Shown: piece after piece, positions 1-64,000 of the stretch
Layout of the letters: the number at the start of each line of letters is the position of its first letter
Position numbering within the stretch: the first letter of the stretch is position 1
NCBI GenBank assembly: GCA_022651005.1
Contig: JALCQD010000002.1
Coordinates: forward strand, 124,001-188,000
Direction: 5' to 3'
DNA length: 64,000 bases
DNA from: Bifidobacteriaceae bacterium
Lineage (GTDB): Bacteria; Actinomycetota; Actinomycetes; Actinomycetales; Bifidobacteriaceae
Made by a program: the position numbers and the translations under genes
Notes under the pieces: model-generated
Seen by the model: only the letters and a program-made list of their open reading frames with translations
Databases searched by the model: none
Told to the model about the DNA's origin: nothing

Positions 1-31
1 GTGTTCTCGAAGTCTGTGTTGTTCATGATCC

Positions 32-1000
32 TCACTTTACAGCGCTGTGTGGCGCAACCCGGCCACGATTTTCCTTGATGGCCTGCATGATTTTCCATAT
101 GGCGCCAGACACGTCGATGCCGCGTGGACAGCGTTGTGTGCAGAAGCGCAGGCCCTTGCATGGCCAGATGCCAGCGGGTGCGGCGCCGTTGGAGGAGCTG
201 GCCGTGTCGATGGGGTCGTTCGCCGTGTGGTCGAGGGCAGCGAGGCGTTGCGCGCGAGACTGCGGGTCGTCACGTGAGTCGAAGATGAAGCGTCCCGCCG
301 CCACGGCCGCAGCGGGGCCCACGAATGGCGTGCCGTCAACGTAGATGGGGCAGGCTCCTTCGCAGACGCCGCACGCGATGCAGTTGGTGAGTTGGTCGAA
401 GGCCTCGAGCTCATCTGGGTGCTGGAGGTATTCGAACACATTGATGGCACCGCTTGGAGTGGTGCGCAGTGCGTCTGACGCGCGCAGGTAGGGTTCCAGC
501 CGACGGATCTGGTCGAGCATGGGGTTAAGGTTCACGATGAGATCGCGTACCGGTGAGAAGGCGGGAAGCGGGGCGAGCGTAATAACGCTGATACCATTCG
601 CCTGAGCTTCCGCGTCTTTTTGCACGTCACTGATTTTGGTGAGGCAGAGAAGACGAGGGATTCCGTCGATGGACACTGCGTCTGATCCGCACATGCCGTG
701 GCCGCAGGAGTAACGGAAGGCGAGGCTGGGATCCTGGGTGCGCTTGATGAGCAGCAGACAGTCCAGCAAGCTCGTGTGCGCTGGGACGGTGATGCGATAG
801 TCCTGCTGCCACGATGCGTGGCCATCGAAACGGTGAATTCTCACGATCACCGTGGTTTGACTGGTATCGGCTGGGGTGACGGTGCTCGCGCCAGTGACGG
901 CATCGGGGGCAACGGCTGTGGCAGTGATATCCACTGAGGATTTGGCACTCATGGGCGCCGTATGCCTGAATTGAGCGCGATGAGGAGGTAACGCTGCCAT
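32..1000 (-). CDS. sdhB: Succinate dehydrogenase/fumarate reductase iron-sulfur subunit
   Basis: This 322-residue protein is the electron-transfer subunit that passes electrons between the flavoprotein encoded just upstream and a quinone or other partner. An N-terminal ferredoxin-like domain carries the [2Fe-2S] signature SCGHGMCGSD, followed by a later Cys in RLLC. The Asp in place of the third Cys also occurs in E. coli SdhB. The C-terminal domain has CIACGVCEGACP and a second cluster PCKGLRFCTQRCPRG, which together bind the [4Fe-4S] and [3Fe-4S] centres. The N-terminus is about 60 residues longer than in typical family members, so the true start may be the second Met (MSAKSSVD, residue 17). 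The start codon overlaps the sdhA stop by 1 nt and a GGAGGAG ribosome binding site lies inside the sdhA end, so the two are translationally coupled. No membrane anchor gene is visible, but the left edge of the window cuts the operon. Confidence 0.93.
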   Translation of the reverse strand: MAALPPHRAQFRHTAPMSAKSSVDITATAVAPDAVTGASTVTPADTSQTTVIVRIHRFDGHASWQQDYRITVPAHTSLLDCLLLIKRTQDPSLAFRYSCGHGMCGSDAVSIDGIPRLLCLTKISDVQKDAEAQANGISVITLAPLPAFSPVRDLIVNLNPMLDQIRRLEPYLRASDALRTTPSGAINVFEYLQHPDELEAFDQLTNCIACGVCEGACPIYVDGTPFVGPAAAVAAGRFIFDSRDDPQSRAQRLAALDHTANDPIDTASSSNGAAPAGIWPCKGLRFCTQRCPRGIDVSGAIWKIMQAIKENRGRVAPHSAVK

Positions 1001-2931
1001 CAGTAGCTCCTCCTTTCGGGAGGATAGTCCTCGATAACCACAGGCCGATAAGAAATTTCGCCGTGTGCGTTCACGAATGAATGGGCCAAGAAATGGGCGT
1101 CGTCACGCTCGGGAAAGTCCGCCCGGTAAAGGCTGCCGCGTGATTCCTCCCGCGACGCGGTTGCAGTAGCGAGCGCGAGACTGACACGGACGAGGTTGCG
1201 TGCCTCCAAGATGGCGCACAGTTCCTGATTAAAAGCTGCTGTGGCATCGTGAGTGCGCAGTTTTTCTGCGCGAGGAAGGAAAACTTCCCGCAATTGATTG
1301 ATGGCCTCAGTGATGCTCTCGGCGGTGCACGTGACACCGAGATGAGCCTCCATCATGATGCCGACGTCGCGCATCAATTGGTAGGGATTGTCGGGCATTG
1401 GATCAGTTGATGCTGCACTGGGAAGAGCTGCCGGAGGGGTGGTCGGAAGGGCCTGGTGCAGAAGCTGAGTTACTGATTCCTGACGGGCGTTGTATGCCGT
1501 ACAAAGGGCGGCGCGGGAGGCCGCTGTGTCCGTCGCCATGTCCGTGCCCGTTGCTGCAGAATGTCCGAGAGTGCGAGCGATATCACTGCCGGAACGTGTT
1601 CCGAAGACTACGGCATCGAGCAAAGAGTTCGCGCCGAGCCTATTCGCGCCATGAACCGAGATGCAAGAGCATTCACCGGCAGCTTTCAACCCTGCAACAA
1701 CGGTTTTGGCTCCGGTCGTGAAATTCACCGTATAAACGGAGCCGGTGGTATCAACGGGGATGCCTCCCATGGTGTAATGCGCGGTCGGCTTGACGGGTAC
1801 CAGATCGGTTGCGGGATCAAGGCCTGCAAACTCGCGGATGGTGTCGCACACCTCGGGCAGCGCGGTGTCAAGGCGCTCGCGACCAATGGAACGTAAATCA
1901 AGCCACACGCAGTCGGCGGGAGAGTCAGGGGAGAGCGGATCGTTGACACCACGGCCTTCTGCCACCTCATGGTTGATGGCGCGCGCCACCACATCGCGAG
2001 CAGCGAGGTCGCCAACACCGGGCGCATAGCGTTGCATGAAAGCCTCGCCCGCAGCGTTTCTCAGAGTGCCGCCCTCGCCTCGGGCCGCTTCTGACAGCAG
2101 GATTCCCGTATGTGCCAGTCCTGTGGGATGGAATTGAATGAATTCGCTGTCTTCGAGCTGAAGACCGGAGGAGAGAGCCAATCCCATGCCGTCCCCCGTG
2201 AGATCCCATGAGTTCGACGTCGTGTGGAAAAGACGGCCAGCCCCGCCCGTTGCGACAACAATTGCAGGCGCCTCTACGCTGTGGAGTTTTCCTGTGGCCT
2301 CATCGAGCACTATGACGCCAGCCGCGCGGCGATTCGCAGCCCCTGCGGATCCAACGTCATTGGTGGAGAGCACGAGATCGGTGACGTACCATTCGTCGGC
2401 GAAGTCGATGGCGTAGCGCTGGCATTGCTGCCATAAAGTGTGCAGAATCTGATGTCCGATGCGGTCTGCTGCGTAGGCCACGCGCTTGACGGGACGTTCG
2501 CCATCGGCCGTGTGGCCGCCGAATTTGCGCTGAGCGATGTGACCATCAGGCGTTCGAGAAAAGGCAACGCCATCGTGTTCCAGGCGAATGACAGTTTCCG
2601 GGGCCTCTTGCGCAAGAATCTTTGCGGCATCCTGGTCCACGAGCCAGTCTCCGCCCTTGACGGTATCGCGGTAATGCCATTGCCACGTGTCGTGCTCGAT
2701 GGTGCTGAGACTTGCGGCGATGCCGCCTTCTGCTGAACCGGTATGGGAGCGCAGCGGCTGCAGTTTACTGATGACGAGGACTCTCGGGGGATTGGCGGCA
2801 CTGCCTTTAGGGGAAGGGGAAGTCTGAATGTTCTCCCACTCGCGCATAATGCCTAGTGCGCAGGACAGGCCGGCAGCTCCGGCACCAATGATGACAGCGT
2901 CGTAGTGAAGGTCCTGTTTCGTCGGAGTCAT
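1000..2931 (-). CDS. sdhA: Succinate dehydrogenase/fumarate reductase flavoprotein subunit
   Basis: The product (about 643 residues from the chosen start) is the FAD-bearing catalytic subunit that interconverts succinate and fumarate. The N-terminus has the Rossmann dinucleotide motif AVIIGAGAAGLSCA. The flavinylation and active-site region RSHTGSAEGGIAAS follows, then HPTGLAHTGIL, the catalytic Arg region SEAARGEGG, and the C-terminal FAD contact GANRLGANSLLDAVVFG. The reading frame is open upstream to 3027, but those 32 extra residues overlap the divergent alkyltransferase gene. The Met at 2931 directly precedes the Rossmann fold and is preferred. Bifidobacteria lack a complete TCA cycle, so fumarate reduction or a biosynthetic role is as likely as succinate oxidation; this is inference. 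Confidence 0.93.
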   Translation of the reverse strand: MTPTKQDLHYDAVIIGAGAAGLSCALGIMREWENIQTSPSPKGSAANPPRVLVISKLQPLRSHTGSAEGGIAASLSTIEHDTWQWHYRDTVKGGDWLVDQDAAKILAQEAPETVIRLEHDGVAFSRTPDGHIAQRKFGGHTADGERPVKRVAYAADRIGHQILHTLWQQCQRYAIDFADEWYVTDLVLSTNDVGSAGAANRRAAGVIVLDEATGKLHSVEAPAIVVATGGAGRLFHTTSNSWDLTGDGMGLALSSGLQLEDSEFIQFHPTGLAHTGILLSEAARGEGGTLRNAAGEAFMQRYAPGVGDLAARDVVARAINHEVAEGRGVNDPLSPDSPADCVWLDLRSIGRERLDTALPEVCDTIREFAGLDPATDLVPVKPTAHYTMGGIPVDTTGSVYTVNFTTGAKTVVAGLKAAGECSCISVHGANRLGANSLLDAVVFGTRSGSDIARTLGHSAATGTDMATDTAASRAALCTAYNARQESVTQLLHQALPTTPPAALPSAASTDPMPDNPYQLMRDVGIMMEAHLGVTCTAESITEAINQLREVFLPRAEKLRTHDATAAFNQELCAILEARNLVRVSLALATATASREESRGSLYRADFPERDDAHFLAHSFVNAHGEISYRPVVIEDYPPERRSY

Positions 2932-3012
2932 GTATCCGATTCTTGCATTTTCAGCAGACGGCACTGTTACATCGTGTTGCGTGGATACCGCCCGCGGCAG
3001 AGAATCACGCTC

Positions 3013-3025
3013 TACAATCAGTGGC
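3013..3025 (+). promoter_or_regulatory. Putative leaderless promoter of the alkyltransferase gene
   Basis: TACAAT (3013-3018) lies 7 nt before the ATG at 3026 and there is no Shine-Dalgarno sequence between them. Transcription would begin at or next to the start codon. No convincing -35 box was found at the usual distance. Confidence 0.4.
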
Positions 3026-3409
3026 ATGAGTACAACGATTGATTCTTCTCACACTGCTGATGCGGCAGATGCGCCTCAGGTTCCCAACAAAGAGAGCTTT
3101 GCTGAACGCGTGTACGCTGCTGTGCGCAAGATTCCGCGCGGAAGCGTCGCTACATATGGTCAGATCGCCAGAATGATCGGTGCTCCGCGTTCCGCCCGGT
3201 ATGTGGGCTTTGCGTTGCATCGCAATCCCTACGAAGGTGATGTTCCCTGCCACCGCGTGGTGTTCAGAGATGGTGGCGTGGCCCCTGGTTTCGCTTTCGG
3301 CGGTCCTCAGGTGCAGCGCACCATGTTAGAGAAGGAAGGCGTGGCCTTTTTGAAGAAGCTCTCCTCCCATGATCTTCCCTGTGTTGATCTCTCTCAATCG
3401 GGAATGTGA
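3026..3409 (+). CDS. MGMT-family DNA alkyltransferase / alkyltransferase-like protein
   Basis: This 127-residue protein contains only the DNA-binding/active-site domain of O6-alkylguanine-DNA alkyltransferases. A winged-helix segment (RVYAAVRKIPRGSVATYGQIARMIG) is followed by the alkyl-acceptor motif PCHRVV. Full Ogt/Ada enzymes are about 160-180 residues with an additional N-terminal domain. This one is the size of the alkyltransferase-like proteins, but those usually have Trp in place of the acceptor Cys. Retention of the Cys leaves it able in principle to take up an alkyl group. The frame is open upstream to 2930, but the ATG at 3026 is favoured because it fits the domain start and follows a TACAAT -10 box by 7 nt, as expected for a leaderless mRNA. 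It is divergent from sdhA. Confidence 0.85.
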   Translation: MSTTIDSSHTADAADAPQVPNKESFAERVYAAVRKIPRGSVATYGQIARMIGAPRSARYVGFALHRNPYEGDVPCHRVVFRDGGVAPGFAFGGPQVQRTMLEKEGVAFLKKLSSHDLPCVDLSQSGM

Positions 3410-3426
3410 GAGGAAGCGCATTAGAT

Positions 3427-4884
3427 CTACAACGTGATATGACCGTTGTCTGACACCGAAATCTCTCCGGTGAGTTCCATAAGACCCACGCTGGATTGCA
3501 CCTGCTCGGTGGTGAGTTTCTGTTCCAATGCGGCAATGAGATCGTGGCGGTCAATGCCGTGCCCTTTTGCTTTACGAATCTCACGAAGAATAAGATCCTG
3601 TGCATCGGAGTAACCGGAGGAAAGCGGAAGGCTATACCCTGAGAATCCGCGAACGTCTTCCTCCTGAAGCTCGTGAGGCAGGAAGACGTCGATATCTGTG
3701 ACCTGGGTGAGAATACTCGCCTTCTGTTCGGCAATGAGACGGTTGCATCCCGCATTCATCGGAGAATCAATGTTCCCCGGAATCGCAAGAACACTGCGGC
3801 CGAGTTCGTTGGCCCATTGTGCGGTATTGATAGCGCCGGAACGATATTTCGCCTGTGCCACCACGACGCAGGAACTGAGCGCCGCAATCAGCCTGTTGCG
3901 TTCGAGGAAACGCCCTGAATGTGGAACGCTGTCCGGTGGAAGTTCAGATATGAGTGCTCCTCCGTGGGAAATAATCTCGTCAAAGAGCCGAAGATTGCGG
4001 GAGGGGCCAATGTGATGCAGACCGCCAGCGAAAACGGCGATAGTGAGGGCTGTCGGAGCGGAGGTGAATCTCTCGAGTCCGTTATCAATAATGGAGTTAT
4101 TACTTACCGCGGCCCAATGTGCGTGGGCGTCAATGCCCATCGCACCGCCTGAGACGACGACGAGTCCCTTGGAGGCGACGCGAGTTGCAATGTCGTGTGC
4201 GCATCTTTGCCCATAGTCATTCGCCTCACGCGATCCAACAATGCTGACCGAGCCATCCAGCTGTTTGAGAATGCTGGCGTCGCCATCGACCCAGAGACAG
4301 AATGGTGGCGTGGAATCCGTCCGAAGCAGAAGATCGTCGAAAACCTCAGGCCATTCGGCGTCAAGCGGCGTCACCAGAGAGTAGCGGCCCTCGCAGGTTA
4401 GCGTTGCGGTGAGCTTGGGTGAATCAAGCTCGTCCAGGGTGCCGAGTCGCGTGAGCCATTTTTTGAACCGTGAATCTGGCCGAACAGGAAGAAAAAAGGT
4501 TCTGCGGAAATCTCGGTAGTTATTAAGACTTCTGTAATCGTTGCATTTTTTGGAGAGCGAATGCAGTAGTTTTTCGAATTCCCGCAGCGGCTCTGTGTTC
4601 TGCCAATCTCGCACCAACGTGCCTTCGGTTGCCAGACCGCGCAACAGACCCAGGAGCTTCACCGGATTCACGTGCCGTGCGAGGAACATCAAGAGTGGGT
4701 CTGGCCCGTCGGCGATGTATGCCAATGTGGCCCATGCCAGACGGGTGCGCGAGATGCCTTCCGAGTCCGGAGTGCTCTCCGCGGTAGGCGCGGAATTCTC
4801 TGTGATTTTCGAGATCTCCGCTTTCTCGGGAGTTGCTTCGATTTCCATGTCTGTGGGAATGAGAGATGAGAGTGATGATGTCAT
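3427..4884 (-). CDS. dprA: DNA-processing protein DprA/Smf
   Basis: DprA binds incoming single-stranded DNA during natural transformation and loads RecA. The 485-residue product has an N-terminal region of about 200 residues and then the DprA Rossmann-like domain. Visible there are the nucleotide-fold motifs SIVGSREANDYGQ, VVSGGAMGIDAHAH and FAGGLHHIGPSRN, then SGRFLERNRLIAAL and SGAINTAQWANELGR. A C-terminal winged-helix domain follows. It is longer than the roughly 360-residue minimal form, mostly at the N-terminus. It is the last gene of yraN-comM-dprA; its start overlaps the end of comM by 4 nt (ATGA type), indicating translational coupling. Confidence 0.95.
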   Translation of the reverse strand: MTSSLSSLIPTDMEIEATPEKAEISKITENSAPTAESTPDSEGISRTRLAWATLAYIADGPDPLLMFLARHVNPVKLLGLLRGLATEGTLVRDWQNTEPLREFEKLLHSLSKKCNDYRSLNNYRDFRRTFFLPVRPDSRFKKWLTRLGTLDELDSPKLTATLTCEGRYSLVTPLDAEWPEVFDDLLLRTDSTPPFCLWVDGDASILKQLDGSVSIVGSREANDYGQRCAHDIATRVASKGLVVVSGGAMGIDAHAHWAAVSNNSIIDNGLERFTSAPTALTIAVFAGGLHHIGPSRNLRLFDEIISHGGALISELPPDSVPHSGRFLERNRLIAALSSCVVVAQAKYRSGAINTAQWANELGRSVLAIPGNIDSPMNAGCNRLIAEQKASILTQVTDIDVFLPHELQEEDVRGFSGYSLPLSSGYSDAQDLILREIRKAKGHGIDRHDLIAALEQKLTTEQVQSSVGLMELTGEISVSDNGHITL

Positions 4885-6443
4885 TTCTTACGTGTCCTCA
4901 TGCTGATGCCTTCTGCAACGTCGCTGAGTTCGGGAGAAGTGCGGCCGGCAAGGTCAGCGATAGTCCATGCCAGGCGGAGGGTGCGGTCGGCGCCACGCAA
5001 ACTGAGCCGTTGCGTGCTCAACGCTTGCGATATGGGTGCCAAGGCAGCGGAATTGGTGTTGCGCCGCAGCCAGTCGCCATCGGCTTGTGCGTTGGAGCGC
5101 CAACCGAATTCGGCAAAGCGCTCCTGCGCAATTGCCCGTGCCGCTACGACGCGCGCGCGAATGTCAACGCTGGACTCTGTCGGTTCGCTGGAGATTACGG
5201 GCAACGAGGTGACGGGCGGCACGTCGATTTGTATGTCTATGCGATCCAAGAGCGGCCCGGAAAGCCTGCTCCAATAGCGCGTGCGCTCGCGGGAGGAGCA
5301 GGTGCATTTCTCGCCGGTACCCCAATCATTGCCGCACGGACAGGGGTTCGCCGCCATGACGAGAAGAAAATGCGCGGGGTAGATGGTGACGGATTTCGAC
5401 CGTGAAAGACTTACGGAACCAGTTTCCAGCGGCTCCCTCAGAATCTGCAGGGATCGAGAGGCGAATTCGGTAGCCTCATCGAGGAACAGCACGCCGTTGT
5501 GAGCACGGGTGATGGCGCCGGGCTGCGCGACGCCGGAGCCACCTCCCGCCAAGGCAGCGCTTGAGGCGGTGTGATGCGGTGATTCAAAAGGAGGAATGGT
5601 GCTGAGTCCATACCGGGGAAGTGTTCCACAGAGCGAGCGTATAGAGGCAATCTCCAACGCCTCGCGCTCATTCAACTGTGGCATGATGCTGGGAAGCCGT
5701 GAGGCGAGCATCGTCTTTCCGGAGCCGGGCGGCCCGCTCATGAGTATATGGTGGCCTCCTGCCGCCGCCACTTCAAGAGAACGTTTGGCACTGTTCTGAC
5801 CTATGACCTGGCTCATGTCTCCCGGAAGAGGCGTTCCCGCTACGATACCTGCGTTTTCACCTGCCGCCGCCGCACGGTTCATGCGAACCATTGCAGTCAT
5901 GGGTGAATCCTCCAGAGGATGTGCGGAGCATGTACCTCCGAGGAGACGAACGACTTCGGACAGATGCGTGACGCCCCGCAGATCAATGCCGCCCACGAGC
6001 CTTCCCTCGGCAATGTTGGCCTGTGGAATGATGGCTTCGGTGATGCCGTGTTCCTTGGCAAAGAGAAGAATGGGGAGCAGGCCTGTGAGAGGCAGGATGG
6101 AACCGTCGAGGTTGAGTTCTCCCAAGAGCAATACAGAGTCGTTTTCCGTCTGGGGGAGCGCGCCGCAGGCTCCCATGACGGCGATTGCGATGGCGAGGTC
6201 GTGCATGGCTCCGCGTTTGGGTAAAGAGGCGGGGGAGAGATTCACGGTGACGCGTGTCTGCGGCCAACGGAATCCGATGGTGCTCGATGCGGCCTTGACG
6301 CGTTCCCGCGCCTCGCTGAGCGAGGTATCGGGCAAACCGATGATGGAGAAATACGGGAGACCTGGAGAGACGAAGGCCTGCACCTGAATGGCGAACGCCT
6401 TCAGTCCCACAAGACCTACCGATACGGAGGAGCCGATTTTCAT
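4881..6443 (-). CDS. comM: ComM/YifB-family Mg-chelatase-like AAA+ ATPase
   Basis: ComM is a hexameric helicase that promotes branch migration during integration of transforming DNA. The 520-residue protein starts with the ChlI-like domain (residues 1-165, including GLVGLKAFAIQVQAFVSPGLP and the LPKRG segment). The AAA+ core follows, with Walker A MSGPPGSGKTM, Walker B GVLFLDEATEF, and the zinc-finger-like segment NPCPCGNDWGTGEKCTC. The C-terminal lid contains the LSLRGADRTLRLAWTIADL helix typical of the family. Length and domain order are normal. It overlaps yraN by 1 nt upstream and dprA by 4 nt downstream, forming a tight operon. Confidence 0.96.
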   Translation of the reverse strand: MKIGSSVSVGLVGLKAFAIQVQAFVSPGLPYFSIIGLPDTSLSEARERVKAASSTIGFRWPQTRVTVNLSPASLPKRGAMHDLAIAIAVMGACGALPQTENDSVLLLGELNLDGSILPLTGLLPILLFAKEHGITEAIIPQANIAEGRLVGGIDLRGVTHLSEVVRLLGGTCSAHPLEDSPMTAMVRMNRAAAAGENAGIVAGTPLPGDMSQVIGQNSAKRSLEVAAAGGHHILMSGPPGSGKTMLASRLPSIMPQLNEREALEIASIRSLCGTLPRYGLSTIPPFESPHHTASSAALAGGGSGVAQPGAITRAHNGVLFLDEATEFASRSLQILREPLETGSVSLSRSKSVTIYPAHFLLVMAANPCPCGNDWGTGEKCTCSSRERTRYWSRLSGPLLDRIDIQIDVPPVTSLPVISSEPTESSVDIRARVVAARAIAQERFAEFGWRSNAQADGDWLRRNTNSAALAPISQALSTQRLSLRGADRTLRLAWTIADLAGRTSPELSDVAEGISMRTRKK

Positions 6444-6907
6444 CAGAAGGCCGCTGTGAGATGACTGCTCGTGATATGGGTGCCGTTGACGAGGAGACTC
6501 ACCACATCAAATCTGGTGCCGTGCGCCCCATATTTATGCCCGTAGTGGGTGAGCCATTCATAGGCGGCACGGTGAACCCGCTGTTGTTTGCGAAAGGTGA
6601 CGGCCTCCGCTGGCTGCCCAAAGCGTGTGGTGCGTCGCGCTTTGACTTCAACGAAAACGATGGTGTCACTTTCTCGGCATACGAGGTCGATCTCTCCGTA
6701 CCGTGTGTGGTAATTGCAGTCAATGACTGTGAGGCCTGATGCTCTGAGCGTGGCAGCGGCGAAGATTTCTCCGACGCGGCCGAACTCTGCCCTGTTCAAG
6801 GTGGGGTTGCAGAGGACGGGTGTGAGATCGGCGATGGTGTTCTCGTCACAGTGAGTGTGATCCCGCGTCGTGCCCGATGTATTGCGTAATGGTGTCGTCA
6901 TGGCCAC
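6443..6907 (-). CDS. yraN: YraN family (UPF0102) endonuclease-like protein
   Basis: The product is a 154-residue protein with the UPF0102 restriction-endonuclease-like fold: GRVGEIFAAATLRASGLTVIDCNY, then RYGEIDLVCRESDTIVFVEVKARR. The Asp in GEIDLV and the ExK in VEVKAR form the PD-(D/E)xK catalytic set. The molecular role is not firmly established; genetic linkage with comM and dprA suggests work on DNA intermediates. The N-terminus of about 40 residues precedes the conserved domain and the second Met (6901) is an alternative start. It is the first gene of the operon. Confidence 0.93.
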   Translation of the reverse strand: MAMTTPLRNTSGTTRDHTHCDENTIADLTPVLCNPTLNRAEFGRVGEIFAAATLRASGLTVIDCNYHTRYGEIDLVCRESDTIVFVEVKARRTTRFGQPAEAVTFRKQQRVHRAAYEWLTHYGHKYGAHGTRFDVVSLLVNGTHITSSHLTAAF

Positions 6908-7008
6908 AAGTTCATCAGAGAACTATTGTCGGCACCAGCAAAAGAGGCACCTGTGGTCAAATGGGCTTCTTCTTCGTGAAATGTGGAAAACTGTGTGTGA
7001 ATGCGCAC

Positions 7009-7046
7009 AAAAAAGCCGGCGACGGGCACGAAGCCCAATCGCCGGC
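7009..7046 (-). terminator. Rho-independent terminator of pdxY
   Basis: On the minus strand a GC-rich stem with a TTCG loop (7015-7046) is followed by six T residues (7009-7014). The stem pairs GCCGGCGA with TCGCCGGC and GGGC with GCCC. It lies about 60 nt after the pdxY stop. Confidence 0.9.
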
Positions 7047-7106
7047 ATGACAATCGCACAGAATTAATGTCTCACACAGAGACAGGCCTTTCGCACAATC
7101 GAAAAG

Positions 7107-7985
7107 TTACTTCACAAGCCCTGTCAGTTCGCCCAGAACCAGCTCGAAGCTCACGCCACGTTCTTTGAAGCGTGGCTGCTTGATGGTCACCTGCATGGCC
7201 GAGCGCACGAATTCTCCGGCGATGTGAGCCGACTCCGACAGCGTGCGGCCCGCCATGATGGCGCCGGACAGTGCGGAGGCGAAGGCGTCGCCCGTCCCAT
7301 GGATCATGAATGGCAGCTTCTCGTGCACAAGCTCCTCTTTGCCGGAGGCACCCGATGCGGTGGTGGCGACGTAATTGCGCAGCGTCCCGTCCTCACGGTC
7401 GATGCCCTTGAGCACCACGGACTTTGCTCCCTTGGAGAGCAGCGCGTCGAGATTGCGGTTCACGAAGTCGTCGTCCACGTTCTGACCCGAGTAATCGATG
7501 CCCGTAAGGATCGATGCTTCGGTGAGATTGGGTGCCAGGACGTCGGCACCATCAACGAGGTCTCCCATGGCATCGCACAGGGCCTGCGTGTAGGTGGGGT
7601 AGGTCTTGCCGCCGTCGCCCATCACGGGATCCACCAAGCGCAAGGCGTTGGGATATTCGGAGTAGAGACGTTGAATGATGGCCACCTGCTCGGCATTGCC
7701 GAGGAAGCCGGAGTAAATGCCGTCGAGCTCCACGTTTTCTTTCTTCCATGCGTCGAGATACCCGGGGAGCATCTCCGTGGTGTCGTGGAACGTGTAGTCC
7801 TTGTACATGGTGTGCGCGGAGAACAGGGCCGTGGGAACAGGGCAGACGTCGCAGCCGGCGGCGGAGAGAATCGGGATGGCGGCCGTGAGCGAGCACTTAC
7901 CGTAGCCGCACATGTCATGGACGGCGGCGACGCGGGGAATGTAGTCGGGATCGCGTTGGTAGAGCGCTGAATCGTTGAGTGTCAT
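7107..7985 (-). CDS. pdxY: Pyridoxal/pyridoxamine kinase
   Basis: This enzyme phosphorylates pyridoxal and its relatives with ATP in the B6 salvage pathway. It belongs to the ribokinase-like superfamily: RVAAVHDMCGYGKCSLTAAIPIL at the N-terminus, PVPTALFSAHT, YSGFLGN, VDPVMGDGGKTYPTYT, APNLTEASILTG, and the anion-hole/catalytic segment HGTGDAFASALSGAI with its Asp base. The frame is open to a GTG at 8033. The ATG at 7985 gives 292 residues, close to the family norm, and has an AGG eight nt upstream. It is monocistronic, with a terminator downstream, and divergent from metY, another PLP-related gene. Confidence 0.88.
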   Translation of the reverse strand: MTLNDSALYQRDPDYIPRVAAVHDMCGYGKCSLTAAIPILSAAGCDVCPVPTALFSAHTMYKDYTFHDTTEMLPGYLDAWKKENVELDGIYSGFLGNAEQVAIIQRLYSEYPNALRLVDPVMGDGGKTYPTYTQALCDAMGDLVDGADVLAPNLTEASILTGIDYSGQNVDDDFVNRNLDALLSKGAKSVVLKGIDREDGTLRNYVATTASGASGKEELVHEKLPFMIHGTGDAFASALSGAIMAGRTLSESAHIAGEFVRSAMQVTIKQPRFKERGVSFELVLGELTGLVK

Positions 7986-8163
7986 ATCAACCTGCATTTC
8001 ATTTCGAGAAAGGGTCAGCAGACCTTCTGCCACCCCACACGATAGCAGCCATGCGTGTCAGCCCCTATCTCAGTGCACAAGGCCGCAGCGTCCGTAGTGC
8101 CTGAAAAATAGCGACCTTAGAGGAGGTCATAAAAAACCTGAATAGCCAAATGCTCTTTTCGGC

Positions 8164-8223
8164 TTGCCTGCGGGCCTTGCGCGGCGATAGGCTCACTCTC
8201 AGCAACACGGTGGCGACCACCGT
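8164..8223 (+). promoter_or_regulatory. metY leader: candidate promoter and perfect hairpin
   Basis: Within the 250-bp divergent region, TTGCCT (8164-8169) and TAGGCT (8188-8193) make a weak sigma-70-type promoter with an 18-nt spacer. Downstream, ACGGTGG (8207-8213), a CGA loop and CCACCGT (8217-8223) form a perfect 7-bp stem ending 12 nt before the AAAAGGAG ribosome binding site. It could be an operator or an mRNA hairpin. No SAM-I or SAM-IV riboswitch core was recognised. Confidence 0.35.
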
Positions 8224-8244
8224 CACAGCCCAAAAGGAGACATC

Positions 8245-9555
8245 ATGGCAGACAAGAAATATCGTTTCGAAACCCTTCAGCTTCATGTGGGTCAGGAACA
8301 GGCGGACCCGGCAACAGATTCCCGCGCCGTTCCGATTTACCAGACCACCAGCTACGTTTTCCATGACTTCGACCACGCCGAGGCACGCTTCGGCCTGAAG
8401 GATCCGGGCAACATCTACGGCCGCCTCACCAACTCCACCCAGGGTGTTTTCGAAGACCGCATTGCCGCTCTCGAGGGTGGCACAGCGGGCCTGGCCGTCG
8501 CCTCAGGCGCTGCCGCCGTCGACTACGCGGTGCGCAACATCACACAGAAAGGTGACCACATCGTCTCCTCCAAGAACGTGTACGGCGGAACCTTCAACCT
8601 CTTCGAGCACACTTTCCCCCGTGACGGCGTGACCACCACGTTCGTGGATCCCTCAGATCCCCAGAACTTCGAAGACGCGATTCAGGACAACACCAAGCTT
8701 GTTTACTTCGAGACCTTCGGAAACCCCAATGCTGATCTGCCCGACTTCGAGGCCATTAGTGAGATTGCCCATCGTCATCACATCCCGGTGATCGTTGACA
8801 ATACCTTCGCCACTCCCTATCTCTTCCGCCCGCTTGAGCACGGCGCAGATATCGTGGTGGAATCGGCCACCAAGTTCATCGGTGGTCACGGCACCACACT
8901 CGGTGGCGTCATCGTTGAGGGTGGCAAGTTCAACTGGGCCGAGGTTCCGGGGAAGTTCCCGACCTTGACGGAGGCCGATCCCAGCTATCACGGTCTGAAC
9001 TTCTACGAGGCTCTGGGCAGCGCCGCATTCGTGACCCGCGTGCGTGCCATCGTCCTGCGCGACACCGGCGCAACGCTGTCTCCCTTCTCTGCATTCCTGC
9101 TTCTGCAGGGAACGGAAACCCTCAGCCTGCGTGTCGAGCGCCACGTCGAGAATGCTCTGAAGGTTGTGGACTACCTTCAGACAGTTCCCGAGGTTGAGTC
9201 GGTGAGCCACCCCTCCATCGAAGGCCGCAAGGACCACGAGCTGTACAAGAAGTACTTCCCGAACGGCGCAGGCTCCATCTTCACCTTCGAGATCAAGGGT
9301 GGAAAGGACGCCGCCCGCGTCTTCATCAACAATCTGCACCTCTTCTCGCTGCTCGCCAACGTGGCGGACGTCAAGTCCTTGGTGATCCACCCCGCCTCCA
9401 CGACGCACTCGCAGGAGACGAAGGAAGAACTTGAGGATCAGGGCATTCACGAGGGCACCATTCGCCTCTCCATCGGCACGGAGAACATCGAGGACATCCT
9501 CGACGATCTCAAGGGCGGCTTCGAGGCGTTGCGTGAATCAGGTCTCGCCAAGTAA
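8245..9555 (+). CDS. metY: O-acetylhomoserine sulfhydrylase (aminocarboxypropyltransferase)
   Basis: MetY makes homocysteine (or methionine with methanethiol) from O-acetylhomoserine and sulfide, with PLP as cofactor. The 436-residue protein is a Cys/Met-metabolism PLP enzyme. Visible are the YQTTSYVF N-terminal motif, ALEGGTAGLAVASGAAA, VSSKNVYGGTFNLF, the substrate/PLP loop ETFGNPNADLPD, the PLP-phosphate/aspartate segment VIVDNTFATPYL, and the Schiff-base Lys in VVESATKFIGGHGTTLGG. The length of about 435 residues and the long insertion after GGVIVEGG are typical of MetY rather than MetB or MetC. A strong AAAAGGAG lies 7 nt before the ATG. Monocistronic, with a strong terminator. Confidence 0.95.
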   Translation: MADKKYRFETLQLHVGQEQADPATDSRAVPIYQTTSYVFHDFDHAEARFGLKDPGNIYGRLTNSTQGVFEDRIAALEGGTAGLAVASGAAAVDYAVRNITQKGDHIVSSKNVYGGTFNLFEHTFPRDGVTTTFVDPSDPQNFEDAIQDNTKLVYFETFGNPNADLPDFEAISEIAHRHHIPVIVDNTFATPYLFRPLEHGADIVVESATKFIGGHGTTLGGVIVEGGKFNWAEVPGKFPTLTEADPSYHGLNFYEALGSAAFVTRVRAIVLRDTGATLSPFSAFLLLQGTETLSLRVERHVENALKVVDYLQTVPEVESVSHPSIEGRKDHELYKKYFPNGAGSIFTFEIKGGKDAARVFINNLHLFSLLANVADVKSLVIHPASTTHSQETKEELEDQGIHEGTIRLSIGTENIEDILDDLKGGFEALRESGLAK

Positions 9556-9603
9556 AAGTAAGAGAATGTAAGGAAATCGAGAAGTCGCGAACTGCGACAA
9601 TTG

Positions 9604-9636
9604 GCCGCTTCATCCCAACGGATGAGGCGGCTTTTT
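9604..9636 (+). terminator. Rho-independent terminator after metY
   Basis: A 12-bp stem, GCCGCTTCATCC pairing with GGATGAGGCGGC around a CAAC loop, is followed by five T residues. It starts 48 nt after the metY stop. Confidence 0.93.
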
Positions 9637-9762
9637 CGTGCTGGTGCAACCCCACACTTTTGGCTGATACCTCTGAGCTGAACTCTTCAATAGATTTAAC
9701 CCCAGATGCCGTTCGCACGGCATGGCGTTATTTCGTTAAGACCATTGAGAGGACCTATCACC

Positions 9763-10617
<855 letters not shown>

Positions 10618-10621
10618 TTCC

Positions 10622-13306
10622 ATGTTCTCTATTACTCTCAAGATGATGCGCAAGAATCTGCGCATGCTCATACCTGCGGGCATCGCCGTCCTCATCGGAA
10701 CGGCGTTCGTGGCCGCAACATTCCTTTTCGGCAATGCGCTGAACGCGTCACTCGCCAAAAACGCAACCGCCGGGTACGGTGGCGCGAATTACGTTGTGGG
10801 GGCGTCCGCTTCCGATGACAATTCCGAAGCGAGTTACACCACGCTGAAGGACCTCAACCTCGCTTCTCTGCGCGGCGTCGACGGTGTGGAGGGGGTTCGC
10901 CCCGACGTGGCGACTCAGGTATCGGTAAGTGCGGCGGATGCTCACAGCTCCGCAGCTGCTCCATCTGATAGTTCCGTCACCGTTGCCCTACCCATGGCAA
11001 ATGACGCCGATCTCATGCCATTGCATCTCTCTCAGGGCGCGTGGCCGGCAGCCAGTGGCCAAATTGCCATCACGCAAGAGATGGCGACACGTCTCAAGGT
11101 CAGCGTGGGCGACTCTGTGTCGGCGGTCATTCCTGACGGTGTCTACGGAGAGGATGCGGGCAGCTTGGCGGGCACCGCACTTCCCACGCAGACTGCAAAA
11201 GTGGTGGGTCTCACCACGGATCCCGACGGCGCGTACAGTTACGCGGCCGGCGCCTCGGTGATGGCGGAAGATGACTTCTTCGCCATTCAGGGCCTCACGA
11301 ACCACATGGATCAAGTGAGCGTATCAAGCGTATATCTGAAGGTTGCCACACAGAACCGTTCCCAAGAGCAGATTGATGCCACGCTTTCCGGCGTCAAGAA
11401 GGCGCTTCCCTCGGGATTCGATGTAATATCGCGCCAGAAAGCTGCCGACAAGGCCATTGAGCAAATCGGCAACGGCCAGAACATCATCGTGACATTCTTG
11501 CTGGTCTTTGGTGTCATTGCACTGTTAGTGGCGGCCCTTGTTATTGCCAACACCTTCCAGGTGCTCGTGGCACAGCGGCGTCGTACGCTCGCACTCCTGC
11601 GCACCATCGGCGCTAAAAAGGGACAGCTCTACCGTTCCGTACTGTTCGAAGCGAGTCTTCTGGGTGCGGTGGCCTCTGCGCTGGGTATCGTTCTGGCGAT
11701 TGCGCTCATGCAGATTCTCTCTGCCCTTCACGTCAAGGGTCTCACTGGAAGTGACTTCCAGGTGAGTCTCGACTGGCGCGTCATTGTGGTGCCTCTGGTG
11801 TTCGGCATTGGCATGACGATTCTGGCGTCGCTCGGTTCGGCGCGCATGGCCACTTCCGTGACGCCGCTCGAGGCACTGCGCCCAGTGGAGCTGACGCACA
11901 ACAAGAAGGCGGGCGTGATGCGTGGGCTGCTGTCCCTGGTGGGCATCGTGGGTGGTGGTGCGCTCGCCGTTCTTGCCGTCATCGACACGGGTTCGCTCAC
12001 TCCCAGCGTTGGTGCGCAGGGCGATTTCATGGTGGGCCTCGCCATGGCGGTGGGTGGTGGTGCGCTCATGTTCCTTGGTCTCATTTTGTCGGCCGTATGG
12101 TGGATGCCTGTTCTCATGCGGGGAGCGGGGGCGATCGCTTCGGCGGCCGGTCCTGCTAGCAAAATTGCCGCTGCGAACGTGCAGAAGAATCCGCGTCGCG
12201 TCGCTGCAACGGGCGTGGCGTTGTTGATTGGCGTCACCCTTGTCACGGCCATTAGCACGGGCGCCGCCTCCGCCAAGCAGACGCTGGCCGACACGATGTC
12301 TCACAATTATGCGGTAGACGTTCAGATAACGGACGGAAATTTGGATTCTGCTGCTCTCTCGGCTGTGAAAAAGGTGTCGGGAGTGAAGGCGGCGGGATTG
12401 CTTCCCTTCACGGATGGAAGTGTCTCGGCGCATCCCGCGGAGGCCTCTTCCGCAAAGGCAAAAGCGAAAACTCTGAGCGTGGGAGTCGTCGGTATCACGG
12501 CCTCCCAGCGTCGTGACCTTGTGCGCGCCGATGTGTCCACGCAATCTACGGCTGGCGTTGTTGTTATGAACAAAACGCTCTATAGCGGTAAGAACAACCC
12601 GTATAAAGACGGCAGTACCGTGCGCATTCACCTTGATGCCACGAAGACCGCGCCTGCGAAGGACGTGGAGCTGAGCGTCGCACTGCGCGATTTTGTGCCC
12701 ATGACCGGCTCGCAGATCACCGCGCTTGTGGAGCCCAATGTGTTGGAATCGCGTGGTGTTCCCTCCATCATCTGGATGACCGTAGGCGATTCCGCCTCGC
12801 CCATTCAACTCATGAGCGACGTGCAGGACGCCGTATCCAAGTATCCGGGCGCCAGCGTTACCGGTCCTTTTGCCGAGCGTCAGATGTGGGAGAGTTCCAT
12901 CAACGTCGTGATGGCAACGCTTATCGGATTGCTTGCGGTGTCGGTGATCATCGCGCTCATCGGCGTGGCCAATACGCTTTCTCTGTCGGTGATCGAGCGC
13001 ACGCGCGAGTCCGCAACATTGCGCGCCATTGGCATGACCAAGCGTCAGCTGCGCACGTCGCTGGGTGTTGAGGCGCTTATCATCGCTGTGGTCTCAGGTA
13101 TAGCGGGACTTGTGCTCGGTGTGGGATTTGGCTGGCTTGGATCCACCGTGATCCTGTCGACCATTGGAACCGTGAGCTTCCAAGTAGATTGGGTGATGTG
13201 TGCCGTGGTTCTTGGCATCGCCATCGTGGCGGCACTGGTTTCCAGCATCGCACCTGCACGGCGCGCAGTGAAGACTGCGCCAGTGGTCGCGCTCGCTGAG
13301 GCATAG
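10622..13306 (+). CDS. ABC transporter permease, FtsX/MacB family
   Basis: The 894-residue permease has two FtsX units. An N-terminal TM helix (residues about 15-40) is followed by a large extracytoplasmic domain of about 230 residues, then three TM helices ending in the first FtsX domain (VTFLLVFGVIALLVAALVIANTFQVL, then the coupling segment QRRRTLALLRTIGAKKGQLYRSVLFEA). The middle TM pair is around residues 435-520. A second extracytoplasmic domain and a final FtsX domain follow (LSVIERTRESATLRAIGMTKRQLRTSLGVEALII). The two repeats and about 10 TM helices are typical of large actinobacterial MacB-like permeases. The start at 10622 is 4 nt after the ATPase stop. The adjacent convergent two-component system may regulate it (inference). 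Confidence 0.9.
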   Translation: MFSITLKMMRKNLRMLIPAGIAVLIGTAFVAATFLFGNALNASLAKNATAGYGGANYVVGASASDDNSEASYTTLKDLNLASLRGVDGVEGVRPDVATQVSVSAADAHSSAAAPSDSSVTVALPMANDADLMPLHLSQGAWPAASGQIAITQEMATRLKVSVGDSVSAVIPDGVYGEDAGSLAGTALPTQTAKVVGLTTDPDGAYSYAAGASVMAEDDFFAIQGLTNHMDQVSVSSVYLKVATQNRSQEQIDATLSGVKKALPSGFDVISRQKAADKAIEQIGNGQNIIVTFLLVFGVIALLVAALVIANTFQVLVAQRRRTLALLRTIGAKKGQLYRSVLFEASLLGAVASALGIVLAIALMQILSALHVKGLTGSDFQVSLDWRVIVVPLVFGIGMTILASLGSARMATSVTPLEALRPVELTHNKKAGVMRGLLSLVGIVGGGALAVLAVIDTGSLTPSVGAQGDFMVGLAMAVGGGALMFLGLILSAVWWMPVLMRGAGAIASAAGPASKIAAANVQKNPRRVAATGVALLIGVTLVTAISTGAASAKQTLADTMSHNYAVDVQITDGNLDSAALSAVKKVSGVKAAGLLPFTDGSVSAHPAEASSAKAKAKTLSVGVVGITASQRRDLVRADVSTQSTAGVVVMNKTLYSGKNNPYKDGSTVRIHLDATKTAPAKDVELSVALRDFVPMTGSQITALVEPNVLESRGVPSIIWMTVGDSASPIQLMSDVQDAVSKYPGASVTGPFAERQMWESSINVVMATLIGLLAVSVIIALIGVANTLSLSVIERTRESATLRAIGMTKRQLRTSLGVEALIIAVVSGIAGLVLGVGFGWLGSTVILSTIGTVSFQVDWVMCAVVLGIAIVAALVSSIAPARRAVKTAPVVALAEA

Positions 13307-13365
13307 AGCCGGGTGAGACAAGAAGAATAGCGAACGGGGTTCGTTGGGTGGGTTCAGGTGCGAAC

Positions 13366-14178
13366 CTAACTGACGAGCCCCGTTTCGTATGCAAAGACGA
13401 CGGCCTGCACGCGGTCGCGCGCGTTGATCTTTGCCAACAGATGCGCCACATGTGTCTTGACTGTGGGCAGACTGACAAAGAGTTTGTCGGCAATTTCCTG
13501 GTTCGACAGGCCATGGGCTATTTCGATGAGGACTTCCAGCTCGCGCTCTGTGAGGGAGTTGAGCTCGGGGCTGTCACTTGTTTGCTCCTTGGCGGCCTGG
13601 GCAACAGAGGTGTTCTCGGCGTTGCCGGTTGCAGAATTCGTGGCGAGCGAGGGAGCTGTCATGCCTGCGGCACTTCCCTGATTCATGCCGTCTGCGTCGG
13701 GTACTGCGGCGTCTGGGACGATGAGTTTTTCAATGAGACGCTTCGTGGCAGAGGGGGCGATGATGGCGTTGCCTTGGAAAACCGTGCGAATCGAGGACAG
13801 CATGTCTTCGGGGCTTGTGTCCTTGAGCAGGAACCCGGAGGCGCCCGCACGAATGGCGGACATGACGTATTCGTCCAAGTCAAAAGTGGTGAGGATGATG
13901 ACGCGAGTGTCTGTACCGTCATCAGTGATCTTCTCGGTGGCCGAAATGCCGTCCTCAATGGGCATGCGAACATCCATGAGCACAATATCGGGCTTGAGCT
14001 GGCGCACCATGCTCACTGCCACTTTGCCGTCCGCGGCCTCGCCTACCACCTGCATGTCTGGCTGCGAGTTGATGACCATGGCGAAGCCCGCTCGAATGAG
14101 ACTTTGATCGTCGGCGATGAGGACGCTGATGACGTGCGCGCCCTGTGGATCTGCTGGCTGTGTTTCTGCGTTCGTCAT
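13366..14178 (-). CDS. NarL/LuxR-family DNA-binding response regulator
   Basis: This 270-residue response regulator is paired with the histidine kinase encoded 20 nt upstream. The receiver domain has the acidic pocket DD near residue 23, the phospho-acceptor Asp69 in DIVLMDVRMP, and the conserved Lys in GFLLKDTSPEDML. The C-terminal LuxR helix-turn-helix reads LTERELEVLIEIAHGLSNQEIADKLF and PTVKTHVAHLLAKIN. The linker between the domains is unusually long (about 60-70 residues, Ala/Ser/Thr-rich). The open frame continues into the kinase region as far as 15138, but the Met at 14178 begins the receiver domain. It probably controls envelope or transport genes, perhaps the neighbouring ABC exporter. 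Confidence 0.93.
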   Translation of the reverse strand: MTNAETQPADPQGAHVISVLIADDQSLIRAGFAMVINSQPDMQVVGEAADGKVAVSMVRQLKPDIVLMDVRMPIEDGISATEKITDDGTDTRVIILTTFDLDEYVMSAIRAGASGFLLKDTSPEDMLSSIRTVFQGNAIIAPSATKRLIEKLIVPDAAVPDADGMNQGSAAGMTAPSLATNSATGNAENTSVAQAAKEQTSDSPELNSLTERELEVLIEIAHGLSNQEIADKLFVSLPTVKTHVAHLLAKINARDRVQAVVFAYETGLVS

Positions 14179-14198
14179 GATCTCTGTGTGTCGCTTCC

Positions 14199-16592
14199 TT
14201 ATGAGTGCGCCGTATCTGATGCCATGATAGGGCGAAGCTGCGGACGGGCGGCGACCGATGCCGTCTCGTTTTGACGCAGAATGCCCAGTAGTTCGCGCAT
14301 TTGGGCGAGTGCCTGCCGCCCCGTCTCGCCGATGGTAGAGAACGCCGTTTGGATGATGGCGGGGTCGTCGATTGTTTCGAGTTGTGGAATCCAGGAATTC
14401 GCTGAATCCAAGACCGTTCCCAGCGTCTGTGTCACCTCGTGTTGAATCTGTTCCGAGATGCGGGCGCGCTCGAGGTTTGCTGCCAACGCCGCCTGCCTGT
14501 CTCGCTGGTGCAGCAATGCCTCCTCGCGTGAGCGCAGGAGGACGATGTCGGCTCCGCGGGCACGCTTCCACAGCGCAAAGAAGATGGTGCCGAGCACAAC
14601 AGAGGTGATGAGCACTGCCGCTCCTGTGCAGATGAATGCCATTTGCTGAGTGGTATATCGCGCAACACCCTCTTCTTCCAGTTGGGCGACGGAAAGGGTG
14701 ACGCGATTGGTGTTGCTTATATTCATGCTTTGCCACACAACGGTGACGGCAAGGCCAATGATGCACGCCGACGCCGGATACACCCAACGGCGGGCAGATT
14801 TCGGACCGTACACCATCACCGAATACAGTGCGAAGAGCGCGATGATGACACCGTCGACGGGAAGCGCGGGGCCGTTGTCCGCTGAGATTGCCCCTGACGT
14901 CGTGGCGCCCGCGAGCATCGCAAGGATGAGGATGCCGGCAATGGTGGCGGCACTCAGTTGGGGGCGCGTGCGCCGCATCGCAAGAGGGAGAGCGAAGGCG
15001 ATGGAGAAGATGATGTGGAAAGCTACGGTGGGTCCGGTGGCCCCGGCGCTCCCGTAGAACCATTCGTTGAGGGCGAGGAACAATGCGAGCAGAGTCGCTC
15101 CTGCCAAATCGACGACGGCGAAATGTGACTGCGTCCACGTGGAGACGCGTTCGATGGCGTTTGTGTCTTCGGATGCGGCGGAGGCACGGTTCCTGTTCCT
15201 GCCTTGGTGCTCTTGTGATGTCACAACAGGGGTCAGCGGAATGGTGGCGGTGAGTGAGAAACCGTGATCTGCCGTGCTTTCTACCCCGCCGTCAGCGGCA
15301 TCACCTAGCGTTCCCGCATGCAGGGTTCCACCCTGCGCGGTGATGCGCTCATTCATGCCGATGAGACCGTATCCAGGATGGTGTCCGTCTGCTGCGGCGC
15401 GAGCCCCCTGGCCGTCGTCGGTCACGCTGAGTGACACGGCGGTAGGGGACCATCGTTCGACGATGTCAACGTGAACCTTAGTCGACCCTACTGCCGCGTA
15501 TTTGCGGACATTGCTGAGGGCCTCCTGGACCACGTGGAACAGTGCAGCGCTGATCTCTGAGGTGAGGGCCGTATGCTGAACCTTTCCGTGGACGCTGCGC
15601 TCGATGACAATGCGTGCGCCACTCGCCGTCTGAGCCTGATGAATGAGAGCATCGATCGAGCCGTATTCGACGGTGAGATCAGGCCTTGCACGCCGTGCGA
15701 GGGTATTTTTCTCGTCGTCCTCTCCCAGTGTTCCCAGCAAGCCGTTCATGCTAGTGAGTGCATGATTGGCTTCGTCTCTGATGGTGAGCATGGTGCCTGC
15801 AGCAATACTGGGATTTGCCACACCGGCGTATCGTCCGCCGTCAGCCTGAACGATAATGATCGACAGCGTGTGAGCCACGAGATCATGCATGTCTCGGGCG
15901 ATGCGAGATCTTTCCGCGAGCGTGGCGAGATGTGCTTCTTCCTTCTGGCTCTCCTCGAGTGCGCGATTGCGTTCGCGCATGAGATGAAGTTGGTCGAAGC
16001 GCGCGCGTCGCCAATATCCCATGGCGATGGCGCTGAGAAGCAGTGTTTCGATGGCGATGAAAATGACGATGATATCGCTGGCATATGAGGAGGCGGGAAG
16101 GGTTCCATTTGCCGTACTGTTTTGCGCAAAAAGCGGTTGGTGATGTTGCGCTACCGCATTGAGAATCGATACGAGGGCGCCCATCCCCAGCGCAATGACG
16201 ATGTAGCGGCGCGTACGCAGACGGGAGCCATACACAATTGCGGAATACAGCATGATAACGGCAACGAAATCGGCGAGAATCACCACTGGCCCGGCAAGAA
16301 TCTGGAGTATAGCGAGCAGAATGAAGGTGATGGCTCCCGAATCGGCATGGGTGCGGCGCACGGAGAGGGGAACGATGTAGATGAGTGACCACACGATGGC
16401 CGAGTTCGTCGATTGAGGAAGAAGAAGTGACTGCGGTGTTGTCTCCGCTTGCAGCAGCGTGAAAAATCCTATGAAAAGTGCGGCCTTGAGGATGTCAAGA
16501 ACCTGACGGTGTCGTTCGGACCACCGCGCCATGCGCGTAATATGCGGCGCCCGTGGAGCAGGCTTTGCGGAAATGGGGGTGGAAGACGGCAC
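14199..16592 (-). CDS. Tandem (double-module) sensor histidine kinase, C-terminal module degenerate
   Basis: This 797-residue protein contains two sensor-kinase modules. Module 1 (1-455) has about five TM helices (residues 33-195), a HisKA_3 dimerisation helix with H-box RIARDMHDLVAHTL (His236), the N-box EALSNVRKYA near 357-366, the G1 box DDGQG (392-396) and G2 GYGLIGM. It is a complete NarX/DesK-type kinase. Module 2 (485-797) repeats the layout, with TM helices between 490 and 675 and a second HisKA_3-like helix, RISEQIQHEVTQTLG (711-725). There the phospho-acceptor His position is Gln717 and the neighbouring Asp is His718. No ATPase domain follows; the protein ends after about 50 more residues. 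It is translated upstream of the response regulator in one operon. Module 2 may sense or regulate rather than phosphorylate. Confidence 0.92.
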   Translation of the reverse strand: MPSSTPISAKPAPRAPHITRMARWSERHRQVLDILKAALFIGFFTLLQAETTPQSLLLPQSTNSAIVWSLIYIVPLSVRRTHADSGAITFILLAILQILAGPVVILADFVAVIMLYSAIVYGSRLRTRRYIVIALGMGALVSILNAVAQHHQPLFAQNSTANGTLPASSYASDIIVIFIAIETLLLSAIAMGYWRRARFDQLHLMRERNRALEESQKEEAHLATLAERSRIARDMHDLVAHTLSIIIVQADGGRYAGVANPSIAAGTMLTIRDEANHALTSMNGLLGTLGEDDEKNTLARRARPDLTVEYGSIDALIHQAQTASGARIVIERSVHGKVQHTALTSEISAALFHVVQEALSNVRKYAAVGSTKVHVDIVERWSPTAVSLSVTDDGQGARAAADGHHPGYGLIGMNERITAQGGTLHAGTLGDAADGGVESTADHGFSLTATIPLTPVVTSQEHQGRNRNRASAASEDTNAIERVSTWTQSHFAVVDLAGATLLALFLALNEWFYGSAGATGPTVAFHIIFSIAFALPLAMRRTRPQLSAATIAGILILAMLAGATTSGAISADNGPALPVDGVIIALFALYSVMVYGPKSARRWVYPASACIIGLAVTVVWQSMNISNTNRVTLSVAQLEEEGVARYTTQQMAFICTGAAVLITSVVLGTIFFALWKRARGADIVLLRSREEALLHQRDRQAALAANLERARISEQIQHEVTQTLGTVLDSANSWIPQLETIDDPAIIQTAFSTIGETGRQALAQMRELLGILRQNETASVAARPQLRPIMASDTAHS

Positions 16593-16664
16593 ACCACAAG
16601 TCTATCGGGAGAGCGCACCCATGGATAATGCAACCTTTTGATGAATTCGAGAAGAAACCGACGT

Positions 16665-17303
16665 CTATTTCCTGAATAAGTTGAGCGTCTGGATCCCGTG
16701 GATCATGAGCCCCACGCCGATGCAGAGAATGATGAATCCCATCACGCGGGTGAGTGCGCCGATCCCGGTAGGGCCGAGCTTGTCGATGACAGGAGTGCCC
16801 CACCGCAGTAGAACGAAGATCATGGCGGCGATTGCCACAGTGGCAAGTAGTACGGCGGTGCGGTCAAGAATATCGGGATAGCGAGCGGCGAGGGCGATGA
16901 CCTCGCCAATCGCACCGGGTCCAGCTATGAGAGGTAGCGCCATGGGGGTGAAGGAAATATCGGGTTTGGTGAGTGCGTGCTCTTTTTCCGGTCCCGTGAG
17001 TTGTTCCTTCGGATTGAGCATTCCCATGGCTGAATGTGCCACAACGAATCCGCCGGCAATTTGAATGGAGGGAAGGCTAATGCCGAAGACCTCAAGGATG
17101 ATGGATCCGAGAATTGTGAAGCTCGCAAGGATGATGAAGACGTTAAGGGCCGTTTTGAAGGCCTGGCGACGTACGTATTTTGCGTCCAGCTGAGAGGTGA
17201 GGCCGGCAAAGCTCGCCATAGCGCCGATGGGGTTAACGATGGGCAAGAGAGCGAGGAAGGCGGCGATGCCCACTCCTGCGATGCTCATGAGGTCAGCGTT
17301 CAT
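16665..17303 (-). CDS. MarC family (UPF0056) integral membrane protein
   Basis: This 212-residue multi-pass membrane protein has the six-helix MarC fold. The motif LALLPIVNPIGAMASFAGLT is near the N-terminus, VVAHSAMGMLNP in the middle, and ALPLIAGPGAIGEVIALA at the start of the second half, the usual family signature. The function of the family is not established; a link to antibiotic resistance was proposed and later withdrawn. The frame is open to 17372, but the ATG at 17303 begins the first conserved helix. It is preceded by a TATGCT box 6 nt upstream with no Shine-Dalgarno sequence, suggesting a leaderless mRNA. It is divergent from sdaA. Confidence 0.88.
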   Translation of the reverse strand: MNADLMSIAGVGIAAFLALLPIVNPIGAMASFAGLTSQLDAKYVRRQAFKTALNVFIILASFTILGSIILEVFGISLPSIQIAGGFVVAHSAMGMLNPKEQLTGPEKEHALTKPDISFTPMALPLIAGPGAIGEVIALAARYPDILDRTAVLLATVAIAAMIFVLLRWGTPVIDKLGPTGIGALTRVMGFIILCIGVGLMIHGIQTLNLFRK

Positions 17304-17434
17304 GGAACAAGCATAATGGGAATTTTGTGTCTCACACCCGCCCGCTGACATACGCGTGTTGCATGCCAACACGGTAAGCTCGGCTGTGTTTCGTATGAAG
17401 GTGGCGGAAGCCAGGAAACGAACAGGAGAGATGA

Positions 17435-19006
17435 ATGCTTAGCGCGTTGGAATTGTTCAGCATCGGTATCGGACCATCGTCATCGCACACTGTGGGGCCA
17501 ATGCGTGCCGCTAAGGCGTTCGCTGACCAGCTGCAGGCGCGTCATCTCCTCGCTCAGACAGCACGTATCCACACGACCCTCTATGGTTCTCTGGCCTTGA
17601 CGGGGAAGGGGCACGGCACCGATCGCGCCGTTTTTGCAGGGCTCGAGGGCAACGATCCAGAGACCGCCGATCCCGACTACGTCACAACAGCGCTCGATGA
17701 CGCCAGCGAATCCGGCGTCATTCACGTGTGCGGTACGAAGGATCTTCCCTTTGAACGCGGCGACATTGAATTCAATCTTCGTAAGCCTCTGCCGCTGCAC
17801 CCCAACGGTATGCGATTCAAGGCCCTCGCCAAAGACGGCTCCATAGTGGCGGAACAGGAAATCTACTCCATCGGAGGCGGATTCATCGCCACGAAAGAGG
17901 AGCTCGAGGCAAAGCTCGCGGGGACCCGGAACGTGAAGGTGACGGAGGAGGAGCGCGGCGATTCTGCACACGAGAGTTCCGTGAGCAATAACGCGGCTGT
18001 GAGCGGGAAAAGGAGCGTTGCGCCTGATGGCACAATGCCGCCCACAGAGAAGGAAAGGAACGTTCCACCTGATGGTGGAACGTCGCCCGTGTATACCTTT
18101 AAAAATGCGGCGGAGCTCATGGCCCTGTGCGAGGCGCACAACAAAACCGTGGCCCAGATCATGTGGGATAACGAGGTGTCGCAGTCGAGTCCCGAAAAGG
18201 TGCGTGCCGGTCTCATGCGCGTGTGGGACACCATGCGCATGAGCGTCCGTCGTGGCTGCACTGCCGAGGAATCGCTGTTGCCGGGAGTGCTGCGAGTGCG
18301 TCGCCGTGCTCCGGGAATCTACCAGAAACTGCGCGGAGAGAATTCGGGAGTCTTCACGGACAGCGCAGAAGGACTCAAAACCGCCAAGAATCTCATTTCT
18401 TCCGAATCGCCGGCTTCTGAGTGGACGGCACTGTTCGCGCTCGCCGTCAATGAGGAGAACGCAAGCGGCGGCCGCATCGTCACTGCTCCTACGAACGGTG
18501 CGGCTGGCATCATCCCGGCTGTGCTGCACTATTACTGGAGTTTCATCGAGGGCGCAGATGAGCAGGGCGTCATCGACTTTCTCATGACAGCCGCCGCCGT
18601 TGGCTATCTTTTCAAGCGCAATGGCTCGATTTCCGGTGCGGAAGTTGGCTGTCAGGGAGAAGTGGGGTCGGCATGCTCCATGGCGGCAGCGGCAATGTGC
18701 GCCGTCTTGGGTGGCACTCCACGCCAGGTTGAGAACGCTGCGGAGATCGGCATTGAACACAATCTTGGCCTTACATGTGATCCGGTGGAGGGCCTCGTTC
18801 AGATTCCTTGCATCGAGCGCAACGCCATCGCTTCGAATACCGCCATTAATGCTGCTCGCGTCGCCATGCTGGGAGACGGACATCACATCGTCTCGCTCGA
18901 CCAGGCCATTCAGACCATGAAGCAGACCGGTGCTGACATGATGGCGAAGTACAAGGAGACCTCGCGCGGTGGCCTTGCCGTCACTGTTCGCGTCGTCGAG
19001 TGCTGA
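17435..19006 (+). CDS. sdaA: L-serine ammonia-lyase (single-chain, iron-sulfur type)
   Basis: The enzyme deaminates L-serine to pyruvate and ammonia using a [4Fe-4S] cluster. The 523-residue single chain has the beta domain (residues 1-165: [42 protein letters not shown]). The alpha domain follows (about 225-520: [86 protein letters not shown]), which supplies the cluster Cys residues. The linker (about 168-222) is longer than usual and contains two related Pro/Gly-rich segments ([12 protein letters not shown] and PPDGGTSP). The DNA there holds a perfect 10-bp inverted repeat (18060-18083). RBS AGGAGAG precedes the ATG. Confidence 0.95.
18060..18083. repeat. Perfect inverted repeat inside the sdaA linker
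   Basis: ACGTTCCACC (18060-18069) and GGTGGAACGT (18074-18083) form a perfect 10-bp stem with a TGAT loop. It lies in the codons joining the beta and alpha domains, where the protein tolerates extra residues. About 42 nt earlier is a related but imperfect segment, so the linker seems to have grown by duplication. Confidence 0.7.
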
Positions 19007-19089
19007 GAGACGAACGTGTTCCGAGCCGTCTGCCGTACTGAGGGGGCAATGGGCTGAGAGTGTCCATACCGCGCGCCAAGAATGGTGCT

Positions 19090-20457
19090 ATGACCACAAC
19101 AGCCAGTGCACGCAGCTATTTCATTCCAGGACTCCACGTTGAGGATCGCTTTATCACGGTTCCTCTGGACTGGAGAGGTGTTCGCCCCGATGACGAGCAA
19201 GCGGTGAACAATGCTCGAGACAAGGGGTCGCTGAGGCTTTTTTATCGCGTTGTCACTGCGCCGGACAAGGTGCATGCCGACCTGCCGTTGCTGATTTTCT
19301 TGCAGGGAGGTCCCGGCGGGCAGGGACCGCGTCCGCTGACTGCCACCGATGAGGGATGGATTGGCGAAGCGGTCAAGCACTTCAGGGTGGTGTTGCCCGA
19401 TCAGCGTGGAACCGGTCGTTCCTCCCTCGTCACTGCGGAAACGATGCAGAAGGTTGGGGGAGCGCGCGCTCAGGCGGATTATCTCAAGCGTTTCCTTGCA
19501 GATTCGATCATCGCCGACTTCGAGTATCTCAGGGTGGTTGCCTTCGGCGGCCGCAAGTGGGTGAGCTTGGGGCAGAGCTATGGCGGTTTCCTTACGCTTA
19601 GTTATCTCTCTCTGTATCCGCAGGCGCTGGCTGCGAGCTTTACCACGGGTGGTATCCCGGGAGTTCCGGCCGATGCCGACCGCGTGTACCAACACACTTA
19701 CCCACGCGTGCTTGCCAAAACTCGGCAGTATTACGATCGCTATCCTCAAGATGAGGCCGTCCTTGCTTCTGTTGCGGACAGGCTCGCAAAGGGTGACGTC
19801 ACGCTGCCCAACGGAGATCCTTTCTCTGTGCAGCGTTTGCAATCGTTGGGACAGGGCTTTGGCATGAAGCCCGGCTTTGAACGCGTCCACTGGATGATTG
19901 ACGGTGCCTTCGACAGCGACGGCAATCTCTCCGATGGCTTCCTGATGAAGGTGCTGGCAGATACGTCGTCGGCCGGTAAGGCATTGTATTGGACGTTGCA
20001 GGAGCCCATATATCAAGATGGAGGGGAGTCGGGGACAACGACGCCATTGCGGTGGTCGGCGGCACGCGAACTGACGAGACATCCAGAATTCGATGCCTCC
20101 CAGCGTCCTCTGATTTTTACTGGGGAGATGTGCTTCCCGTGGATGTTCGAGGAGGATGCTGCATTGCGTCCGCTCAAACCCGCTGTGGACCTCATGATGG
20201 AGGACACCGAATGGGGCCATCTCTACGACGTCGAGCAGCTACGCCGAAACGAAGTGCCGTTGCAAGCTGGCGTCTATTACGACGACATGTATGTGGATTC
20301 GGGCATCCAAGTGGATACTCTCAGCCGCATTGGTTCGTCTCATTACTGGATGACGAACGACTTCGAGCATGACGGCGTGCATGGGCCGGATGTCTTTCCG
20401 CACTTATTGCGTCTCGCGCGTGACCGTGGAGATTTAGGCGATCTCGTCGCCTTTTAG
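19090..20457 (+). CDS. pip: Proline iminopeptidase (prolyl aminopeptidase), alpha/beta hydrolase S33
   Basis: This cytoplasmic exopeptidase releases N-terminal proline from peptides. The protein (455 residues from 19090) has the oxyanion motif LQGGPGGQGPR near residue 72-81, LPDQRGTGRSS, and the nucleophile elbow GQSYGGF with Ser163. The catalytic His is probably in the C-terminal SHYWMTNDFEHDGVHG, and the Asp in the segment before it. The length of about 450 matches the larger actinobacterial S33 prolyl aminopeptidases. An upstream in-frame start at 19060 is possible, but the ATG at 19090 fits the family start. No signal peptide. It follows sdaA by 83 nt without a visible terminator, so it may be co-transcribed. 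Confidence 0.85.
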   Translation: MTTTASARSYFIPGLHVEDRFITVPLDWRGVRPDDEQAVNNARDKGSLRLFYRVVTAPDKVHADLPLLIFLQGGPGGQGPRPLTATDEGWIGEAVKHFRVVLPDQRGTGRSSLVTAETMQKVGGARAQADYLKRFLADSIIADFEYLRVVAFGGRKWVSLGQSYGGFLTLSYLSLYPQALAASFTTGGIPGVPADADRVYQHTYPRVLAKTRQYYDRYPQDEAVLASVADRLAKGDVTLPNGDPFSVQRLQSLGQGFGMKPGFERVHWMIDGAFDSDGNLSDGFLMKVLADTSSAGKALYWTLQEPIYQDGGESGTTTPLRWSAARELTRHPEFDASQRPLIFTGEMCFPWMFEEDAALRPLKPAVDLMMEDTEWGHLYDVEQLRRNEVPLQAGVYYDDMYVDSGIQVDTLSRIGSSHYWMTNDFEHDGVHGPDVFPHLLRLARDRGDLGDLVAF

Positions 20458-20492
20458 AGGCGTCCGGTTATCGAAAGAGACGGGTGCGGGCG

Positions 20493-21293
20493 TCATTGTG
20501 CAAAGCCGTATTGGAAGAGATGACGGTAGAGAGCCTTCTCTTCGGGGGTATTTTTGCTGCTCATGAACGCAACATTCTGAGCGTGTTCTTCGGCGCGCAA
20601 TAGATTGCGGTCTGCCAGCTGGCGTGTGAGGTATCTACCGAGTCCCTCAAATCCGGTGAAAAGCTCAACGTCAGGCCCCACGTGCCGCTGAATAATATCG
20701 GCCACAAACGGGTAATGAGTGCACCCCAGAACTGCGCCGTCGAGGGCACGCCCTTCGCCAGAGACACGGGCAAGAGTCGGTGCGAGCAGTTGTGCCACAT
20801 ACTCCTCGATGTCATCACGGGCAGCGGGGCCGCGCTCGATGAGTTCGGCCAGTCTCGGGCACGGGAGCGGATAGATGTGGGCTTGGTTCTCGAAGCGTTT
20901 CACCTGAGTGTGGAACTTTGCGAGACTGAGCGTGAGCGGAGTGGCCAAGACGAGGATGTTTTTCTTCCCAGAGTCAACGGCAAGCTTTACCGCTGGTTCG
21001 ATCCCGAGAAAGGGGATATCGGGATAACGCTTCATGAGTTCGGGTTTGGCGGCTGAGGTGGCGGTGTTGCACGCAATGACAATGGCCTTCACGTCGCGGG
21101 ATCGCAATTGCTCCACGGCGTGTTGAGTAAGGTCATAGACGCGGTCGGCCGTTTTCTCGCCATAAGGCGCGTTCGCAGAGTCGCCGTAGAAAATGAAGTC
21201 CTCTCGGGGCAGCATTGCCGAGAGGGTCCTCAAAGTGCTGATGCCGCCCACGCCAGAATCGAAAACGCCAATCGGGCTTTGCTGATCAACCAC
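20493..21293 (-). CDS. murI: Glutamate racemase
   Basis: MurI converts L- to D-glutamate for peptidoglycan precursors. The 266-residue protein has the three family signatures: IGVFDSGVGGISTLR near the N-terminus, VIACNTATSAAKPEL with the first catalytic Cys, and VLGCTHYPFVADII with the second catalytic Cys and its His. Length is normal. The start is GTG at 21293 with AAGGA about 9 nt upstream. It converges with pip; only 35 nt separate the two stops and no clear terminator is visible between them. Confidence 0.96.
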   Translation of the reverse strand: MVDQQSPIGVFDSGVGGISTLRTLSAMLPREDFIFYGDSANAPYGEKTADRVYDLTQHAVEQLRSRDVKAIVIACNTATSAAKPELMKRYPDIPFLGIEPAVKLAVDSGKKNILVLATPLTLSLAKFHTQVKRFENQAHIYPLPCPRLAELIERGPAARDDIEEYVAQLLAPTLARVSGEGRALDGAVLGCTHYPFVADIIQRHVGPDVELFTGFEGLGRYLTRQLADRNLLRAEEHAQNVAFMSSKNTPEEKALYRHLFQYGFAQ

Positions 21294-21457
21294 TCTGATT
21301 CCTTTCCGCCGACATCACATCAAATTGCCACGGTACCGCTCCATGGAGAGAATTGAGCCGTGGGAGGTTATTTGTGTGCAAACCCTCACCTTGCGAGAGT
21401 GCAGCGTGGAACACCATCATCACAGAGGCTCCAAGTTTATGTGGAACACTGATACGG

Positions 21458-22384
21458 ATGACGAAATCGCAGAAGAAACGCACCGGGTCAGGGAAGAGGC
21501 GGCCAACTTCAAAGGTGCGTTCTCATTCTTCCTCACGATCTCGCTCTTCCCGTTCGCGAACCGCAGCGCAGGAGCGCTCTCGGAAGAGAAAGCTGCGTAT
21601 TGCCGTCATCGCGATTCTCACCGTGGCCCTTGCCGTGGTGTCCGCTATCTATCTGGTACACAGAGTGACCATTCAGCAGTTGGAGGAGCAGCAATCCCAG
21701 CTTGCCTCCGAGTTTGACTACAATCCCGGGAACCTGATTTCGGATACGGACTTCTTTGATGCGTCGGCGATGAGCACGCGCCAGATTCAAGAGTTCCTCG
21801 TCAAGCATGGCGCCAACTGCAGCGGTAAGCAGTGCCTTAAAAACGCGCGATTCACAGTCGCTCGCGAGAAGGGTGACAATCTGTGCGAAGCATACAAGGG
21901 CTCCGGAAAGAAATCTGGAGCGGAGGTCATCGCCGCAGCGGCCAAAAGTTGCGGCATTAATCCCGAGGTGATCCTTGTGATGCTCGAGAAAGAGCAGGGA
22001 CTTGTCAGCACCTCTGAACCCACAAAGCAGAAATTTGCGTCCGCACTCGGCCTCTCGTGCCCAGACAACGCATCGTGCGATAAAAAGTATGACGGCTTCT
22101 TTAAGCAAGTCTATGGAGCCGCTCGACGCTTCAAGTATTATCAAGCCAATCCGGATCAGTACTCGTACCAGGCACAGAGCATCAATTACGTGCAATATAG
22201 TCCGAATGCGGCATGCGGCGGAAGCAAGGTTTATATCGAGAATGAGGCGACCGCATTGCTTTATATCTATACGCCGTATCAGCCGAACTCCGCCGCCCTC
22301 AGAGCCGACTGGGGAACGGGAGACAGCTGCTCATCGTATGGAAATCGCAACTTTGTGAAGTTGTACGAAGCGTGGTTTAAGTAA
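21458..22384 (+). CDS. Membrane-anchored extracellular protein with lysozyme-like domain
   Basis: The product is 308 residues from the ATG at 21458. A very basic Ser/Arg-rich cytoplasmic tail (1-45) is followed by a single TM helix (about 47-67), a short coiled coil (IQQLEEQQSQLASEF) and an extracellular domain. The domain opens with FDYNPGNLISDTDFFDASAMS and contains INPEVILVMLEKEQGLV, where the Glu is placed as in lytic transglycosylase/lysozyme folds. It ends in Tyr-rich and Cys-containing segments (paired Cys residues NCSGKQC, CPDNASC, CGGS). The arrangement resembles a family of actinobacterial cell-wall proteins sometimes labelled hemagglutinin-related. A role in peptidoglycan turnover is inferred. 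It is divergent from murI, another wall gene. Confidence 0.7.
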   Translation: MTKSQKKRTGSGKRRPTSKVRSHSSSRSRSSRSRTAAQERSRKRKLRIAVIAILTVALAVVSAIYLVHRVTIQQLEEQQSQLASEFDYNPGNLISDTDFFDASAMSTRQIQEFLVKHGANCSGKQCLKNARFTVAREKGDNLCEAYKGSGKKSGAEVIAAAAKSCGINPEVILVMLEKEQGLVSTSEPTKQKFASALGLSCPDNASCDKKYDGFFKQVYGAARRFKYYQANPDQYSYQAQSINYVQYSPNAACGGSKVYIENEATALLYIYTPYQPNSAALRADWGTGDSCSSYGNRNFVKLYEAWFK

Positions 22385-22430
22385 GTCGAGGAGTCCCGCC
22401 CGGGCTCAACCGCTCGTATATCGGTGTCGC

Positions 22431-22443
22431 TAAAGTGGTCGGT
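22431..22443 (+). promoter_or_regulatory. Putative leaderless promoter of ychF
   Basis: TAAAGT (22431-22436) lies 7 nt before the ychF ATG at 22444, and there is no Shine-Dalgarno motif. This is the same geometry as at 3013, 37066 and 45674. Confidence 0.4.
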
Positions 22444-23529
22444 ATGTCTTTAACTATTGGAATCGTCGGCCTTCCCAACGTCGGCAAATCGACGCTGTTC
22501 AACGCGCTGACCCGCAACAACGTTCTCGCTGAAAACTACCCTTTCGCCACCATCGAGCCCAACACGGGTATCGTGCCGCTGCCGGACAAGCGCCTGAAGA
22601 CGCTCGCACCCATCGTGAATACCACGAAGCTCGTGCCTGCAACGGTGACGTTTGTGGACATTGCGGGCATCGTGAAGGGTGCGTCTGAGGGCGAAGGTTT
22701 GGGCAATCAGTTCTTGGCAAATATTCGCGAAGCAGATGCGATCTGCGAGGTCACGCGCGTGTTTGAGGACGACGACATCGTGCACGTTGATGGTCGTGTG
22801 GATCCGGCAGCAGACATCGAGACCATTAACACCGAACTGATTCTCGCCGACCTGCAGACCATCGAGACTGCGCTTCCCAAGTTGGAGAAGGATCTGCGAG
22901 GAAAGAAGATCACACAGAGCTACTTTGATGCCGTGACCGCTGCCAAGGGAATCCTTGAGGCGGGGGAGACCATCGATCACGCATCGGCCGCAGGAAAGAT
23001 CGACAAGAATGATCTGTACGATCTGCACCTGATGACTGCCAAGCCGTTCATCTACGTGTTCAATGTGGACGATACTGAGCTCGGCAACGACGATTTGAAG
23101 AAGAAGCTCGCTGATTCTGTGGCGCCTGCTCCCTCGATCTTCCTGAACGCTCAGTTCGAATCCGAACTCACCGAACTCGATGAGGACGACGCCCGCGAGA
23201 TGCTCGCCGATGAGGGACTCACTGAGTCTGGTCTGGATCAGCTGGCGCGCGTCGGTTTCGATACGCTCGGCCTGCAAACCTTCCTCACCGCTGGCGAAAA
23301 GGAGGTGCGCGCCTGGACGATTCACAAGGGATGGACCGCTCCTCAGGCTGCTGGCGTCATTCACACCGACTTCGAGAAGGGCTTCATCAAGGCCGAAATC
23401 GTGTCTTACGACGACCTCGTTGAGGCTGGTTCCTATGCCAAGGTGAAGGACGAAGGCAAGCTGCGCCTCGAAGGCAAGGACTACGTGATGCGCGATGGTG
23501 ACATCGTCGAGTTCCGCTTCAATGTGTGA
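22444..23529 (+). CDS. ychF: Redox-regulated ATPase/GTPase YchF (OLA1 family)
   Basis: YchF is a ribosome-associated P-loop ATPase involved in translation and stress responses. The 361-residue product has the G1 motif GLPNVGKSTLFNALT, the G3 region FVDIAGIVKGASEGEGLGNQFLANIREADAI, and NVDD in the position of the G4 element that in this family favours ATP. The TGS domain is at the C-terminus (LQTFLTAGEKEVRAWTIHKG to DGDIVEFRFNV). The coiled-coil insertion is in the middle. An ATG 9 nt earlier is in frame; 22444 matches the family start. Well conserved and monocistronic. Confidence 0.96.
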   Translation: MSLTIGIVGLPNVGKSTLFNALTRNNVLAENYPFATIEPNTGIVPLPDKRLKTLAPIVNTTKLVPATVTFVDIAGIVKGASEGEGLGNQFLANIREADAICEVTRVFEDDDIVHVDGRVDPAADIETINTELILADLQTIETALPKLEKDLRGKKITQSYFDAVTAAKGILEAGETIDHASAAGKIDKNDLYDLHLMTAKPFIYVFNVDDTELGNDDLKKKLADSVAPAPSIFLNAQFESELTELDEDDAREMLADEGLTESGLDQLARVGFDTLGLQTFLTAGEKEVRAWTIHKGWTAPQAAGVIHTDFEKGFIKAEIVSYDDLVEAGSYAKVKDEGKLRLEGKDYVMRDGDIVEFRFNV

Positions 23530-23636
23530 TGTGAAGTAGCAATTTCTCTGGCCGGGATATGCAGATATGCAGTTACCCGGATCACGCTGGGAAAATCAGT
23601 GAAGAACCTGTCTGGCGTCAGTGCGCTTGGCAGGTT

Positions 23637-24455
23637 CTATGCTTCCACATACATCTCGCGCAGCTGCTTCTGCTGATCGTCGTCGAGTCCAAGCTCATGA
23701 CGCAGGTAGTTCTGCATGCCACCGAACTCCGACTCAATTACTCCCAGTGCACTGTCGAGATACGCTTCGGATGCCGTCAACAAATCGACGAGGTTCGCCT
23801 CGAGAACCGCGTTGCCTCCCTCGGCCCGCACTTTTCCGAGAATGTATTCTCGAGGAATTCCCATGAACTGATTCGTGGCGAGATAATCCGCGCGAATCGT
23901 CTCTGCGTCCACGCCGAGGACGGTGAGAATGTACACCGCACCCATGCCAGTGCGGTCTTTTCCCACGGTGCAGTGGAAAATTGTTGCACCTGCGGGCGCG
24001 TCAGCACCCAGCAGAACGTCGAAAAACTTTCTGTACGCGGCCTTTGCGCTCTCCGCTCTCACGAGATCCGCGTACGTCTGCTTCATATGCTCGAAGCCTT
24101 CGTGCGGATCAGCGGAAAACCCTGCAGCGAGAGCACGAGGTGCCTGGCTTGTGAGCGTCTCGTCAGTGGAGAACACGGGGTCGAAAAGATACCGTGTTCC
24201 AGCCGGAATGCGGTCGGGAGATGCCGTCTTTTCCTGGGTGGAGCGGAAGTCGACAATGTTTCGGACGCCGTAGGCTCTCAGATACTCAAGCTCCTCGGCA
24301 GAAAGATACTCCAGGCTTGCCGAGCGAATGAGTCGATGTGAGGCAACGACGCGGCCATCCTGGGTTTTGTATCCGCCGAGATCGCGGAAGTTGAAGCCGT
24401 TATGAATGTCGAGCGTCATCACCTGAGACGGTTGCGAGAAATGAGCCATGCTCAC
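23637..24455 (-). CDS. Tyrosine/serine protein phosphatase (PTP-like)
   Basis: This 272-residue protein is of the PF13350 type (Y_phosphatase3). It has NFRDLGGYKTQDGRVV near the N-terminus and the P-loop HCTVGKDRTG with catalytic Cys162 and Arg168. The lysine in the loop (GKDR) is characteristic of lipid- or dual-specificity enzymes such as MptpB. FRSTQEK supplies the upstream conserved Asp/Arg. No signal peptide is present, so the enzyme is cytoplasmic. The GTG at 24455 or the ATG at 24449 could start translation. It lies 3 nt after the UPF0303 gene and is likely co-transcribed with it. The physiological substrate cannot be told from sequence. Confidence 0.87.
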   Translation of the reverse strand: MSMAHFSQPSQVMTLDIHNGFNFRDLGGYKTQDGRVVASHRLIRSASLEYLSAEELEYLRAYGVRNIVDFRSTQEKTASPDRIPAGTRYLFDPVFSTDETLTSQAPRALAAGFSADPHEGFEHMKQTYADLVRAESAKAAYRKFFDVLLGADAPAGATIFHCTVGKDRTGMGAVYILTVLGVDAETIRADYLATNQFMGIPREYILGKVRAEGGNAVLEANLVDLLTASEAYLDSALGVIESEFGGMQNYLRHELGLDDDQQKQLREMYVEA

Positions 24456-24458
24456 ACT

Positions 24459-24974
24459 CTATTTCAGATCGTCAATCTCGGGTACCTGCGGCAGGTCCTT
24501 AACGCCCAAGAAATCTGCCAGCGCGTTGACGAGGAACTTGTGATCTTCAGGGTGAGGCAGACTCGACACCGTCAGCACGGCCACCAGTTCGCCGTTGATG
24601 AGGCGAAGGGGGAACCCGCCGCCGCAGAACACGTAATCTGCGTCGCTGAGGCCATGCGAACTGACGACTTCGCCGGTGATGTGCGAGTTCGCCCACGCGC
24701 CCAGCGACGAGCGTTCCATGAGCGACACCGTGTTGAACTTGCGCCTCATCCACAGCTGATTTGCGAGTTTGGTCCCCGGCGTCAGATGGTGGAACAGCAG
24801 TGCGCCGTTGAGCTTTCGGATGGCGATGGCGAGATTGATGTTTTGCTCGTACGCGAGAGAGGCCATGAACATGCCGAGTTCCAGCGCGTCCTTATTGGAG
24901 AATGTCTCGAAGCGCAGCAGCTTCTCCTGTTCGGTAGTGGCCTCTAAAACGGCTTTGTAATCCTTGATTTCCAT
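24459..24974 (-). CDS. UPF0303 / heme-degrading-domain family protein
   Basis: The 171-residue protein matches the UPF0303 family (YBR137W-like, related to GlcG/HbpS): RFETFSNKDALELGMFMASLA, IAIRKLNGALLFHH, NQLWMRRKFNTVSLMERSS and the glycine-rich FCGGGFPLRLINGELVAVLTVSSLPHPEDH near the C-terminus. Homologues bind small ligands or heme, and a biochemical function is not established for bacterial members. It is the first gene of a two-gene unit with the phosphatase downstream. Confidence 0.82.
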   Translation of the reverse strand: MEIKDYKAVLEATTEQEKLLRFETFSNKDALELGMFMASLAYEQNINLAIAIRKLNGALLFHHLTPGTKLANQLWMRRKFNTVSLMERSSLGAWANSHITGEVVSSHGLSDADYVFCGGGFPLRLINGELVAVLTVSSLPHPEDHKFLVNALADFLGVKDLPQVPEIDDLK

Positions 24975-25044
24975 GATGACGTCCTTTGTGATCTGTGGAT
25001 AATCTCGTCACGATACGTGCGGCGGTGACGATGAGCGAGAATGC

Positions 25045-26022
25045 TCAGCCCACGTGCCTTTCGAATCGTGTGAACCCGAGAATTGATTCAATTTTATCCA
25101 ACGCATCGGCTGGAATCTCCACGTCCACTGCCGAGAGATTGCTCTGCAGCTGCGATACCTTTGACGCACCGGCGATGACGCAGCTGATTTCTGGACGGCG
25201 CAGGATCCATGCCAAGGAGAGCGCGGCAAGAGAAGTGCCGAGGTCCGAGGCGATGTCGAGCAGCTGCTCCACCTTGTTCAGATTTTCGTCCGTCAGGAGG
25301 TCGTTGATCTGGTGGTCTTCCTGCCACGTGGCACGTGAACCTGCTGGCAGAGGGGCGCCCTTGCGGTACTTTCCCGTGAGCAGTCCTTGTGCCAGCGGAG
25401 AGAAGGTGGTGACGCCGATGCCAAGCTCGCGGCACGTATCCAAAATCTCGTGTTCCACGTAGCGATCCACCATGTTGTACTGCGGTTGGATGACGGAGAG
25501 AGGGTAAAGGTGATCTCGCTCGATAATGCGCTGAGCGGCCTGCAAACGTGCGGAGCCCCATTCCTCGCTCACGCCGTAGTAGAGCACCTTGCCTTGGGCC
25601 ACGAGGTCGCTCATGGCGTGGATCGTTTCCTCGAGGTCAGTGAACTCGTCAAAGCGATGGCAGTAATACAGATCGAGATAGTCGGTCTGCATGTTTCTGA
25701 GACTCTGCTCGGCACTTTCGAAGATGTGCTTGCGCGACAAGCCACGGTCGTTCACGCCCTCGCCAGTGGGGAAGAAGACCTTGGATGAGATCACGAGTTC
25801 GCGGCGAGGAAATTGCGTGAGAGTTTCGCCGAGGAACCGTTCGGCGGCGCCGCCACTGTAAGCATCGGCGCAGTCGAAGAAGTTGATGCCGGCGTCGTAG
25901 GCGGCACGCACGATGTCCTTTGCCGTCTCCTCCTGCGTGGTTCCTGTGAGATCCGTCATCCAGCTTCCCAGCGCGATCTCGCTGACTTTCAACCCTGATT
26001 TTCCGACGTTGCGATATTTCAT
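25045..26022 (-). CDS. Aldo/keto reductase (Kv-beta/YghZ-like)
   Basis: This NADPH-dependent carbonyl reductase has 325 residues. The (beta/alpha)8 barrel shows the catalytic tetrad: Asp and Tyr in FFDCADAYSGGAAERFLGE, Lys in VISSKVFFPTGEG, and His/Arg in YYCHRFDE. The NADPH-binding C-terminal region contains SLAWILRRPEISCVIAGASKVSQLQSNL. KYRNVGKSGLKVSEIALGSW places it in the AKR6/AKR11 neighbourhood. The ATG at 26022 has an AAGGGAG ribosome binding site; the frame is open to 26097 but that region is promoter DNA. It is divergent from a MerR regulator across a dyad-containing intergenic region, which suggests inducible expression by reactive aldehydes or similar stress. Confidence 0.9.
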   Translation of the reverse strand: MKYRNVGKSGLKVSEIALGSWMTDLTGTTQEETAKDIVRAAYDAGINFFDCADAYSGGAAERFLGETLTQFPRRELVISSKVFFPTGEGVNDRGLSRKHIFESAEQSLRNMQTDYLDLYYCHRFDEFTDLEETIHAMSDLVAQGKVLYYGVSEEWGSARLQAAQRIIERDHLYPLSVIQPQYNMVDRYVEHEILDTCRELGIGVTTFSPLAQGLLTGKYRKGAPLPAGSRATWQEDHQINDLLTDENLNKVEQLLDIASDLGTSLAALSLAWILRRPEISCVIAGASKVSQLQSNLSAVDVEIPADALDKIESILGFTRFERHVG

Positions 26023-26097
26023 GAATTCTCCCTTGAATGAGGTGCGGCGTATGGCATTATGCTGCCGTGATCGTTCTGTCACCATCAAGCAAAGCAC

Positions 26098-26129
26098 TTG
26101 AAGTGCGGTTCAACGCAAGTCGGGATAAT
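26098..26129 (+). promoter_or_regulatory. MerR-type promoter/operator
   Basis: TTGAAG (26098-26103) and GATAAT (26124-26129) could serve as -35 and -10 boxes separated by 20 nt, longer than the usual 17, as at MerR-controlled promoters. The dyad TTGAA-N6-TTCAA (26098-26113) overlaps the -35 box and spacer. The -10 box is 8 nt from the merR ATG. Confidence 0.5.
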
Positions 26130-26137
26130 GTGGAGGC

Positions 26138-26566
26138 ATGACAACAGCGCCAGCATACGGCATCAAAGAGGTCTCTCACCGTTTCGATATTCCGGCTTCC
26201 ACACTGCGCTATTACGAAAAAGTGGGGTTGCTGGAGAATGTTGCGCGTGACGCGCACGGGCAACGCGTCTATGACGACTCGCACCTTGCACGTCTCGAGT
26301 CGATTATCTGTTTCAAGGTGGGAGGCCTCCCGATCGCCAAGATCTGCGAGTTCTACCAATACGACAACAACCTCGAAGCGCACATTGACGACATTGTTGC
26401 ACTGGTGGAAAGCCATGAAGCCGACTTGAAGGGCAAGATAGCTGAACTGCAGAATGAACTTGTGCATATCCATCAGAAGGTGGAGTTTTACAACGGAATC
26501 AAACACTCCATTGATACGAACCGGCCCTGGCCCAAGTTTGAGGATTACGCGCCCACATCACGCTGA
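26138..26566 (+). CDS. MerR family transcriptional regulator
   Basis: This 142-residue protein has the N-terminal winged helix-turn-helix (GIKEVSHRFDIPASTLRYYEKVGLLE, then RVYDDSHLARLESIICFKVGGLPIAKICEF) and a dimerisation coiled coil (residues about 80-120). It lacks the Cys pairs of metal sensors. The RYYEKVGLL and adjacent aldo/keto reductase suggest the AdhR/NmlR-like group that responds to electrophiles, but the C-terminal half has no obvious reactive Cys. It overlaps the convergent CDF gene by 9 nt at the 3' end. Confidence 0.9.
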   Translation: MTTAPAYGIKEVSHRFDIPASTLRYYEKVGLLENVARDAHGQRVYDDSHLARLESIICFKVGGLPIAKICEFYQYDNNLEAHIDDIVALVESHEADLKGKIAELQNELVHIHQKVEFYNGIKHSIDTNRPWPKFEDYAPTSR

Positions 26567-27556
26567 GGCGTGCGGTGTGCGGATGCTGCCCCTGCCGCCC
26601 TTGTACGTGGAGGCCTTGTAGGTGCTCATGGCAGTTGGCCCCTCGTTTGGCTCGATGTGCACGGTGGTCTCGTAGACGTTGAAGCGTTGCAGCAGCACGT
26701 CTTCGATGCGGTCGGCAATGGCGTGGCTGTCGCGCACCGTCATATCCGGGGACACTGTGATGACCACATCAGCGTCGATGTTAGAGCCGTAGGTGCGGGC
26801 ACGGATGACGCGGACGCCCAGAACACCGGAAATCTGCATGATCGCCTCGCGATATTCTGCGAGCTGGTCTTCGTCAAAGCCATCGGAGAGAGAAAAGACG
26901 GAGTCCTTGAAGATATCGTAGGCCGTCTTGACGATGAGCAGACCAATGATAACGGCTGTGAGAGCATCGAGCCATGCAAGATTAAACGATGCCGCGAAGA
27001 CGGCGACGGCCGTGCCGATACTCGTCCATGCGTCCGATCGGTTGTCCTTGGCGGCGGCGAGGAGGCCCGGGCTATCGACCTTGGCGGCCAGCGTCTTGTT
27101 GTAGAAATACACGCCGTACATGATGAGGGCAGCCACAACGCCCACGATGGCCGCAGTGATATCAGGCGTCTCCATCTCGTTGCGTGCGATGGAGGAGATG
27201 GAAGAGAACAGCACTTCGAGGCCGACGGCAAACATGATGAACGAGGTCACCAGACTTGCGATGTTCTCCGCCTTCCAATGGCCGTAGCGGTGATTGTCGT
27301 CGGCGGGAATGCGCGAGAAGCGCAGACCGATGAACACGGCAATAGAAGACAGCACGTCGGTGAAGTTGTTGAGGCCATCAGCGCGAAGAGCGTCGGAGTC
27401 GGCAAGATAGCCAACAACCAGCTTTGCGACGGAGAGCACGACATAAGCGCAGATGCTGACGATGGCGCCGCGCTCTGCTCTCTTGAGATTGCCGTAGCGA
27501 TCAACCTGTGCCGTACGAACCGCCCCCTTTTCGCGTGTGCAGATATGCCTGTCCAC
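26558..27556 (-). CDS. Cation diffusion facilitator (CDF) exporter, probably Mn(II)-type
   Basis: The 332-residue membrane antiporter has six predicted TM helices (residues about 30-215) and a cytoplasmic ferredoxin-like C-terminal domain (225-310: DADVVITVSPDMTVRDSHAIADRIE, VYETTVHIEP). Metal-site residues are DGLNNFTD in TM2 and DNRSDAW in TM5. An all-Asp set (DxxxD in both helices, no His) is the pattern linked to manganese-transporting CDFs, whereas Zn exporters have HxxxD. It ends inside the convergent merR. The start at 27556 is the only plausible upstream Met; the cytoplasmic N-terminus is about 28 residues. Confidence 0.88.
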   Translation of the reverse strand: MDRHICTREKGAVRTAQVDRYGNLKRAERGAIVSICAYVVLSVAKLVVGYLADSDALRADGLNNFTDVLSSIAVFIGLRFSRIPADDNHRYGHWKAENIASLVTSFIMFAVGLEVLFSSISSIARNEMETPDITAAIVGVVAALIMYGVYFYNKTLAAKVDSPGLLAAAKDNRSDAWTSIGTAVAVFAASFNLAWLDALTAVIIGLLIVKTAYDIFKDSVFSLSDGFDEDQLAEYREAIMQISGVLGVRVIRARTYGSNIDADVVITVSPDMTVRDSHAIADRIEDVLLQRFNVYETTVHIEPNEGPTAMSTYKASTYKGGRGSIRTPHASA

Positions 27557-27688
27557 CTTACTCCGCGGTACTGAGGTAATGATTGGGACAAGTCATGGAA
27601 TCTTCAAACGTCGAGTAGCAAGGTTACTTTTGCGTTTGGTAAGAAGCCACGAAGTAGTGGCGCATTGACGAGAAAGCATCAGGGACAC

Positions 27689-28624
27689 ATGACAGGAAAT
27701 AAGATAATTGCGTTTCTAAGAATGCCTTTAATCCTCTTAGCTATCGTCGTAGTTATTGTTATATTAGTTTTGGCATTAATATTCTGGATACGTCAAGTAT
27801 CACTGCGAAGTGAAATGCAAGAAAAATATGGTGCAAAAGTTCCTTCCGCATTTCATGTGAAAAAAATACGTCAGCGGGTTTTGACGGGCTTCTTTTTTCT
27901 GAAATTTCCCGTATGGCTTTATGCAAAAAAAGATGGGACTCAAGATTTGAGGCATAAAGGTAACTCAATCGTATTTGGTAAATCCGAAATTCATATTGAC
28001 GACTATATTCTTACATGTAAAGACGTCATCCTGACCTATTACCTTGTCCTCGACATACGTGGTGCTGGCACTTCCATTGGGTACAACGAGCTGGAAAAAA
28101 GAAAACGGCAAGATCTGAGCCAAAAATTGTATCGACGTCAGACAGCAACATCCGTTTTGAATATCGTTGATAATTTTTCGAGTCACCCGACCGATTTTGA
28201 GCCATTCTGTGCTGATCTATTTCGCAATTTTGGATTTAGTGCGGAGGTGACACCTCCAACTCGCGATGGCGGATTTGATATTCGACTGTGCAAAGACGGC
28301 GTTAAATATATTGCTGAATGTAAATGCTATGACGTTCGTCATCATGTAGGGCGCACCATTCTACAAAAGCTTAAGGGAGCCAATGCAGTCGAGCAAGCAC
28401 AGGGGATGTTTGTAATCACAACAAGTAAATTTACTCGAGATGCCATTGCATTTGCCGAACAAAGTGGTATTCAACTCATTGACGGTGATCGTTTAGTTCA
28501 TATGTGTCATCAGGTTTGGGGATCGAATTTACCTGCTTCAATTTTCCCAGAGGCAGCAGTTACTCTCACGAAACAAGAACTCCTTAGTAAAATTCCTGAA
28601 GATATGAGAATGAGGTTCATTTAG
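27689..28624 (+). CDS. Membrane-anchored Mrr-type restriction endonuclease-like protein
   Basis: The product is 311 residues from the ATG at 27689 (AGGG upstream). One strongly hydrophobic TM helix (about 12-34) is followed by a region of no recognised family (35-160) and a C-terminal Mrr_cat domain (about 165-280). The nuclease signature is complete: FEPFCADLFRNFGF, GGFDIRL with Asp197, and AECKCY with Glu210 and Lys212, a PD-(D/E)xK site. Mrr-type enzymes cut modified DNA or act on foreign DNA. The gene is AT-rich (about 37-38 percent GC in two 60-nt lines counted, against about 60 percent next door) and uses TTA and ATA codons. It converges on the transglutaminase gene with 4 nt of overlap. 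Likely acquired. Confidence 0.83.
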   Translation: MTGNKIIAFLRMPLILLAIVVVIVILVLALIFWIRQVSLRSEMQEKYGAKVPSAFHVKKIRQRVLTGFFFLKFPVWLYAKKDGTQDLRHKGNSIVFGKSEIHIDDYILTCKDVILTYYLVLDIRGAGTSIGYNELEKRKRQDLSQKLYRRQTATSVLNIVDNFSSHPTDFEPFCADLFRNFGFSAEVTPPTRDGGFDIRLCKDGVKYIAECKCYDVRHHVGRTILQKLKGANAVEQAQGMFVITTSKFTRDAIAFAEQSGIQLIDGDRLVHMCHQVWGSNLPASIFPEAAVTLTKQELLSKIPEDMRMRFI

Positions 28625-31600
28625 TTTTTTCTTATCACCGACGCCGGGAACACAGCTCTCCGCATGCGACGAATCAGATTGATGAAGCGTCGAGATAGCG
28701 TTGCTGCGGTTCGTGGTTCTGCGGATATCTTCTGTGCGTCAATGATGGCGGATCTGATGTGTCGAACAGGCTCGGAGAAAGAGTCCGCATGAGAATCAGG
28801 CGTGGCCACGGTGGAATTTCTTGAACTATTGCCAAAACGCTGGGCCTCAACGTGTGTTGCGGTCTCCTCTAGGAAGCGAATGTTTCGGTGAGCTGCGTCG
28901 TCAGCATCACTCGGAGCGCCTGCGGTACCGTTTTCGATAGCGTCCGCGATAATTTTCACAATGCTCTGTTCTGTGGCGCTCGCGGGAATTGCGATGCCAC
29001 AATCGCGGGCTGTGTCAAGAATTTCATCCCATGCGGCGGCATACGTCCGCTGCGTGAGCCGCTTCCGCCTGCGCAGCCGCCGCATGCAGAGCGGCACCAG
29101 CGCGAGCAGAATCGCCAGAAGGACACCACCTGACACCATCAGCACGCTGCGTGTCTGTACTGAGAGTCCGGAGTCAGAAGCCGTATTGGTGGTGGCGTTC
29201 GCATTATTGCTGGAATCCGATGTATCGGAAGACTGTGAAGAATCCTTGGACGAGGAATCCGACGAGTCCTTTGTGTCGGAGGAGGAGTCTGCGGAATCGG
29301 TTGAGCTGGAACTCGACGATGCAGTGGCATCATCGCTGGAACTGGAAGGTGTTACGTCGAACGGTACCCATCCAATGCCGGTGATGTAGGCCTCGGCCCA
29401 CGCGTGGAGCTCCTGATTGGTGACGACGTAGTTTCCTCCGTCCGTTGTGGCAGAAGGCAAATACCCCATCACAACGCGCGTCGGAATTCCCAGAGCCCGT
29501 GCGAGCACGGCGAATGATGTTGCGTAATGGACGCAATAACCGGACTTTCGTACGAGGAAGTCGCCAATCATTTCCATGTTGGAGGTTCCATTGCCGTCTG
29601 GTGCATCGAGGGAATAGGTGAAGTCGTTATCTTGGAAGAAGTCGAGTAAGTATGCCAGCGCCGCGGTCTGCTGAATGCGAGTTTTTTCGCTGCTCGTGGA
29701 GATGCCGCTTTGCCGTGCCTCGGTGATGACCTTCGTCACCGATTTTGGTAGTTTTTTGGGAATGGCGACGTAATTTTTTCGCACATACGTGTTGGAGGCG
29801 TCGGCCAATGTGGTGTCAATAGTGATGGAGGGGACTCTCTGGCGTTGCCGGTCTGAGCCGGAGGAGGCGTCGTAGTCCTCGTATCCTCCGTACGCGGCGT
29901 CGTAGTCGCTGAGGGACAACATGTCGGTGCCGGAAGGGTACAGCAGCTGCTCCAGTCGGTCGAGCGTGCTTGAAAGGTCAGAGCGACTTGCCATGGGCTC
30001 CACGTACGTTGCGGTGGAGCTGTAAGTGTCTCCCTGCTTGACGTGAGTCGACGAAGAGTAGGCGGTGGCATCCTTGCTCCATCGCCAGTCGGCGCTGGAA
30101 GGTGTCACCGTTGTAGGCAGTCCGACGAGCGGCATGAAACGCGAGGTGAGCGTCTCGATCCAAATTTTGCTGGAGGTGGTGAGACTCCCCGGACGGTATT
30201 GTGGCATATCCGTTTCGTCCTCCTGCTCGGTGTACTGCATGAGGGGGGAGTAGTCGGTGAACTCCGTTTGCGTGGTGTAGCCTCCCGGCGCCTTGGAAGC
30301 AATGGATTTCGACGTTGCCGTGGGCTTGGATTGTGCTGCGGAAGCGGAGGAGCTGCTTGGATCAGCGTCGGAGCCGAAAGTCCACGTGTCACCGTTGAAA
30401 CTGTCGAGTGTTGCCATACGTATATAGACGGGGCTGGTATTGGACGTGTTGTAGTCCAACGCAATAGACGCGCTGTTACCGCGCAGATTGCGGCTGAGAT
30501 CAATCAGTGGATTTACTGCTGACGAGGAGAATAATCCCTTTTGGCTACCGATGGGAAGGTTGAGTCTATCCACCGTTGCATTAGTAAAGGGAGCGAGTGC
30601 CAGCGCGAGGGCTGCTGCGGCGGCACCGAGTACTACGGGTTGCGGCCACAGAACGGGTAGTTTTTGGGAAAACCATATGACGATGAGTGAGAAAAAGACG
30701 CATACGAAGACGAGCCACGTGGGCTGCTCGGTTCCGAAATACACGTTTTGGGCTGTCATGACGGCGAAGGGTGCCGCAACAGCGACGATGCGTAGTCGCA
30801 TGAAGGTGAAAAGAATTCGCAGAATCACGAGTGAGACGGTGACTGCAGCGATCATCGAGATATCGACGTAGACGCTCGCAGAGACAGGAAAACTCTGATA
30901 CAGCAGCGCATTGCTCCCCTGTGTTGTCAATTGCGAGAAGAGACTGCCGAACGTCCATGGAGTTCTCGGGTGGAACCACCACACTCCCAAGGTGGAATGG
31001 AGCGTGATGGTTGCTGTGATGACGCCAGCAAGCAGTAGCGCTGCGCCCATGCACACCGCCCTGAGGAAGGTTCTCTTGCGCGCAATGTGGCGATCTCTCT
31101 GCTCCAGGTCGCTATCGTGTACCCTGCGGCTGTCGATAAGTCCTATTTCCGCTGTCATGATTGCCGTTGCAGCAATGGCATAGGGAAGCCACACGTGAGA
31201 TGCGAACAATGATGAGAGCAGCACAAGCGAGGTAATCAGCACGAATTCCATTGCCGTTGTTCCCAGCAAGCGTGTCGTGATGATGCTGGCACGTGAGGGT
31301 TCCGTCACGTGCCGACTCCATGGTCGGTTCCAGGAATGCGCTTTCTTTGCGCGTCGATGGCGCTGTATCTGCGTGGTCTCGCTCTGTGCGTCACCATTTT
31401 TCCAGTGACCAATGTCTCCGCCGCCCGTCAGCGTCGGGAGCGCGCTGCTGCGGTCGGCGGGCTCGGAGCTGTCGGGAGTAATCCGCACGATGTCTGTGTG
31501 ACGTAGAATTCCGAGATCTTCGAGACAGGCTTCGAAGGATCCCTGCTCTTCCGAATCGAAAGTAATGAATAGCGCGTGAGTGTTGGGCTCGGACAGTAGA

Positions 31601-32523
31601 ACGTCGATGTGTTCGGCGCGTGATGTGGGGCTTCCCGCCGCACTCGGAGTCACCGCCGCAAGAAAGTGCTCGATGTCTCGCGGGGTCTCGGCGAAGGCGT
31701 ACCCGTCCGTGAACATTGCCGAGGAATCTCCCGGCTGCGGAAAAGCCGTGAGTCCGTGAGCGTAGCTGACGAGGCGTTCCCAATCTGCTGGTGACAGAGT
31801 GGCGATTTCGGTGGGAAGCAGGGTGTCGAGCACGATGAGGAGGTGGGGCTGTTGATGATGATCCGCCACGCGCGTCATCATGTGGCCTCTGCGGGCAGAC
31901 ATCTTCCAGGAGATTTGACGTTCTGGGTCGCCGGGGGAGTACGGCCTCAGCGACAGTGCGAGGTCATCCTCGTGAGATCCCAGTGCCTTGGGGCGGCGTG
32001 ATTGCGTGCCGTAGGGTCCTAGCCGCGCCTCTTCTTGCGTCCGCGCCGCATGGGTGACCGTGGTGTCACTTCTCAGAGCTGCGGCATTTTTCCATAGTCC
32101 CCACACCCCGTTCCAGCGAATCATCATTCCACGGTTACGAAATATGCCACGGTCGTGCGGCAACGATCCGCTGAAGCTGCGGATCACGGTGTCGTTTTGA
32201 TCGAGTTGGTCCCACAGTTGTATTGCGGAGAAACTACCAGGAACAACAAACCGCAGGAATCCGCGGCGCAGTTCCGAGAAGGTGTCATCGTCGGTCTTCT
32301 GCTCCTGCTGAATTTTCCGACGCCGTCTGAAGACGAGGTGCGTGACCGCCGCGGCTACTCCCTCACAGACAACAGCGCAGGTGAGACCGAGCCCACTCAC
32401 CACGAGAATGATGTACTGAAAACCCGCACCCACAACTATGAGCGCGGCGGACGCCAGAAGGAAAGCGACGCCTTTGAGCGTGGGCCGAGACCAACTATGC
32501 ATACGGTGTGGCGTAGTGGGCAT
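28621..32523 (-). CDS. DUF58 - transglutaminase (TgpA-like) fusion protein
   Basis: One 1300-residue open frame joins two proteins that are usually separate. The first part (1-about 350) has two TM helices (about 15-60) and a DUF58 domain with SLRPYSPGDPERQISWKMSARRG near residue 190-210 and a VWA-like strand LLIVLDTLLP. The second part begins with a TgpA-like block of TM helices (about 430-640), then an extracellular transglutaminase core. Catalytic residues are Cys997 in SGYCVHYATSF, His1040 in ELHAWAEAY and Asp1056 in VPFDVTPS. A Ser/Asp-rich spacer, one more TM helix and a cytoplasmic tail follow. It sits 6 nt downstream of moxR. Such MoxR/DUF58/transglutaminase sets are thought to work on envelope proteins, but the substrate is unknown. 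Confidence 0.9.
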   Translation of the reverse strand: MPTTPHRMHSWSRPTLKGVAFLLASAALIVVGAGFQYIILVVSGLGLTCAVVCEGVAAAVTHLVFRRRRKIQQEQKTDDDTFSELRRGFLRFVVPGSFSAIQLWDQLDQNDTVIRSFSGSLPHDRGIFRNRGMMIRWNGVWGLWKNAAALRSDTTVTHAARTQEEARLGPYGTQSRRPKALGSHEDDLALSLRPYSPGDPERQISWKMSARRGHMMTRVADHHQQPHLLIVLDTLLPTEIATLSPADWERLVSYAHGLTAFPQPGDSSAMFTDGYAFAETPRDIEHFLAAVTPSAAGSPTSRAEHIDVLLSEPNTHALFITFDSEEQGSFEACLEDLGILRHTDIVRITPDSSEPADRSSALPTLTGGGDIGHWKNGDAQSETTQIQRHRRAKKAHSWNRPWSRHVTEPSRASIITTRLLGTTAMEFVLITSLVLLSSLFASHVWLPYAIAATAIMTAEIGLIDSRRVHDSDLEQRDRHIARKRTFLRAVCMGAALLLAGVITATITLHSTLGVWWFHPRTPWTFGSLFSQLTTQGSNALLYQSFPVSASVYVDISMIAAVTVSLVILRILFTFMRLRIVAVAAPFAVMTAQNVYFGTEQPTWLVFVCVFFSLIVIWFSQKLPVLWPQPVVLGAAAAALALALAPFTNATVDRLNLPIGSQKGLFSSSAVNPLIDLSRNLRGNSASIALDYNTSNTSPVYIRMATLDSFNGDTWTFGSDADPSSSSASAAQSKPTATSKSIASKAPGGYTTQTEFTDYSPLMQYTEQEDETDMPQYRPGSLTTSSKIWIETLTSRFMPLVGLPTTVTPSSADWRWSKDATAYSSSTHVKQGDTYSSTATYVEPMASRSDLSSTLDRLEQLLYPSGTDMLSLSDYDAAYGGYEDYDASSGSDRQRQRVPSITIDTTLADASNTYVRKNYVAIPKKLPKSVTKVITEARQSGISTSSEKTRIQQTAALAYLLDFFQDNDFTYSLDAPDGNGTSNMEMIGDFLVRKSGYCVHYATSFAVLARALGIPTRVVMGYLPSATTDGGNYVVTNQELHAWAEAYITGIGWVPFDVTPSSSSDDATASSSSSSTDSADSSSDTKDSSDSSSKDSSQSSDTSDSSNNANATTNTASDSGLSVQTRSVLMVSGGVLLAILLALVPLCMRRLRRRKRLTQRTYAAAWDEILDTARDCGIAIPASATEQSIVKIIADAIENGTAGAPSDADDAAHRNIRFLEETATHVEAQRFGNSSRNSTVATPDSHADSFSEPVRHIRSAIIDAQKISAEPRTAATLSRRFINLIRRMRRAVFPASVIRKN

Positions 32524-32529
32524 TGTCGC

Positions 32530-33525
32530 TCAGTTCAGCTCGGGGCGGGGAACGGGGAGGTCATCAATGATGGAGTGCAGGACTTCGGCAGGCGTCTGTG
32601 TCGTGGCAGTGTGGCTGAAGGCGCGGCGCACCACAATGCGATGAGCCAGTACCGGCTCGGCGAGGGATTGCACGTCGTCGGGCGTCACGAAGTCGCGATG
32701 GTTGAGCAACGCCCGTGACTTGCACATCGCCAGAAGATTGAGACTTGCTCGGGGCGAGGCCCCAAACTTGATGGTGGGGTGCTCTCGGGTGGCGGAGACG
32801 AGACTGACGAGATAGTCGGCAACCGTGGTGTCCACTTTGATGGTTGCGGCAGCGTGAATCCCCGCCACCACATCGTCAGGGGTGCACAGGGCATCGAGTC
32901 CATCGAGCGGTGAGGAATTGCCCGAGTTGAGCAGCATGGTCGTCTCGTGCTCCCGTGTGGGGTAGCCGAGGCTCGCGCGCGCCATGAAGCGGTCAAGCTG
33001 TGCCTCCGGCAAGGGGTAGGTGCCTTCCAATTCGATGGGGTTTTGCGTGGCGATGACGAAGTACGGCTGCGGCAGAGGGTAAGTGATCCCGTCAACGCTC
33101 ACCTGGCGCTCGCCCATTGCCTCGAGCATGGCGGATTGCGTCTTGGGATTGGCTCGGTTGATTTCATCGGCAATGACGACGTGTGCGAAAAGTGGTCCCT
33201 TGCGGAAGGAGAACTCTCCGGTGCGCTGGTCATAGATGTTGACTCCGGTGAGATCGCTGGGCAGCATGTCAGAGGTGAACTGAATTCTGTTCGTGGAGCC
33301 AGAGATGAGAATTCCCATTGCACGGGCCAAGGTGGTTTTACCGACACCTGGCATGTCTTCCATCAGCAGGTGCCCACCCGCGAACAGTGTTTCGACGGCG
33401 AGTTCCACAACATCCTGGTGTGCTGAGAGGGCGCGGGTCAGAGTGTCGCTCATCTGCCGTGCGAGTGTTCCCGAGTGGTCGAGAACCTCGTGATATTTGG
33501 CGGAATCCGTGTCGTCGGCACTCAT
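32530..33525 (-). CDS. MoxR family AAA+ ATPase
   Basis: This 331-residue chaperone-like AAA+ ATPase has Walker A DMPGVGKTTLA, Walker B VVIADEINRANPKTQSAMLEAM, sensor 1 VIATQNPIELEGTYPLPEAQLDRF and the C-terminal lid GASPRASLNLLAMCKSRAL. It is the MRP subgroup commonly found with DUF58 and transglutaminase genes, as here, where it lies immediately upstream of the fusion gene in the same operon. A candidate -10, CATAAT (plus-strand 33583-33588), lies about 58 nt upstream of the start on the minus strand, and GAGGGA serves as the ribosome binding site. Confidence 0.95.
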   Translation of the reverse strand: MSADDTDSAKYHEVLDHSGTLARQMSDTLTRALSAHQDVVELAVETLFAGGHLLMEDMPGVGKTTLARAMGILISGSTNRIQFTSDMLPSDLTGVNIYDQRTGEFSFRKGPLFAHVVIADEINRANPKTQSAMLEAMGERQVSVDGITYPLPQPYFVIATQNPIELEGTYPLPEAQLDRFMARASLGYPTREHETTMLLNSGNSSPLDGLDALCTPDDVVAGIHAAATIKVDTTVADYLVSLVSATREHPTIKFGASPRASLNLLAMCKSRALLNHRDFVTPDDVQSLAEPVLAHRIVVRRAFSHTATTQTPAEVLHSIIDDLPVPRPELN

Positions 33526-33582
33526 GAAAGTCCCTCGTCTCTCGTCGTCATCGACGTTTCCAGGTAGATGTATTGGTCTTCC

Positions 33583-33588
33583 ATTATG
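33583..33588 (-). promoter_or_regulatory. Candidate -10 box of the moxR operon
   Basis: CATAAT read on the minus strand with the extension TGT upstream. It would give a leader of about 50 nt before the moxR ATG at 33525. The -35 region is not convincing. Confidence 0.35.
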
Positions 33589-33648
33589 ACACGTGAAGAT
33601 GAGGGCACGGCCGTAATTGCACTACTCCCGGTTACTCAATGGCATCGT

Positions 33649-34347
33649 TTAATGAATATGCACGCGAGTGCCGGAGGGAATTTGATCATAGAACCATTGT
33701 GCATCCGCAATGCTGAGACGTACGCAACCGTGGGATGCGGCGTTTCCAAGCTTTGCTCCCTCGCTGGCGATGTAGTCTCCGTTGGCATTCGTCGGGACGG
33801 AATGGAAAAGATATCCCGTTCCCAGGAAGGACGTCCACCATTTTGCGCCCATTCCCTCGGATGGTGTGTAAAACGACAGACCGCGTTGCCCAATGGTAAA
33901 GGTGCCATGTGGCGTGGCGTCGTTCATTCCCGAGCTGATGAGCATTGTGTACAGAGGCGATCCGTTGGCGTCTGAGATTGTGGCCTCTTGTGCTGCGAGA
34001 TCGACATCGACAGTGAGATTGTTTTTACCGGTGAGGTCTGGTTGCGTTCCACCCGTGGGATTGTGCCAGTCAACAGTCACTGCGGGAACAGCGGCAGCCG
34101 TTTTCGTGGCGTGAGTGGGAACGGTGGAGACAGGCGTAGGTTCCGTATGAGAAGAGGAGGCCTCGGTGCGAGGTTGCATGGGGGGCAAGGGGGAAACCAG
34201 AGAGAGCACAAAGATAAGGACTGCGGTAGCAGTTGCAATCAAAGGTGTGAGAAACGTTGCGATGCTGCGATACTGACCGGTAGAATGCGCGTGTTTGGCC
34301 GGCTGAGCGGTGCAACGATTTGCCGCGTGGGCTGGGCTCTGCTTCAT
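33649..34347 (-). CDS. L,D-transpeptidase (YkuD family)
   Basis: This 232-residue envelope enzyme has an N-terminal signal-anchor helix (about 30-52), a Thr/Pro/Ser-rich linker (55-95) and a YkuD catalytic domain (about 110-232). The catalytic motif is complete: HSVPTNANGDY, then GNAASHGCVRLSIADAQWFYD with the active-site Cys in SHGCVRL. YkuD enzymes form 3-3 peptidoglycan crosslinks or attach proteins to the wall. It lacks other domains such as Ig-like or LysM modules. It lies upstream of the moxR operon, with 123 nt between, so a separate unit is likely. Confidence 0.93.
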   Translation of the reverse strand: MKQSPAHAANRCTAQPAKHAHSTGQYRSIATFLTPLIATATAVLIFVLSLVSPLPPMQPRTEASSSHTEPTPVSTVPTHATKTAAAVPAVTVDWHNPTGGTQPDLTGKNNLTVDVDLAAQEATISDANGSPLYTMLISSGMNDATPHGTFTIGQRGLSFYTPSEGMGAKWWTSFLGTGYLFHSVPTNANGDYIASEGAKLGNAASHGCVRLSIADAQWFYDQIPSGTRVHIH

Positions 34348-34386
34348 ACGTGCCTCTTCACCTTCGAAGACCGAGAGACGAGTTCT

Positions 34387-34413
34387 TATAATAACGCTTT
34401 TTACTGGAAGCGT
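34387..34413 (+). promoter_or_regulatory. TATAAT box and short dyad before azlC
   Basis: A perfect TATAAT lies at 34387-34392 on the plus strand, and because TTATAA is palindromic a -10 could also be read toward the L,D-transpeptidase gene. ACGCTT (34394-34399) and AAGCGT (34408-34413) form a short dyad just downstream. The rest of the 183-bp divergent region shows nothing clear. Confidence 0.3.
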
Positions 34414-34530
34414 CTTTACGGAATGCGTCTCGAGGCGTGACCCTTGTGGCTTTTCCGCTTCGGGTACTTCGTTTGCGTGCGATACTATTGACGGCGCAAT
34501 TTCATTCCAAGAGTGGGTTCGGGAGTTTCG

Positions 34531-35301
34531 ATGACATCACAAGAGGTGGCGGGCGAGCAGGTTGACCCAACGCCCCCTCCACAGAGCCATCGTGTCCGCG
34601 TGGTGGTGCCCGCTCTGAAGGCGGCTTTCCCCTTCACTCTTCCGATCTTTGCCGGGTTCTGGTTCCTGGGTCTCACCTATGGCATGTACATGAACTCCTC
34701 GGGTTTCAGTTTTCTTTACCCGCTGTTTATGAGCATGCTCATCTACGCGGGCTCCATGGAATTCATCACGGTGAGCCTGCTGCTGGGCGCGTTCAACCCC
34801 GTCCAGGCCTTTCTCATGACGCTCATGATCAATGCGCGGCACCTGTTTTACGGACTTTCAATGCTCGAACGGTTCAAGGGGCTGGGACCTAAGAAGGTCT
34901 ATCTCATCTATGGCATGTGTGACGAGACGTTCTCCATCAACTTCTCGGCCACCATTCCTCCTGATATTGACCGTGGCTGGTTCATGGTGTGGGTCACGTT
35001 GCTCAACCAGCTGTACTGGGTGTCAGGTTCGACGCTCGGCGGCATCTTCGGATCCATGATCCACATCAACACAGAGGGCCTTGATTTCGCCATGACCGCC
35101 ATGTTCGTCGTGATCTTCATGGAGCAATGGATGCGCGACCGTAACCACACGAGTTCTCTGCTCGGCCTTGCGCTGTCCCTGGGATGTCTGCTGATTTTCG
35201 GTGCTGACAATTTCATCATTCCTTCGATGCTCGTGATTCTCGCGGTGCTCACGCTGCTGCGCGGCCGCCTGGAAAAATACGGAAAATTAGGGATTGACTG
35301 A
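34531..35301 (+). CDS. azlC: Branched-chain amino acid exporter subunit AzlC
   Basis: The 256-residue large subunit of an AzlCD exporter (LIV-E type) has about seven TM helices: [62 protein letters not shown] and others. The Asn-Ala-Arg-His segment and GMCDETFSI are family hallmarks. The ATG at 34531 follows GGGAG by 5 nt. Its TGA stop overlaps the azlD ATG by 1 nt. Homologues export branched-chain amino acids or analogues. Confidence 0.92.
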
Positions 35302-35636
35302 TGGCCACCATGACTCTTACTCAGCAGATCATCACTATCGCTGCGGTCATCGCAGGAACTTTGACGACGCGCTTTCTGCCCTTCCTCATATTTCCGGCCG
35401 GCAAGCCGACGCCCAAGTACGTGCAGTATCTCGGCAAGGTCCTTCCCGCTGCTGTCTTCGGGTTGTTGGTGATTTATTGCCTCCGCAATGTCAGTGTGCT
35501 GTCCGGATCGCATGGGATTCCGGAGTTGATTTCCATTGCCGTCGTCGTTGTGTTGCACCTGTGGAAAAGGCAGATGCTGCTCTCCATCGCGGGCGGTACC
35601 ATCTGCTACATGCTGCTGGTGCAGCTGGTGTTCTAG
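35301..35636 (+). CDS. azlD: Branched-chain amino acid exporter subunit AzlD
   Basis: This 111-residue small subunit has four hydrophobic segments. The [38 protein letters not shown] region is typical of AzlD. It partners with AzlC, to which it is translationally coupled through the TGATG overlap. Length is normal. Confidence 0.92.
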
Positions 35637-35666
35637 CACGCACATAGCGGAAGCGGAGGTGACGGC

Positions 35667-37049
35667 GTGAAGCGATTCTGGGGGTTGGTGCTCTCGACGG
35701 TTGTTCTGGGCCTCCTCGTCGGCTGCTCCTCCGGGTTATTGGGAATTCTGCTGGTCACCACGGAGCATTGGTTCTTGGGATTTGTGGAAAGTTCGTCCCT
35801 ACCAGGGCCCACAGTTTCTGTGCCGTGGCGACGGTTAGTCTCTGTTGCCGTGGGGGGCGTGATCGTTGCCTTCGTGTGGTGGCGTGTGCGCAAGCCGGGG
35901 CGGATTCCCACGGTGAAAGCTGCCGTTGCGGGGGAGAAGCTTCCGTGGTGGCGCACTGTGGCACATGTTGGCGCGCAGATATTTTTTGTGGGAACAGGGG
36001 CCTCGATTGGGCGTGAGGTGGCACCTCGCGAGGCGGGTTCCTTGATAGCCCAGCAATGGATGCGTGTGGGATCTCGACTCGGCTTGCGGGAAGAGGATGC
36101 ACGGCTACTGACGGCGGCTGCCGCTGGAGCGGGTTTTGCAGGCGTGTATATCTCGCCGTTGACGGGCATGTTCTTCAGTGTCGAAATGCTGTTGCGTCGC
36201 GTTGACCGAGAGACTGTATCGGTCAGCTTGGGTATGTCGGCAATTGCGACGTTGGTCGGTTCTCTCGTCAAGGGTACGCGGCCGTATTATGTGGCGCCGG
36301 GAAGCTTTAGTGTTTCTGACTTCGCCGCCTTTTCCCCGTGGCTTCTCGTATTCGCTGTTGTCAGCGCGCCTCTATTTGGAGCGGTTGGTGCTGGATTTCG
36401 CATGGCGTCGGCATGGGCGGAAAAGCGCAAAACAACCGGTACTGCCATCCTGTGGCAGTTGCCTGCTGCGGCAGTCCTCACCGGTGTGATTGCGATGGTT
36501 GCCCCTCAGGTAATGGGCAACGGGCGTGCGCTTGCGCAGTTTGGAATGAACTCAGGTGTTGCGGGAGGCGTTCCAGTGGCGGAATCTCGTGGTAATTCTG
36601 GTCTCGGAGCCCTTTCCACGTCTGCATCTTCTGCTGATTTTGCCGCTGGTACTGCCATCCTGATCCTTCTTGTCCTGTGCCTCGCGAAGGCCGTTCTCAC
36701 CATTCTGACGCTGAAAGCAGGCGCTTCCGGTGGTGTGCTCACGCCCGCAATCGGCATCGGATCGTCTCTGGGGGCAGTCTTCGGACTCGTGTGCACACTC
36801 GTTATCCCGGGGTTCACCGCGGAACATGTGTGGCAGTGTGCGATAGCGGGGGCCGTTGCCGTTCTCTCCGCTTCCCAGCAGGCGCCGTTGATGGCGCTGG
36901 CTATGCTCGTTGAGATTTCGCATCTGCCGATTCAGTCGGTAGTGCCTCTAGGTGTGGCTGCCGCCATTTCTGTGACGGTGGCAAGTGCCATCCTCACTCA
37001 TTCTCGTAGGGAATCTGTAGCTATGCCTTCTGTCGCTTCTCAGCAATAA
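35667..37049 (+). CDS. ClC-family chloride/anion channel or antiporter
   Basis: This 460-residue membrane protein has about 10-12 helices. Selectivity motifs are GTGASIGREVAP (family consensus GREGP, here GREVAP), GAGFAGVYISPLTGMFFSVEML, and GGVLTPAIGIGSSLGAVFG. The Glu in GREV corresponds to the gating glutamate of H+/Cl- exchangers. The consensus Gly-Pro after it is altered, so ion selectivity could differ. No CBS domains follow. The start is a GTG at 35667, 30 nt after azlD, with GGAGG upstream; it may be co-transcribed with azlCD. Confidence 0.88.
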   Translation: MKRFWGLVLSTVVLGLLVGCSSGLLGILLVTTEHWFLGFVESSSLPGPTVSVPWRRLVSVAVGGVIVAFVWWRVRKPGRIPTVKAAVAGEKLPWWRTVAHVGAQIFFVGTGASIGREVAPREAGSLIAQQWMRVGSRLGLREEDARLLTAAAAGAGFAGVYISPLTGMFFSVEMLLRRVDRETVSVSLGMSAIATLVGSLVKGTRPYYVAPGSFSVSDFAAFSPWLLVFAVVSAPLFGAVGAGFRMASAWAEKRKTTGTAILWQLPAAAVLTGVIAMVAPQVMGNGRALAQFGMNSGVAGGVPVAESRGNSGLGALSTSASSADFAAGTAILILLVLCLAKAVLTILTLKAGASGGVLTPAIGIGSSLGAVFGLVCTLVIPGFTAEHVWQCAIAGAVAVLSASQQAPLMALAMLVEISHLPIQSVVPLGVAAAISVTVASAILTHSRRESVAMPSVASQQ

Positions 37050-37065
37050 GGTTGCTGCTACGCGT

Positions 37066-37077
37066 TATTCTGAAGCG
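37066..37077 (+). promoter_or_regulatory. Putative leaderless promoter of the GNAT gene
   Basis: TATTCT (37066-37071) precedes the GTG start at 37078 by 6 nt. No Shine-Dalgarno sequence is present between them. Confidence 0.35.
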
Positions 37078-37629
37078 GTGAACGCACAGTCTGCCTCAGC
37101 TTCTTCCTTCAGAATCCGTCCTCTCGAATCTCGTGACGACGAGCAGATGTTTCATATTGCACGTGCTCGTCTGAAAGAAAACGGACTCGATGTTCCGGGA
37201 TCTGTGTACTTTGATGACGTTCTTCGGCATCTTTCTCAGTACTACAACGGTGGTGAGCGTGGGGCCTCTCATGCTCGCCGTGCCTACTTTGTGGCAGTGG
37301 AGCACAACGATGATAATCGCGTTCTCGCCGGCGCCGGCTTTGCCGAATATGGCAACGGCGAAACAAGTGACACTGCCGAATTACAAAAGCTGTATGCGCG
37401 TGAGGCGTCTCAAGGGCGTGGAATCTCTTACGCCCTCATCGATGCAGTAGAGCGGGCTGCGGCCGCCGACGGCTATACGAGGCTGTATCTTGAAACGGAG
37501 CACCGTCTCACGGCCGCTCTTCATATCTACGAGAAGCTTGGCTTTACACGTCTCGACCGCCCGCCAGTAAAGGCTCAGCATTCCGCCATGGATCGCTTCT
37601 ATATTGAGTCTCTACTGCCAGAGGAATGA
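37078..37629 (+). CDS. GNAT-family N-acetyltransferase
   Basis: This 183-residue protein has the GNAT acetyl-CoA-binding motif A as LQKLYAREASQGRGISYALIDAVERAAAADGY (SQGRGIS is the pyrophosphate loop), and motif B as LYLETEHRLTAALHIYEKLGF. The N-terminus FRIRPLESRDDEQMFHIARARLKENG is the usual first strand and helix. The acceptor substrate is not predictable. The start is a GTG with no ribosome binding site, 28 nt after the ClC gene. Confidence 0.88.
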   Translation: MNAQSASASSFRIRPLESRDDEQMFHIARARLKENGLDVPGSVYFDDVLRHLSQYYNGGERGASHARRAYFVAVEHNDDNRVLAGAGFAEYGNGETSDTAELQKLYAREASQGRGISYALIDAVERAAAADGYTRLYLETEHRLTAALHIYEKLGFTRLDRPPVKAQHSAMDRFYIESLLPEE

Positions 37630-37648
37630 GCGGGGCATCCTGCGATCT

Positions 37649-38593
37649 TTACTTCGCGTTGGTCACAGTGAGAGTCTTCATGTCAATCTTCGCAAAGGTA
37701 GTAGTCACGTAGTTATCACCATAAAAACGATCATATGAGACCCACACGGTGGAGTTGCTGCCTGGTGTGAAATAGATAGGTTCTTTCACTGTGGCGTGAG
37801 GCTGCGCCGTGTAATTGTTGAGTATCTCTTTGCTGTACCTGCTATTGTCCGCTGGCCATGTATCTTTGATGGATCCGTCCTTCGTTCCAGGGTCCCCGAT
37901 GTAATTGACCATAGGGCGCTCCTGATCGGTGTCGGTGAGCGCGGTGGAATAAGGATTCGTCCACGTCATGAGGCACCGAATGGCAGGCTTTTTCTCGTCA
38001 TTGGTGATATGAGAACAGCTCGACAAAGAGATCTTGTACTCCTTGATGGAGGAAGGATTCGTTGTTCCGTCGTATGTGGCGCCGAGGATGCGTTTGTTCT
38101 CATCTTTTATATCGGATGTGTCAGATGATTCTGCGGAATCGCTGGAATCGTCAGAATTCGCAGAATCATCCATGTCTTCCGAATCATCCGATGATGACAA
38201 GCTCGATAAGGACTCCGACGACGCTGACGAGTCGAATGAGCGCACCATATCGTTGATGCCTTCGCCTATGGGCTGGCGCACAAAGAAAATAACGATCACT
38301 ATGAGGATGAATGTGACAAGGCCGCCGTGTTTCTTGTGCTCGTGAGATGTGGGAGTGCCAGGCGAGGAAGAAGGGGAGGGAGTCGAGCTCTTTGGAGGAG
38401 CCGACGTGTCGCCCGTTGACATCGGATGAGATGTGGGTGAAGGGCGCCTCTGTTGTGCAGGGTGAGCCGTTGTGCTGCGTGAGTCCCCGCTGCGTGGTTC
38501 TGTGGGGCGCGAGCGCGTGGGATGTGTGCGAGGGTCGGGAATTCTCCCAGTGGGGGTATCAATCCAACCCTCGGGTGCAGGATTATTGCTCAT
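37649..38593 (-). CDS. Ser/Asp-rich single-pass membrane protein of unknown function
   Basis: This is a 314-residue protein with no family I recognise. It has a Pro/Ser/Thr-rich cytoplasmic region (1-88), one TM helix (about 91-107: VTFILIVIVIFFVRQ), a Ser/Asp/Glu-rich stalk (120-165) and a C-terminal extracellular domain of about 140 residues. That domain has two Cys (CSHI, IRCLMTW) that could form a disulfide, and segments LMTWTNPY and GSNSTVWVSYDRFYG. The layout suggests an exposed beta-rich domain on a flexible stalk. It is transcribed toward the GNAT gene and lies downstream of the SPFH gene on the same strand with a 39-nt gap, so co-expression is likely. Confidence 0.7.
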   Translation of the reverse strand: MSNNPAPEGWIDTPTGRIPDPRTHPTRSRPTEPRSGDSRSTTAHPAQQRRPSPTSHPMSTGDTSAPPKSSTPSPSSSPGTPTSHEHKKHGGLVTFILIVIVIFFVRQPIGEGINDMVRSFDSSASSESLSSLSSSDDSEDMDDSANSDDSSDSAESSDTSDIKDENKRILGATYDGTTNPSSIKEYKISLSSCSHITNDEKKPAIRCLMTWTNPYSTALTDTDQERPMVNYIGDPGTKDGSIKDTWPADNSRYSKEILNNYTAQPHATVKEPIYFTPGSNSTVWVSYDRFYGDNYVTTTFAKIDMKTLTVTNAK

Positions 38594-38632
38594 AAGTGTG
38601 GGTCCGGCTTCTCTCTTAATACCAGATAGCGC

Positions 38633-39583
38633 TTAGAGCTGCGTGGAACGGTTGGCGATCGATGATACCGCAGCGTCCACGTCCTTCTGCTCGAAACTTG
38701 CGTGGCTAGCCTGTAGTGACGCAAGAATCTGACCGATGGTGTTGTTACCGGCGGTGGCGTCGGAGGGCAGCATCAGGGTGTTGGTGTTGGTGGACTGAGC
38801 GAGTTCGCTCAGCACGTCAAAGTACTGGTTTGTCATGAGAATGCTCATCACCTGGTCGATGGAGTAGCCGCGTTCCTGCAGCTGCTGCACCTGGCTGGCG
38901 AGGCCCTCGATGATGGCGTTGCGCTGGCCGGCGATGGCTTGGCCTCGCATGATCATCTTCTGCTTTTCGGCCTCCGCTTTGACGGTGATGGTGATCTTTT
39001 CGGCCTCGGCGAGCGACTTCGCGGCAACCTGCTTGCGCTGTGCCTCGTTGATCTCGTTCATGGCGCGCACGATCTTAGCATCAGGCTCAAGCGAGGTGAC
39101 AAGCGTCTTCGTGATGATGTAGCCGAAGCGATCCATCTCTTCCTTCACGGCTTCTTGCACGATGGAAGCGATGTCATCCTTCTTGGAAAAGGCGTCGTCG
39201 AGGTTCATCTTCGGCAGGGTGGATCGGATGGCGTCCTCGATATAGCTCACGATCTGCTGTGTGGGGTTGTCAAGTTGATAAAAAGCGTCTGCGACCTTGC
39301 GTGGATTCACCTGATACTGCAAGGAGATATTGACGTCAACGAACACGTTATCCATGGTCTTGGTATTGACGGAATTGTCGATTTGGAAGACCTTGAGCGA
39401 AATGCGTGAGGCGATGCGGTCAATGAAGGGAATCCGTATATGGATGCCGGCATCGCGGACTGCGTTGAATTTGCCAAAGCGTTCAATGATGAAAACCTTC
39501 TGCTGTTGCACCACAAAAATTGACTTAATGAGCAGAATGATGACGATGACCAGCAGTACGGCCAAAAAGATGAGTGCGCCCAT
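38633..39583 (-). CDS. SPFH/Band 7 (stomatin/QmcA-like) membrane protein
   Basis: The 316-residue product begins with one N-terminal TM helix (3-24) and then the SPFH domain (25-200): VVQQQKVFIIERFGKFNAV, GIHIRIPFIDRIASRISL, DNVFVDVNISLQYQV, and the coiled-coil entry RAMNEINEAQRKQVAAKSLAEAEKI. The C-terminal portion (210-260) includes GQRNAIIEGLASQVQQL. It belongs to the QmcA/paraslipin group that forms large membrane microdomain assemblies. Often such genes sit next to an NfeD protein; none is seen here, but the Ser/Asp-rich membrane protein follows directly. Confidence 0.92.
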   Translation of the reverse strand: MGALIFLAVLLVIVIILLIKSIFVVQQQKVFIIERFGKFNAVRDAGIHIRIPFIDRIASRISLKVFQIDNSVNTKTMDNVFVDVNISLQYQVNPRKVADAFYQLDNPTQQIVSYIEDAIRSTLPKMNLDDAFSKKDDIASIVQEAVKEEMDRFGYIITKTLVTSLEPDAKIVRAMNEINEAQRKQVAAKSLAEAEKITITVKAEAEKQKMIMRGQAIAGQRNAIIEGLASQVQQLQERGYSIDQVMSILMTNQYFDVLSELAQSTNTNTLMLPSDATAGNNTIGQILASLQASHASFEQKDVDAAVSSIANRSTQL

Positions 39584-39676
39584 GATTTCTCCAAATCCTC
39601 AAAAATTCTCTCTGAATGTCTCTTCAGTTTAGCCTGTGATGGTCCCGAAGCCGTGACACCACATATGGAGGCATGC

Positions 39677-39710
39677 AAAAGGTCCCGAATCCGTGAGGAC
39701 TCGGGACCTT
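39677..39710 (-). terminator. Rho-independent terminator of the DEAD-box helicase gene
   Basis: AAGGTCCCGA pairs with TCGGGACCTT around a 12-nt loop (39679-39710), followed on the minus strand by a short T run. It begins about 33 nt past the helicase stop. A 16-nt near copy of one arm (15 of 16 identical) lies at 39641-39656, exactly 40 nt away. Confidence 0.85.
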
Positions 39711-39743
39711 AACTCTTTGGACTCTTTATAGAATCAGCGCGTA

Positions 39744-41852
39744 TCAGTAACGCTTACCGCCGCGACGCTGGTTGCGCCCGCCCTGGCTACCCTGACGGTC
39801 CTGATGGTTTCCGCCCTGGTGATTCTGGTGATTATTGGAACGCAAGGACCCATTGCGCCTGCGCGCGCCCGAGTTCTCGCGGCTGTTTGCCTTTGCCTGG
39901 TCGCTAAAGGGATTGCGTCCGGCCTTCTTGGCGGAGCTGTGGCCGTGGAAGGAGCGGGGTGCGTCGTCGCGATCATAGCGGCTATTACCACGGCGATCAT
40001 CGCTGTAGCGATCGTTTCCGCGTCCACGATTGTCGTCGCGGTCATAACGGTTGCGATCGTTGTGCTTGCGACCCTCGAATCGGTCGTCGCGAGCGTAGCG
40101 GTCACTGTGCTCGCGTTCGGGGCGCCCAGAGCGACGGTCGTCGCGGCGCTCGCTGGAACGGTCGTTGTGACGGTCCTTGCGGTCGTTGCGGAAGTCATCG
40201 TGGTCATAACGGTTGCCGCGGTACTTACGGTCATCTCCGAAATCGCGGTTGCGACGATCCTGACGATTCCCGTGATCGGAATGGTTTCCGCGGAAGTCGT
40301 TGTCGTCATGCCACGTGCCGCGTTCGTCACGCGAGGTGCGCGAGAAGTCGTCGCGATCGCGGTCACGACGGTCGCTGCGGTTACGGTCATGGCCACCACG
40401 GCCCCTACCGCCACTGCGGTCGTGCTCATAACGATCGTGATTGCGGCCATTGCGGCTACCTCCACGTCCATTGCGACGATTGCGATTGCGCTCGGCGCGG
40501 TCAGATTCGTTGCGGCGGCGTGTGAGGTCGCGTGTGAAATCTTCCATGGCACGAGCGAGCTCGCGGGGATCTACATACTGTGCCTTTTCGCCCACGAGAT
40601 CGAGAACCTCGGGGGAGTCAGACGTGACTTCCTTCGCCGCCGTCTTGATGGCGGCCTGGCGCAGCATGCGACGGGTGGAGCGGCGCTGGTCGGGGGTCAC
40701 GAGCGTGACGACGTCACCGCTCTGACCTGCGCGGGCCGTACGGCCAGAACGATGCAGGAAGGACTTTGCTTCCTTCGGCGGATCGACCTGAACGACGAGC
40801 TCCACCGCGGGAATATCAACGCCGCGTGCTGCCACGTCGGTGGCGACGAGAACATTCGCAGCCCCTGACTTGAACACGGACATGTTGCGATCGCGCTGAT
40901 TCTGAGAGAGGTTGCCGTGCAGCTGTGCTGCTGGAATACCGCTCTTGGTCAGCTTCTCGGCGAGGTGTTCCGCCTGATGCTTGGTACGAGTGAAGAGAAT
41001 GCGCTTACCGATGCCGGACGCAAGTGTCTCGATCATGGCGGCCTTGTCGTTCGTCTTGATCTCGAACACGTGCTGGGTCATGGTCTCGACCTGAGCGTTG
41101 ACGGCGTCAATCTCGTGAACCTTGGCGTCGTGAAGATACCGCTTGACGAGCGTGTCGATGCCGTGGTCGAGCGTTGCGGAGAAGAAGAGGTGCTGTCCGC
41201 CTTCGGGAATCTGCTGCAGCAGGCGGTTGACGGAGGGCAGGAAGCCGAGATCCGCCATGAGATCCGCCTCGTCGAGAACGGTGATCTGAACGGCGTCGAG
41301 GCTCAAGGCTTTCTGGCTGAGCAGGTCTTCGAGGCGGCCGGGGCAGGCGAGCACGATCTGTGCTCCTGCACGCAGCTCACTGATCTGCTTGCTGTAGCGC
41401 ACGCCGCCAAAGATGGTGGTGGTGCGCATGCCGTATGTGCGAGCGAGGGGGCGGATTACGTCGTCAATCTGATTGACGAGCTCACGGGTAGGCGCAAGGA
41501 TGAGAGCGCGCACAGGGTTTCGCGGCGCGGGCTCGTTGTTTTCCTGCGACTCGAGCAGTTCTTCGCCCAAGCGGGCAACGAGAGGAATGGAGTAGGCGAG
41601 CGTCTTGCCGGAACCGGTTTCACCACGGCCCAGAACGTCCTTGCCTGCGAGAGTATCGGGCAGTGTGTCCTTCTGGATGGGGAAAGCGGTGGTCTTGCCG
41701 TGCTGTGACAGCACGCTCGCGATGCGCTCGGGGACGCCGAGTTCTACGAAAGTTGTGTCCGTGGCAGACTGCGAAGAAGCTGATTCTGCTGTATCGGGGG
41801 TGTCCTTGGTGGACGTATCGGACATATCTGACTGGTTAAATGACTGAGTCAC
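39744..41852 (-). CDS. DEAD-box RNA helicase with Arg/Asp/Asn-rich C-terminal tail
   Basis: The 702-residue ATP-dependent RNA helicase has the Q motif GVPERIASVLSQHGKTTAFPIQ, motif I GRGETGSGKTL, Ia APTRELVNQ, II VLDEADLM, III FFSATL, V ATDVAARGVDIP and VI HRSGRTARAGQ. After residue about 445 comes a 250-residue low-complexity tail of Arg, Asp, Asn and Gly with recurring RDR, DDR and RNR units, ending in Gln/Gly/Arg-rich sequence. The tail would be intrinsically disordered and able to bind RNA or drive condensation. It resembles the tails of DeaD/CsdA-like helicases in actinobacteria. The start is GTG (41852) after AAAGG. The long upstream leader suggests post-transcriptional control, as in cold-shock helicases. 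Confidence 0.93.
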   Translation of the reverse strand: MTQSFNQSDMSDTSTKDTPDTAESASSQSATDTTFVELGVPERIASVLSQHGKTTAFPIQKDTLPDTLAGKDVLGRGETGSGKTLAYSIPLVARLGEELLESQENNEPAPRNPVRALILAPTRELVNQIDDVIRPLARTYGMRTTTIFGGVRYSKQISELRAGAQIVLACPGRLEDLLSQKALSLDAVQITVLDEADLMADLGFLPSVNRLLQQIPEGGQHLFFSATLDHGIDTLVKRYLHDAKVHEIDAVNAQVETMTQHVFEIKTNDKAAMIETLASGIGKRILFTRTKHQAEHLAEKLTKSGIPAAQLHGNLSQNQRDRNMSVFKSGAANVLVATDVAARGVDIPAVELVVQVDPPKEAKSFLHRSGRTARAGQSGDVVTLVTPDQRRSTRRMLRQAAIKTAAKEVTSDSPEVLDLVGEKAQYVDPRELARAMEDFTRDLTRRRNESDRAERNRNRRNGRGGSRNGRNHDRYEHDRSGGRGRGGHDRNRSDRRDRDRDDFSRTSRDERGTWHDDNDFRGNHSDHGNRQDRRNRDFGDDRKYRGNRYDHDDFRNDRKDRHNDRSSERRDDRRSGRPEREHSDRYARDDRFEGRKHNDRNRYDRDDNRGRGNDRYSDDRRGNSRYDRDDAPRSFHGHSSAKKAGRNPFSDQAKANSRENSGARRRNGSLRSNNHQNHQGGNHQDRQGSQGGRNQRRGGKRY

Positions 41853-42281
41853 TGTTGCCTTTCAAGGGCTGTGCATTCGAGGCACAGCACCGCGCGGCCT
41901 CGTTCTGCTGCAAGGCGGCGAGCGGAAATCTTCCGCGTTCAATTCACTAAGAAGGTGTCATCGGGTGGGCGGTGCGAGACTATTCCGCGTTATTCATACG
42001 GTGCGCGCAGGCGTCCTGATGTATTTTCCTCAGATGCCGCCTGAATTCTTAGGAATGAAAGAAAGCAATGTGTCTTTCAGTGTGCAGATATATTCAGCAG
42101 CATGAAAGTCCGGTTGTGGACTTCTGACCTTGGTGAGTCTAGCACACTTATGGTGAGTGAGCGGTGGTGGGCAGTGACATCGTGCGCCGTGTGTCGCAAT
42201 TCTTGATTCTTGATTCGTGTTCGTGGGCCCTCGTCATGAGGGGCAACTCCCTGAGTTCTGAGGCCTGAGTCACTCACCGCA

Positions 42282-42401
42282 GTTGTGCGATTGGGAAACG
42301 AGTGGTGCCTCGCTCAAGTAAGTTGTGCTATTGGGAAGTTCTAGGTTTGCCGTCGCACAACTCGGGTGAGCGATGCACACGCTAATTCCCAATCGCACAA
42401 C
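42282..42401. repeat. Inverted-repeat element with 40-nt internal register
   Basis: GTTGTGCGATTGGGAA at 42282-42297 recurs as GTTGTGCTATTGGGAA at 42322-42337. The reverse complement is found at 42386-42401 (16/16 to the first copy), and a partial fourth copy (GTTGTGCGA) at 42353-42361 on the minus strand. Within each arm the two units are 40 nt apart, and the segment between contains a further conserved GTGC(A/C)TCGCTCA. The arms of about 47 nt flank a spacer of about 24 nt, so the transcript of either strand could fold into one long hairpin. No open frame spans it and no flanking target duplication was seen. Confidence 0.7.
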
Positions 42402-42422
42402 ACCACAAACACGAGAGCATCA

Positions 42423-42446
42423 GGGGGAGGGGCATCAAGGGGAGGG
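42423..42446 (+). other. Candidate G-quadruplex
   Basis: Four G tracts (5, 4, 4 and 3 Gs) are separated by loops of 1, 6 and 1 nt on the plus strand. Formation is a prediction from pattern only. It lies between the inverted-repeat element and the gdhA terminator. Confidence 0.35.
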
Positions 42447-42484
42447 AGAGACTTCTGCGGGTATGTCAGGTTTCGGAGAATATG

Positions 42485-42511
42485 CAAAACCCGCCTCCGA
42501 GGAGACGGGTT
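42485..42511 (-). terminator. Rho-independent terminator of gdhA
   Basis: On the minus strand AACCCG and CTCC pair with GGAG and CGGGTT (42488-42511), followed by TTTTGC. It lies 26 nt past the gdhA stop. Confidence 0.88.
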
Positions 42512-42536
42512 CTTGGGGTTAAGACTCCGGTGGAGC

Positions 42537-43895
<1,359 letters not shown>

Positions 43896-43948
43896 CTATG
43901 GAGATCGGTGGGCCTCAGGGGTGCAACTCACCTTTCTGCTGCGCGACA

Positions 43949-43954
43949 TTATCA
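43949..43954 (-). promoter_or_regulatory. Candidate -10 box of gdhA
   Basis: GATAAT on the minus strand, about 65 nt upstream of the gdhA ATG. No good -35 is apparent. Confidence 0.35.
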
Positions 43955-44059
43955 CTTCAGCGTTAACTCAGAATGGAAATTTCGAGAATTGGAACAGGCT
44001 TAACGAAGAAGTTACAAAGGGCGATTTATGTCATGCGAATGTCACAATCGGCCTCACGA

Positions 44060-44112
44060 TAGAATGGGGCCATCAGGTGGAATGGGCCACCGGATCGCAC
44101 GATGGTGTGCGA
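44060..44112 (+). promoter_or_regulatory. nox promoter with downstream operator-like dyad
   Basis: TAGAAT (44060-44065) is a plausible -10. About 30 nt downstream lies the perfect dyad TCGCAC-N6-GTGCGA (44095-44112), placed in the leader where a bound repressor would block transcription. An AGGTAGG ribosome binding site precedes the ATG at 44144. Confidence 0.4.
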
Positions 44113-44143
44113 GAGATGAGAGACACAGAGAAGGTAGGTTGTT

Positions 44144-45484
44144 ATGAAAGTTGCAGTCATCGGTTGTACGCATGCGGGCGTCTTCTCCACGCAGTCGATT
44201 TTGGGAGAGCATCCAGACTGGGAGGTGAGTGTCTTCGAGCGCAATACCACGGTGTCGTTCCTCTCGTGCGGTATCGCGCTGTGGGTGGGTGATCACGTAT
44301 CAGATCCGCAAAAGATGTTCTATTCTTCTCCGCAGGCACTGGAACAACTGGGCGCGCACGTGTTCATGCAGCATGACGTTCTCAGCGCTGATCTCTCCAC
44401 AAAGACTCTGGAGATCAAGAATCTTGTGAGTGGAGAGGTCCACACTGAGACTTTTGACAAGATTGTTGTCGCCACCGGTTCCAAGCCCGTAGTTCCCCCG
44501 ATTCCTGGCGTCGATCTCGACCGCGTTCTGCTGTGCAAGAATTGGGATGACGGCCAGCATATTAAAGAGACTGCCACCAATGCCGAGTCGGTCGTAGTGG
44601 TGGGATCCGGCTACATTGGCGCGGAGCTCGCTGAGCAGTTCAACTCCATCGGCGTGAAGGTGACGCTCATTGACGCGTTGCCACGCGTGCTGGCTAATAA
44701 CTTTGATGCCGACATCACCGACAAGGTGGAGCAGTCCTTCGAAAACCACGGCGTCACTCTGGCGCTGGGGCAGAAGGTCCTCAAGATTGACGATCGCGAT
44801 AACGGCGCTGGCGTCACGGTGGAAACGGACACAGATAGCTTCGATGCCGACTATGTTATTCTCGCCGCGGGATTCGCGCCGCGCACCGATCTGTTCACCG
44901 GTCAGGTAGAGATGATCTCCAATGGTGCCATCGTTGTGGACGACTACATGCGGTCGTCCGTACCTGATGTGTTCGCTGCGGGAGACTCTGCCACAGTGAA
45001 GTTCAATCCAACCGGTAAAGCGGATTACATTCCGCTCGCCACCAATGCCGTGCGTCAGGGTCTGATTCTTGGCCACAACATGGTGGAGCCTACGGTTGCG
45101 CATCCAGGAACTCAGTCCACGTCGGCCGTTCAGCTATTCGAACTTTCACTCGCATCGACCGGCTTGAGCGTCGCCTCGGCACAACGTCGGGGAGTGGAAC
45201 TCGAAACGACGACTCTGACACAGGACTACCGTCCTGACTTCATGCTGACAACGGCTCCAGTGACGTGCGTCATGACGTGGGACAAGGAAACCCGGCAGAT
45301 CAAGGGCGCTCAGTTCCTCGCGAAGCATGACATCTCGCAGGCCGCCAACGTGGTATCGATTGCCATTGCGAACAAGATGACGATTGACGATCTTTCACTG
45401 GCGGACTTCCTCTTCCAGCCCAATTTTGATCAGCCCGTCAACTACGTCGAGGCCGTGGCGCTGCAGGCCAGTGCGCAGAAGTAA
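44144..45484 (+). CDS. nox: NADH oxidase (water-forming, Nox family)
   Basis: This 446-residue FAD-dependent enzyme of the CoA-disulfide-reductase/NADH-oxidase group reduces O2 to water with NADH in oxygen-tolerant lactic-type bacteria. It has an N-terminal FAD-binding segment VAVIGCTHAGVFS, the redox-active Cys42 in VSFLSCGIALW (single Cys, as in Nox and Cdr), the NAD-binding motif VVVGSGYIGAELAEQF, the second FAD motif VPDVFAAGDSATV, and the C-terminal dimerisation domain. Water-forming Nox and CoA-disulfide reductase are hard to separate by sequence; the single SFLSCG Cys and 446 residues fit Nox well. It would protect an anaerobe from oxygen and rebalance NAD. Confidence 0.88.
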   Translation: MKVAVIGCTHAGVFSTQSILGEHPDWEVSVFERNTTVSFLSCGIALWVGDHVSDPQKMFYSSPQALEQLGAHVFMQHDVLSADLSTKTLEIKNLVSGEVHTETFDKIVVATGSKPVVPPIPGVDLDRVLLCKNWDDGQHIKETATNAESVVVVGSGYIGAELAEQFNSIGVKVTLIDALPRVLANNFDADITDKVEQSFENHGVTLALGQKVLKIDDRDNGAGVTVETDTDSFDADYVILAAGFAPRTDLFTGQVEMISNGAIVVDDYMRSSVPDVFAAGDSATVKFNPTGKADYIPLATNAVRQGLILGHNMVEPTVAHPGTQSTSAVQLFELSLASTGLSVASAQRRGVELETTTLTQDYRPDFMLTTAPVTCVMTWDKETRQIKGAQFLAKHDISQAANVVSIAIANKMTIDDLSLADFLFQPNFDQPVNYVEAVALQASAQK

Positions 45485-45528
45485 CTAGAAGTAACTAAAA
45501 GGAGCCTGAAGCAGAGCGTTATCCTTCG

Positions 45529-45556
45529 AAGGCCCGTGCTTGTTGCGCGGGCCTTT
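45529..45556 (+). terminator. Rho-independent terminator after nox
   Basis: AAGGCCCGTGC pairs with GCGCGGGCCTT around a 5-nt loop, with one mismatched pair in the stem, followed by T and then CCC. It lies 45 nt after the nox stop. Confidence 0.8.
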
Positions 45557-45673
45557 CCCATACCTCCGTTCATTTCCGCACAATGGGTCGCACACTGGAG
45601 AAAGCCGTCGCAAACGTGGACGGAGGGGAGAAATACACCTTTTGGCTGATGGTCCGCTGTTGGTGGGCTTCGG

Positions 45674-45686
45674 TAATGTTGAGAGC
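45674..45686 (+). promoter_or_regulatory. Putative leaderless promoter of the UPF0182 gene
   Basis: TAATGT (45674-45679) sits 7 nt before the ATG at 45687 and no Shine-Dalgarno sequence is present. Confidence 0.35.
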
Positions 45687-48600
45687 ATGTCTTCTTTCTT
45701 CGGATCGTTCTTCCCTGGCGGAAACGGCAACAATGATGATGACCCGGTAGTTCTCAACGTCGAGACGGACGGTGAGAAGCAGTCGGGCAGCGCGGGTGCG
45801 TCGCGTTCCTCCGGCGGGCAGCCTCCGCGGTTCCAGTTGCCCCGACTCGCCGGCAGACCTGGTGGATTCCTCCGTAAGTGGCTGTGGATCATCCTTGCCA
45901 TCGTGATAGTGGCGGTCGGCCTGATTTTCTTCCTCTCCTACTTTGGCACAGAGGTGATGTGGTACTCGCAGCTGGGGTACGGTTCGGTCATCTGGACCAC
46001 GTGGGCCATGAAAATCGGCCTGTGGATCATTTACGCCGTGGTGATGGGGGCGGTGGCATATCTGTCGGCGACCCTCGCCATTCGCAGCCGTCCCGCCGAC
46101 GCAGATGGCTCCAGCGTGCGCACCGACGGCTCTGTTATGGAAATGGTGACGAGCTTCTCGTCCAAGACGGCGCGTCGTGTGGCAGTTATCATTGCCCTGA
46201 TTCTGGGCGCTCTCTTTGGAGCGCAGTTGGTGTCTCATTGGAACGAGCTCTTGCTGCTCTTCCACGCGCAGTCCTTTGGCACCACCGATCCGCAGTTCGG
46301 CTTTGACGTGGGCTTCTATGTGTTCGTGCTCCCCAGTCTTGTGGCCATTACGGACGCGGTTCTCACCATGGTCATCGTGGGATTCTTGGTGTGCCTCTTG
46401 GCACAGCTGGCTCTCAGCGGCATTCGCTTCCGTCTGCCCAGCCGCAGCCGTGGCATTCTCGATATGACAAAGCGTGCGCGACGCCAAATCAGCATCTGGC
46501 TGTTGCTCACCATGCTGCTGTGGGGCTTTCGCATCGTGCTCAACGCCTTTGAAACGCTCACGGAACAGGGAGATCGCATCACCGGTGCCGAATACTCCGC
46601 GGTTCACGCCACCATTCCGGCCACATTTGCCATGGCGGCCCTCGTCGCGGTGCTGGGCATCGTCCTCGCCGTGTGGATCATGCGCTCGCATTCGTTCTCG
46701 TCTCTGAGCTCTGGAACACACGTTGGCTTTGCCGCAGCAATGCGCGCCTGGAGATTCCCCGTTATCGCCATCGCGAGCGTCATCGTTGCCGCCATGGTGC
46801 TCATGGGTGTCTACCCGGCGTTGCTGCAGCGCTTCAAGGTCAGCCCGAACGCACAGGAACTTGAGTCCACTTACATTTCCCGCAATATCAAGGCAACTTC
46901 TGATGCCTTCGGACTTAACAACGTTTCTACCGAAAACTACGACGCTTCCACCCAGGGTGAGTCCGGCGCTTTAAGCAAGGACACCGAGACCACGGCGCAG
47001 ATTCGCTTGCTCGATCCCCAAGTGGTGGCACCCACCTTCCGCCAGCTGCAACAGATCAAGCAGTACTACAACTTCACGGATACGCTGAGCATCGATAAAT
47101 ACGAAATCGGCGGCAAGAGCTACGACACGGTGATTGGAGCTCGCGAGCTCAACCTCGACGGTAACGACAACCGCAACTGGATCAACGACCACACTGTGTT
47201 TACGCACGGCTACGGAGTGGTGGCGGCATACGGCAACAAGGTGAGCAAGGACGGTCAGCCGCTCTTCTTCGAAAAGAACATTCCCACCCAGGGCGTGCTT
47301 TCTGACACGGAGAAGTACCAGCCGCGCATTTACTTCTCGCCCAACGCTCCCGAATATTCAATCGTCGGCTCGCCCAAGGGCACTGCCGCATGGGAGTTTG
47401 ATTACCCCACAGGGTCCAAGGGCGCCACAAATACTTTCAGTGGCAACGCGGGGCCGAGCGTGGGCAACGTGTTCTCCAAGCTGCTCTATTCCATTCGTTT
47501 TGGATCTGATCAGATCTTCTTCTCCGACCGCGTAACGTCGGACTCGCAAATTCTCTACGATCGCTCACCAGTGGATCGCGTGCGCAAGGTGGCTCCGTAT
47601 TTGGAGCTTGATTCGCGCGTGTACCCGGCGGTGGTGGACGGCCGTGTCAAGTGGATTGTGGACGCTTATACCACGTCGGACATGTATCCGTACTCCCAGA
47701 AGGTGGATCTCGACTCGGCGACGAAGGATTCATTGACGGCGACGTCGAAGTCCATGCGCTCCATCACAACGGGTCAGGCCAATTACATGCGTAATTCGGT
47801 GAAGGCCACGGTCGACGCTTACGACGGTTCAGTGGACCTGTATGCATGGAATCCCGACGATCCCGTGCTCAAGGCATGGGAGGGTGTATTCCCCGGTCAG
47901 TACAAGCCGATTTCCTCGATCTCGAGTGATCTCATGAGCCACATGCGCTACCCGGAGAGTCTTTTCAAGGTGCAGCGCGAGCTGCTCGGCCAATATCACG
48001 TCACCTCCGCCAGCCAGTTCTTCTCGGGAGAAGACTTCTGGCAGACTCCGGAGGATCCGGCGCAAAAGAAGGCGAGCTCTTCGGAGACGTCGGAGGCGTC
48101 GACGAGCGAGGATTCGAAGGGTGCATTGCAGCCTCCGTATTACCTCACCATGCAACTGCCGAAGCAGGCGAACCCCACATTCTCGCTGAGTTCGTCCTAT
48201 ATTCCTGCGGGCAACGTCACCCGAGAGATTTTGAGTGGCTTCCTTTCCGTGGATTCCGATGCGGGGCATGAGAAGGGCAAGATGAGTTCGAACTACGGGA
48301 AGTTGCAGCTGCTTGAGCTGCCCAAGAATTCAACTGTTCCTGGTCCCGGGCAGGCGCAGAACAACTTCAACGCCAATGCCGACGTGTCAAAGGAACTCAA
48401 CCTGCTCGAGACGGGCAGCACCAATGTGGCGCGCGGCAATCTGCTGACGCTTCCTATCGGCGGCGGCCTCGTGTACGTGCAGCCGGTGTACGTGCAGTCG
48501 TCCGGCTCCACATCGTTCCCGCTGCTCAAGAAGGTGCTCGTCGCCTTTGGCGAACAGGTGGGCTTTGCGGACACGTTGGATGAGGCGCTCGATCAGGTGT

Positions 48601-48932
48601 TCGGCGGTGATTCTGGTGCTTCCGCCGGAGATGCCAGCAACGTCGGCAAGACGGATAGCTCGACGAGCTCTGGCGCGACCTCCAGCGGATCGAGCGATTC
48701 CGCGGCATCCGGAAGCGCCAGTGATTCCGATGCGTCGAAGTCAGGTTCGGATTCGACGTCTTCCGGTTCGTCGGCCGCCACCTCAGAAACGCTGAAGAAG
48801 GCCCTCTCTGATGCCGATCAAGCGGAGAAGGATTCTCAATCCGCCATGAAGGACGGCGATTGGAGTAAGTACGGTGAGGCGCAAGGTCGTTTGAAGGACG
48901 CCATTAAGCGCGCAGTGGAGGCTTCCGAATAG
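45687..48932 (+). CDS. UPF0182 family large membrane protein
   Basis: The product is 1081 residues from the ATG at 45687. A Gly/Ser-rich cytoplasmic leader is followed by seven TM helices (about 62-330), including WLWIILAIVIVAVGLIFFLS. Then comes the large extracytoplasmic UPF0182 domain with LLDPQVVAPTFRQLQQIKQYYNF, VFTHGYGVVAAYGN, PRIYFSPNAPEYSIVG and SPVDRVRKVAPYLELDSRVYPA. The C-terminus is a Ser/Asp/Gly-rich low-complexity stretch followed by a short helical tail (DADQAEKDSQSAMKDGDWSKYGEAQGRLKDA). The function of the family is not established. The frame is open to 45540, but the terminator of nox lies there; TAATGT 7 nt before the ATG suggests a leaderless start. Confidence 0.93.
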   Translation: MSSFFGSFFPGGNGNNDDDPVVLNVETDGEKQSGSAGASRSSGGQPPRFQLPRLAGRPGGFLRKWLWIILAIVIVAVGLIFFLSYFGTEVMWYSQLGYGSVIWTTWAMKIGLWIIYAVVMGAVAYLSATLAIRSRPADADGSSVRTDGSVMEMVTSFSSKTARRVAVIIALILGALFGAQLVSHWNELLLLFHAQSFGTTDPQFGFDVGFYVFVLPSLVAITDAVLTMVIVGFLVCLLAQLALSGIRFRLPSRSRGILDMTKRARRQISIWLLLTMLLWGFRIVLNAFETLTEQGDRITGAEYSAVHATIPATFAMAALVAVLGIVLAVWIMRSHSFSSLSSGTHVGFAAAMRAWRFPVIAIASVIVAAMVLMGVYPALLQRFKVSPNAQELESTYISRNIKATSDAFGLNNVSTENYDASTQGESGALSKDTETTAQIRLLDPQVVAPTFRQLQQIKQYYNFTDTLSIDKYEIGGKSYDTVIGARELNLDGNDNRNWINDHTVFTHGYGVVAAYGNKVSKDGQPLFFEKNIPTQGVLSDTEKYQPRIYFSPNAPEYSIVGSPKGTAAWEFDYPTGSKGATNTFSGNAGPSVGNVFSKLLYSIRFGSDQIFFSDRVTSDSQILYDRSPVDRVRKVAPYLELDSRVYPAVVDGRVKWIVDAYTTSDMYPYSQKVDLDSATKDSLTATSKSMRSITTGQANYMRNSVKATVDAYDGSVDLYAWNPDDPVLKAWEGVFPGQYKPISSISSDLMSHMRYPESLFKVQRELLGQYHVTSASQFFSGEDFWQTPEDPAQKKASSSETSEASTSEDSKGALQPPYYLTMQLPKQANPTFSLSSSYIPAGNVTREILSGFLSVDSDAGHEKGKMSSNYGKLQLLELPKNSTVPGPGQAQNNFNANADVSKELNLLETGSTNVARGNLLTLPIGGGLVYVQPVYVQSSGSTSFPLLKKVLVAFGEQVGFADTLDEALDQVFGGDSGASAGDASNVGKTDSSTSSGATSSGSSDSAASGSASDSDASKSGSDSTSSGSSAATSETLKKALSDADQAEKDSQSAMKDGDWSKYGEAQGRLKDAIKRAVEASE

Positions 48933-48956
48933 TTCCACCTTCCGCACTAAAGTAGA

Positions 48957-48988
48957 AACCCGGCGCACAGTAAGTGCGTCGGGTTTTT
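48957..48988 (+). terminator. Rho-independent terminator after the UPF0182 gene
   Basis: AACCCGGCGCAC pairs with GTGCGTCGGGTT around an AGTAA loop, then a T run. A 12-bp stem with one wobble or mismatch. Confidence 0.93.
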
Positions 48989-49012
48989 GCATGCGTAAAA
49001 GTCTTATAGAAG

Positions 49013-49018
49013 ATATAA
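49013..49018 (+). promoter_or_regulatory. Candidate -10 box of pth-mfd
   Basis: TATAAG lies 30 nt before the pth ATG at 49049, which is preceded by GGGGAG. It would give a short conventional leader. Confidence 0.35.
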
Positions 49019-49048
49019 GTGACGACGAACACAACGAACGGGGAGAAC

Positions 49049-49648
49049 ATGGCGTCCGATTTCTGGCTGGTGGCTGGTTTGGGAAATCCGGGAGCAAAAT
49101 ACGAGGGCACTCGCCACAATCTGGGCTTCATGTGCCTCGACGAGCTCACCACCCGTTGGAACGTGAGTCTGAGTTCTCACAAGGGCCTGGCGCTGCTGGG
49201 CAAGGGCATGATGAATCTGCATTCACGCACCATCAAAACGTTTTTCACCAAGCCACTCACCTATATGAACGATTCAGGTGACGCGGTGTCGTCCATCTGC
49301 GCGTATTACGACATTCCCGCGGCGCACGTCATCGTGATTCACGATGATATGGACCTGGAATTCGGCCGCATTAAGGTCAAGTCGGGAGGTTCCGCGGGCG
49401 GCCACAACGGCATTCGTTCCATCGATCGCTCTTTGGGGACAAATAAGTATGCGCGTGTGCGTCTGGGTATGGGGCATTCGGCCCGTGGCGCCCACGCTCA
49501 CGACAACACCGTTGATTGGGTCTTGGGAGGCTTCCCGCCCGCACAGAAGCGCGATCTGCCGGATTTGCTGAGCAGGGGAGCAGACGCGGTGGAAACCATC
49601 GCTTTCGAAGGTTTGGCGCAGGCTCAGGAAGAGTTCAATGGCAAGTAA
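49049..49648 (+). CDS. pth: Peptidyl-tRNA hydrolase
   Basis: Pth releases tRNA from peptidyl-tRNA that has dropped off ribosomes. The 199-residue protein has the signature VAGLGNPGAKYEGTRHNLGFM, with the catalytic His, plus FFTKPLTYMNDSGDAV (substrate Asn), IVIHDDMDLEFGRIKVKSGGSAGGHNGIRSI (catalytic Asp and second Asn) and YARVRLGMG. Length is normal. The start at 49049 has GGGGAG 4 nt upstream; an in-frame GTG at 49019 is less likely because it directly follows the -10 box. Its last 11 nt overlap the mfd start, a common actinobacterial pth-mfd coupling. Confidence 0.95.
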   Translation: MASDFWLVAGLGNPGAKYEGTRHNLGFMCLDELTTRWNVSLSSHKGLALLGKGMMNLHSRTIKTFFTKPLTYMNDSGDAVSSICAYYDIPAAHVIVIHDDMDLEFGRIKVKSGGSAGGHNGIRSIDRSLGTNKYARVRLGMGHSARGAHAHDNTVDWVLGGFPPAQKRDLPDLLSRGADAVETIAFEGLAQAQEEFNGK

Positions 49649-52600
49649 AGCAGTAAAAAAGTCGGATGGTGCAGTTTCGAAGGTGGCGCAGTCCGCTCAC
49701 GTGGCTTCCCCAGTTCAGTGGGAGGGTTCGCTCTCGTCATTGCTGAGTGGTCTCAGCGCCGACAAGGGTTTCGAACGCGTCGTTGAGGAAGCCGGCGGCA
49801 CTCGTCCTTCCGAGTATCTCAAGATTGGTGCAGTTGAAGGCATCCGACCTGCGCTTGCTGCGTCGATCGGAGAGCGTCGCCACGTGATTGTGGTGACTCC
49901 CTCAGCACGTGATTCCGAGCAGGTGGTGGACGAGATTCGCTCGTGGTGGCAAGGCCCCACGACGCAAGTGGCCTCGTTGGACGCGTGGGAGACGTTGCCG
50001 CACGAGCGCCTTTCGCCACGCGCCGACACAGTTGCCGGACGCATGGCAGTATTTCGCAGATTGGCGCATCCTCAAGGTGATGATCCCGTTTTTGGAGATA
50101 TCCGCGTTCTCGTGATGCCCGTGCGCTCGTTGATCCAGCCGATTGCTACGGGACTAGGGGAGATCGAGCCTTTGATCTTCACTGCCGGGAATACCATGGA
50201 TCTCGATGACGCAGCCCGCCGTCTCACGGAGAATGCTTACGAACACGTGGAATTGGTGATGGATCGAGGCCAATTCGCGGTTCGCGGCGGTATTCTCGAC
50301 GTTTTTCCTCCCACGGCTGCTCATCCCGTGCGCATCGAATTCTTTGGAGACGAAGTAGACACCATCAAGGCATTCCATGCGTCTGATCAGCGCACCTACG
50401 GGGAGCTTATCCCTCAGATATGGGCAACCGCCTGCCGGGAAATTCAGTTGAACGACGCCGTGCGCTCACGTGCAAAAGACCTTATCGGTCAGATTGCCAA
50501 CGCCGACGAAATGCTGCAATCCATAGCAGACGGCATTCCGGTGGAGGGCATGGAATCTCTTCTTCCCGTCCTCGTGGACGACGTGAGCGAGGTGGCTGAT
50601 CTTTTCCAGAAAGATGCCTTGGTGCTACTCAGTGATCCCGAAAAGCTGCGACGCTCCGCCGAGGATCTCACTAAAACAGCTAACGAGTTTCTTGCGGCAA
50701 GCTGGCACGTGGCAGCATCTGGACACGGAATTGGTGCGCCCATTAGCTTCGACAAGGCAAGTTTTCTGGACATCGGCACATGCATCGACGATTTACGTGA
50801 GCAGGGGCATGCCGTCTGGGATCTCACGAGCTTTGGTGTGGACCCGTCGCGCGACAACCATGTGCAGCTTGGGGCAGTAGCACCTCAAGAATTCCGGGGC
50901 TCGGAGGAGAAGGCGGTCGAAGGGATCGAGGGACTCCTCGGTCAACATCTTCAGGTGGTCGTCACCGCTGCAGGGAAGGGGACGCTGTCGCGCCTGAGTC
51001 GCGCCGTCAACGAAACCGGTATCACTGCGGTGGAATACGTGCAGTCAAAGGCAATCCGTGGATTTGCCGATGAAGAGGCAGGCCTTGCTCTGCTCACGGA
51101 GTCTGACATCGTTGGCAAACGCTCCACAGCCGGTGTGATGAAGACGCCGAAGCGTCGGCGCAAAGCCATTGACCTGCTTGAGTTGAAACCCGGCGACTTC
51201 GTGGTCCACGAACAGCACGGCGTGGGCAAGTTCATCAAGCTTCAACAGCGCACTGTAGGCTCCGGGGCGCTCACGGCACAGCGCGAATACTTGGTGCTCG
51301 AATACGCACCGTCGAAACGCAATGCTCCGCCCGACAAGCTATTCATCCCTACTGATCAGCTTGACCAGATCAGCAAGTACATCGGTGCCGAGGTCCCCAA
51401 GCTCAACAAGCTGGGTGGCTCCGACTGGGCCACCACGAAGTCCAAGGCGCGCAAGCACGTCAAGGAAATCGCGCAGGACCTGGTGAAGCTCTACTCGGCC
51501 CGTCAACAGGCGAAGGGTTTTGCCTTCAGTCCCGATACTCCGTGGCAGCGCGAGCTCGAGGACGCCTTCCCCTATCAGGAGACACCCGACCAGCTCACCA
51601 CCATCGACGAAGTGAAGGCGGACATGGAAAAGCCGGTTCCCATGGACCGGTTGATCTCTGGCGACGTGGGCTTCGGCAAAACTGAAATCGCCGTGCGTGC
51701 CGCGTTTAAAGCCGTTCAGGATGGCAAACAGGTGGCGGTGCTCGTTCCCACCACACTGCTTGTGCAACAGCATGCCGAAACTTTTGCGGAACGTTTCGAG
51801 GGCTTTCCCGTGACGGTGGCCTCCATGAGCCGCTTCCAAAATCCCAAGGAGATTAAGGAAGCCATGGAGGGGCTCGCTTCTGGGAAAGTGGACGTGGTCA
51901 TCGGCACGCACAAGCTGCTGAATCCGAAAATCAAATTCAAGGATCTCGGCCTCGTCATCATCGACGAGGAACAGCGTTTCGGAGTGGAGCACAAGGAGAC
52001 GCTGAAGGCGTTGCGCACCAACGTGGACGTGCTCAGCATGTCCGCAACGCCCATCCCCAGAACGCTCGAAATGGCCATCACGGGGATTCGAGAGATGTCG
52101 ACATTGGCCACGCCTCCCGAAGACCGTCTTCCCGTTCTCACGTATGTGGGCGCCTATGAGGATGCCCAGGTGGTCGCTGCCATCAGGCGTGAACTGTTGC
52201 GTGGCGGCCAGGTGTTCTACGTCCACAACCGCGTTAACGACATCGAGAAAACCGCCGCGAAAATCCACGACCTCGTTCCAGAGGCTCGCATTGGCATTGG
52301 TCACGGAAAGATGGGGGAGAAACAGCTTGACGGCGTTATTCGCGACTTCTGGGCGCGTGACATCGACGTCTTGGTGTGCACCACCATCATCGAAACCGGT
52401 CTGGATATCACAAACGCGAATACGCTCATTGTGGATCAGGCAGACAAATATGGCCTGAGCCAGCTGCATCAGCTGCGTGGGCGTGTGGGCCGAGGTCGCG
52501 AGCGCGCCTATGCCTACTTCCTCTATGATCCTTCGCGCGCCATGACGCAGACGGCGCATGACCGTCTGGCGACCATCGCACAGAACACCGCGTTGGGATC

Positions 52601-53234
52601 CGGCTACGACGTGGCACTGAAGGATTTAGAGCTGCGAGGCACCGGCAATTTGCTGGGTGGAGAGCAGTCAGGGCACATCGAGGGAGTGGGCTTCGACCTC
52701 TATGTGCGCATGGTCGCTCAGGCCGTGGAGGAGTACAAGGAGCCGGAGCGCAAGGCACCTATCGCTGTCACGGTGGATATTCCGGTGGAAGCCTCCATTC
52801 CGGTGGACTATATCGACTCGGACAAGCTGCGACTCGAGGCGTATAGGAAGATCGCCGCGGCGAATTCCGAGGAGGACTTTACCGACATCAAGGACGAGCT
52901 CGTGGATCGCTACGGCGCGCTGCCGGAGGAACTCTCCACACTCTTTGACGTGGCTCGGCTGCGGATCAAGGCGCGAGGACTTGGCATCAGCGAGATCATG
53001 GCGCAGGGGTCACGGGTACGCATTGCCAAAATCGATCCGCCGGAATCACTGCAGATGCGATTGTCGCGCATCTACCGCGGAACCGTGTATCGTCCGGTGA
53101 CGCACACGCTGCTCATTCCTTCGCCATTCCAGGGGACTTTGACGGGACCTGAGCTCAGCTCCGAGCAAGTGATCGAGTGGGTGAACCAGGTACTCGACGA
53201 TCTCGCATGGAAACATGAGCCGCACGCGGAGTAG
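49638..53234 (+). CDS. mfd: Transcription-repair coupling factor
   Basis: Mfd removes RNA polymerase stalled at DNA damage and recruits UvrA. The 1198-residue protein has, in order: UvrB-like domains (1-about 350, GGILDVFPPTAAHPVRIEFFGDEVDTIKAF), an unstructured linker, the RNA-polymerase-interacting domain (LKPGDFVVHEQHGVGKFIKL), and the RecG-like translocase with Walker A GDVGFGKTEIA, DEEQ box IIDEEQRFGVEHKE and SATPIPRTLEMAITGIREMS. The TRG motif region (QLHQLRGRVGRGRERAYAYFLY) and the C-terminal UvrA-autoinhibitory domain follow. It begins within the pth gene and ends 9 nt before the convergent thiZ stop. Confidence 0.96.
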   Translation: MASKAVKKSDGAVSKVAQSAHVASPVQWEGSLSSLLSGLSADKGFERVVEEAGGTRPSEYLKIGAVEGIRPALAASIGERRHVIVVTPSARDSEQVVDEIRSWWQGPTTQVASLDAWETLPHERLSPRADTVAGRMAVFRRLAHPQGDDPVFGDIRVLVMPVRSLIQPIATGLGEIEPLIFTAGNTMDLDDAARRLTENAYEHVELVMDRGQFAVRGGILDVFPPTAAHPVRIEFFGDEVDTIKAFHASDQRTYGELIPQIWATACREIQLNDAVRSRAKDLIGQIANADEMLQSIADGIPVEGMESLLPVLVDDVSEVADLFQKDALVLLSDPEKLRRSAEDLTKTANEFLAASWHVAASGHGIGAPISFDKASFLDIGTCIDDLREQGHAVWDLTSFGVDPSRDNHVQLGAVAPQEFRGSEEKAVEGIEGLLGQHLQVVVTAAGKGTLSRLSRAVNETGITAVEYVQSKAIRGFADEEAGLALLTESDIVGKRSTAGVMKTPKRRRKAIDLLELKPGDFVVHEQHGVGKFIKLQQRTVGSGALTAQREYLVLEYAPSKRNAPPDKLFIPTDQLDQISKYIGAEVPKLNKLGGSDWATTKSKARKHVKEIAQDLVKLYSARQQAKGFAFSPDTPWQRELEDAFPYQETPDQLTTIDEVKADMEKPVPMDRLISGDVGFGKTEIAVRAAFKAVQDGKQVAVLVPTTLLVQQHAETFAERFEGFPVTVASMSRFQNPKEIKEAMEGLASGKVDVVIGTHKLLNPKIKFKDLGLVIIDEEQRFGVEHKETLKALRTNVDVLSMSATPIPRTLEMAITGIREMSTLATPPEDRLPVLTYVGAYEDAQVVAAIRRELLRGGQVFYVHNRVNDIEKTAAKIHDLVPEARIGIGHGKMGEKQLDGVIRDFWARDIDVLVCTTIIETGLDITNANTLIVDQADKYGLSQLHQLRGRVGRGRERAYAYFLYDPSRAMTQTAHDRLATIAQNTALGSGYDVALKDLELRGTGNLLGGEQSGHIEGVGFDLYVRMVAQAVEEYKEPERKAPIAVTVDIPVEASIPVDYIDSDKLRLEAYRKIAAANSEEDFTDIKDELVDRYGALPEELSTLFDVARLRIKARGLGISEIMAQGSRVRIAKIDPPESLQMRLSRIYRGTVYRPVTHTLLIPSPFQGTLTGPELSSEQVIEWVNQVLDDLAWKHEPHAE

Positions 53235-53243
53235 CTTTACACC

Positions 53244-53978
53244 TCACGCCAGTGCCGTGCGCACCTCGTCCTCGAGCGCCGCGTATCCGGCAGGGCGGTG
53301 CCGGGCGTCGAGGTGGCTCCGATCGATGTGAAACTCCCGTGTGATGACGCCGTTCGCAAGCACGAGAATGCGATCCGACAGGCGCACTGCTTCCGCGATG
53401 TCGTGCGTCACCATGAGCAGCGCCCACCCCTGTTCGGTGCGCAGCTGATCCAGTAGATCCTGCATGTCCATGCGGGTCAGTGAGTCTAAGGCTCCAAAGG
53501 GTTCGTCGAGCATGAGGAAACGGGGAGTGCGTACCAAGGCGCGGGCGAGCGCCACGCGCTGCAGCTGCCCGCCGGATAACTCGTTCGGCCAGACGTCCAT
53601 TTTATTCTCAAGTTGCACCTCTGCGAGTGCGTTCCGCGCAGTACCTCGTGCGGCCGTCCCGGAAAGGTCGAGACCCAGAGTGACGTTCTTCCACACGCGC
53701 AGCCACGGCAGAAGCCGGGAATCCTGGAATCCCATCACGGTGTGATTAGTGGTGTGCGTCGTACCCGCGGCCACGGGCAGCAGTCCCGCTGCCGCACGCA
53801 ACAGGGTGGATTTTCCCGAACCTGAGCGGCCGATGAGGCATACGGACTCGTGCGCACCGATCTCCAGCGTCACGTCACGCAGTACGGGTGCGTCCGGTCG
53901 GGCGAAGTCCACGCGGACATCGCGCAGGCTGAGAACGGTGGCTGAGTCTTTCGTGTCTGGGGTGCTCATTTGCTGCAA
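53244..53978 (-). CDS. thiZ: ABC transporter ATP-binding protein, probably thiamine precursor (HMP) uptake
   Basis: This 244-residue ATPase is of the SsuB/TauB/NrtD class: Walker A GRSGSGKSTL, Q-loop MGFQDSRLLPW, signature NELSGGQLQRVALARALVRTP, Walker B FLMLDEPFGALDSLTR and H-loop MVTHDIAEA. It is the third gene of the operon permease, binding protein, ATPase. By sequence alone it would be called a sulfonate/nitrate importer. The TPP riboswitch upstream of the operon points to thiamine or its pyrimidine precursor. It overlaps thiY by 13 nt. Confidence 0.88.
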   Translation of the reverse strand: MQQMSTPDTKDSATVLSLRDVRVDFARPDAPVLRDVTLEIGAHESVCLIGRSGSGKSTLLRAAAGLLPVAAGTTHTTNHTVMGFQDSRLLPWLRVWKNVTLGLDLSGTAARGTARNALAEVQLENKMDVWPNELSGGQLQRVALARALVRTPRFLMLDEPFGALDSLTRMDMQDLLDQLRTEQGWALLMVTHDIAEAVRLSDRILVLANGVITREFHIDRSHLDARHRPAGYAALEDEVRTALA

Positions 53979-54955
53979 TCCATGGTGGCAGCTTTGAGAT
54001 CCGGAACGGATGTAATGAAGCCGAAGTCGACGTATTGCTGCGCTTGATCTTCCAACATCTTCAGGCCGGTGGCGTCGATCGGGAGAATCTTCGGCGTTGA
54101 GAAGTGCTTCACCTGAGAGATCACGGTGTCCGATGCACCGAATTCCTTGTACGCCTTGGTGATGATGCTCGGCTGTTTCTGTGCCTTGTTGGATTCGTCC
54201 ACGAGTGCCTTATAGAGCTTCTTCACGAGTGAGGGGTGCTCGGTGGCAAACTTTTTTGACACCATGTGAATGGAGACGTTTTTCGATCCGTATTTGTCGC
54301 CGGTGGTGAGAATTCTTGCGCCTTTTGTGGCCTCTGCGGCAGCGAGATTCTGGTCGAAGGAGGCAAGGGCGTCCACCTTTCCGGAGGAGAATGCGGCGGC
54401 GAAGTCGGTGGCACTCATCTCGACCTCGGTCACTTTGGAGGCGTCGAGACCCGCGTTGGCAAAGGCCTGATGAACGATGTAATCGCCTGTTGCGCCCTTG
54501 CGGTCAATGGCGATTTTCTTGCCATAGAGGTCTTTCAGAGACGTCACTGCCGAACCAGGAGCAGCCACGATGCCCTGTGAGTTGCCGGAATAGTATTCAA
54601 TGGCGAAGGCCACCCAGGGAGACTTTTGAGAGACAAGGTCGATGAAGTAGCCAGTTCCTGTGCTTGCGGCGTCGGCATTGCCGGATTGCACCGCAGTGTA
54701 GGAGTCTTGGGGAACGTAAGGGCCGGTGAACTTCACGTGTGCGGGGGAGAGCTCCTTCTGCGCGAAATCGTCGTTTTTCAGTGTGGTGAGGTAGTTGGCA
54801 GTCGATAGGTACGCCACGCGCAGAGTGGTGGCTGAGTCAGAGGAGGCGCCTGCCGAAGAGGTGCTTCCGCAGGCCGCCAGGGACAGCGCGGTGGCAATGG
54901 AGAGGAGCGCGGACACGGCGATTTTGGCAACGGTGAATGATGATGTCTTGTGCAT
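53966..54955 (-). CDS. thiY: ABC transporter substrate-binding lipoprotein (NMT1/ThiY-like)
   Basis: The 329-residue secreted lipoprotein has a signal peptide ending in the lipobox LSLAACGS (Cys about 29). A periplasmic-binding fold of the NMT1/SsuA type follows: LRVAYLSTANYLTTLKND, NADAASTGTGYFIDLVSQ, SLKDLYGKKIAIDRKGATGD and DALASFDQNLAAAE. ThiY-like members bind HMP or formylaminopyrimidine. The frame is open to 55174, but the ATG at 54955 follows AAAGGA and begins the signal peptide. It is the second gene of the operon, 29 nt after thiX. Confidence 0.88.
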   Translation of the reverse strand: MHKTSSFTVAKIAVSALLSIATALSLAACGSTSSAGASSDSATTLRVAYLSTANYLTTLKNDDFAQKELSPAHVKFTGPYVPQDSYTAVQSGNADAASTGTGYFIDLVSQKSPWVAFAIEYYSGNSQGIVAAPGSAVTSLKDLYGKKIAIDRKGATGDYIVHQAFANAGLDASKVTEVEMSATDFAAAFSSGKVDALASFDQNLAAAEATKGARILTTGDKYGSKNVSIHMVSKKFATEHPSLVKKLYKALVDESNKAQKQPSIITKAYKEFGASDTVISQVKHFSTPKILPIDATGLKMLEDQAQQYVDFGFITSVPDLKAATMDCSK

Positions 54956-54984
54956 AATAAATCCTTTAAATCTTTCTAAAATTC

Positions 54985-55812
54985 TTATTTCTTCCACGGC
55001 AGCGCAACGCGTTCCAGCAGTCCCACGAGGCCTTCCGATACAAGGCCAAGTACCGCATACGCGACGATGCACAACACCATCTGATCGGTGCGGGAGAACT
55101 GCTGGGAACGAGCGAGGATGTAGCCGAGCCCATTTTGGGAATTGACGGTTTCGCAGGTCACCAGCGCAATCCACGCCACGGTGAGGCCGAAGCGCAAGCC
55201 GGTCATGAAGCTCGGCAGGGTGCCGCGCAGCAGAATCTGGGTGAACACTGTGCGTCTTCGCAGATGGTAGGCGCGTGCGAATTCCAGGAGTTTCGGATCG
55301 ATGGCACGCACGCCGTCGCGCAGATTCACGTAGAGAGGGCCGAAGACTCCGATGGCGATGAGCGTGACCTTCATGCCTTCGCCGATGCCCACTGCGATGA
55401 TGAGGAGAGGGGAGAGGGCGTTGAACGGTATGGCGCGCAGCATGTGGGCGGGTTTGTCGAGGAAGATGTAGCCAAGACGACTCGATCCCGCGAGAAGCCC
55501 CGTGGGAACGGCCACGAGGATTCCCATCGCGAGTCCAGCGCCAACGCGGGCAAGGGAGACTCCAATAGAAGGCCAGAGCAGACCTTCGGCGTTGAGATCT
55601 CCCGCGGCCGCCACCACCTGCTGCGGGCTAGGGAAGAATCCAGGTGTTCCTGTGGCCGTGGCAACATACCACGCGAAAACCACGCCAGCTGTTGTAGCCC
55701 AGGGGATAAGGATGTGGAAGAGTCGGTGGCCGTGTGAGTGGCTCGCCGTGGGCCGAGAGAATCGGGATCCGTCGGCAGACGCTTCCGGATTTTCAGGCAT
55801 GACTGAAGACAT
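54985..55812 (-). CDS. thiX: ABC transporter permease, probably thiamine precursor (HMP) uptake
   Basis: This 275-residue permease of the SsuC/TauC/ThiX family has about six TM helices. The cytoplasmic EAA-type loop is near residues 170-200 (LLEFARAYHLRRRTVFTQILLRGTLPSFMTGLRFGL). It is the first gene of the operon, directly after the riboswitch: the ATG at 55812 lies 8-10 nt after AAGGGA, the 3' strand of the riboswitch P1 helix, which doubles as the ribosome binding site. A second Met four residues in is an alternative. Confidence 0.88.
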   Translation of the reverse strand: MSSVMPENPEASADGSRFSRPTASHSHGHRLFHILIPWATTAGVVFAWYVATATGTPGFFPSPQQVVAAAGDLNAEGLLWPSIGVSLARVGAGLAMGILVAVPTGLLAGSSRLGYIFLDKPAHMLRAIPFNALSPLLIIAVGIGEGMKVTLIAIGVFGPLYVNLRDGVRAIDPKLLEFARAYHLRRRTVFTQILLRGTLPSFMTGLRFGLTVAWIALVTCETVNSQNGLGYILARSQQFSRTDQMVLCIVAYAVLGLVSEGLVGLLERVALPWKK

Positions 55813-55819
55813 GCAGTGA

Positions 55820-55897
55820 CGTCCCTTCGTTAGTGCTAACTAAATCAGGTTCGACGAGTGTAATCTCAGCTCAGCCGCTCGCTTTCCGCACAGAACT
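55820..55897 (-). promoter_or_regulatory. TPP riboswitch (THI element)
   Basis: Read on the minus strand, the conserved blocks of the thiamine pyrophosphate aptamer appear in order. They are a 5' P1 strand (GTTCTGTGC), GGCTGAG with CTGAGAT, then GAACCTGAT, a short stem-loop (TTAGTTAGCACTAA) and CGAAGGGA. The 3' P1 strand AAGGGA is followed by the thiX start codon 9 nt later, so no separate expression platform is present. Binding of TPP would close P1 and hide the ribosome binding site, giving translational repression. The pyrimidine-binding CTGAG and pyrophosphate-binding blocks are intact. Confidence 0.92.
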
Positions 55898-56049
55898 TTC
55901 TAAAAGAGTCCATGATTCCATGCGTTCCAGCATTTTTGAAGCTTGGCCCGAGCACCCCGCGTCAACTTGTACGTGTCATGATACTCACTGGGAAGACGGG
56001 CGGGCGGCGCTGCGTGCGATACCGGCTCAGCACTGAGCACAATTGGGAT

Positions 56050-56075
56050 TTGGCAGTCCAGTTTTATCGTTATTA

Positions 56076-56079
<4 letters not shown>
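56050..56079 (+). promoter_or_regulatory. eno: Candidate enolase promoter
   Basis: TTGGCA (56050-56055) is a good -35. TATTAT (56071-56076) or TATTGT (56074-56079) could be the -10, giving a 15- or 18-nt spacer. The transcript would start just within or after the dyad at 56076-56093. Confidence 0.45.
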
Positions 56080-57411
<1,332 letters not shown>

Positions 57412-57472
57412 GTCATGTGAATGTAAGTTTTCGTTCACGCCCGGCGTGATGTGAATCCTTGCAAAAGAAGTG

Positions 57473-57512
57473 AGTACCCGGAGTCCACGAGTCGCGGACT
57501 CCGGGTACTTTC
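57473..57512 (+). terminator. Rho-independent terminator after eno
   Basis: AGTACCCGGAGTCC pairs perfectly with GGACTCCGGGTACT (14 bp) around a 9-nt loop, followed by TTTC. The ftsB-like gene begins only about 7 nt after this hairpin, so its expression depends on read-through or on a promoter inside the stem region. Confidence 0.9.
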
Positions 57513-57518
57513 ATATGT

Positions 57519-58016
57519 ATGAATTCCCGCACCACGTCTCCGGCTCCACGCCAGAAAAGAAGACCGGTGCTTTCACTCGTCTTGTCCCTGCTTATCGTCT
57601 TGGCAGGTGTGACGCAGCTCCTTGCAACGGTTCATACCTATGCCGTCAACGTGAGTGATCTCAACACGTTGCGTGCGCAGGAAGCGTCTCTCCAGGCCAA
57701 AAAAGAGGATATCGAGAACGATATTAAACGCTGGAACGACAAGGCGTACATCGTGTCGCAGGCACGAGAGCGCCTCGGCTTTGTGTTCCCGGGTGAGACG
57801 TCAGTGATGGTGCTCAACTCTCAGGCGGCCACGGGTGATTCCGACTCGAAGTCCGGTTCTTCGTCATCGGCTTCTTCGTCATCTGGCTCCGGAACGAGCA
57901 GTACGGACAGCAGCGGGGAAAAACTGCCATGGTATGAGGAATTGCAATATTCATTCCAGCAGGCAGACAAGCAGAAAAATGTAAGTGGCGAGAAATTCCA
58001 GAACGGATCTTCCTGA
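57519..58016 (+). CDS. FtsB/DivIC-like septum formation initiator
   Basis: The 165-residue protein has a basic N-terminus, one TM helix (about 18-42, SLVLSLLIVLAGVTQLLATV), and a coiled coil (LNTLRAQEASLQAKKEDIENDIKRW). The conserved FtsB-type segment is KAYIVSQARERLGFVFPGET, ending near residue 95. The C-terminal 70 residues are Ser/Gly/Asp-rich and then acidic. FtsB/DivIC works with FtsQ and FtsL at the division septum. Its position between eno and DUF501/ppx is conserved in actinobacteria. It overlaps the DUF501 gene by 1 nt. Confidence 0.88.
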   Translation: MNSRTTSPAPRQKRRPVLSLVLSLLIVLAGVTQLLATVHTYAVNVSDLNTLRAQEASLQAKKEDIENDIKRWNDKAYIVSQARERLGFVFPGETSVMVLNSQAATGDSDSKSGSSSSASSSSGSGTSSTDSSGEKLPWYEELQYSFQQADKQKNVSGEKFQNGSS

Positions 58017-58633
58017 TGACTCAGAGCACACACCAGCCAGCAATCGAACTGTCCGCCCAGGACCGTGAAAAGTGTATCGAGCTGGCTGACGGCTTGCTGC
58101 GTCACCGCGCCAGTGATGAGGACATCGCAGTGGTGGAGAAGCAACTCGGTCGCTATCCGCGTGGCATCATCTCAATCGGAGCGCGCTGTGTGTGCGGCAC
58201 GCCACTGGCAGTCATCACACGACCTTTGGTCAACGGAAAGATTCCATTTCCCACGACGTGCTATCTCACGAGCCCGGAAGCCGTGAAGGCCATGTCCCAT
58301 CTCGAGGCTGTGGGGCGGATGAACGACTTTACGGAGCAGCTTGGATCGGATGAAGATCTTCATGCAGGATACGAGCGTGCCCACGCCATGTATCTTGCTT
58401 TCCGTCATCGCGTGGCAGAAACGCTTGGAGACACCGAGGAACACATCGAGGGCACCACTGCGGGCGGCATGCCTGTGCGCGTCAAGTGCCTCCATGCATT
58501 GCTGGCACAGGCGTTGGTGATGGGACCTGGCGTCAATCCCATTGCGGATATGGCGTTGAGCGAAGCGCATGATGAATTTAATCCCACTGTATGTCGGTGC
58601 GCGATTCGTGTTGAACGTGCTGAAAAGGAATAG
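58016..58633 (+). CDS. DUF501 domain-containing protein
   Basis: This 205-residue protein matches DUF501: QLGRYPRGIISIGARCVCGTPLAVITRPLVNGKIPFPTTCYLTSPEAVKAMSHLEA in the N-terminal half, and a C-terminal region with Cys residues (VKCLHALLAQAL, NPTVCRCAIRVE). The Cys-x-Cys pairs could bind metal. The function is unknown, but the family is conserved between the ftsB-like gene and ppx in actinobacteria. The start overlaps the preceding stop (TGATG type). Confidence 0.88.
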   Translation: MTQSTHQPAIELSAQDREKCIELADGLLRHRASDEDIAVVEKQLGRYPRGIISIGARCVCGTPLAVITRPLVNGKIPFPTTCYLTSPEAVKAMSHLEAVGRMNDFTEQLGSDEDLHAGYERAHAMYLAFRHRVAETLGDTEEHIEGTTAGGMPVRVKCLHALLAQALVMGPGVNPIADMALSEAHDEFNPTVCRCAIRVERAEKE

Positions 58634-58640
58634 GCGAGTA

Positions 58641-59690
58641 ATGACAGCTTCCGTTCAGGGTCCGTCCGTTCGTGTCGCAGGTATCGACTGTGGCACTAAT
58701 TCGATTCGTCTCATGATCGCCGATGTGTCGGCTTCTGGCGTGTCTGTTGTGGTTCCTAAGACGATGGATGTGGTGCGGCTGGGTCAGGACATTGACCGAA
58801 CGCACCGTTTTGCCGCAGACGCTCTGGAGCGTACTTATGCGGCTGCTAAGAGGTTTGCGGAAATCATCAAGCGCAACGATGTTGACGCCGTGCGATTCGT
58901 AGCGACGTCGGCCACTCGTGACGCCTCTAACCGCGACGAGTTCGAAGACGAAATAGAACACTTGCTGGGGGCACGACCCGAGGTCATCCCTGGAACTACC
59001 GAGGCACGTCTGAGCTTCCTCGGAGCTACGAGCGCCGTGCGCGAGGGTGCGCGGGGAAGCGACGGTGGGGTGGTGTCGGGAGATCAGGATCGCCCGCCCT
59101 ATCTCGTGGTAGACCTCGGTGGAGGCTCCACAGAGCTTGTGCTTGGTGGTGCGGGAACCGAAGCGGACACGGTTGCAGCTAGCGTTTCCATGAACATCGG
59201 TTCGGTACGGATGTCCGAGAGGCATCTGCAGAACGATCCTCCTACGCAGCGTGAACTTCTTGAAGCGAGCGAAGATATTGACGAGCATCTCACGCGAGCT
59301 CTTTCGAGCGTTCCGCTGCACAAAACGGGTTCGCTCATCGGGGTGTCTGGCACGGTGACGACGATGAGCTTGCTGGCGCTGGGTGAGCGCGAATATTCGC
59401 GTGAAAAGGTGGATGGCGCACGAGTGAGTTTTGCCCAAGCCCAGGAGGCATGCGAGAGGATCATTCACATGCCGCGCGAGATGATGGCGCGCATGCCGCT
59501 TATTCACCCCGGACGACGTGATGTCATTGCCGGGGGTGCTCTCGTGTGGTCGCGACTCCTGAGCAAGCTTTCGGCGGAGGTCGCTGCGGACGGGCGGATT
59601 ATTGACGCCTATACCGCCTCGGAACAGGGGCTCCTGGATGGCCTCGTGCTCGATCGCGGGCGCGAACTGCTGACGGAGCAACCGCAGTGA
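58641..59690 (+). CDS. ppx: Exopolyphosphatase / Ppx-GppA family phosphatase
   Basis: The 349-residue sugar-kinase/Hsp70-fold enzyme hydrolyses polyphosphate or pppGpp. The phosphate-1 motif is AGIDCGTNSIRLMIAD. FVATSATRDASNRDEFEDEIEHLLG and VIPGTTEARLSFLGAT follow, then the phosphate-2 motif VVDLGGGSTELVLGG and the C-terminal GVSGTVTTMSLLALG. The frame is open upstream to 58569, but this overlaps the DUF501 gene and the ATG at 58641 fits the family start. The lack of an HD domain is typical of short actinobacterial Ppx (Ppx1/2-type). Confidence 0.92.
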   Translation: MTASVQGPSVRVAGIDCGTNSIRLMIADVSASGVSVVVPKTMDVVRLGQDIDRTHRFAADALERTYAAAKRFAEIIKRNDVDAVRFVATSATRDASNRDEFEDEIEHLLGARPEVIPGTTEARLSFLGATSAVREGARGSDGGVVSGDQDRPPYLVVDLGGGSTELVLGGAGTEADTVAASVSMNIGSVRMSERHLQNDPPTQRELLEASEDIDEHLTRALSSVPLHKTGSLIGVSGTVTTMSLLALGEREYSREKVDGARVSFAQAQEACERIIHMPREMMARMPLIHPGRRDVIAGGALVWSRLLSKLSAEVAADGRIIDAYTASEQGLLDGLVLDRGRELLTEQPQ

Positions 59691-59713
59691 TTACTGGTCG
59701 TTCCCCCGGTTTT

Positions 59714-60109
59714 TCAGCTTTCGCTGATGTAACGATATTCCTGAGTTTTGCCTCCGTAGCCCCAGGAATCTGAAGAAACATCGTGGGCCACGATATAGCT
59801 GGTATCGCTTATTTTCCCTAGAATCATCGCCATACCTTTGAAAGCCTGACGGATAAAGAGGGCTTTTTCGTCCCGTGAATTTGTTCCGTCCGTCAGTTTT
59901 ATTTCTATGAAGAAACTGGATTCCTGGCGTTCAGAGAGAGACTTACCTCCCACGAACCAATTCTCTGGGTCCGTAAATCGCAGGTCTATGGCGACGGCAT
60001 TTTCCGATTTGTGAAGAGTGTCAACGGCGAGTCTCGTTAAGAGGTGTGCGATTTCTCCCGCTGTTGTGCGGCGAGGAGTCGATGCGACGCGTACGCGAAG
60101 ATATGGCAT
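59714..60109 (-). CDS. Tautomerase superfamily protein (4-OT/MIF-like)
   Basis: The 131-residue protein starts with Met-Pro (MPYLRVRVAST), and after Met removal Pro1 would be the catalytic base of the tautomerase superfamily. RRTTAGEIAHLLTRLAVDTLHKSENAVAIDLRF follows, then SFFIEIKLTDGTNSRDEKALFIRQAFKGM and SYIVAHDVSSDSWGYGGKTQ. The length is that of two-beta-alpha-beta single-chain tautomerases. The physiological substrate is unknown. It is divergent from a LysR regulator, the usual arrangement for a regulator and its target. Confidence 0.8.
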   Translation of the reverse strand: MPYLRVRVASTPRRTTAGEIAHLLTRLAVDTLHKSENAVAIDLRFTDPENWFVGGKSLSERQESSFFIEIKLTDGTNSRDEKALFIRQAFKGMAMILGKISDTSYIVAHDVSSDSWGYGGKTQEYRYISES

Positions 60110-60122
60110 GATGGTCTCTTTT

Positions 60123-60201
60123 CCATTGCTGTGATCAGCAACGAGTCCAATGGTATGGAAGAAGAACGGCTCCGCATATACCCAAAGATTGCTAAGGGTA
60201 T
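60123..60201. promoter_or_regulatory. Divergent tautomerase-lysR control region with several dyads
   Basis: Within 119 bp are three perfect dyads: CCATTG (60123-60128) with CAATGG (60148-60153); TTGCTG-TGAT-CAGCAA (60126-60141) nested inside; and ATACCC (60178-60183) with GGGTAT (60196-60201). LysR proteins bind such partly palindromic sites between divergent genes. Confidence 0.5.
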
Positions 60202-60228
60202 CGTTATTTGTGATATCAGGGAAGGAAT

Positions 60229-61008
60229 ATGGGCATCATGCAGACACGTGATTACGAAATATTCTGCCAGCTGTACGAGCTGCGTTCAATTAATGCCACT
60301 GCTAAGGCGCTTGGATTTGCTCAGTCAAACGTTTCTACTCGGTTACGTGCTCTGGAGAGAGAACTCGGAGTGGAGCTCTTCGTACGAAGTCCGTATGGTC
60401 TCACTCCAACAGAAGCTGGAGAATTATTTCATAACCATGCCCAGAAGGCAGTACAGCAGCTGAGCCAGTTGAAGCTGCAGCTTCTCAATGTCCGTCGAGG
60501 AAAACGAGAACATTCTTTACCCAGTAAAAATGTGATTATCTCCGAGCTTCTCTTTAACTATTTGGTTGTATGGGAGAAACGTGTGGCGCTTTCGGGAAAT
60601 AATTTCACCCTCATGGGTTCAACGGATATTGAAAATTGCGCTCCGGACGACATCGTCGCAGATACTGTCATCACATATGCGCAATTCAGAAACGCGCACT
60701 ATGCGGCTTCGGCAATATCGTATCTGTCTGCAGATTTCCTAGGGAACCATGACGTGTCGATGAAACAGGTGCCTTTCCTCGTCAATTCCGATAAACGCTG
60801 CCCTTTCCGGGAACGAACGCTTTCCGTGATCCCGCAGGAAACAAGCAGTGTGCGGGAAGTCGACTCATGGGGATCTATCGTCAACCTCGTTAAAGCAGGT
60901 AAAGGCGTCGCGCTGTTGCCCACTTACCTCACGGAAACGGAGGGCCTGGTGAAAGTTCTTCCCAAGCATCACTTCAAGATTGGATATAAGACTTATACAC
61001 GACGATAA
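60229..61008 (+). CDS. LysR-family transcriptional regulator
   Basis: This 259-residue protein has an N-terminal winged helix-turn-helix (RDYEIFCQLYELRSINATAKALGFAQSNVSTRLRALERELGVELFVRS) and a linker helix. The C-terminal periplasmic-binding-like effector domain is somewhat short (about 165 residues against the usual 200). GIVNLVKAGKG-type segment SWGSIVNLVKAGKGVALLPTYL is characteristic of LysR effector domains. The Met at 60238 may be the true start because AAGGA is too close to 60229. It probably regulates the divergent tautomerase gene. Confidence 0.9.
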   Translation: MGIMQTRDYEIFCQLYELRSINATAKALGFAQSNVSTRLRALERELGVELFVRSPYGLTPTEAGELFHNHAQKAVQQLSQLKLQLLNVRRGKREHSLPSKNVIISELLFNYLVVWEKRVALSGNNFTLMGSTDIENCAPDDIVADTVITYAQFRNAHYAASAISYLSADFLGNHDVSMKQVPFLVNSDKRCPFRERTLSVIPQETSSVREVDSWGSIVNLVKAGKGVALLPTYLTETEGLVKVLPKHHFKIGYKTYTRR

Positions 61009-61011
61009 ATG

Positions 61012-61092
61012 TGCCCCGGGCGGGGCTCGAACCCGCATGTCTTGCGACGGAGGATTTTAAGTCCGCTGCGTATACCATTTCGCCACCGGGGC
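61012..61092 (-). tRNA. tRNA-Leu (anticodon UAA)
   Basis: The minus strand folds as a class II tRNA. It has acceptor GCCCCGG pairing with CCGGGGC and discriminator A, a D-arm, and an anticodon loop CUUAAAA with anticodon UAA. A 13-nt variable arm follows, then the T-arm GCGGG-UUCGAGC-CCCGC. One mismatch (C-U) lies in the anticodon stem. No CCA is encoded. It reads the rare UUA codon and, with wobble modification, UUG. Confidence 0.96.
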
Positions 61093-61146
61093 TAACAACG
61101 TTCTGACTTTACCAAGTCGGGGAGTCAATTATTGAGAGCGCGAATC

Positions 61147-61653
61147 TCAGAGTCCACGCTCGTTGTAATCCCAGGCGAGTGCGTTGACGGCCTTGAAGAA
61201 CTTGTAGAAGAAAATGAACGGGCCGACAACGATGAGCGATCCTAGGATATCCCAGAGCCAATAGTCGGACGCCGAAATGAGACGGGCGTAACCACGGCGT
61301 TGCAGCTCGTCGCCGACGCGCGATGTGATGTGGTGAAACCACACGAACCAGGCAATGCCGCAGGTAATCCATCCGAGCAGAAACACCATGAGCAGGTAAT
61401 GCGTGCTGTGACGGCCGTCGTAGCGGCTGGCAATTGTATTTACCGTGTTCGTTGTCTCGGTCATCATCCACAGTCCGTAGATTCCCAACGTCACAATGCT
61501 GAGCAGCACGTATTTGACGAGGCTGCGGTCGGTACGGAGGGGAAGTGTGGGCGGGCGTTGATACTGTCCTGAGTTCGCAGCGGGGGCAGAATATGCGAAG
61601 GGCCCTGAGGAGGAGGGCGGCGGGGAGTGCGGATCGGTGTAAGGGGAGCTCAT
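61147..61653 (-). CDS. DUF4234 membrane protein
   Basis: The 168-residue protein has a Pro/Ser/Tyr-rich N-terminus (1-35) and then a DUF4234 domain: RTDRSLVKYVLLSIVTLGIYGLWMM begins the first TM helix, followed by NTVNTIASRYDGR, a second hydrophobic pair near LLMVFLLGWITCGIAWFVWF, and a third around IVVGPFIFFYKFF. The function is unknown. It is transcribed toward the tRNA. Confidence 0.85.
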   Translation of the reverse strand: MSSPYTDPHSPPPSSSGPFAYSAPAANSGQYQRPPTLPLRTDRSLVKYVLLSIVTLGIYGLWMMTETTNTVNTIASRYDGRHSTHYLLMVFLLGWITCGIAWFVWFHHITSRVGDELQRRGYARLISASDYWLWDILGSLIVVGPFIFFYKFFKAVNALAWDYNERGL

Positions 61654-61744
61654 GACTGTTCCTTTCCTTCAACGTTGCATTGTGATCATCGTGATATACG
61701 GTGTTATACAGGGTAAAACAACAATACACGGCGAAAGGAAGCCC

Positions 61745-62083
61745 ATGACACACCCCGAAGCAGAGGCAGCCGCCACGATTCTTCTCCACGTTTCCACCGC
61801 TCCCGAAGACGTGGCATCAGGCCTGCGGGCGGCGGGACGCATCGTTTCCGCGCTCCCAGAGGCGCATCCAGTTGTAGTAGTCAACAGCTCGGCCATCGTG
61901 GGCCTTCTTGACGTTGCCGCGGAAGACATTCCCGAAGATGTGGCACTCAAGGCGTGCAACAACGCGCTGCGTTCACACGAGCTCTCCGCCAAGGACCTAC
62001 CGTTGGGAACCGAAGTCGTTCCTTCCGGCGTGGTGTATCTGGCGAGTCAGCAGCTGGCAGGCGCGCAGTACATCCGTATCTGA
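61745..62083 (+). CDS. DsrE-like protein
   Basis: The small cytoplasmic protein (112 residues from the ATG at 61745, GAAAGGAAG upstream) shows the DsrE/DsrF pattern: an alternating fold with HPVVVVNSSAIVGLLD, a conserved Cys in ALKACNNALRSHEL, and the C-terminal PSGVVYLASQQLAGAQYIRI. The DsrE superfamily often carries sulfur on a Cys. The ACNN position is where the active Cys occurs, but the partner genes of sulfur relay are absent here. Function not assignable. Confidence 0.7.
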   Translation: MTHPEAEAAATILLHVSTAPEDVASGLRAAGRIVSALPEAHPVVVVNSSAIVGLLDVAAEDIPEDVALKACNNALRSHELSAKDLPLGTEVVPSGVVYLASQQLAGAQYIRI

Positions 62084-62159
62084 CGTAATATCTGAGGCAC
62101 CGAATTCGTTGTTGAGTTCTGTTTCGTAGTATTTCCCATTATTCTGAGGAGCGTCGCAA

Positions 62160-62780
62160 TTGCCGTATCGTCGTAGCTCGCCATCGCGCTCGCACCACAC
62201 GCAGAACACGCCACACGTTCCCGCCTCCCGCTGGGATACGGACGACGCCATTACTTCCGTTCCCACACAGTTGGGAACCATCGTCATCGCGGCGGCGCTC
62301 ATGTGCGTATGCAATATCATCGTGGCTCCGCTCTATGCGAGCTTGTCAGGCAATCGTCTCGCTGTGCTGCCGTGGGTGGCCGTCATCTCTCTGTTGACGG
62401 TGGGATTTTGCGCCACGGTGGGATTTGCCGTTGTCTGGCTTGGAGATCTCCTCGGCGCTCGGGTGCGGTCCCGCTATGTGCCGCTCGTCTTTGCCTGCTT
62501 GGGTTTTGTGGCCTTTGGCATATGGGGCGGGTTTGTCGTTGCCTCGATATTTGACTCCATTGTGGTTCCGGCGGGTGCGAGTCCTCTCCAAGGAATGGCA
62601 TTGTGGTCTGTGGCGATCAACAGCGCCGTCATCGGAGCGCTTGGCTTTGGAGCGGGAAGATTTATTGCCGAGCGCAAGCGTCTTGTGTGGCCGTTCACGT
62701 GGACGCTGATTATTGTGGAGCTGCTTGTGGCGGGAGCGGGCATCTTCTTCCTCGCGCAGGTGTACGCGTTCCTGTACTGA
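62160..62780 (+). CDS. Hypothetical integral membrane protein
   Basis: The 206-residue protein has no recognised family. A basic, polar N-terminus (1-37) is followed by about five TM helices (40-60, 68-92, 107-130, 142-165, 175-200). The start is TTG at 62160 with GAGGAG 8 nt upstream, which is a good fit. It lies 76 nt after the DsrE-like gene. It may be an actinobacterial small membrane protein of the tripartite or lipid-related type, but no catalytic motif is visible. Confidence 0.75.
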   Translation: MPYRRSSPSRSHHTQNTPHVPASRWDTDDAITSVPTQLGTIVIAAALMCVCNIIVAPLYASLSGNRLAVLPWVAVISLLTVGFCATVGFAVVWLGDLLGARVRSRYVPLVFACLGFVAFGIWGGFVVASIFDSIVVPAGASPLQGMALWSVAINSAVIGALGFGAGRFIAERKRLVWPFTWTLIIVELLVAGAGIFFLAQVYAFLY

Positions 62781-62875
62781 GTTTTGTCTTGAGCGATTTG
62801 TGCGTGCCGAGAAATTGTGCGCGGTGAGTGTGAGCGGCAAAGTCGGCGTCGTATCATTGTCTGCGAAGCTCGATA

Positions 62876-62898
62876 GCCTAGGGCACACGCGTCTAGGC
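62876..62898. promoter_or_regulatory. Operator-like dyad upstream of the FKBP gene
   Basis: GCCTAG (62876-62881) and CTAGGC (62893-62898) form a perfect dyad with an 11-nt spacer, ending 26 nt before the ATG at 62925. A TATAAC-like -10 lies just after it, so the dyad overlaps the -35 region. Confidence 0.4.
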
Positions 62899-62924
62899 GA
62901 TACATATAACACGAAGGAGTAACG

Positions 62925-63335
62925 ATGGCTGACGAAACCATGCCGAAAGTCAACGAAGAGTTCGGTGCTTATCCGGCCCTTGAGTTCCCCACCCCGCAGG
63001 CACCTGCAGGTCTGAAGTCTGTTGAGGTCATCGAGGGTGACGGCCCCGTCGTTCGTAAGGGTGACACTGTGACCGTAAACTACCATGGCGTGGTCTGGGG
63101 CAACGATAAGCCTTTCGACTCAAGTTTCGACCGTCATGAGCCTGCTAGCTTCGGCATCGGTGTGGGCCAGGTCATCAAGGGTTGGGATCAGACAGTGGTG
63201 GGCCACAACGTTGGCTCCCGTCTGCTGCTTTCGATTCCCCCGGAGTATGGTTACGGCTCTCGCGGAATTCCGCAGGCGGGCATCGGCGGTGGCGATACGC
63301 TCGTCTTCGTCGTCGATATCGTATCGACCCGCTGA
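62925..63335 (+). CDS. FKBP-type peptidyl-prolyl cis-trans isomerase
   Basis: This 136-residue single-domain FKBP has GDTVTVNYHGVVWGNDKPFDSSFDR, FGIGVGQVIKGWDQTVVGHNVGSRLLLSIPPEYGYG and GIGGGDTLVFVVDIVS, with the Tyr, Asp, Val-Ile and Trp positions of the FK506/proline pocket. No signal sequence, so it acts in the cytoplasm. RBS GAAGGAG lies 6 nt before the ATG. It is followed 161 nt later by greA. Confidence 0.95.
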   Translation: MADETMPKVNEEFGAYPALEFPTPQAPAGLKSVEVIEGDGPVVRKGDTVTVNYHGVVWGNDKPFDSSFDRHEPASFGIGVGQVIKGWDQTVVGHNVGSRLLLSIPPEYGYGSRGIPQAGIGGGDTLVFVVDIVSTR

Positions 63336-63439
63336 TTGCTGAGTGCCGGTATATGGCACTGAGATAACTGGTGGCGCGCAGGCCCCCGTCTTGTGCGCGC
63401 GTTGCTCGCGGTGATGAGTAATTAATGGAAGTTTCGGGG

Positions 63440-63487
63440 TAAAATGCAAGGTCTGTTGTCCGGTAAGCGGACGGAGACGTTAAGGAG
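63440..63487 (+). promoter_or_regulatory. greA promoter and leader
   Basis: TAAAAT (63440-63445) is a likely -10. The leader contains a short hairpin, GTCCG-GTAAG-CGGAC (63458-63472), and AAGGAG (63482-63487) as ribosome binding site 9 nt before the ATG. Confidence 0.5.
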
Positions 63488-63496
63488 TGTGGTCAC

Positions 63497-63982
63497 ATGG
63501 CCAATGACGACGAAAAGACGATTCTTCTGACCCAGGATGCCTACGACAAGCTCAAGCACGAGCTTGATCAGCGCCAGGGCGAGATGCGTGAAGAGATCAC
63601 CGAGAAGATCGCCACTGCCCGTGCGGAAGGTGATTTGAGCGAGAACGGTGGCTATCAGGCCGCCAAGGATGCGCAGGGCAAGAACGAGGGCCGTATCAAT
63701 GAGCTCATCGTGAAGCTGCGTGCCGCGCAGATTCTCAAGGCTCCGCCGGCGGGAACCGTGGGCAACGGCTCGAAAGTCACCATCAAGATCGCAGGCAATG
63801 AGGTCGAATATGTGTTGGGTTCCCGTGAGATCGCGGTTGCCACCGACCTCGACGTCATCAGCCCTGAGTCTCCCATCGGAGCGGCCATCATGGGCGCAAA
63901 GAAGGGCGATTCAGTGAGTTACGACGCTCCCAATGGCAAGAAGATCACGGTTGAAATCGTGGACTCTGAGCCACTGAAATAA
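63497..63982 (+). CDS. greA: Transcription elongation factor GreA
   Basis: GreA restarts backtracked RNA polymerase by stimulating transcript cleavage. The 161-residue protein has the N-terminal coiled coil with ARAEGDLSENGGYQAAKDAQGKNEGRINEL, where the tip acidic residues (GDLSEN, Asp and Glu) are intact. The C-terminal FKBP-like domain contains IAGNEVEYVLGSREIAV, SPIGAAIMGAKKGDSV and ITVEIVDSEPL. Length is normal. Confidence 0.96.
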   Translation: MANDDEKTILLTQDAYDKLKHELDQRQGEMREEITEKIATARAEGDLSENGGYQAAKDAQGKNEGRINELIVKLRAAQILKAPPAGTVGNGSKVTIKIAGNEVEYVLGSREIAVATDLDVISPESPIGAAIMGAKKGDSVSYDAPNGKKITVEIVDSEPLK

Positions 63983-64000
63983 AATGACGGTATTGGAGTA

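Follow-up and report, generated by a model that had tools for sequence, protein, structure and literature searches.

The window analysed here, a 64,000-nucleotide stretch of DNA from a Bifidobacteriaceae bacterium, encodes a double sensor kinase whose first half, module 1, appears to be a working kinase with all catalytic residues intact, and whose second half, module 2, repeats the layout of the first in a degenerate form. As far as the sequence can tell, module 2 is without an acceptor, a phosphatase residue and an ATPase domain, its docking face is eroded, and the core of its helix bundle is conserved. Because module 2 is dead yet kept by selection, its probable role is that of an additional membrane sensor or of a pairing module, and we consider it reasonably probable that it tunes module 1 as a sensor and dimerisation unit without catalytic activity. 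A second sensor or an intramolecular regulator, as the first-pass annotation of this DNA had proposed, remains the best reading of it.

The open reading frame at 14199-16592 proved to be genuine and lies on the minus strand (Table 1). DUF7134 was recognized by Pfam in both halves (3.8e-12 and 1.1e-9, each above the curated cutoff), and HATPase_c was confined to the first half (32.7 bits, cutoff 26.4), with no Pfam match in the second. HisKA_3 scored 52.3 bits in half 1 and 18.9 bits in half 2, the latter being under the cutoff of 24 and matching mainly on the second helix. When the family profiles of the two modules were compared with each other, they matched at E=1.6e-40 across 264 columns, with E=1e-12 when the comparison was limited to the DHp parts. 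The match between the profiles indicates that the repeated layout of a membrane block plus a HisKA_3 helix, first noticed in the window, is due to homology, and a chance repeat of two modules is ruled out. The numbering of His236 and Gln717 is correct, Gln717 standing at the position that matches His236, and the protein ends 24 residues past the second DHp helix. The claim that a DesK/NarX-type kinase and a crippled copy of it share one chain was likewise confirmed.

Table 1. Features of the double sensor kinase locus, in window positions
Feature	Position	Strand	Basis or remark
Double sensor kinase gene	14199..16592	minus	797 aa, GTG start at 16592; possible alternative ATG at codon 21
Module 1, residues 1-484: DUF7134 membrane sensor, HisKA_3 DHp (His236) and HATPase_c	15141..16592	minus	Pfam
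His236 codon, module 1 phospho-acceptor	15885..15887	minus	counted from start 16592
Module 2 with its stop codon, residues 485-797: DUF7134 membrane sensor plus DHp hairpin; no ATPase domain	14199..15140	minus	Pfam, profile match
Second DHp (DHp2), about residues 704-774, Gln717 in place of the acceptor	14271..14483	minus	profile match, hairpin model
CAA codon of Gln717, at the acceptor site	14442..14444	minus	
Tail after DHp2, possible remnant of a DHp-to-ATPase linker	14202..14270	minus	loose motif
NarL/LuxR-type response regulator, 270 aa	13366..14178	minus	Pfam; start 20 bases past kinase stop
MacB/LolD-type ABC exporter ATPase	9706..10617	plus	convergent
FtsX-type ABC permease, two FtsX stretches	10622..13306	plus	start inferred from longer ORF

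The double layout is present in at least 149 of the 159 Bifidobacteriaceae genomes with a match, among 189 family genomes searched; homologues without the C-terminal half, which the first-pass annotation had set against its own proposal, are not the norm. The loci compared throughout are 140, the window and 139 others, and 138 of them have both modules in one open frame, the exceptions being L072, in which the second half is interrupted, and L167, which has a run of N. The other 19 of the 159 matching genomes were searched with the family profile, and the 11 doubles among them are excluded from the tallies of the acceptor site. Ten of the 19 have full-length doubles, and in G184 a single open frame contains the two halves. 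Both halves are also present in G025 and G054, on separate frames or contigs, a contig edge interrupts the match in G110, and only module 2 is present in G060. G027 gave no match at the threshold of the family profile, and G141, G142 and G186 gave weak kinase-domain matches only. Of the 30 non-matching family genomes, 26 were searched with the family profile; none of these gave a double, and one, G001, gave a weak kinase-domain match. Five of the 26 belong to genus g3 and are near complete (94-99%), which indicates that some lineages lack the double kinase. The double kinase is dispensable in some lineages (these five, G141 and G142), a point against the explanation that we favour.

Among the matches listed from outside the family, the double form was not encountered. 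An evenly spread sample of the order gave full-length matches in 20 of 24 family genomes, and 257 of its 273 genomes from other families matched at E<=1e-20. Among the matches listed from those 273 genomes, with at most three candidates scored per genome, so that weak doubles may be missed, there was no double and none of the matches extended past position 517 of the 835 in the model. A class sample of 296 genomes overlaps the order sample, and in it E<=1e-88 was reached only by the genome of the window itself.

The acceptor His of module 1 and the Asp that follows it are present in all 140 loci. The DxxxQ/H motif, described as a phosphatase motif in the cited part of PMC11502775, is likewise found in module 1, with D237 and H241 in 140/140. 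At the corresponding position of module 2, the 140 loci have Gln (108), Arg (27), His (3), Asp (1) and a gap (1); without the damaged L072 and L167 the counts are Gln 108, Arg 27 and His 3 of 138. On a tree that omits the acceptor columns, Gln and Arg alternate at this site through at least nine changes, and Gln, Arg and His together require at least 10. The first-pass annotation had also drawn attention to a His beside Gln717. This residue is present, but it carries little weight as a feature, since His718 occurs in only 5 of the 140 loci, the window included; a role as a shifted acceptor is ruled out by the same count, and His718 is probably incidental. Genus g2 has four members, and three of them (L081, L084 and L085, from G006, G004 and G003) carry His followed by Glu at the module 2 acceptor. 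A His is limited to these three members, which belong to a clade neighbouring that of the window, and their His codons are a single base apart from the Gln codons, so that an ancestral and a regained His both fit. In all three, module 2 is without an ATPase domain, and the module 1 residues at +5, +12, +15 and +18 are missing.

The tail after DHp2 is 20-83 residues long in the 137 of 140 loci that were scored (all but L040, L072 and L167), which is too short for an ATPase domain. A loose motif, [LMIV]xP[AVILM], is found in the tail of 134 of 138 members (L072 and L167 left out). A linker containing PQP precedes the ATPase domain in 19 readable single kinases of other families; L002, the other kinase in the genome of the window, is without such a linker. 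From the likeness of the tail to the linker of single kinases, we infer that a truncation directly past the DHp-to-ATPase linker removed the second ATPase domain. In a tree of the modules, from which L186 (no pattern match), L072 and L167 were left out, the module 1 rows form one clade (37/37) and the module 2 rows another (37/37; SH-aLRT 99), and the branch separating the single kinases, on which a closest kinship of modules 1 and 2 would depend, has a support of 40. One clade for each module fits a single fusion that preceded the split of the sampled lineages.

The first-pass annotation had named free drift of the second half as a point against its own proposal. Median dN/dS is 0.038 in DHp1, 0.099 in DHp2, 0.187 in the ATPase domain (CA), 0.257 in the first membrane block (TM1) and 0.263 in the second (TM2), as estimated over 196 related and non-independent pairs (187-195 usable per segment; L072 and L167 left out). 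In the subset of 36 disjoint pairs, a small number of segments come close to 1 or exceed it, in cases with dS below 0.05. DHp2 has a median roughly half as high as the active CA domain. The second half is therefore under purifying selection, and a freely drifting C-terminal half is ruled out. The second membrane block evolves no more slowly than the first, which counts against the favoured explanation. In both helices of DHp2, conservation has the periodicity of a helix (95 and 100 degrees per residue, equalled in 0 of 2000 permutations each), and in module 1, helix 1 varies too little for periodicity to be seen (p 0.37). The positions kept in the core of DHp2 include I712, I716, V720, T723, L724, V727, F751, I754, G758, L762, L769 and L772. 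The conservation of this core could serve folding alone, a further point against the favoured explanation.

By hydropathy, block 1 has 4-5 membrane helices and block 2 has 5-6, depending on the cutoff. A full-length model, built from a two-sequence alignment and too poor for contacts between the modules (mean pLDDT 48.7), shows six helices for block 1 and, for block 2, five, of which one has a length sufficient for two passes; in the same model each DHp is entered by a long helix that continues from the last membrane helix (residues 168-257 and 648-740). Each block probably has about six passes, which would place both DHp domains in the cytoplasm. DHp2 was modelled as a two-helix hairpin with pLDDT 84-91 over most of its length. 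Aligned with VIA-align, this model reached a best Z of 9.3, with many unrelated helical bundles tying with DesK; against DesK itself Z was 8.1 (rmsd 2.7, 92 aligned), a score that unrelated helical bundles also reach. Half 2 alone, searched against PDB sequences, gave a single match at chance level (E=2).

The residues around position 717 bear on whether DHp2 might act as a pseudosubstrate, with the ATPase domain of module 1 parked on the Gln/Arg dummy acceptor, and its autophosphorylation thereby reduced, until the second sensor frees it. Gln or Arg is found in 135/140 loci despite the repeated changes between them, the entropy of position 717 is 1.0 as compared with 2.3-3.4 at variable surface neighbours, and four residues near the acceptor end are conserved beyond what their position in the helix predicts (E708, z -1.5; R711, -2.8; E714, -1.7; R759, -2.0). 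After fitting helix position, however, Q717 itself is not unusual (z -1.1), so that a strong constraint on this residue is suggestive at most. Such a brake is conceivable, and we think it unlikely.

We are slightly more doubtful still that the second half is a passive remnant, a membrane anchor or stabiliser without a signalling role. The surface positions of DHp2 vary freely, and G060 (L224) retains module 2 alone after loss of the catalytic part, at what is possibly a decaying locus. The selection on DHp2 argues otherwise, as does the persistence of the layout across the family genomes searched.

A different role would be that of DivL, the Caulobacter pseudokinase, with DHp2 binding the phosphorylated response regulator and informing module 1. 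The regulator gene is usually conserved beside the kinase. Offsets in DesK are, we presume, counted from the acceptor His188. The phosphatase and docking positions described for DesK are +5 and, in helix 1, +12, +15 and +18 (cited part of PMC5231405). Entropy, computed without L072 and L167, is about 3 bits in module 2 at +5, +12, +15 and the acidic site after the His, as compared with 0-0.8 in module 1, whereas +18 remains a conserved L/I column in module 2, a point against the favoured explanation. The mean rise in entropy at +5, +12, +15 and +18 is 2.43 bits, matched by 2.1% of random four-position sets, a control that mixes core and surface positions and thus partly gauges surface exposure. 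A docking set of +1, +5, +8, +12 and +15 (0.01% of random sets) was chosen after the table had been seen and was discarded. The cited part of PMC4211667 provides a precedent for a dead kinase that binds a regulator: DivL, like module 2, has its acceptor His replaced and its DHp scaffold kept, and it is described there as a separate protein with a regulator-docking face. Module 2 is instead part of one chain with a kinase whose catalytic residues are intact, its own CA is absent and its docking face is mostly lost; at the level of sequence, a retained docking surface of the DivL type was not found in module 2, where +5, +12 and +15 are variable. Because DivL retains this surface, the DivL-like reading is weakened, and we regard it as distinctly improbable. 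A relay, in which the ATPase domain of module 1 would phosphorylate DHp2 on His718 or on a retained His, is highly improbable, since apart from the His-Glu pair of the three g2 members the acceptor is almost always Gln or Arg, His718 is rare, and even those three lack the module 1 residues at +5 to +18 listed above.

Under the favoured reading, in which module 2 is a non-catalytic sensor and dimerisation unit, DHp2 would still build a dimeric helix bundle, and the membrane block of module 2 would sense a second cue, or the same one, in the membrane or envelope. Through the conformation of its bundle, or by holding the dimer together, DHp2 would then set the balance of kinase and phosphatase activity in module 1, which would phosphorylate the adjoining LuxR-type regulator; the regulator, in turn, would probably control the convergent MacB-like exporter.

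The genomic neighbourhood is consistent with the last of these steps. In 129 of the 140 loci (the window being counted by hand), the regulator directly adjoins the kinase and shares its strand. It lies 2-4 kb off or was not found at L045, L046, L050, L051, L057, L058, L059 and L094, and three others among the 11 loci without an adjoining regulator are doubtful: L035 (overlap limit), L165 (strand of the ORF match) and L167 (assembly gap). The exporter ATPase is convergent and 3-4.5 kb downstream in 43 of the 49 loci that are sufficiently long (the window again counted by hand); in genus g11 (L041, L072 and L078) it lies on the kinase strand, 1.2-2.0 kb downstream. From this synteny, the pair of kinase and regulator probably controls the exporter. 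Upstream of the kinase start by 72 bases, a gene for a membrane protein (16665-17372, minus strand), which we take to be of the MarC family, is possibly in the same transcript as the kinase. At L224:5888-8663 in G060, the exporter ATPase is followed by a remodelled open reading frame and then by the regulator, and the catalytic part is absent. This frame starts with a stretch similar to the first membrane helix of module 1 and continues in frame into module 2; no permease was recognised among the open reading frames there. The locus may be decaying, or may reflect an assembly fault.

Dead or CA-less kinases are already known, as are rare kinases with two transmitter domains. Over the DHp and CA of module 1, the family profile matches DesK at E 1.4e-24, and the kinase shares with DesK/NarX-type HisKA_3 kinases (PDB 3gie, 3gig and 7ssj) the HD and H box and an adjoining LuxR-type regulator; it differs from them in the second sensor and DHp module fused past the CA domain. 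We take ChrS of Corynebacterium glutamicum to be of the HisKA_3 type as well. Its pseudokinase form with a frameshift in the CA, as described in the cited part of PMC9491836, is comparable to module 2 in having no working CA, and its presence is accompanied by stronger signalling through the paired active HrrS. According to that part, the strain with CA-less ChrS expresses the exporter more than the strain without chrS, via phosphorylation by the paired kinase HrrS, and native ChrS and HrrS heterodimerise (PMC9491836). CA-less ChrS is the closest functional precedent, although it is laboratory-evolved, encoded by a separate gene and retains the acceptor His (PMC9491836), whereas module 2 is fused, common to a family and without its acceptor. 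Two transmitter domains are reported in 2 of 15704 non-hybrid kinases in the cited part of PMC3018481. Those kinases are alike in having two transmitter-type units per chain without a receiver domain, and the second unit here differs in being degenerate and without a CA; counts based on domain models would therefore likely overlook such kinases. Among the matches listed from the open-licence literature, no description was found of a family-wide fusion of a live HisKA_3 kinase with a dead, CA-less copy.

The tandem kinase could also amount to a built-in pseudo-heterodimer, in which the dead DHp pairs with the live module or docks its ATPase domain within the same chain. We hold this to be a rather unlikely arrangement; if true, two sensors would vote on one acceptor, and the usual rule that kinases are symmetric homodimers would be broken. 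The family offers a natural experiment, in more than 100 species, on the role of a DHp domain once catalysis has been removed. Should the first half be regulated by the second, a single kinase would integrate two membrane sensors without the parts of a phosphorelay.
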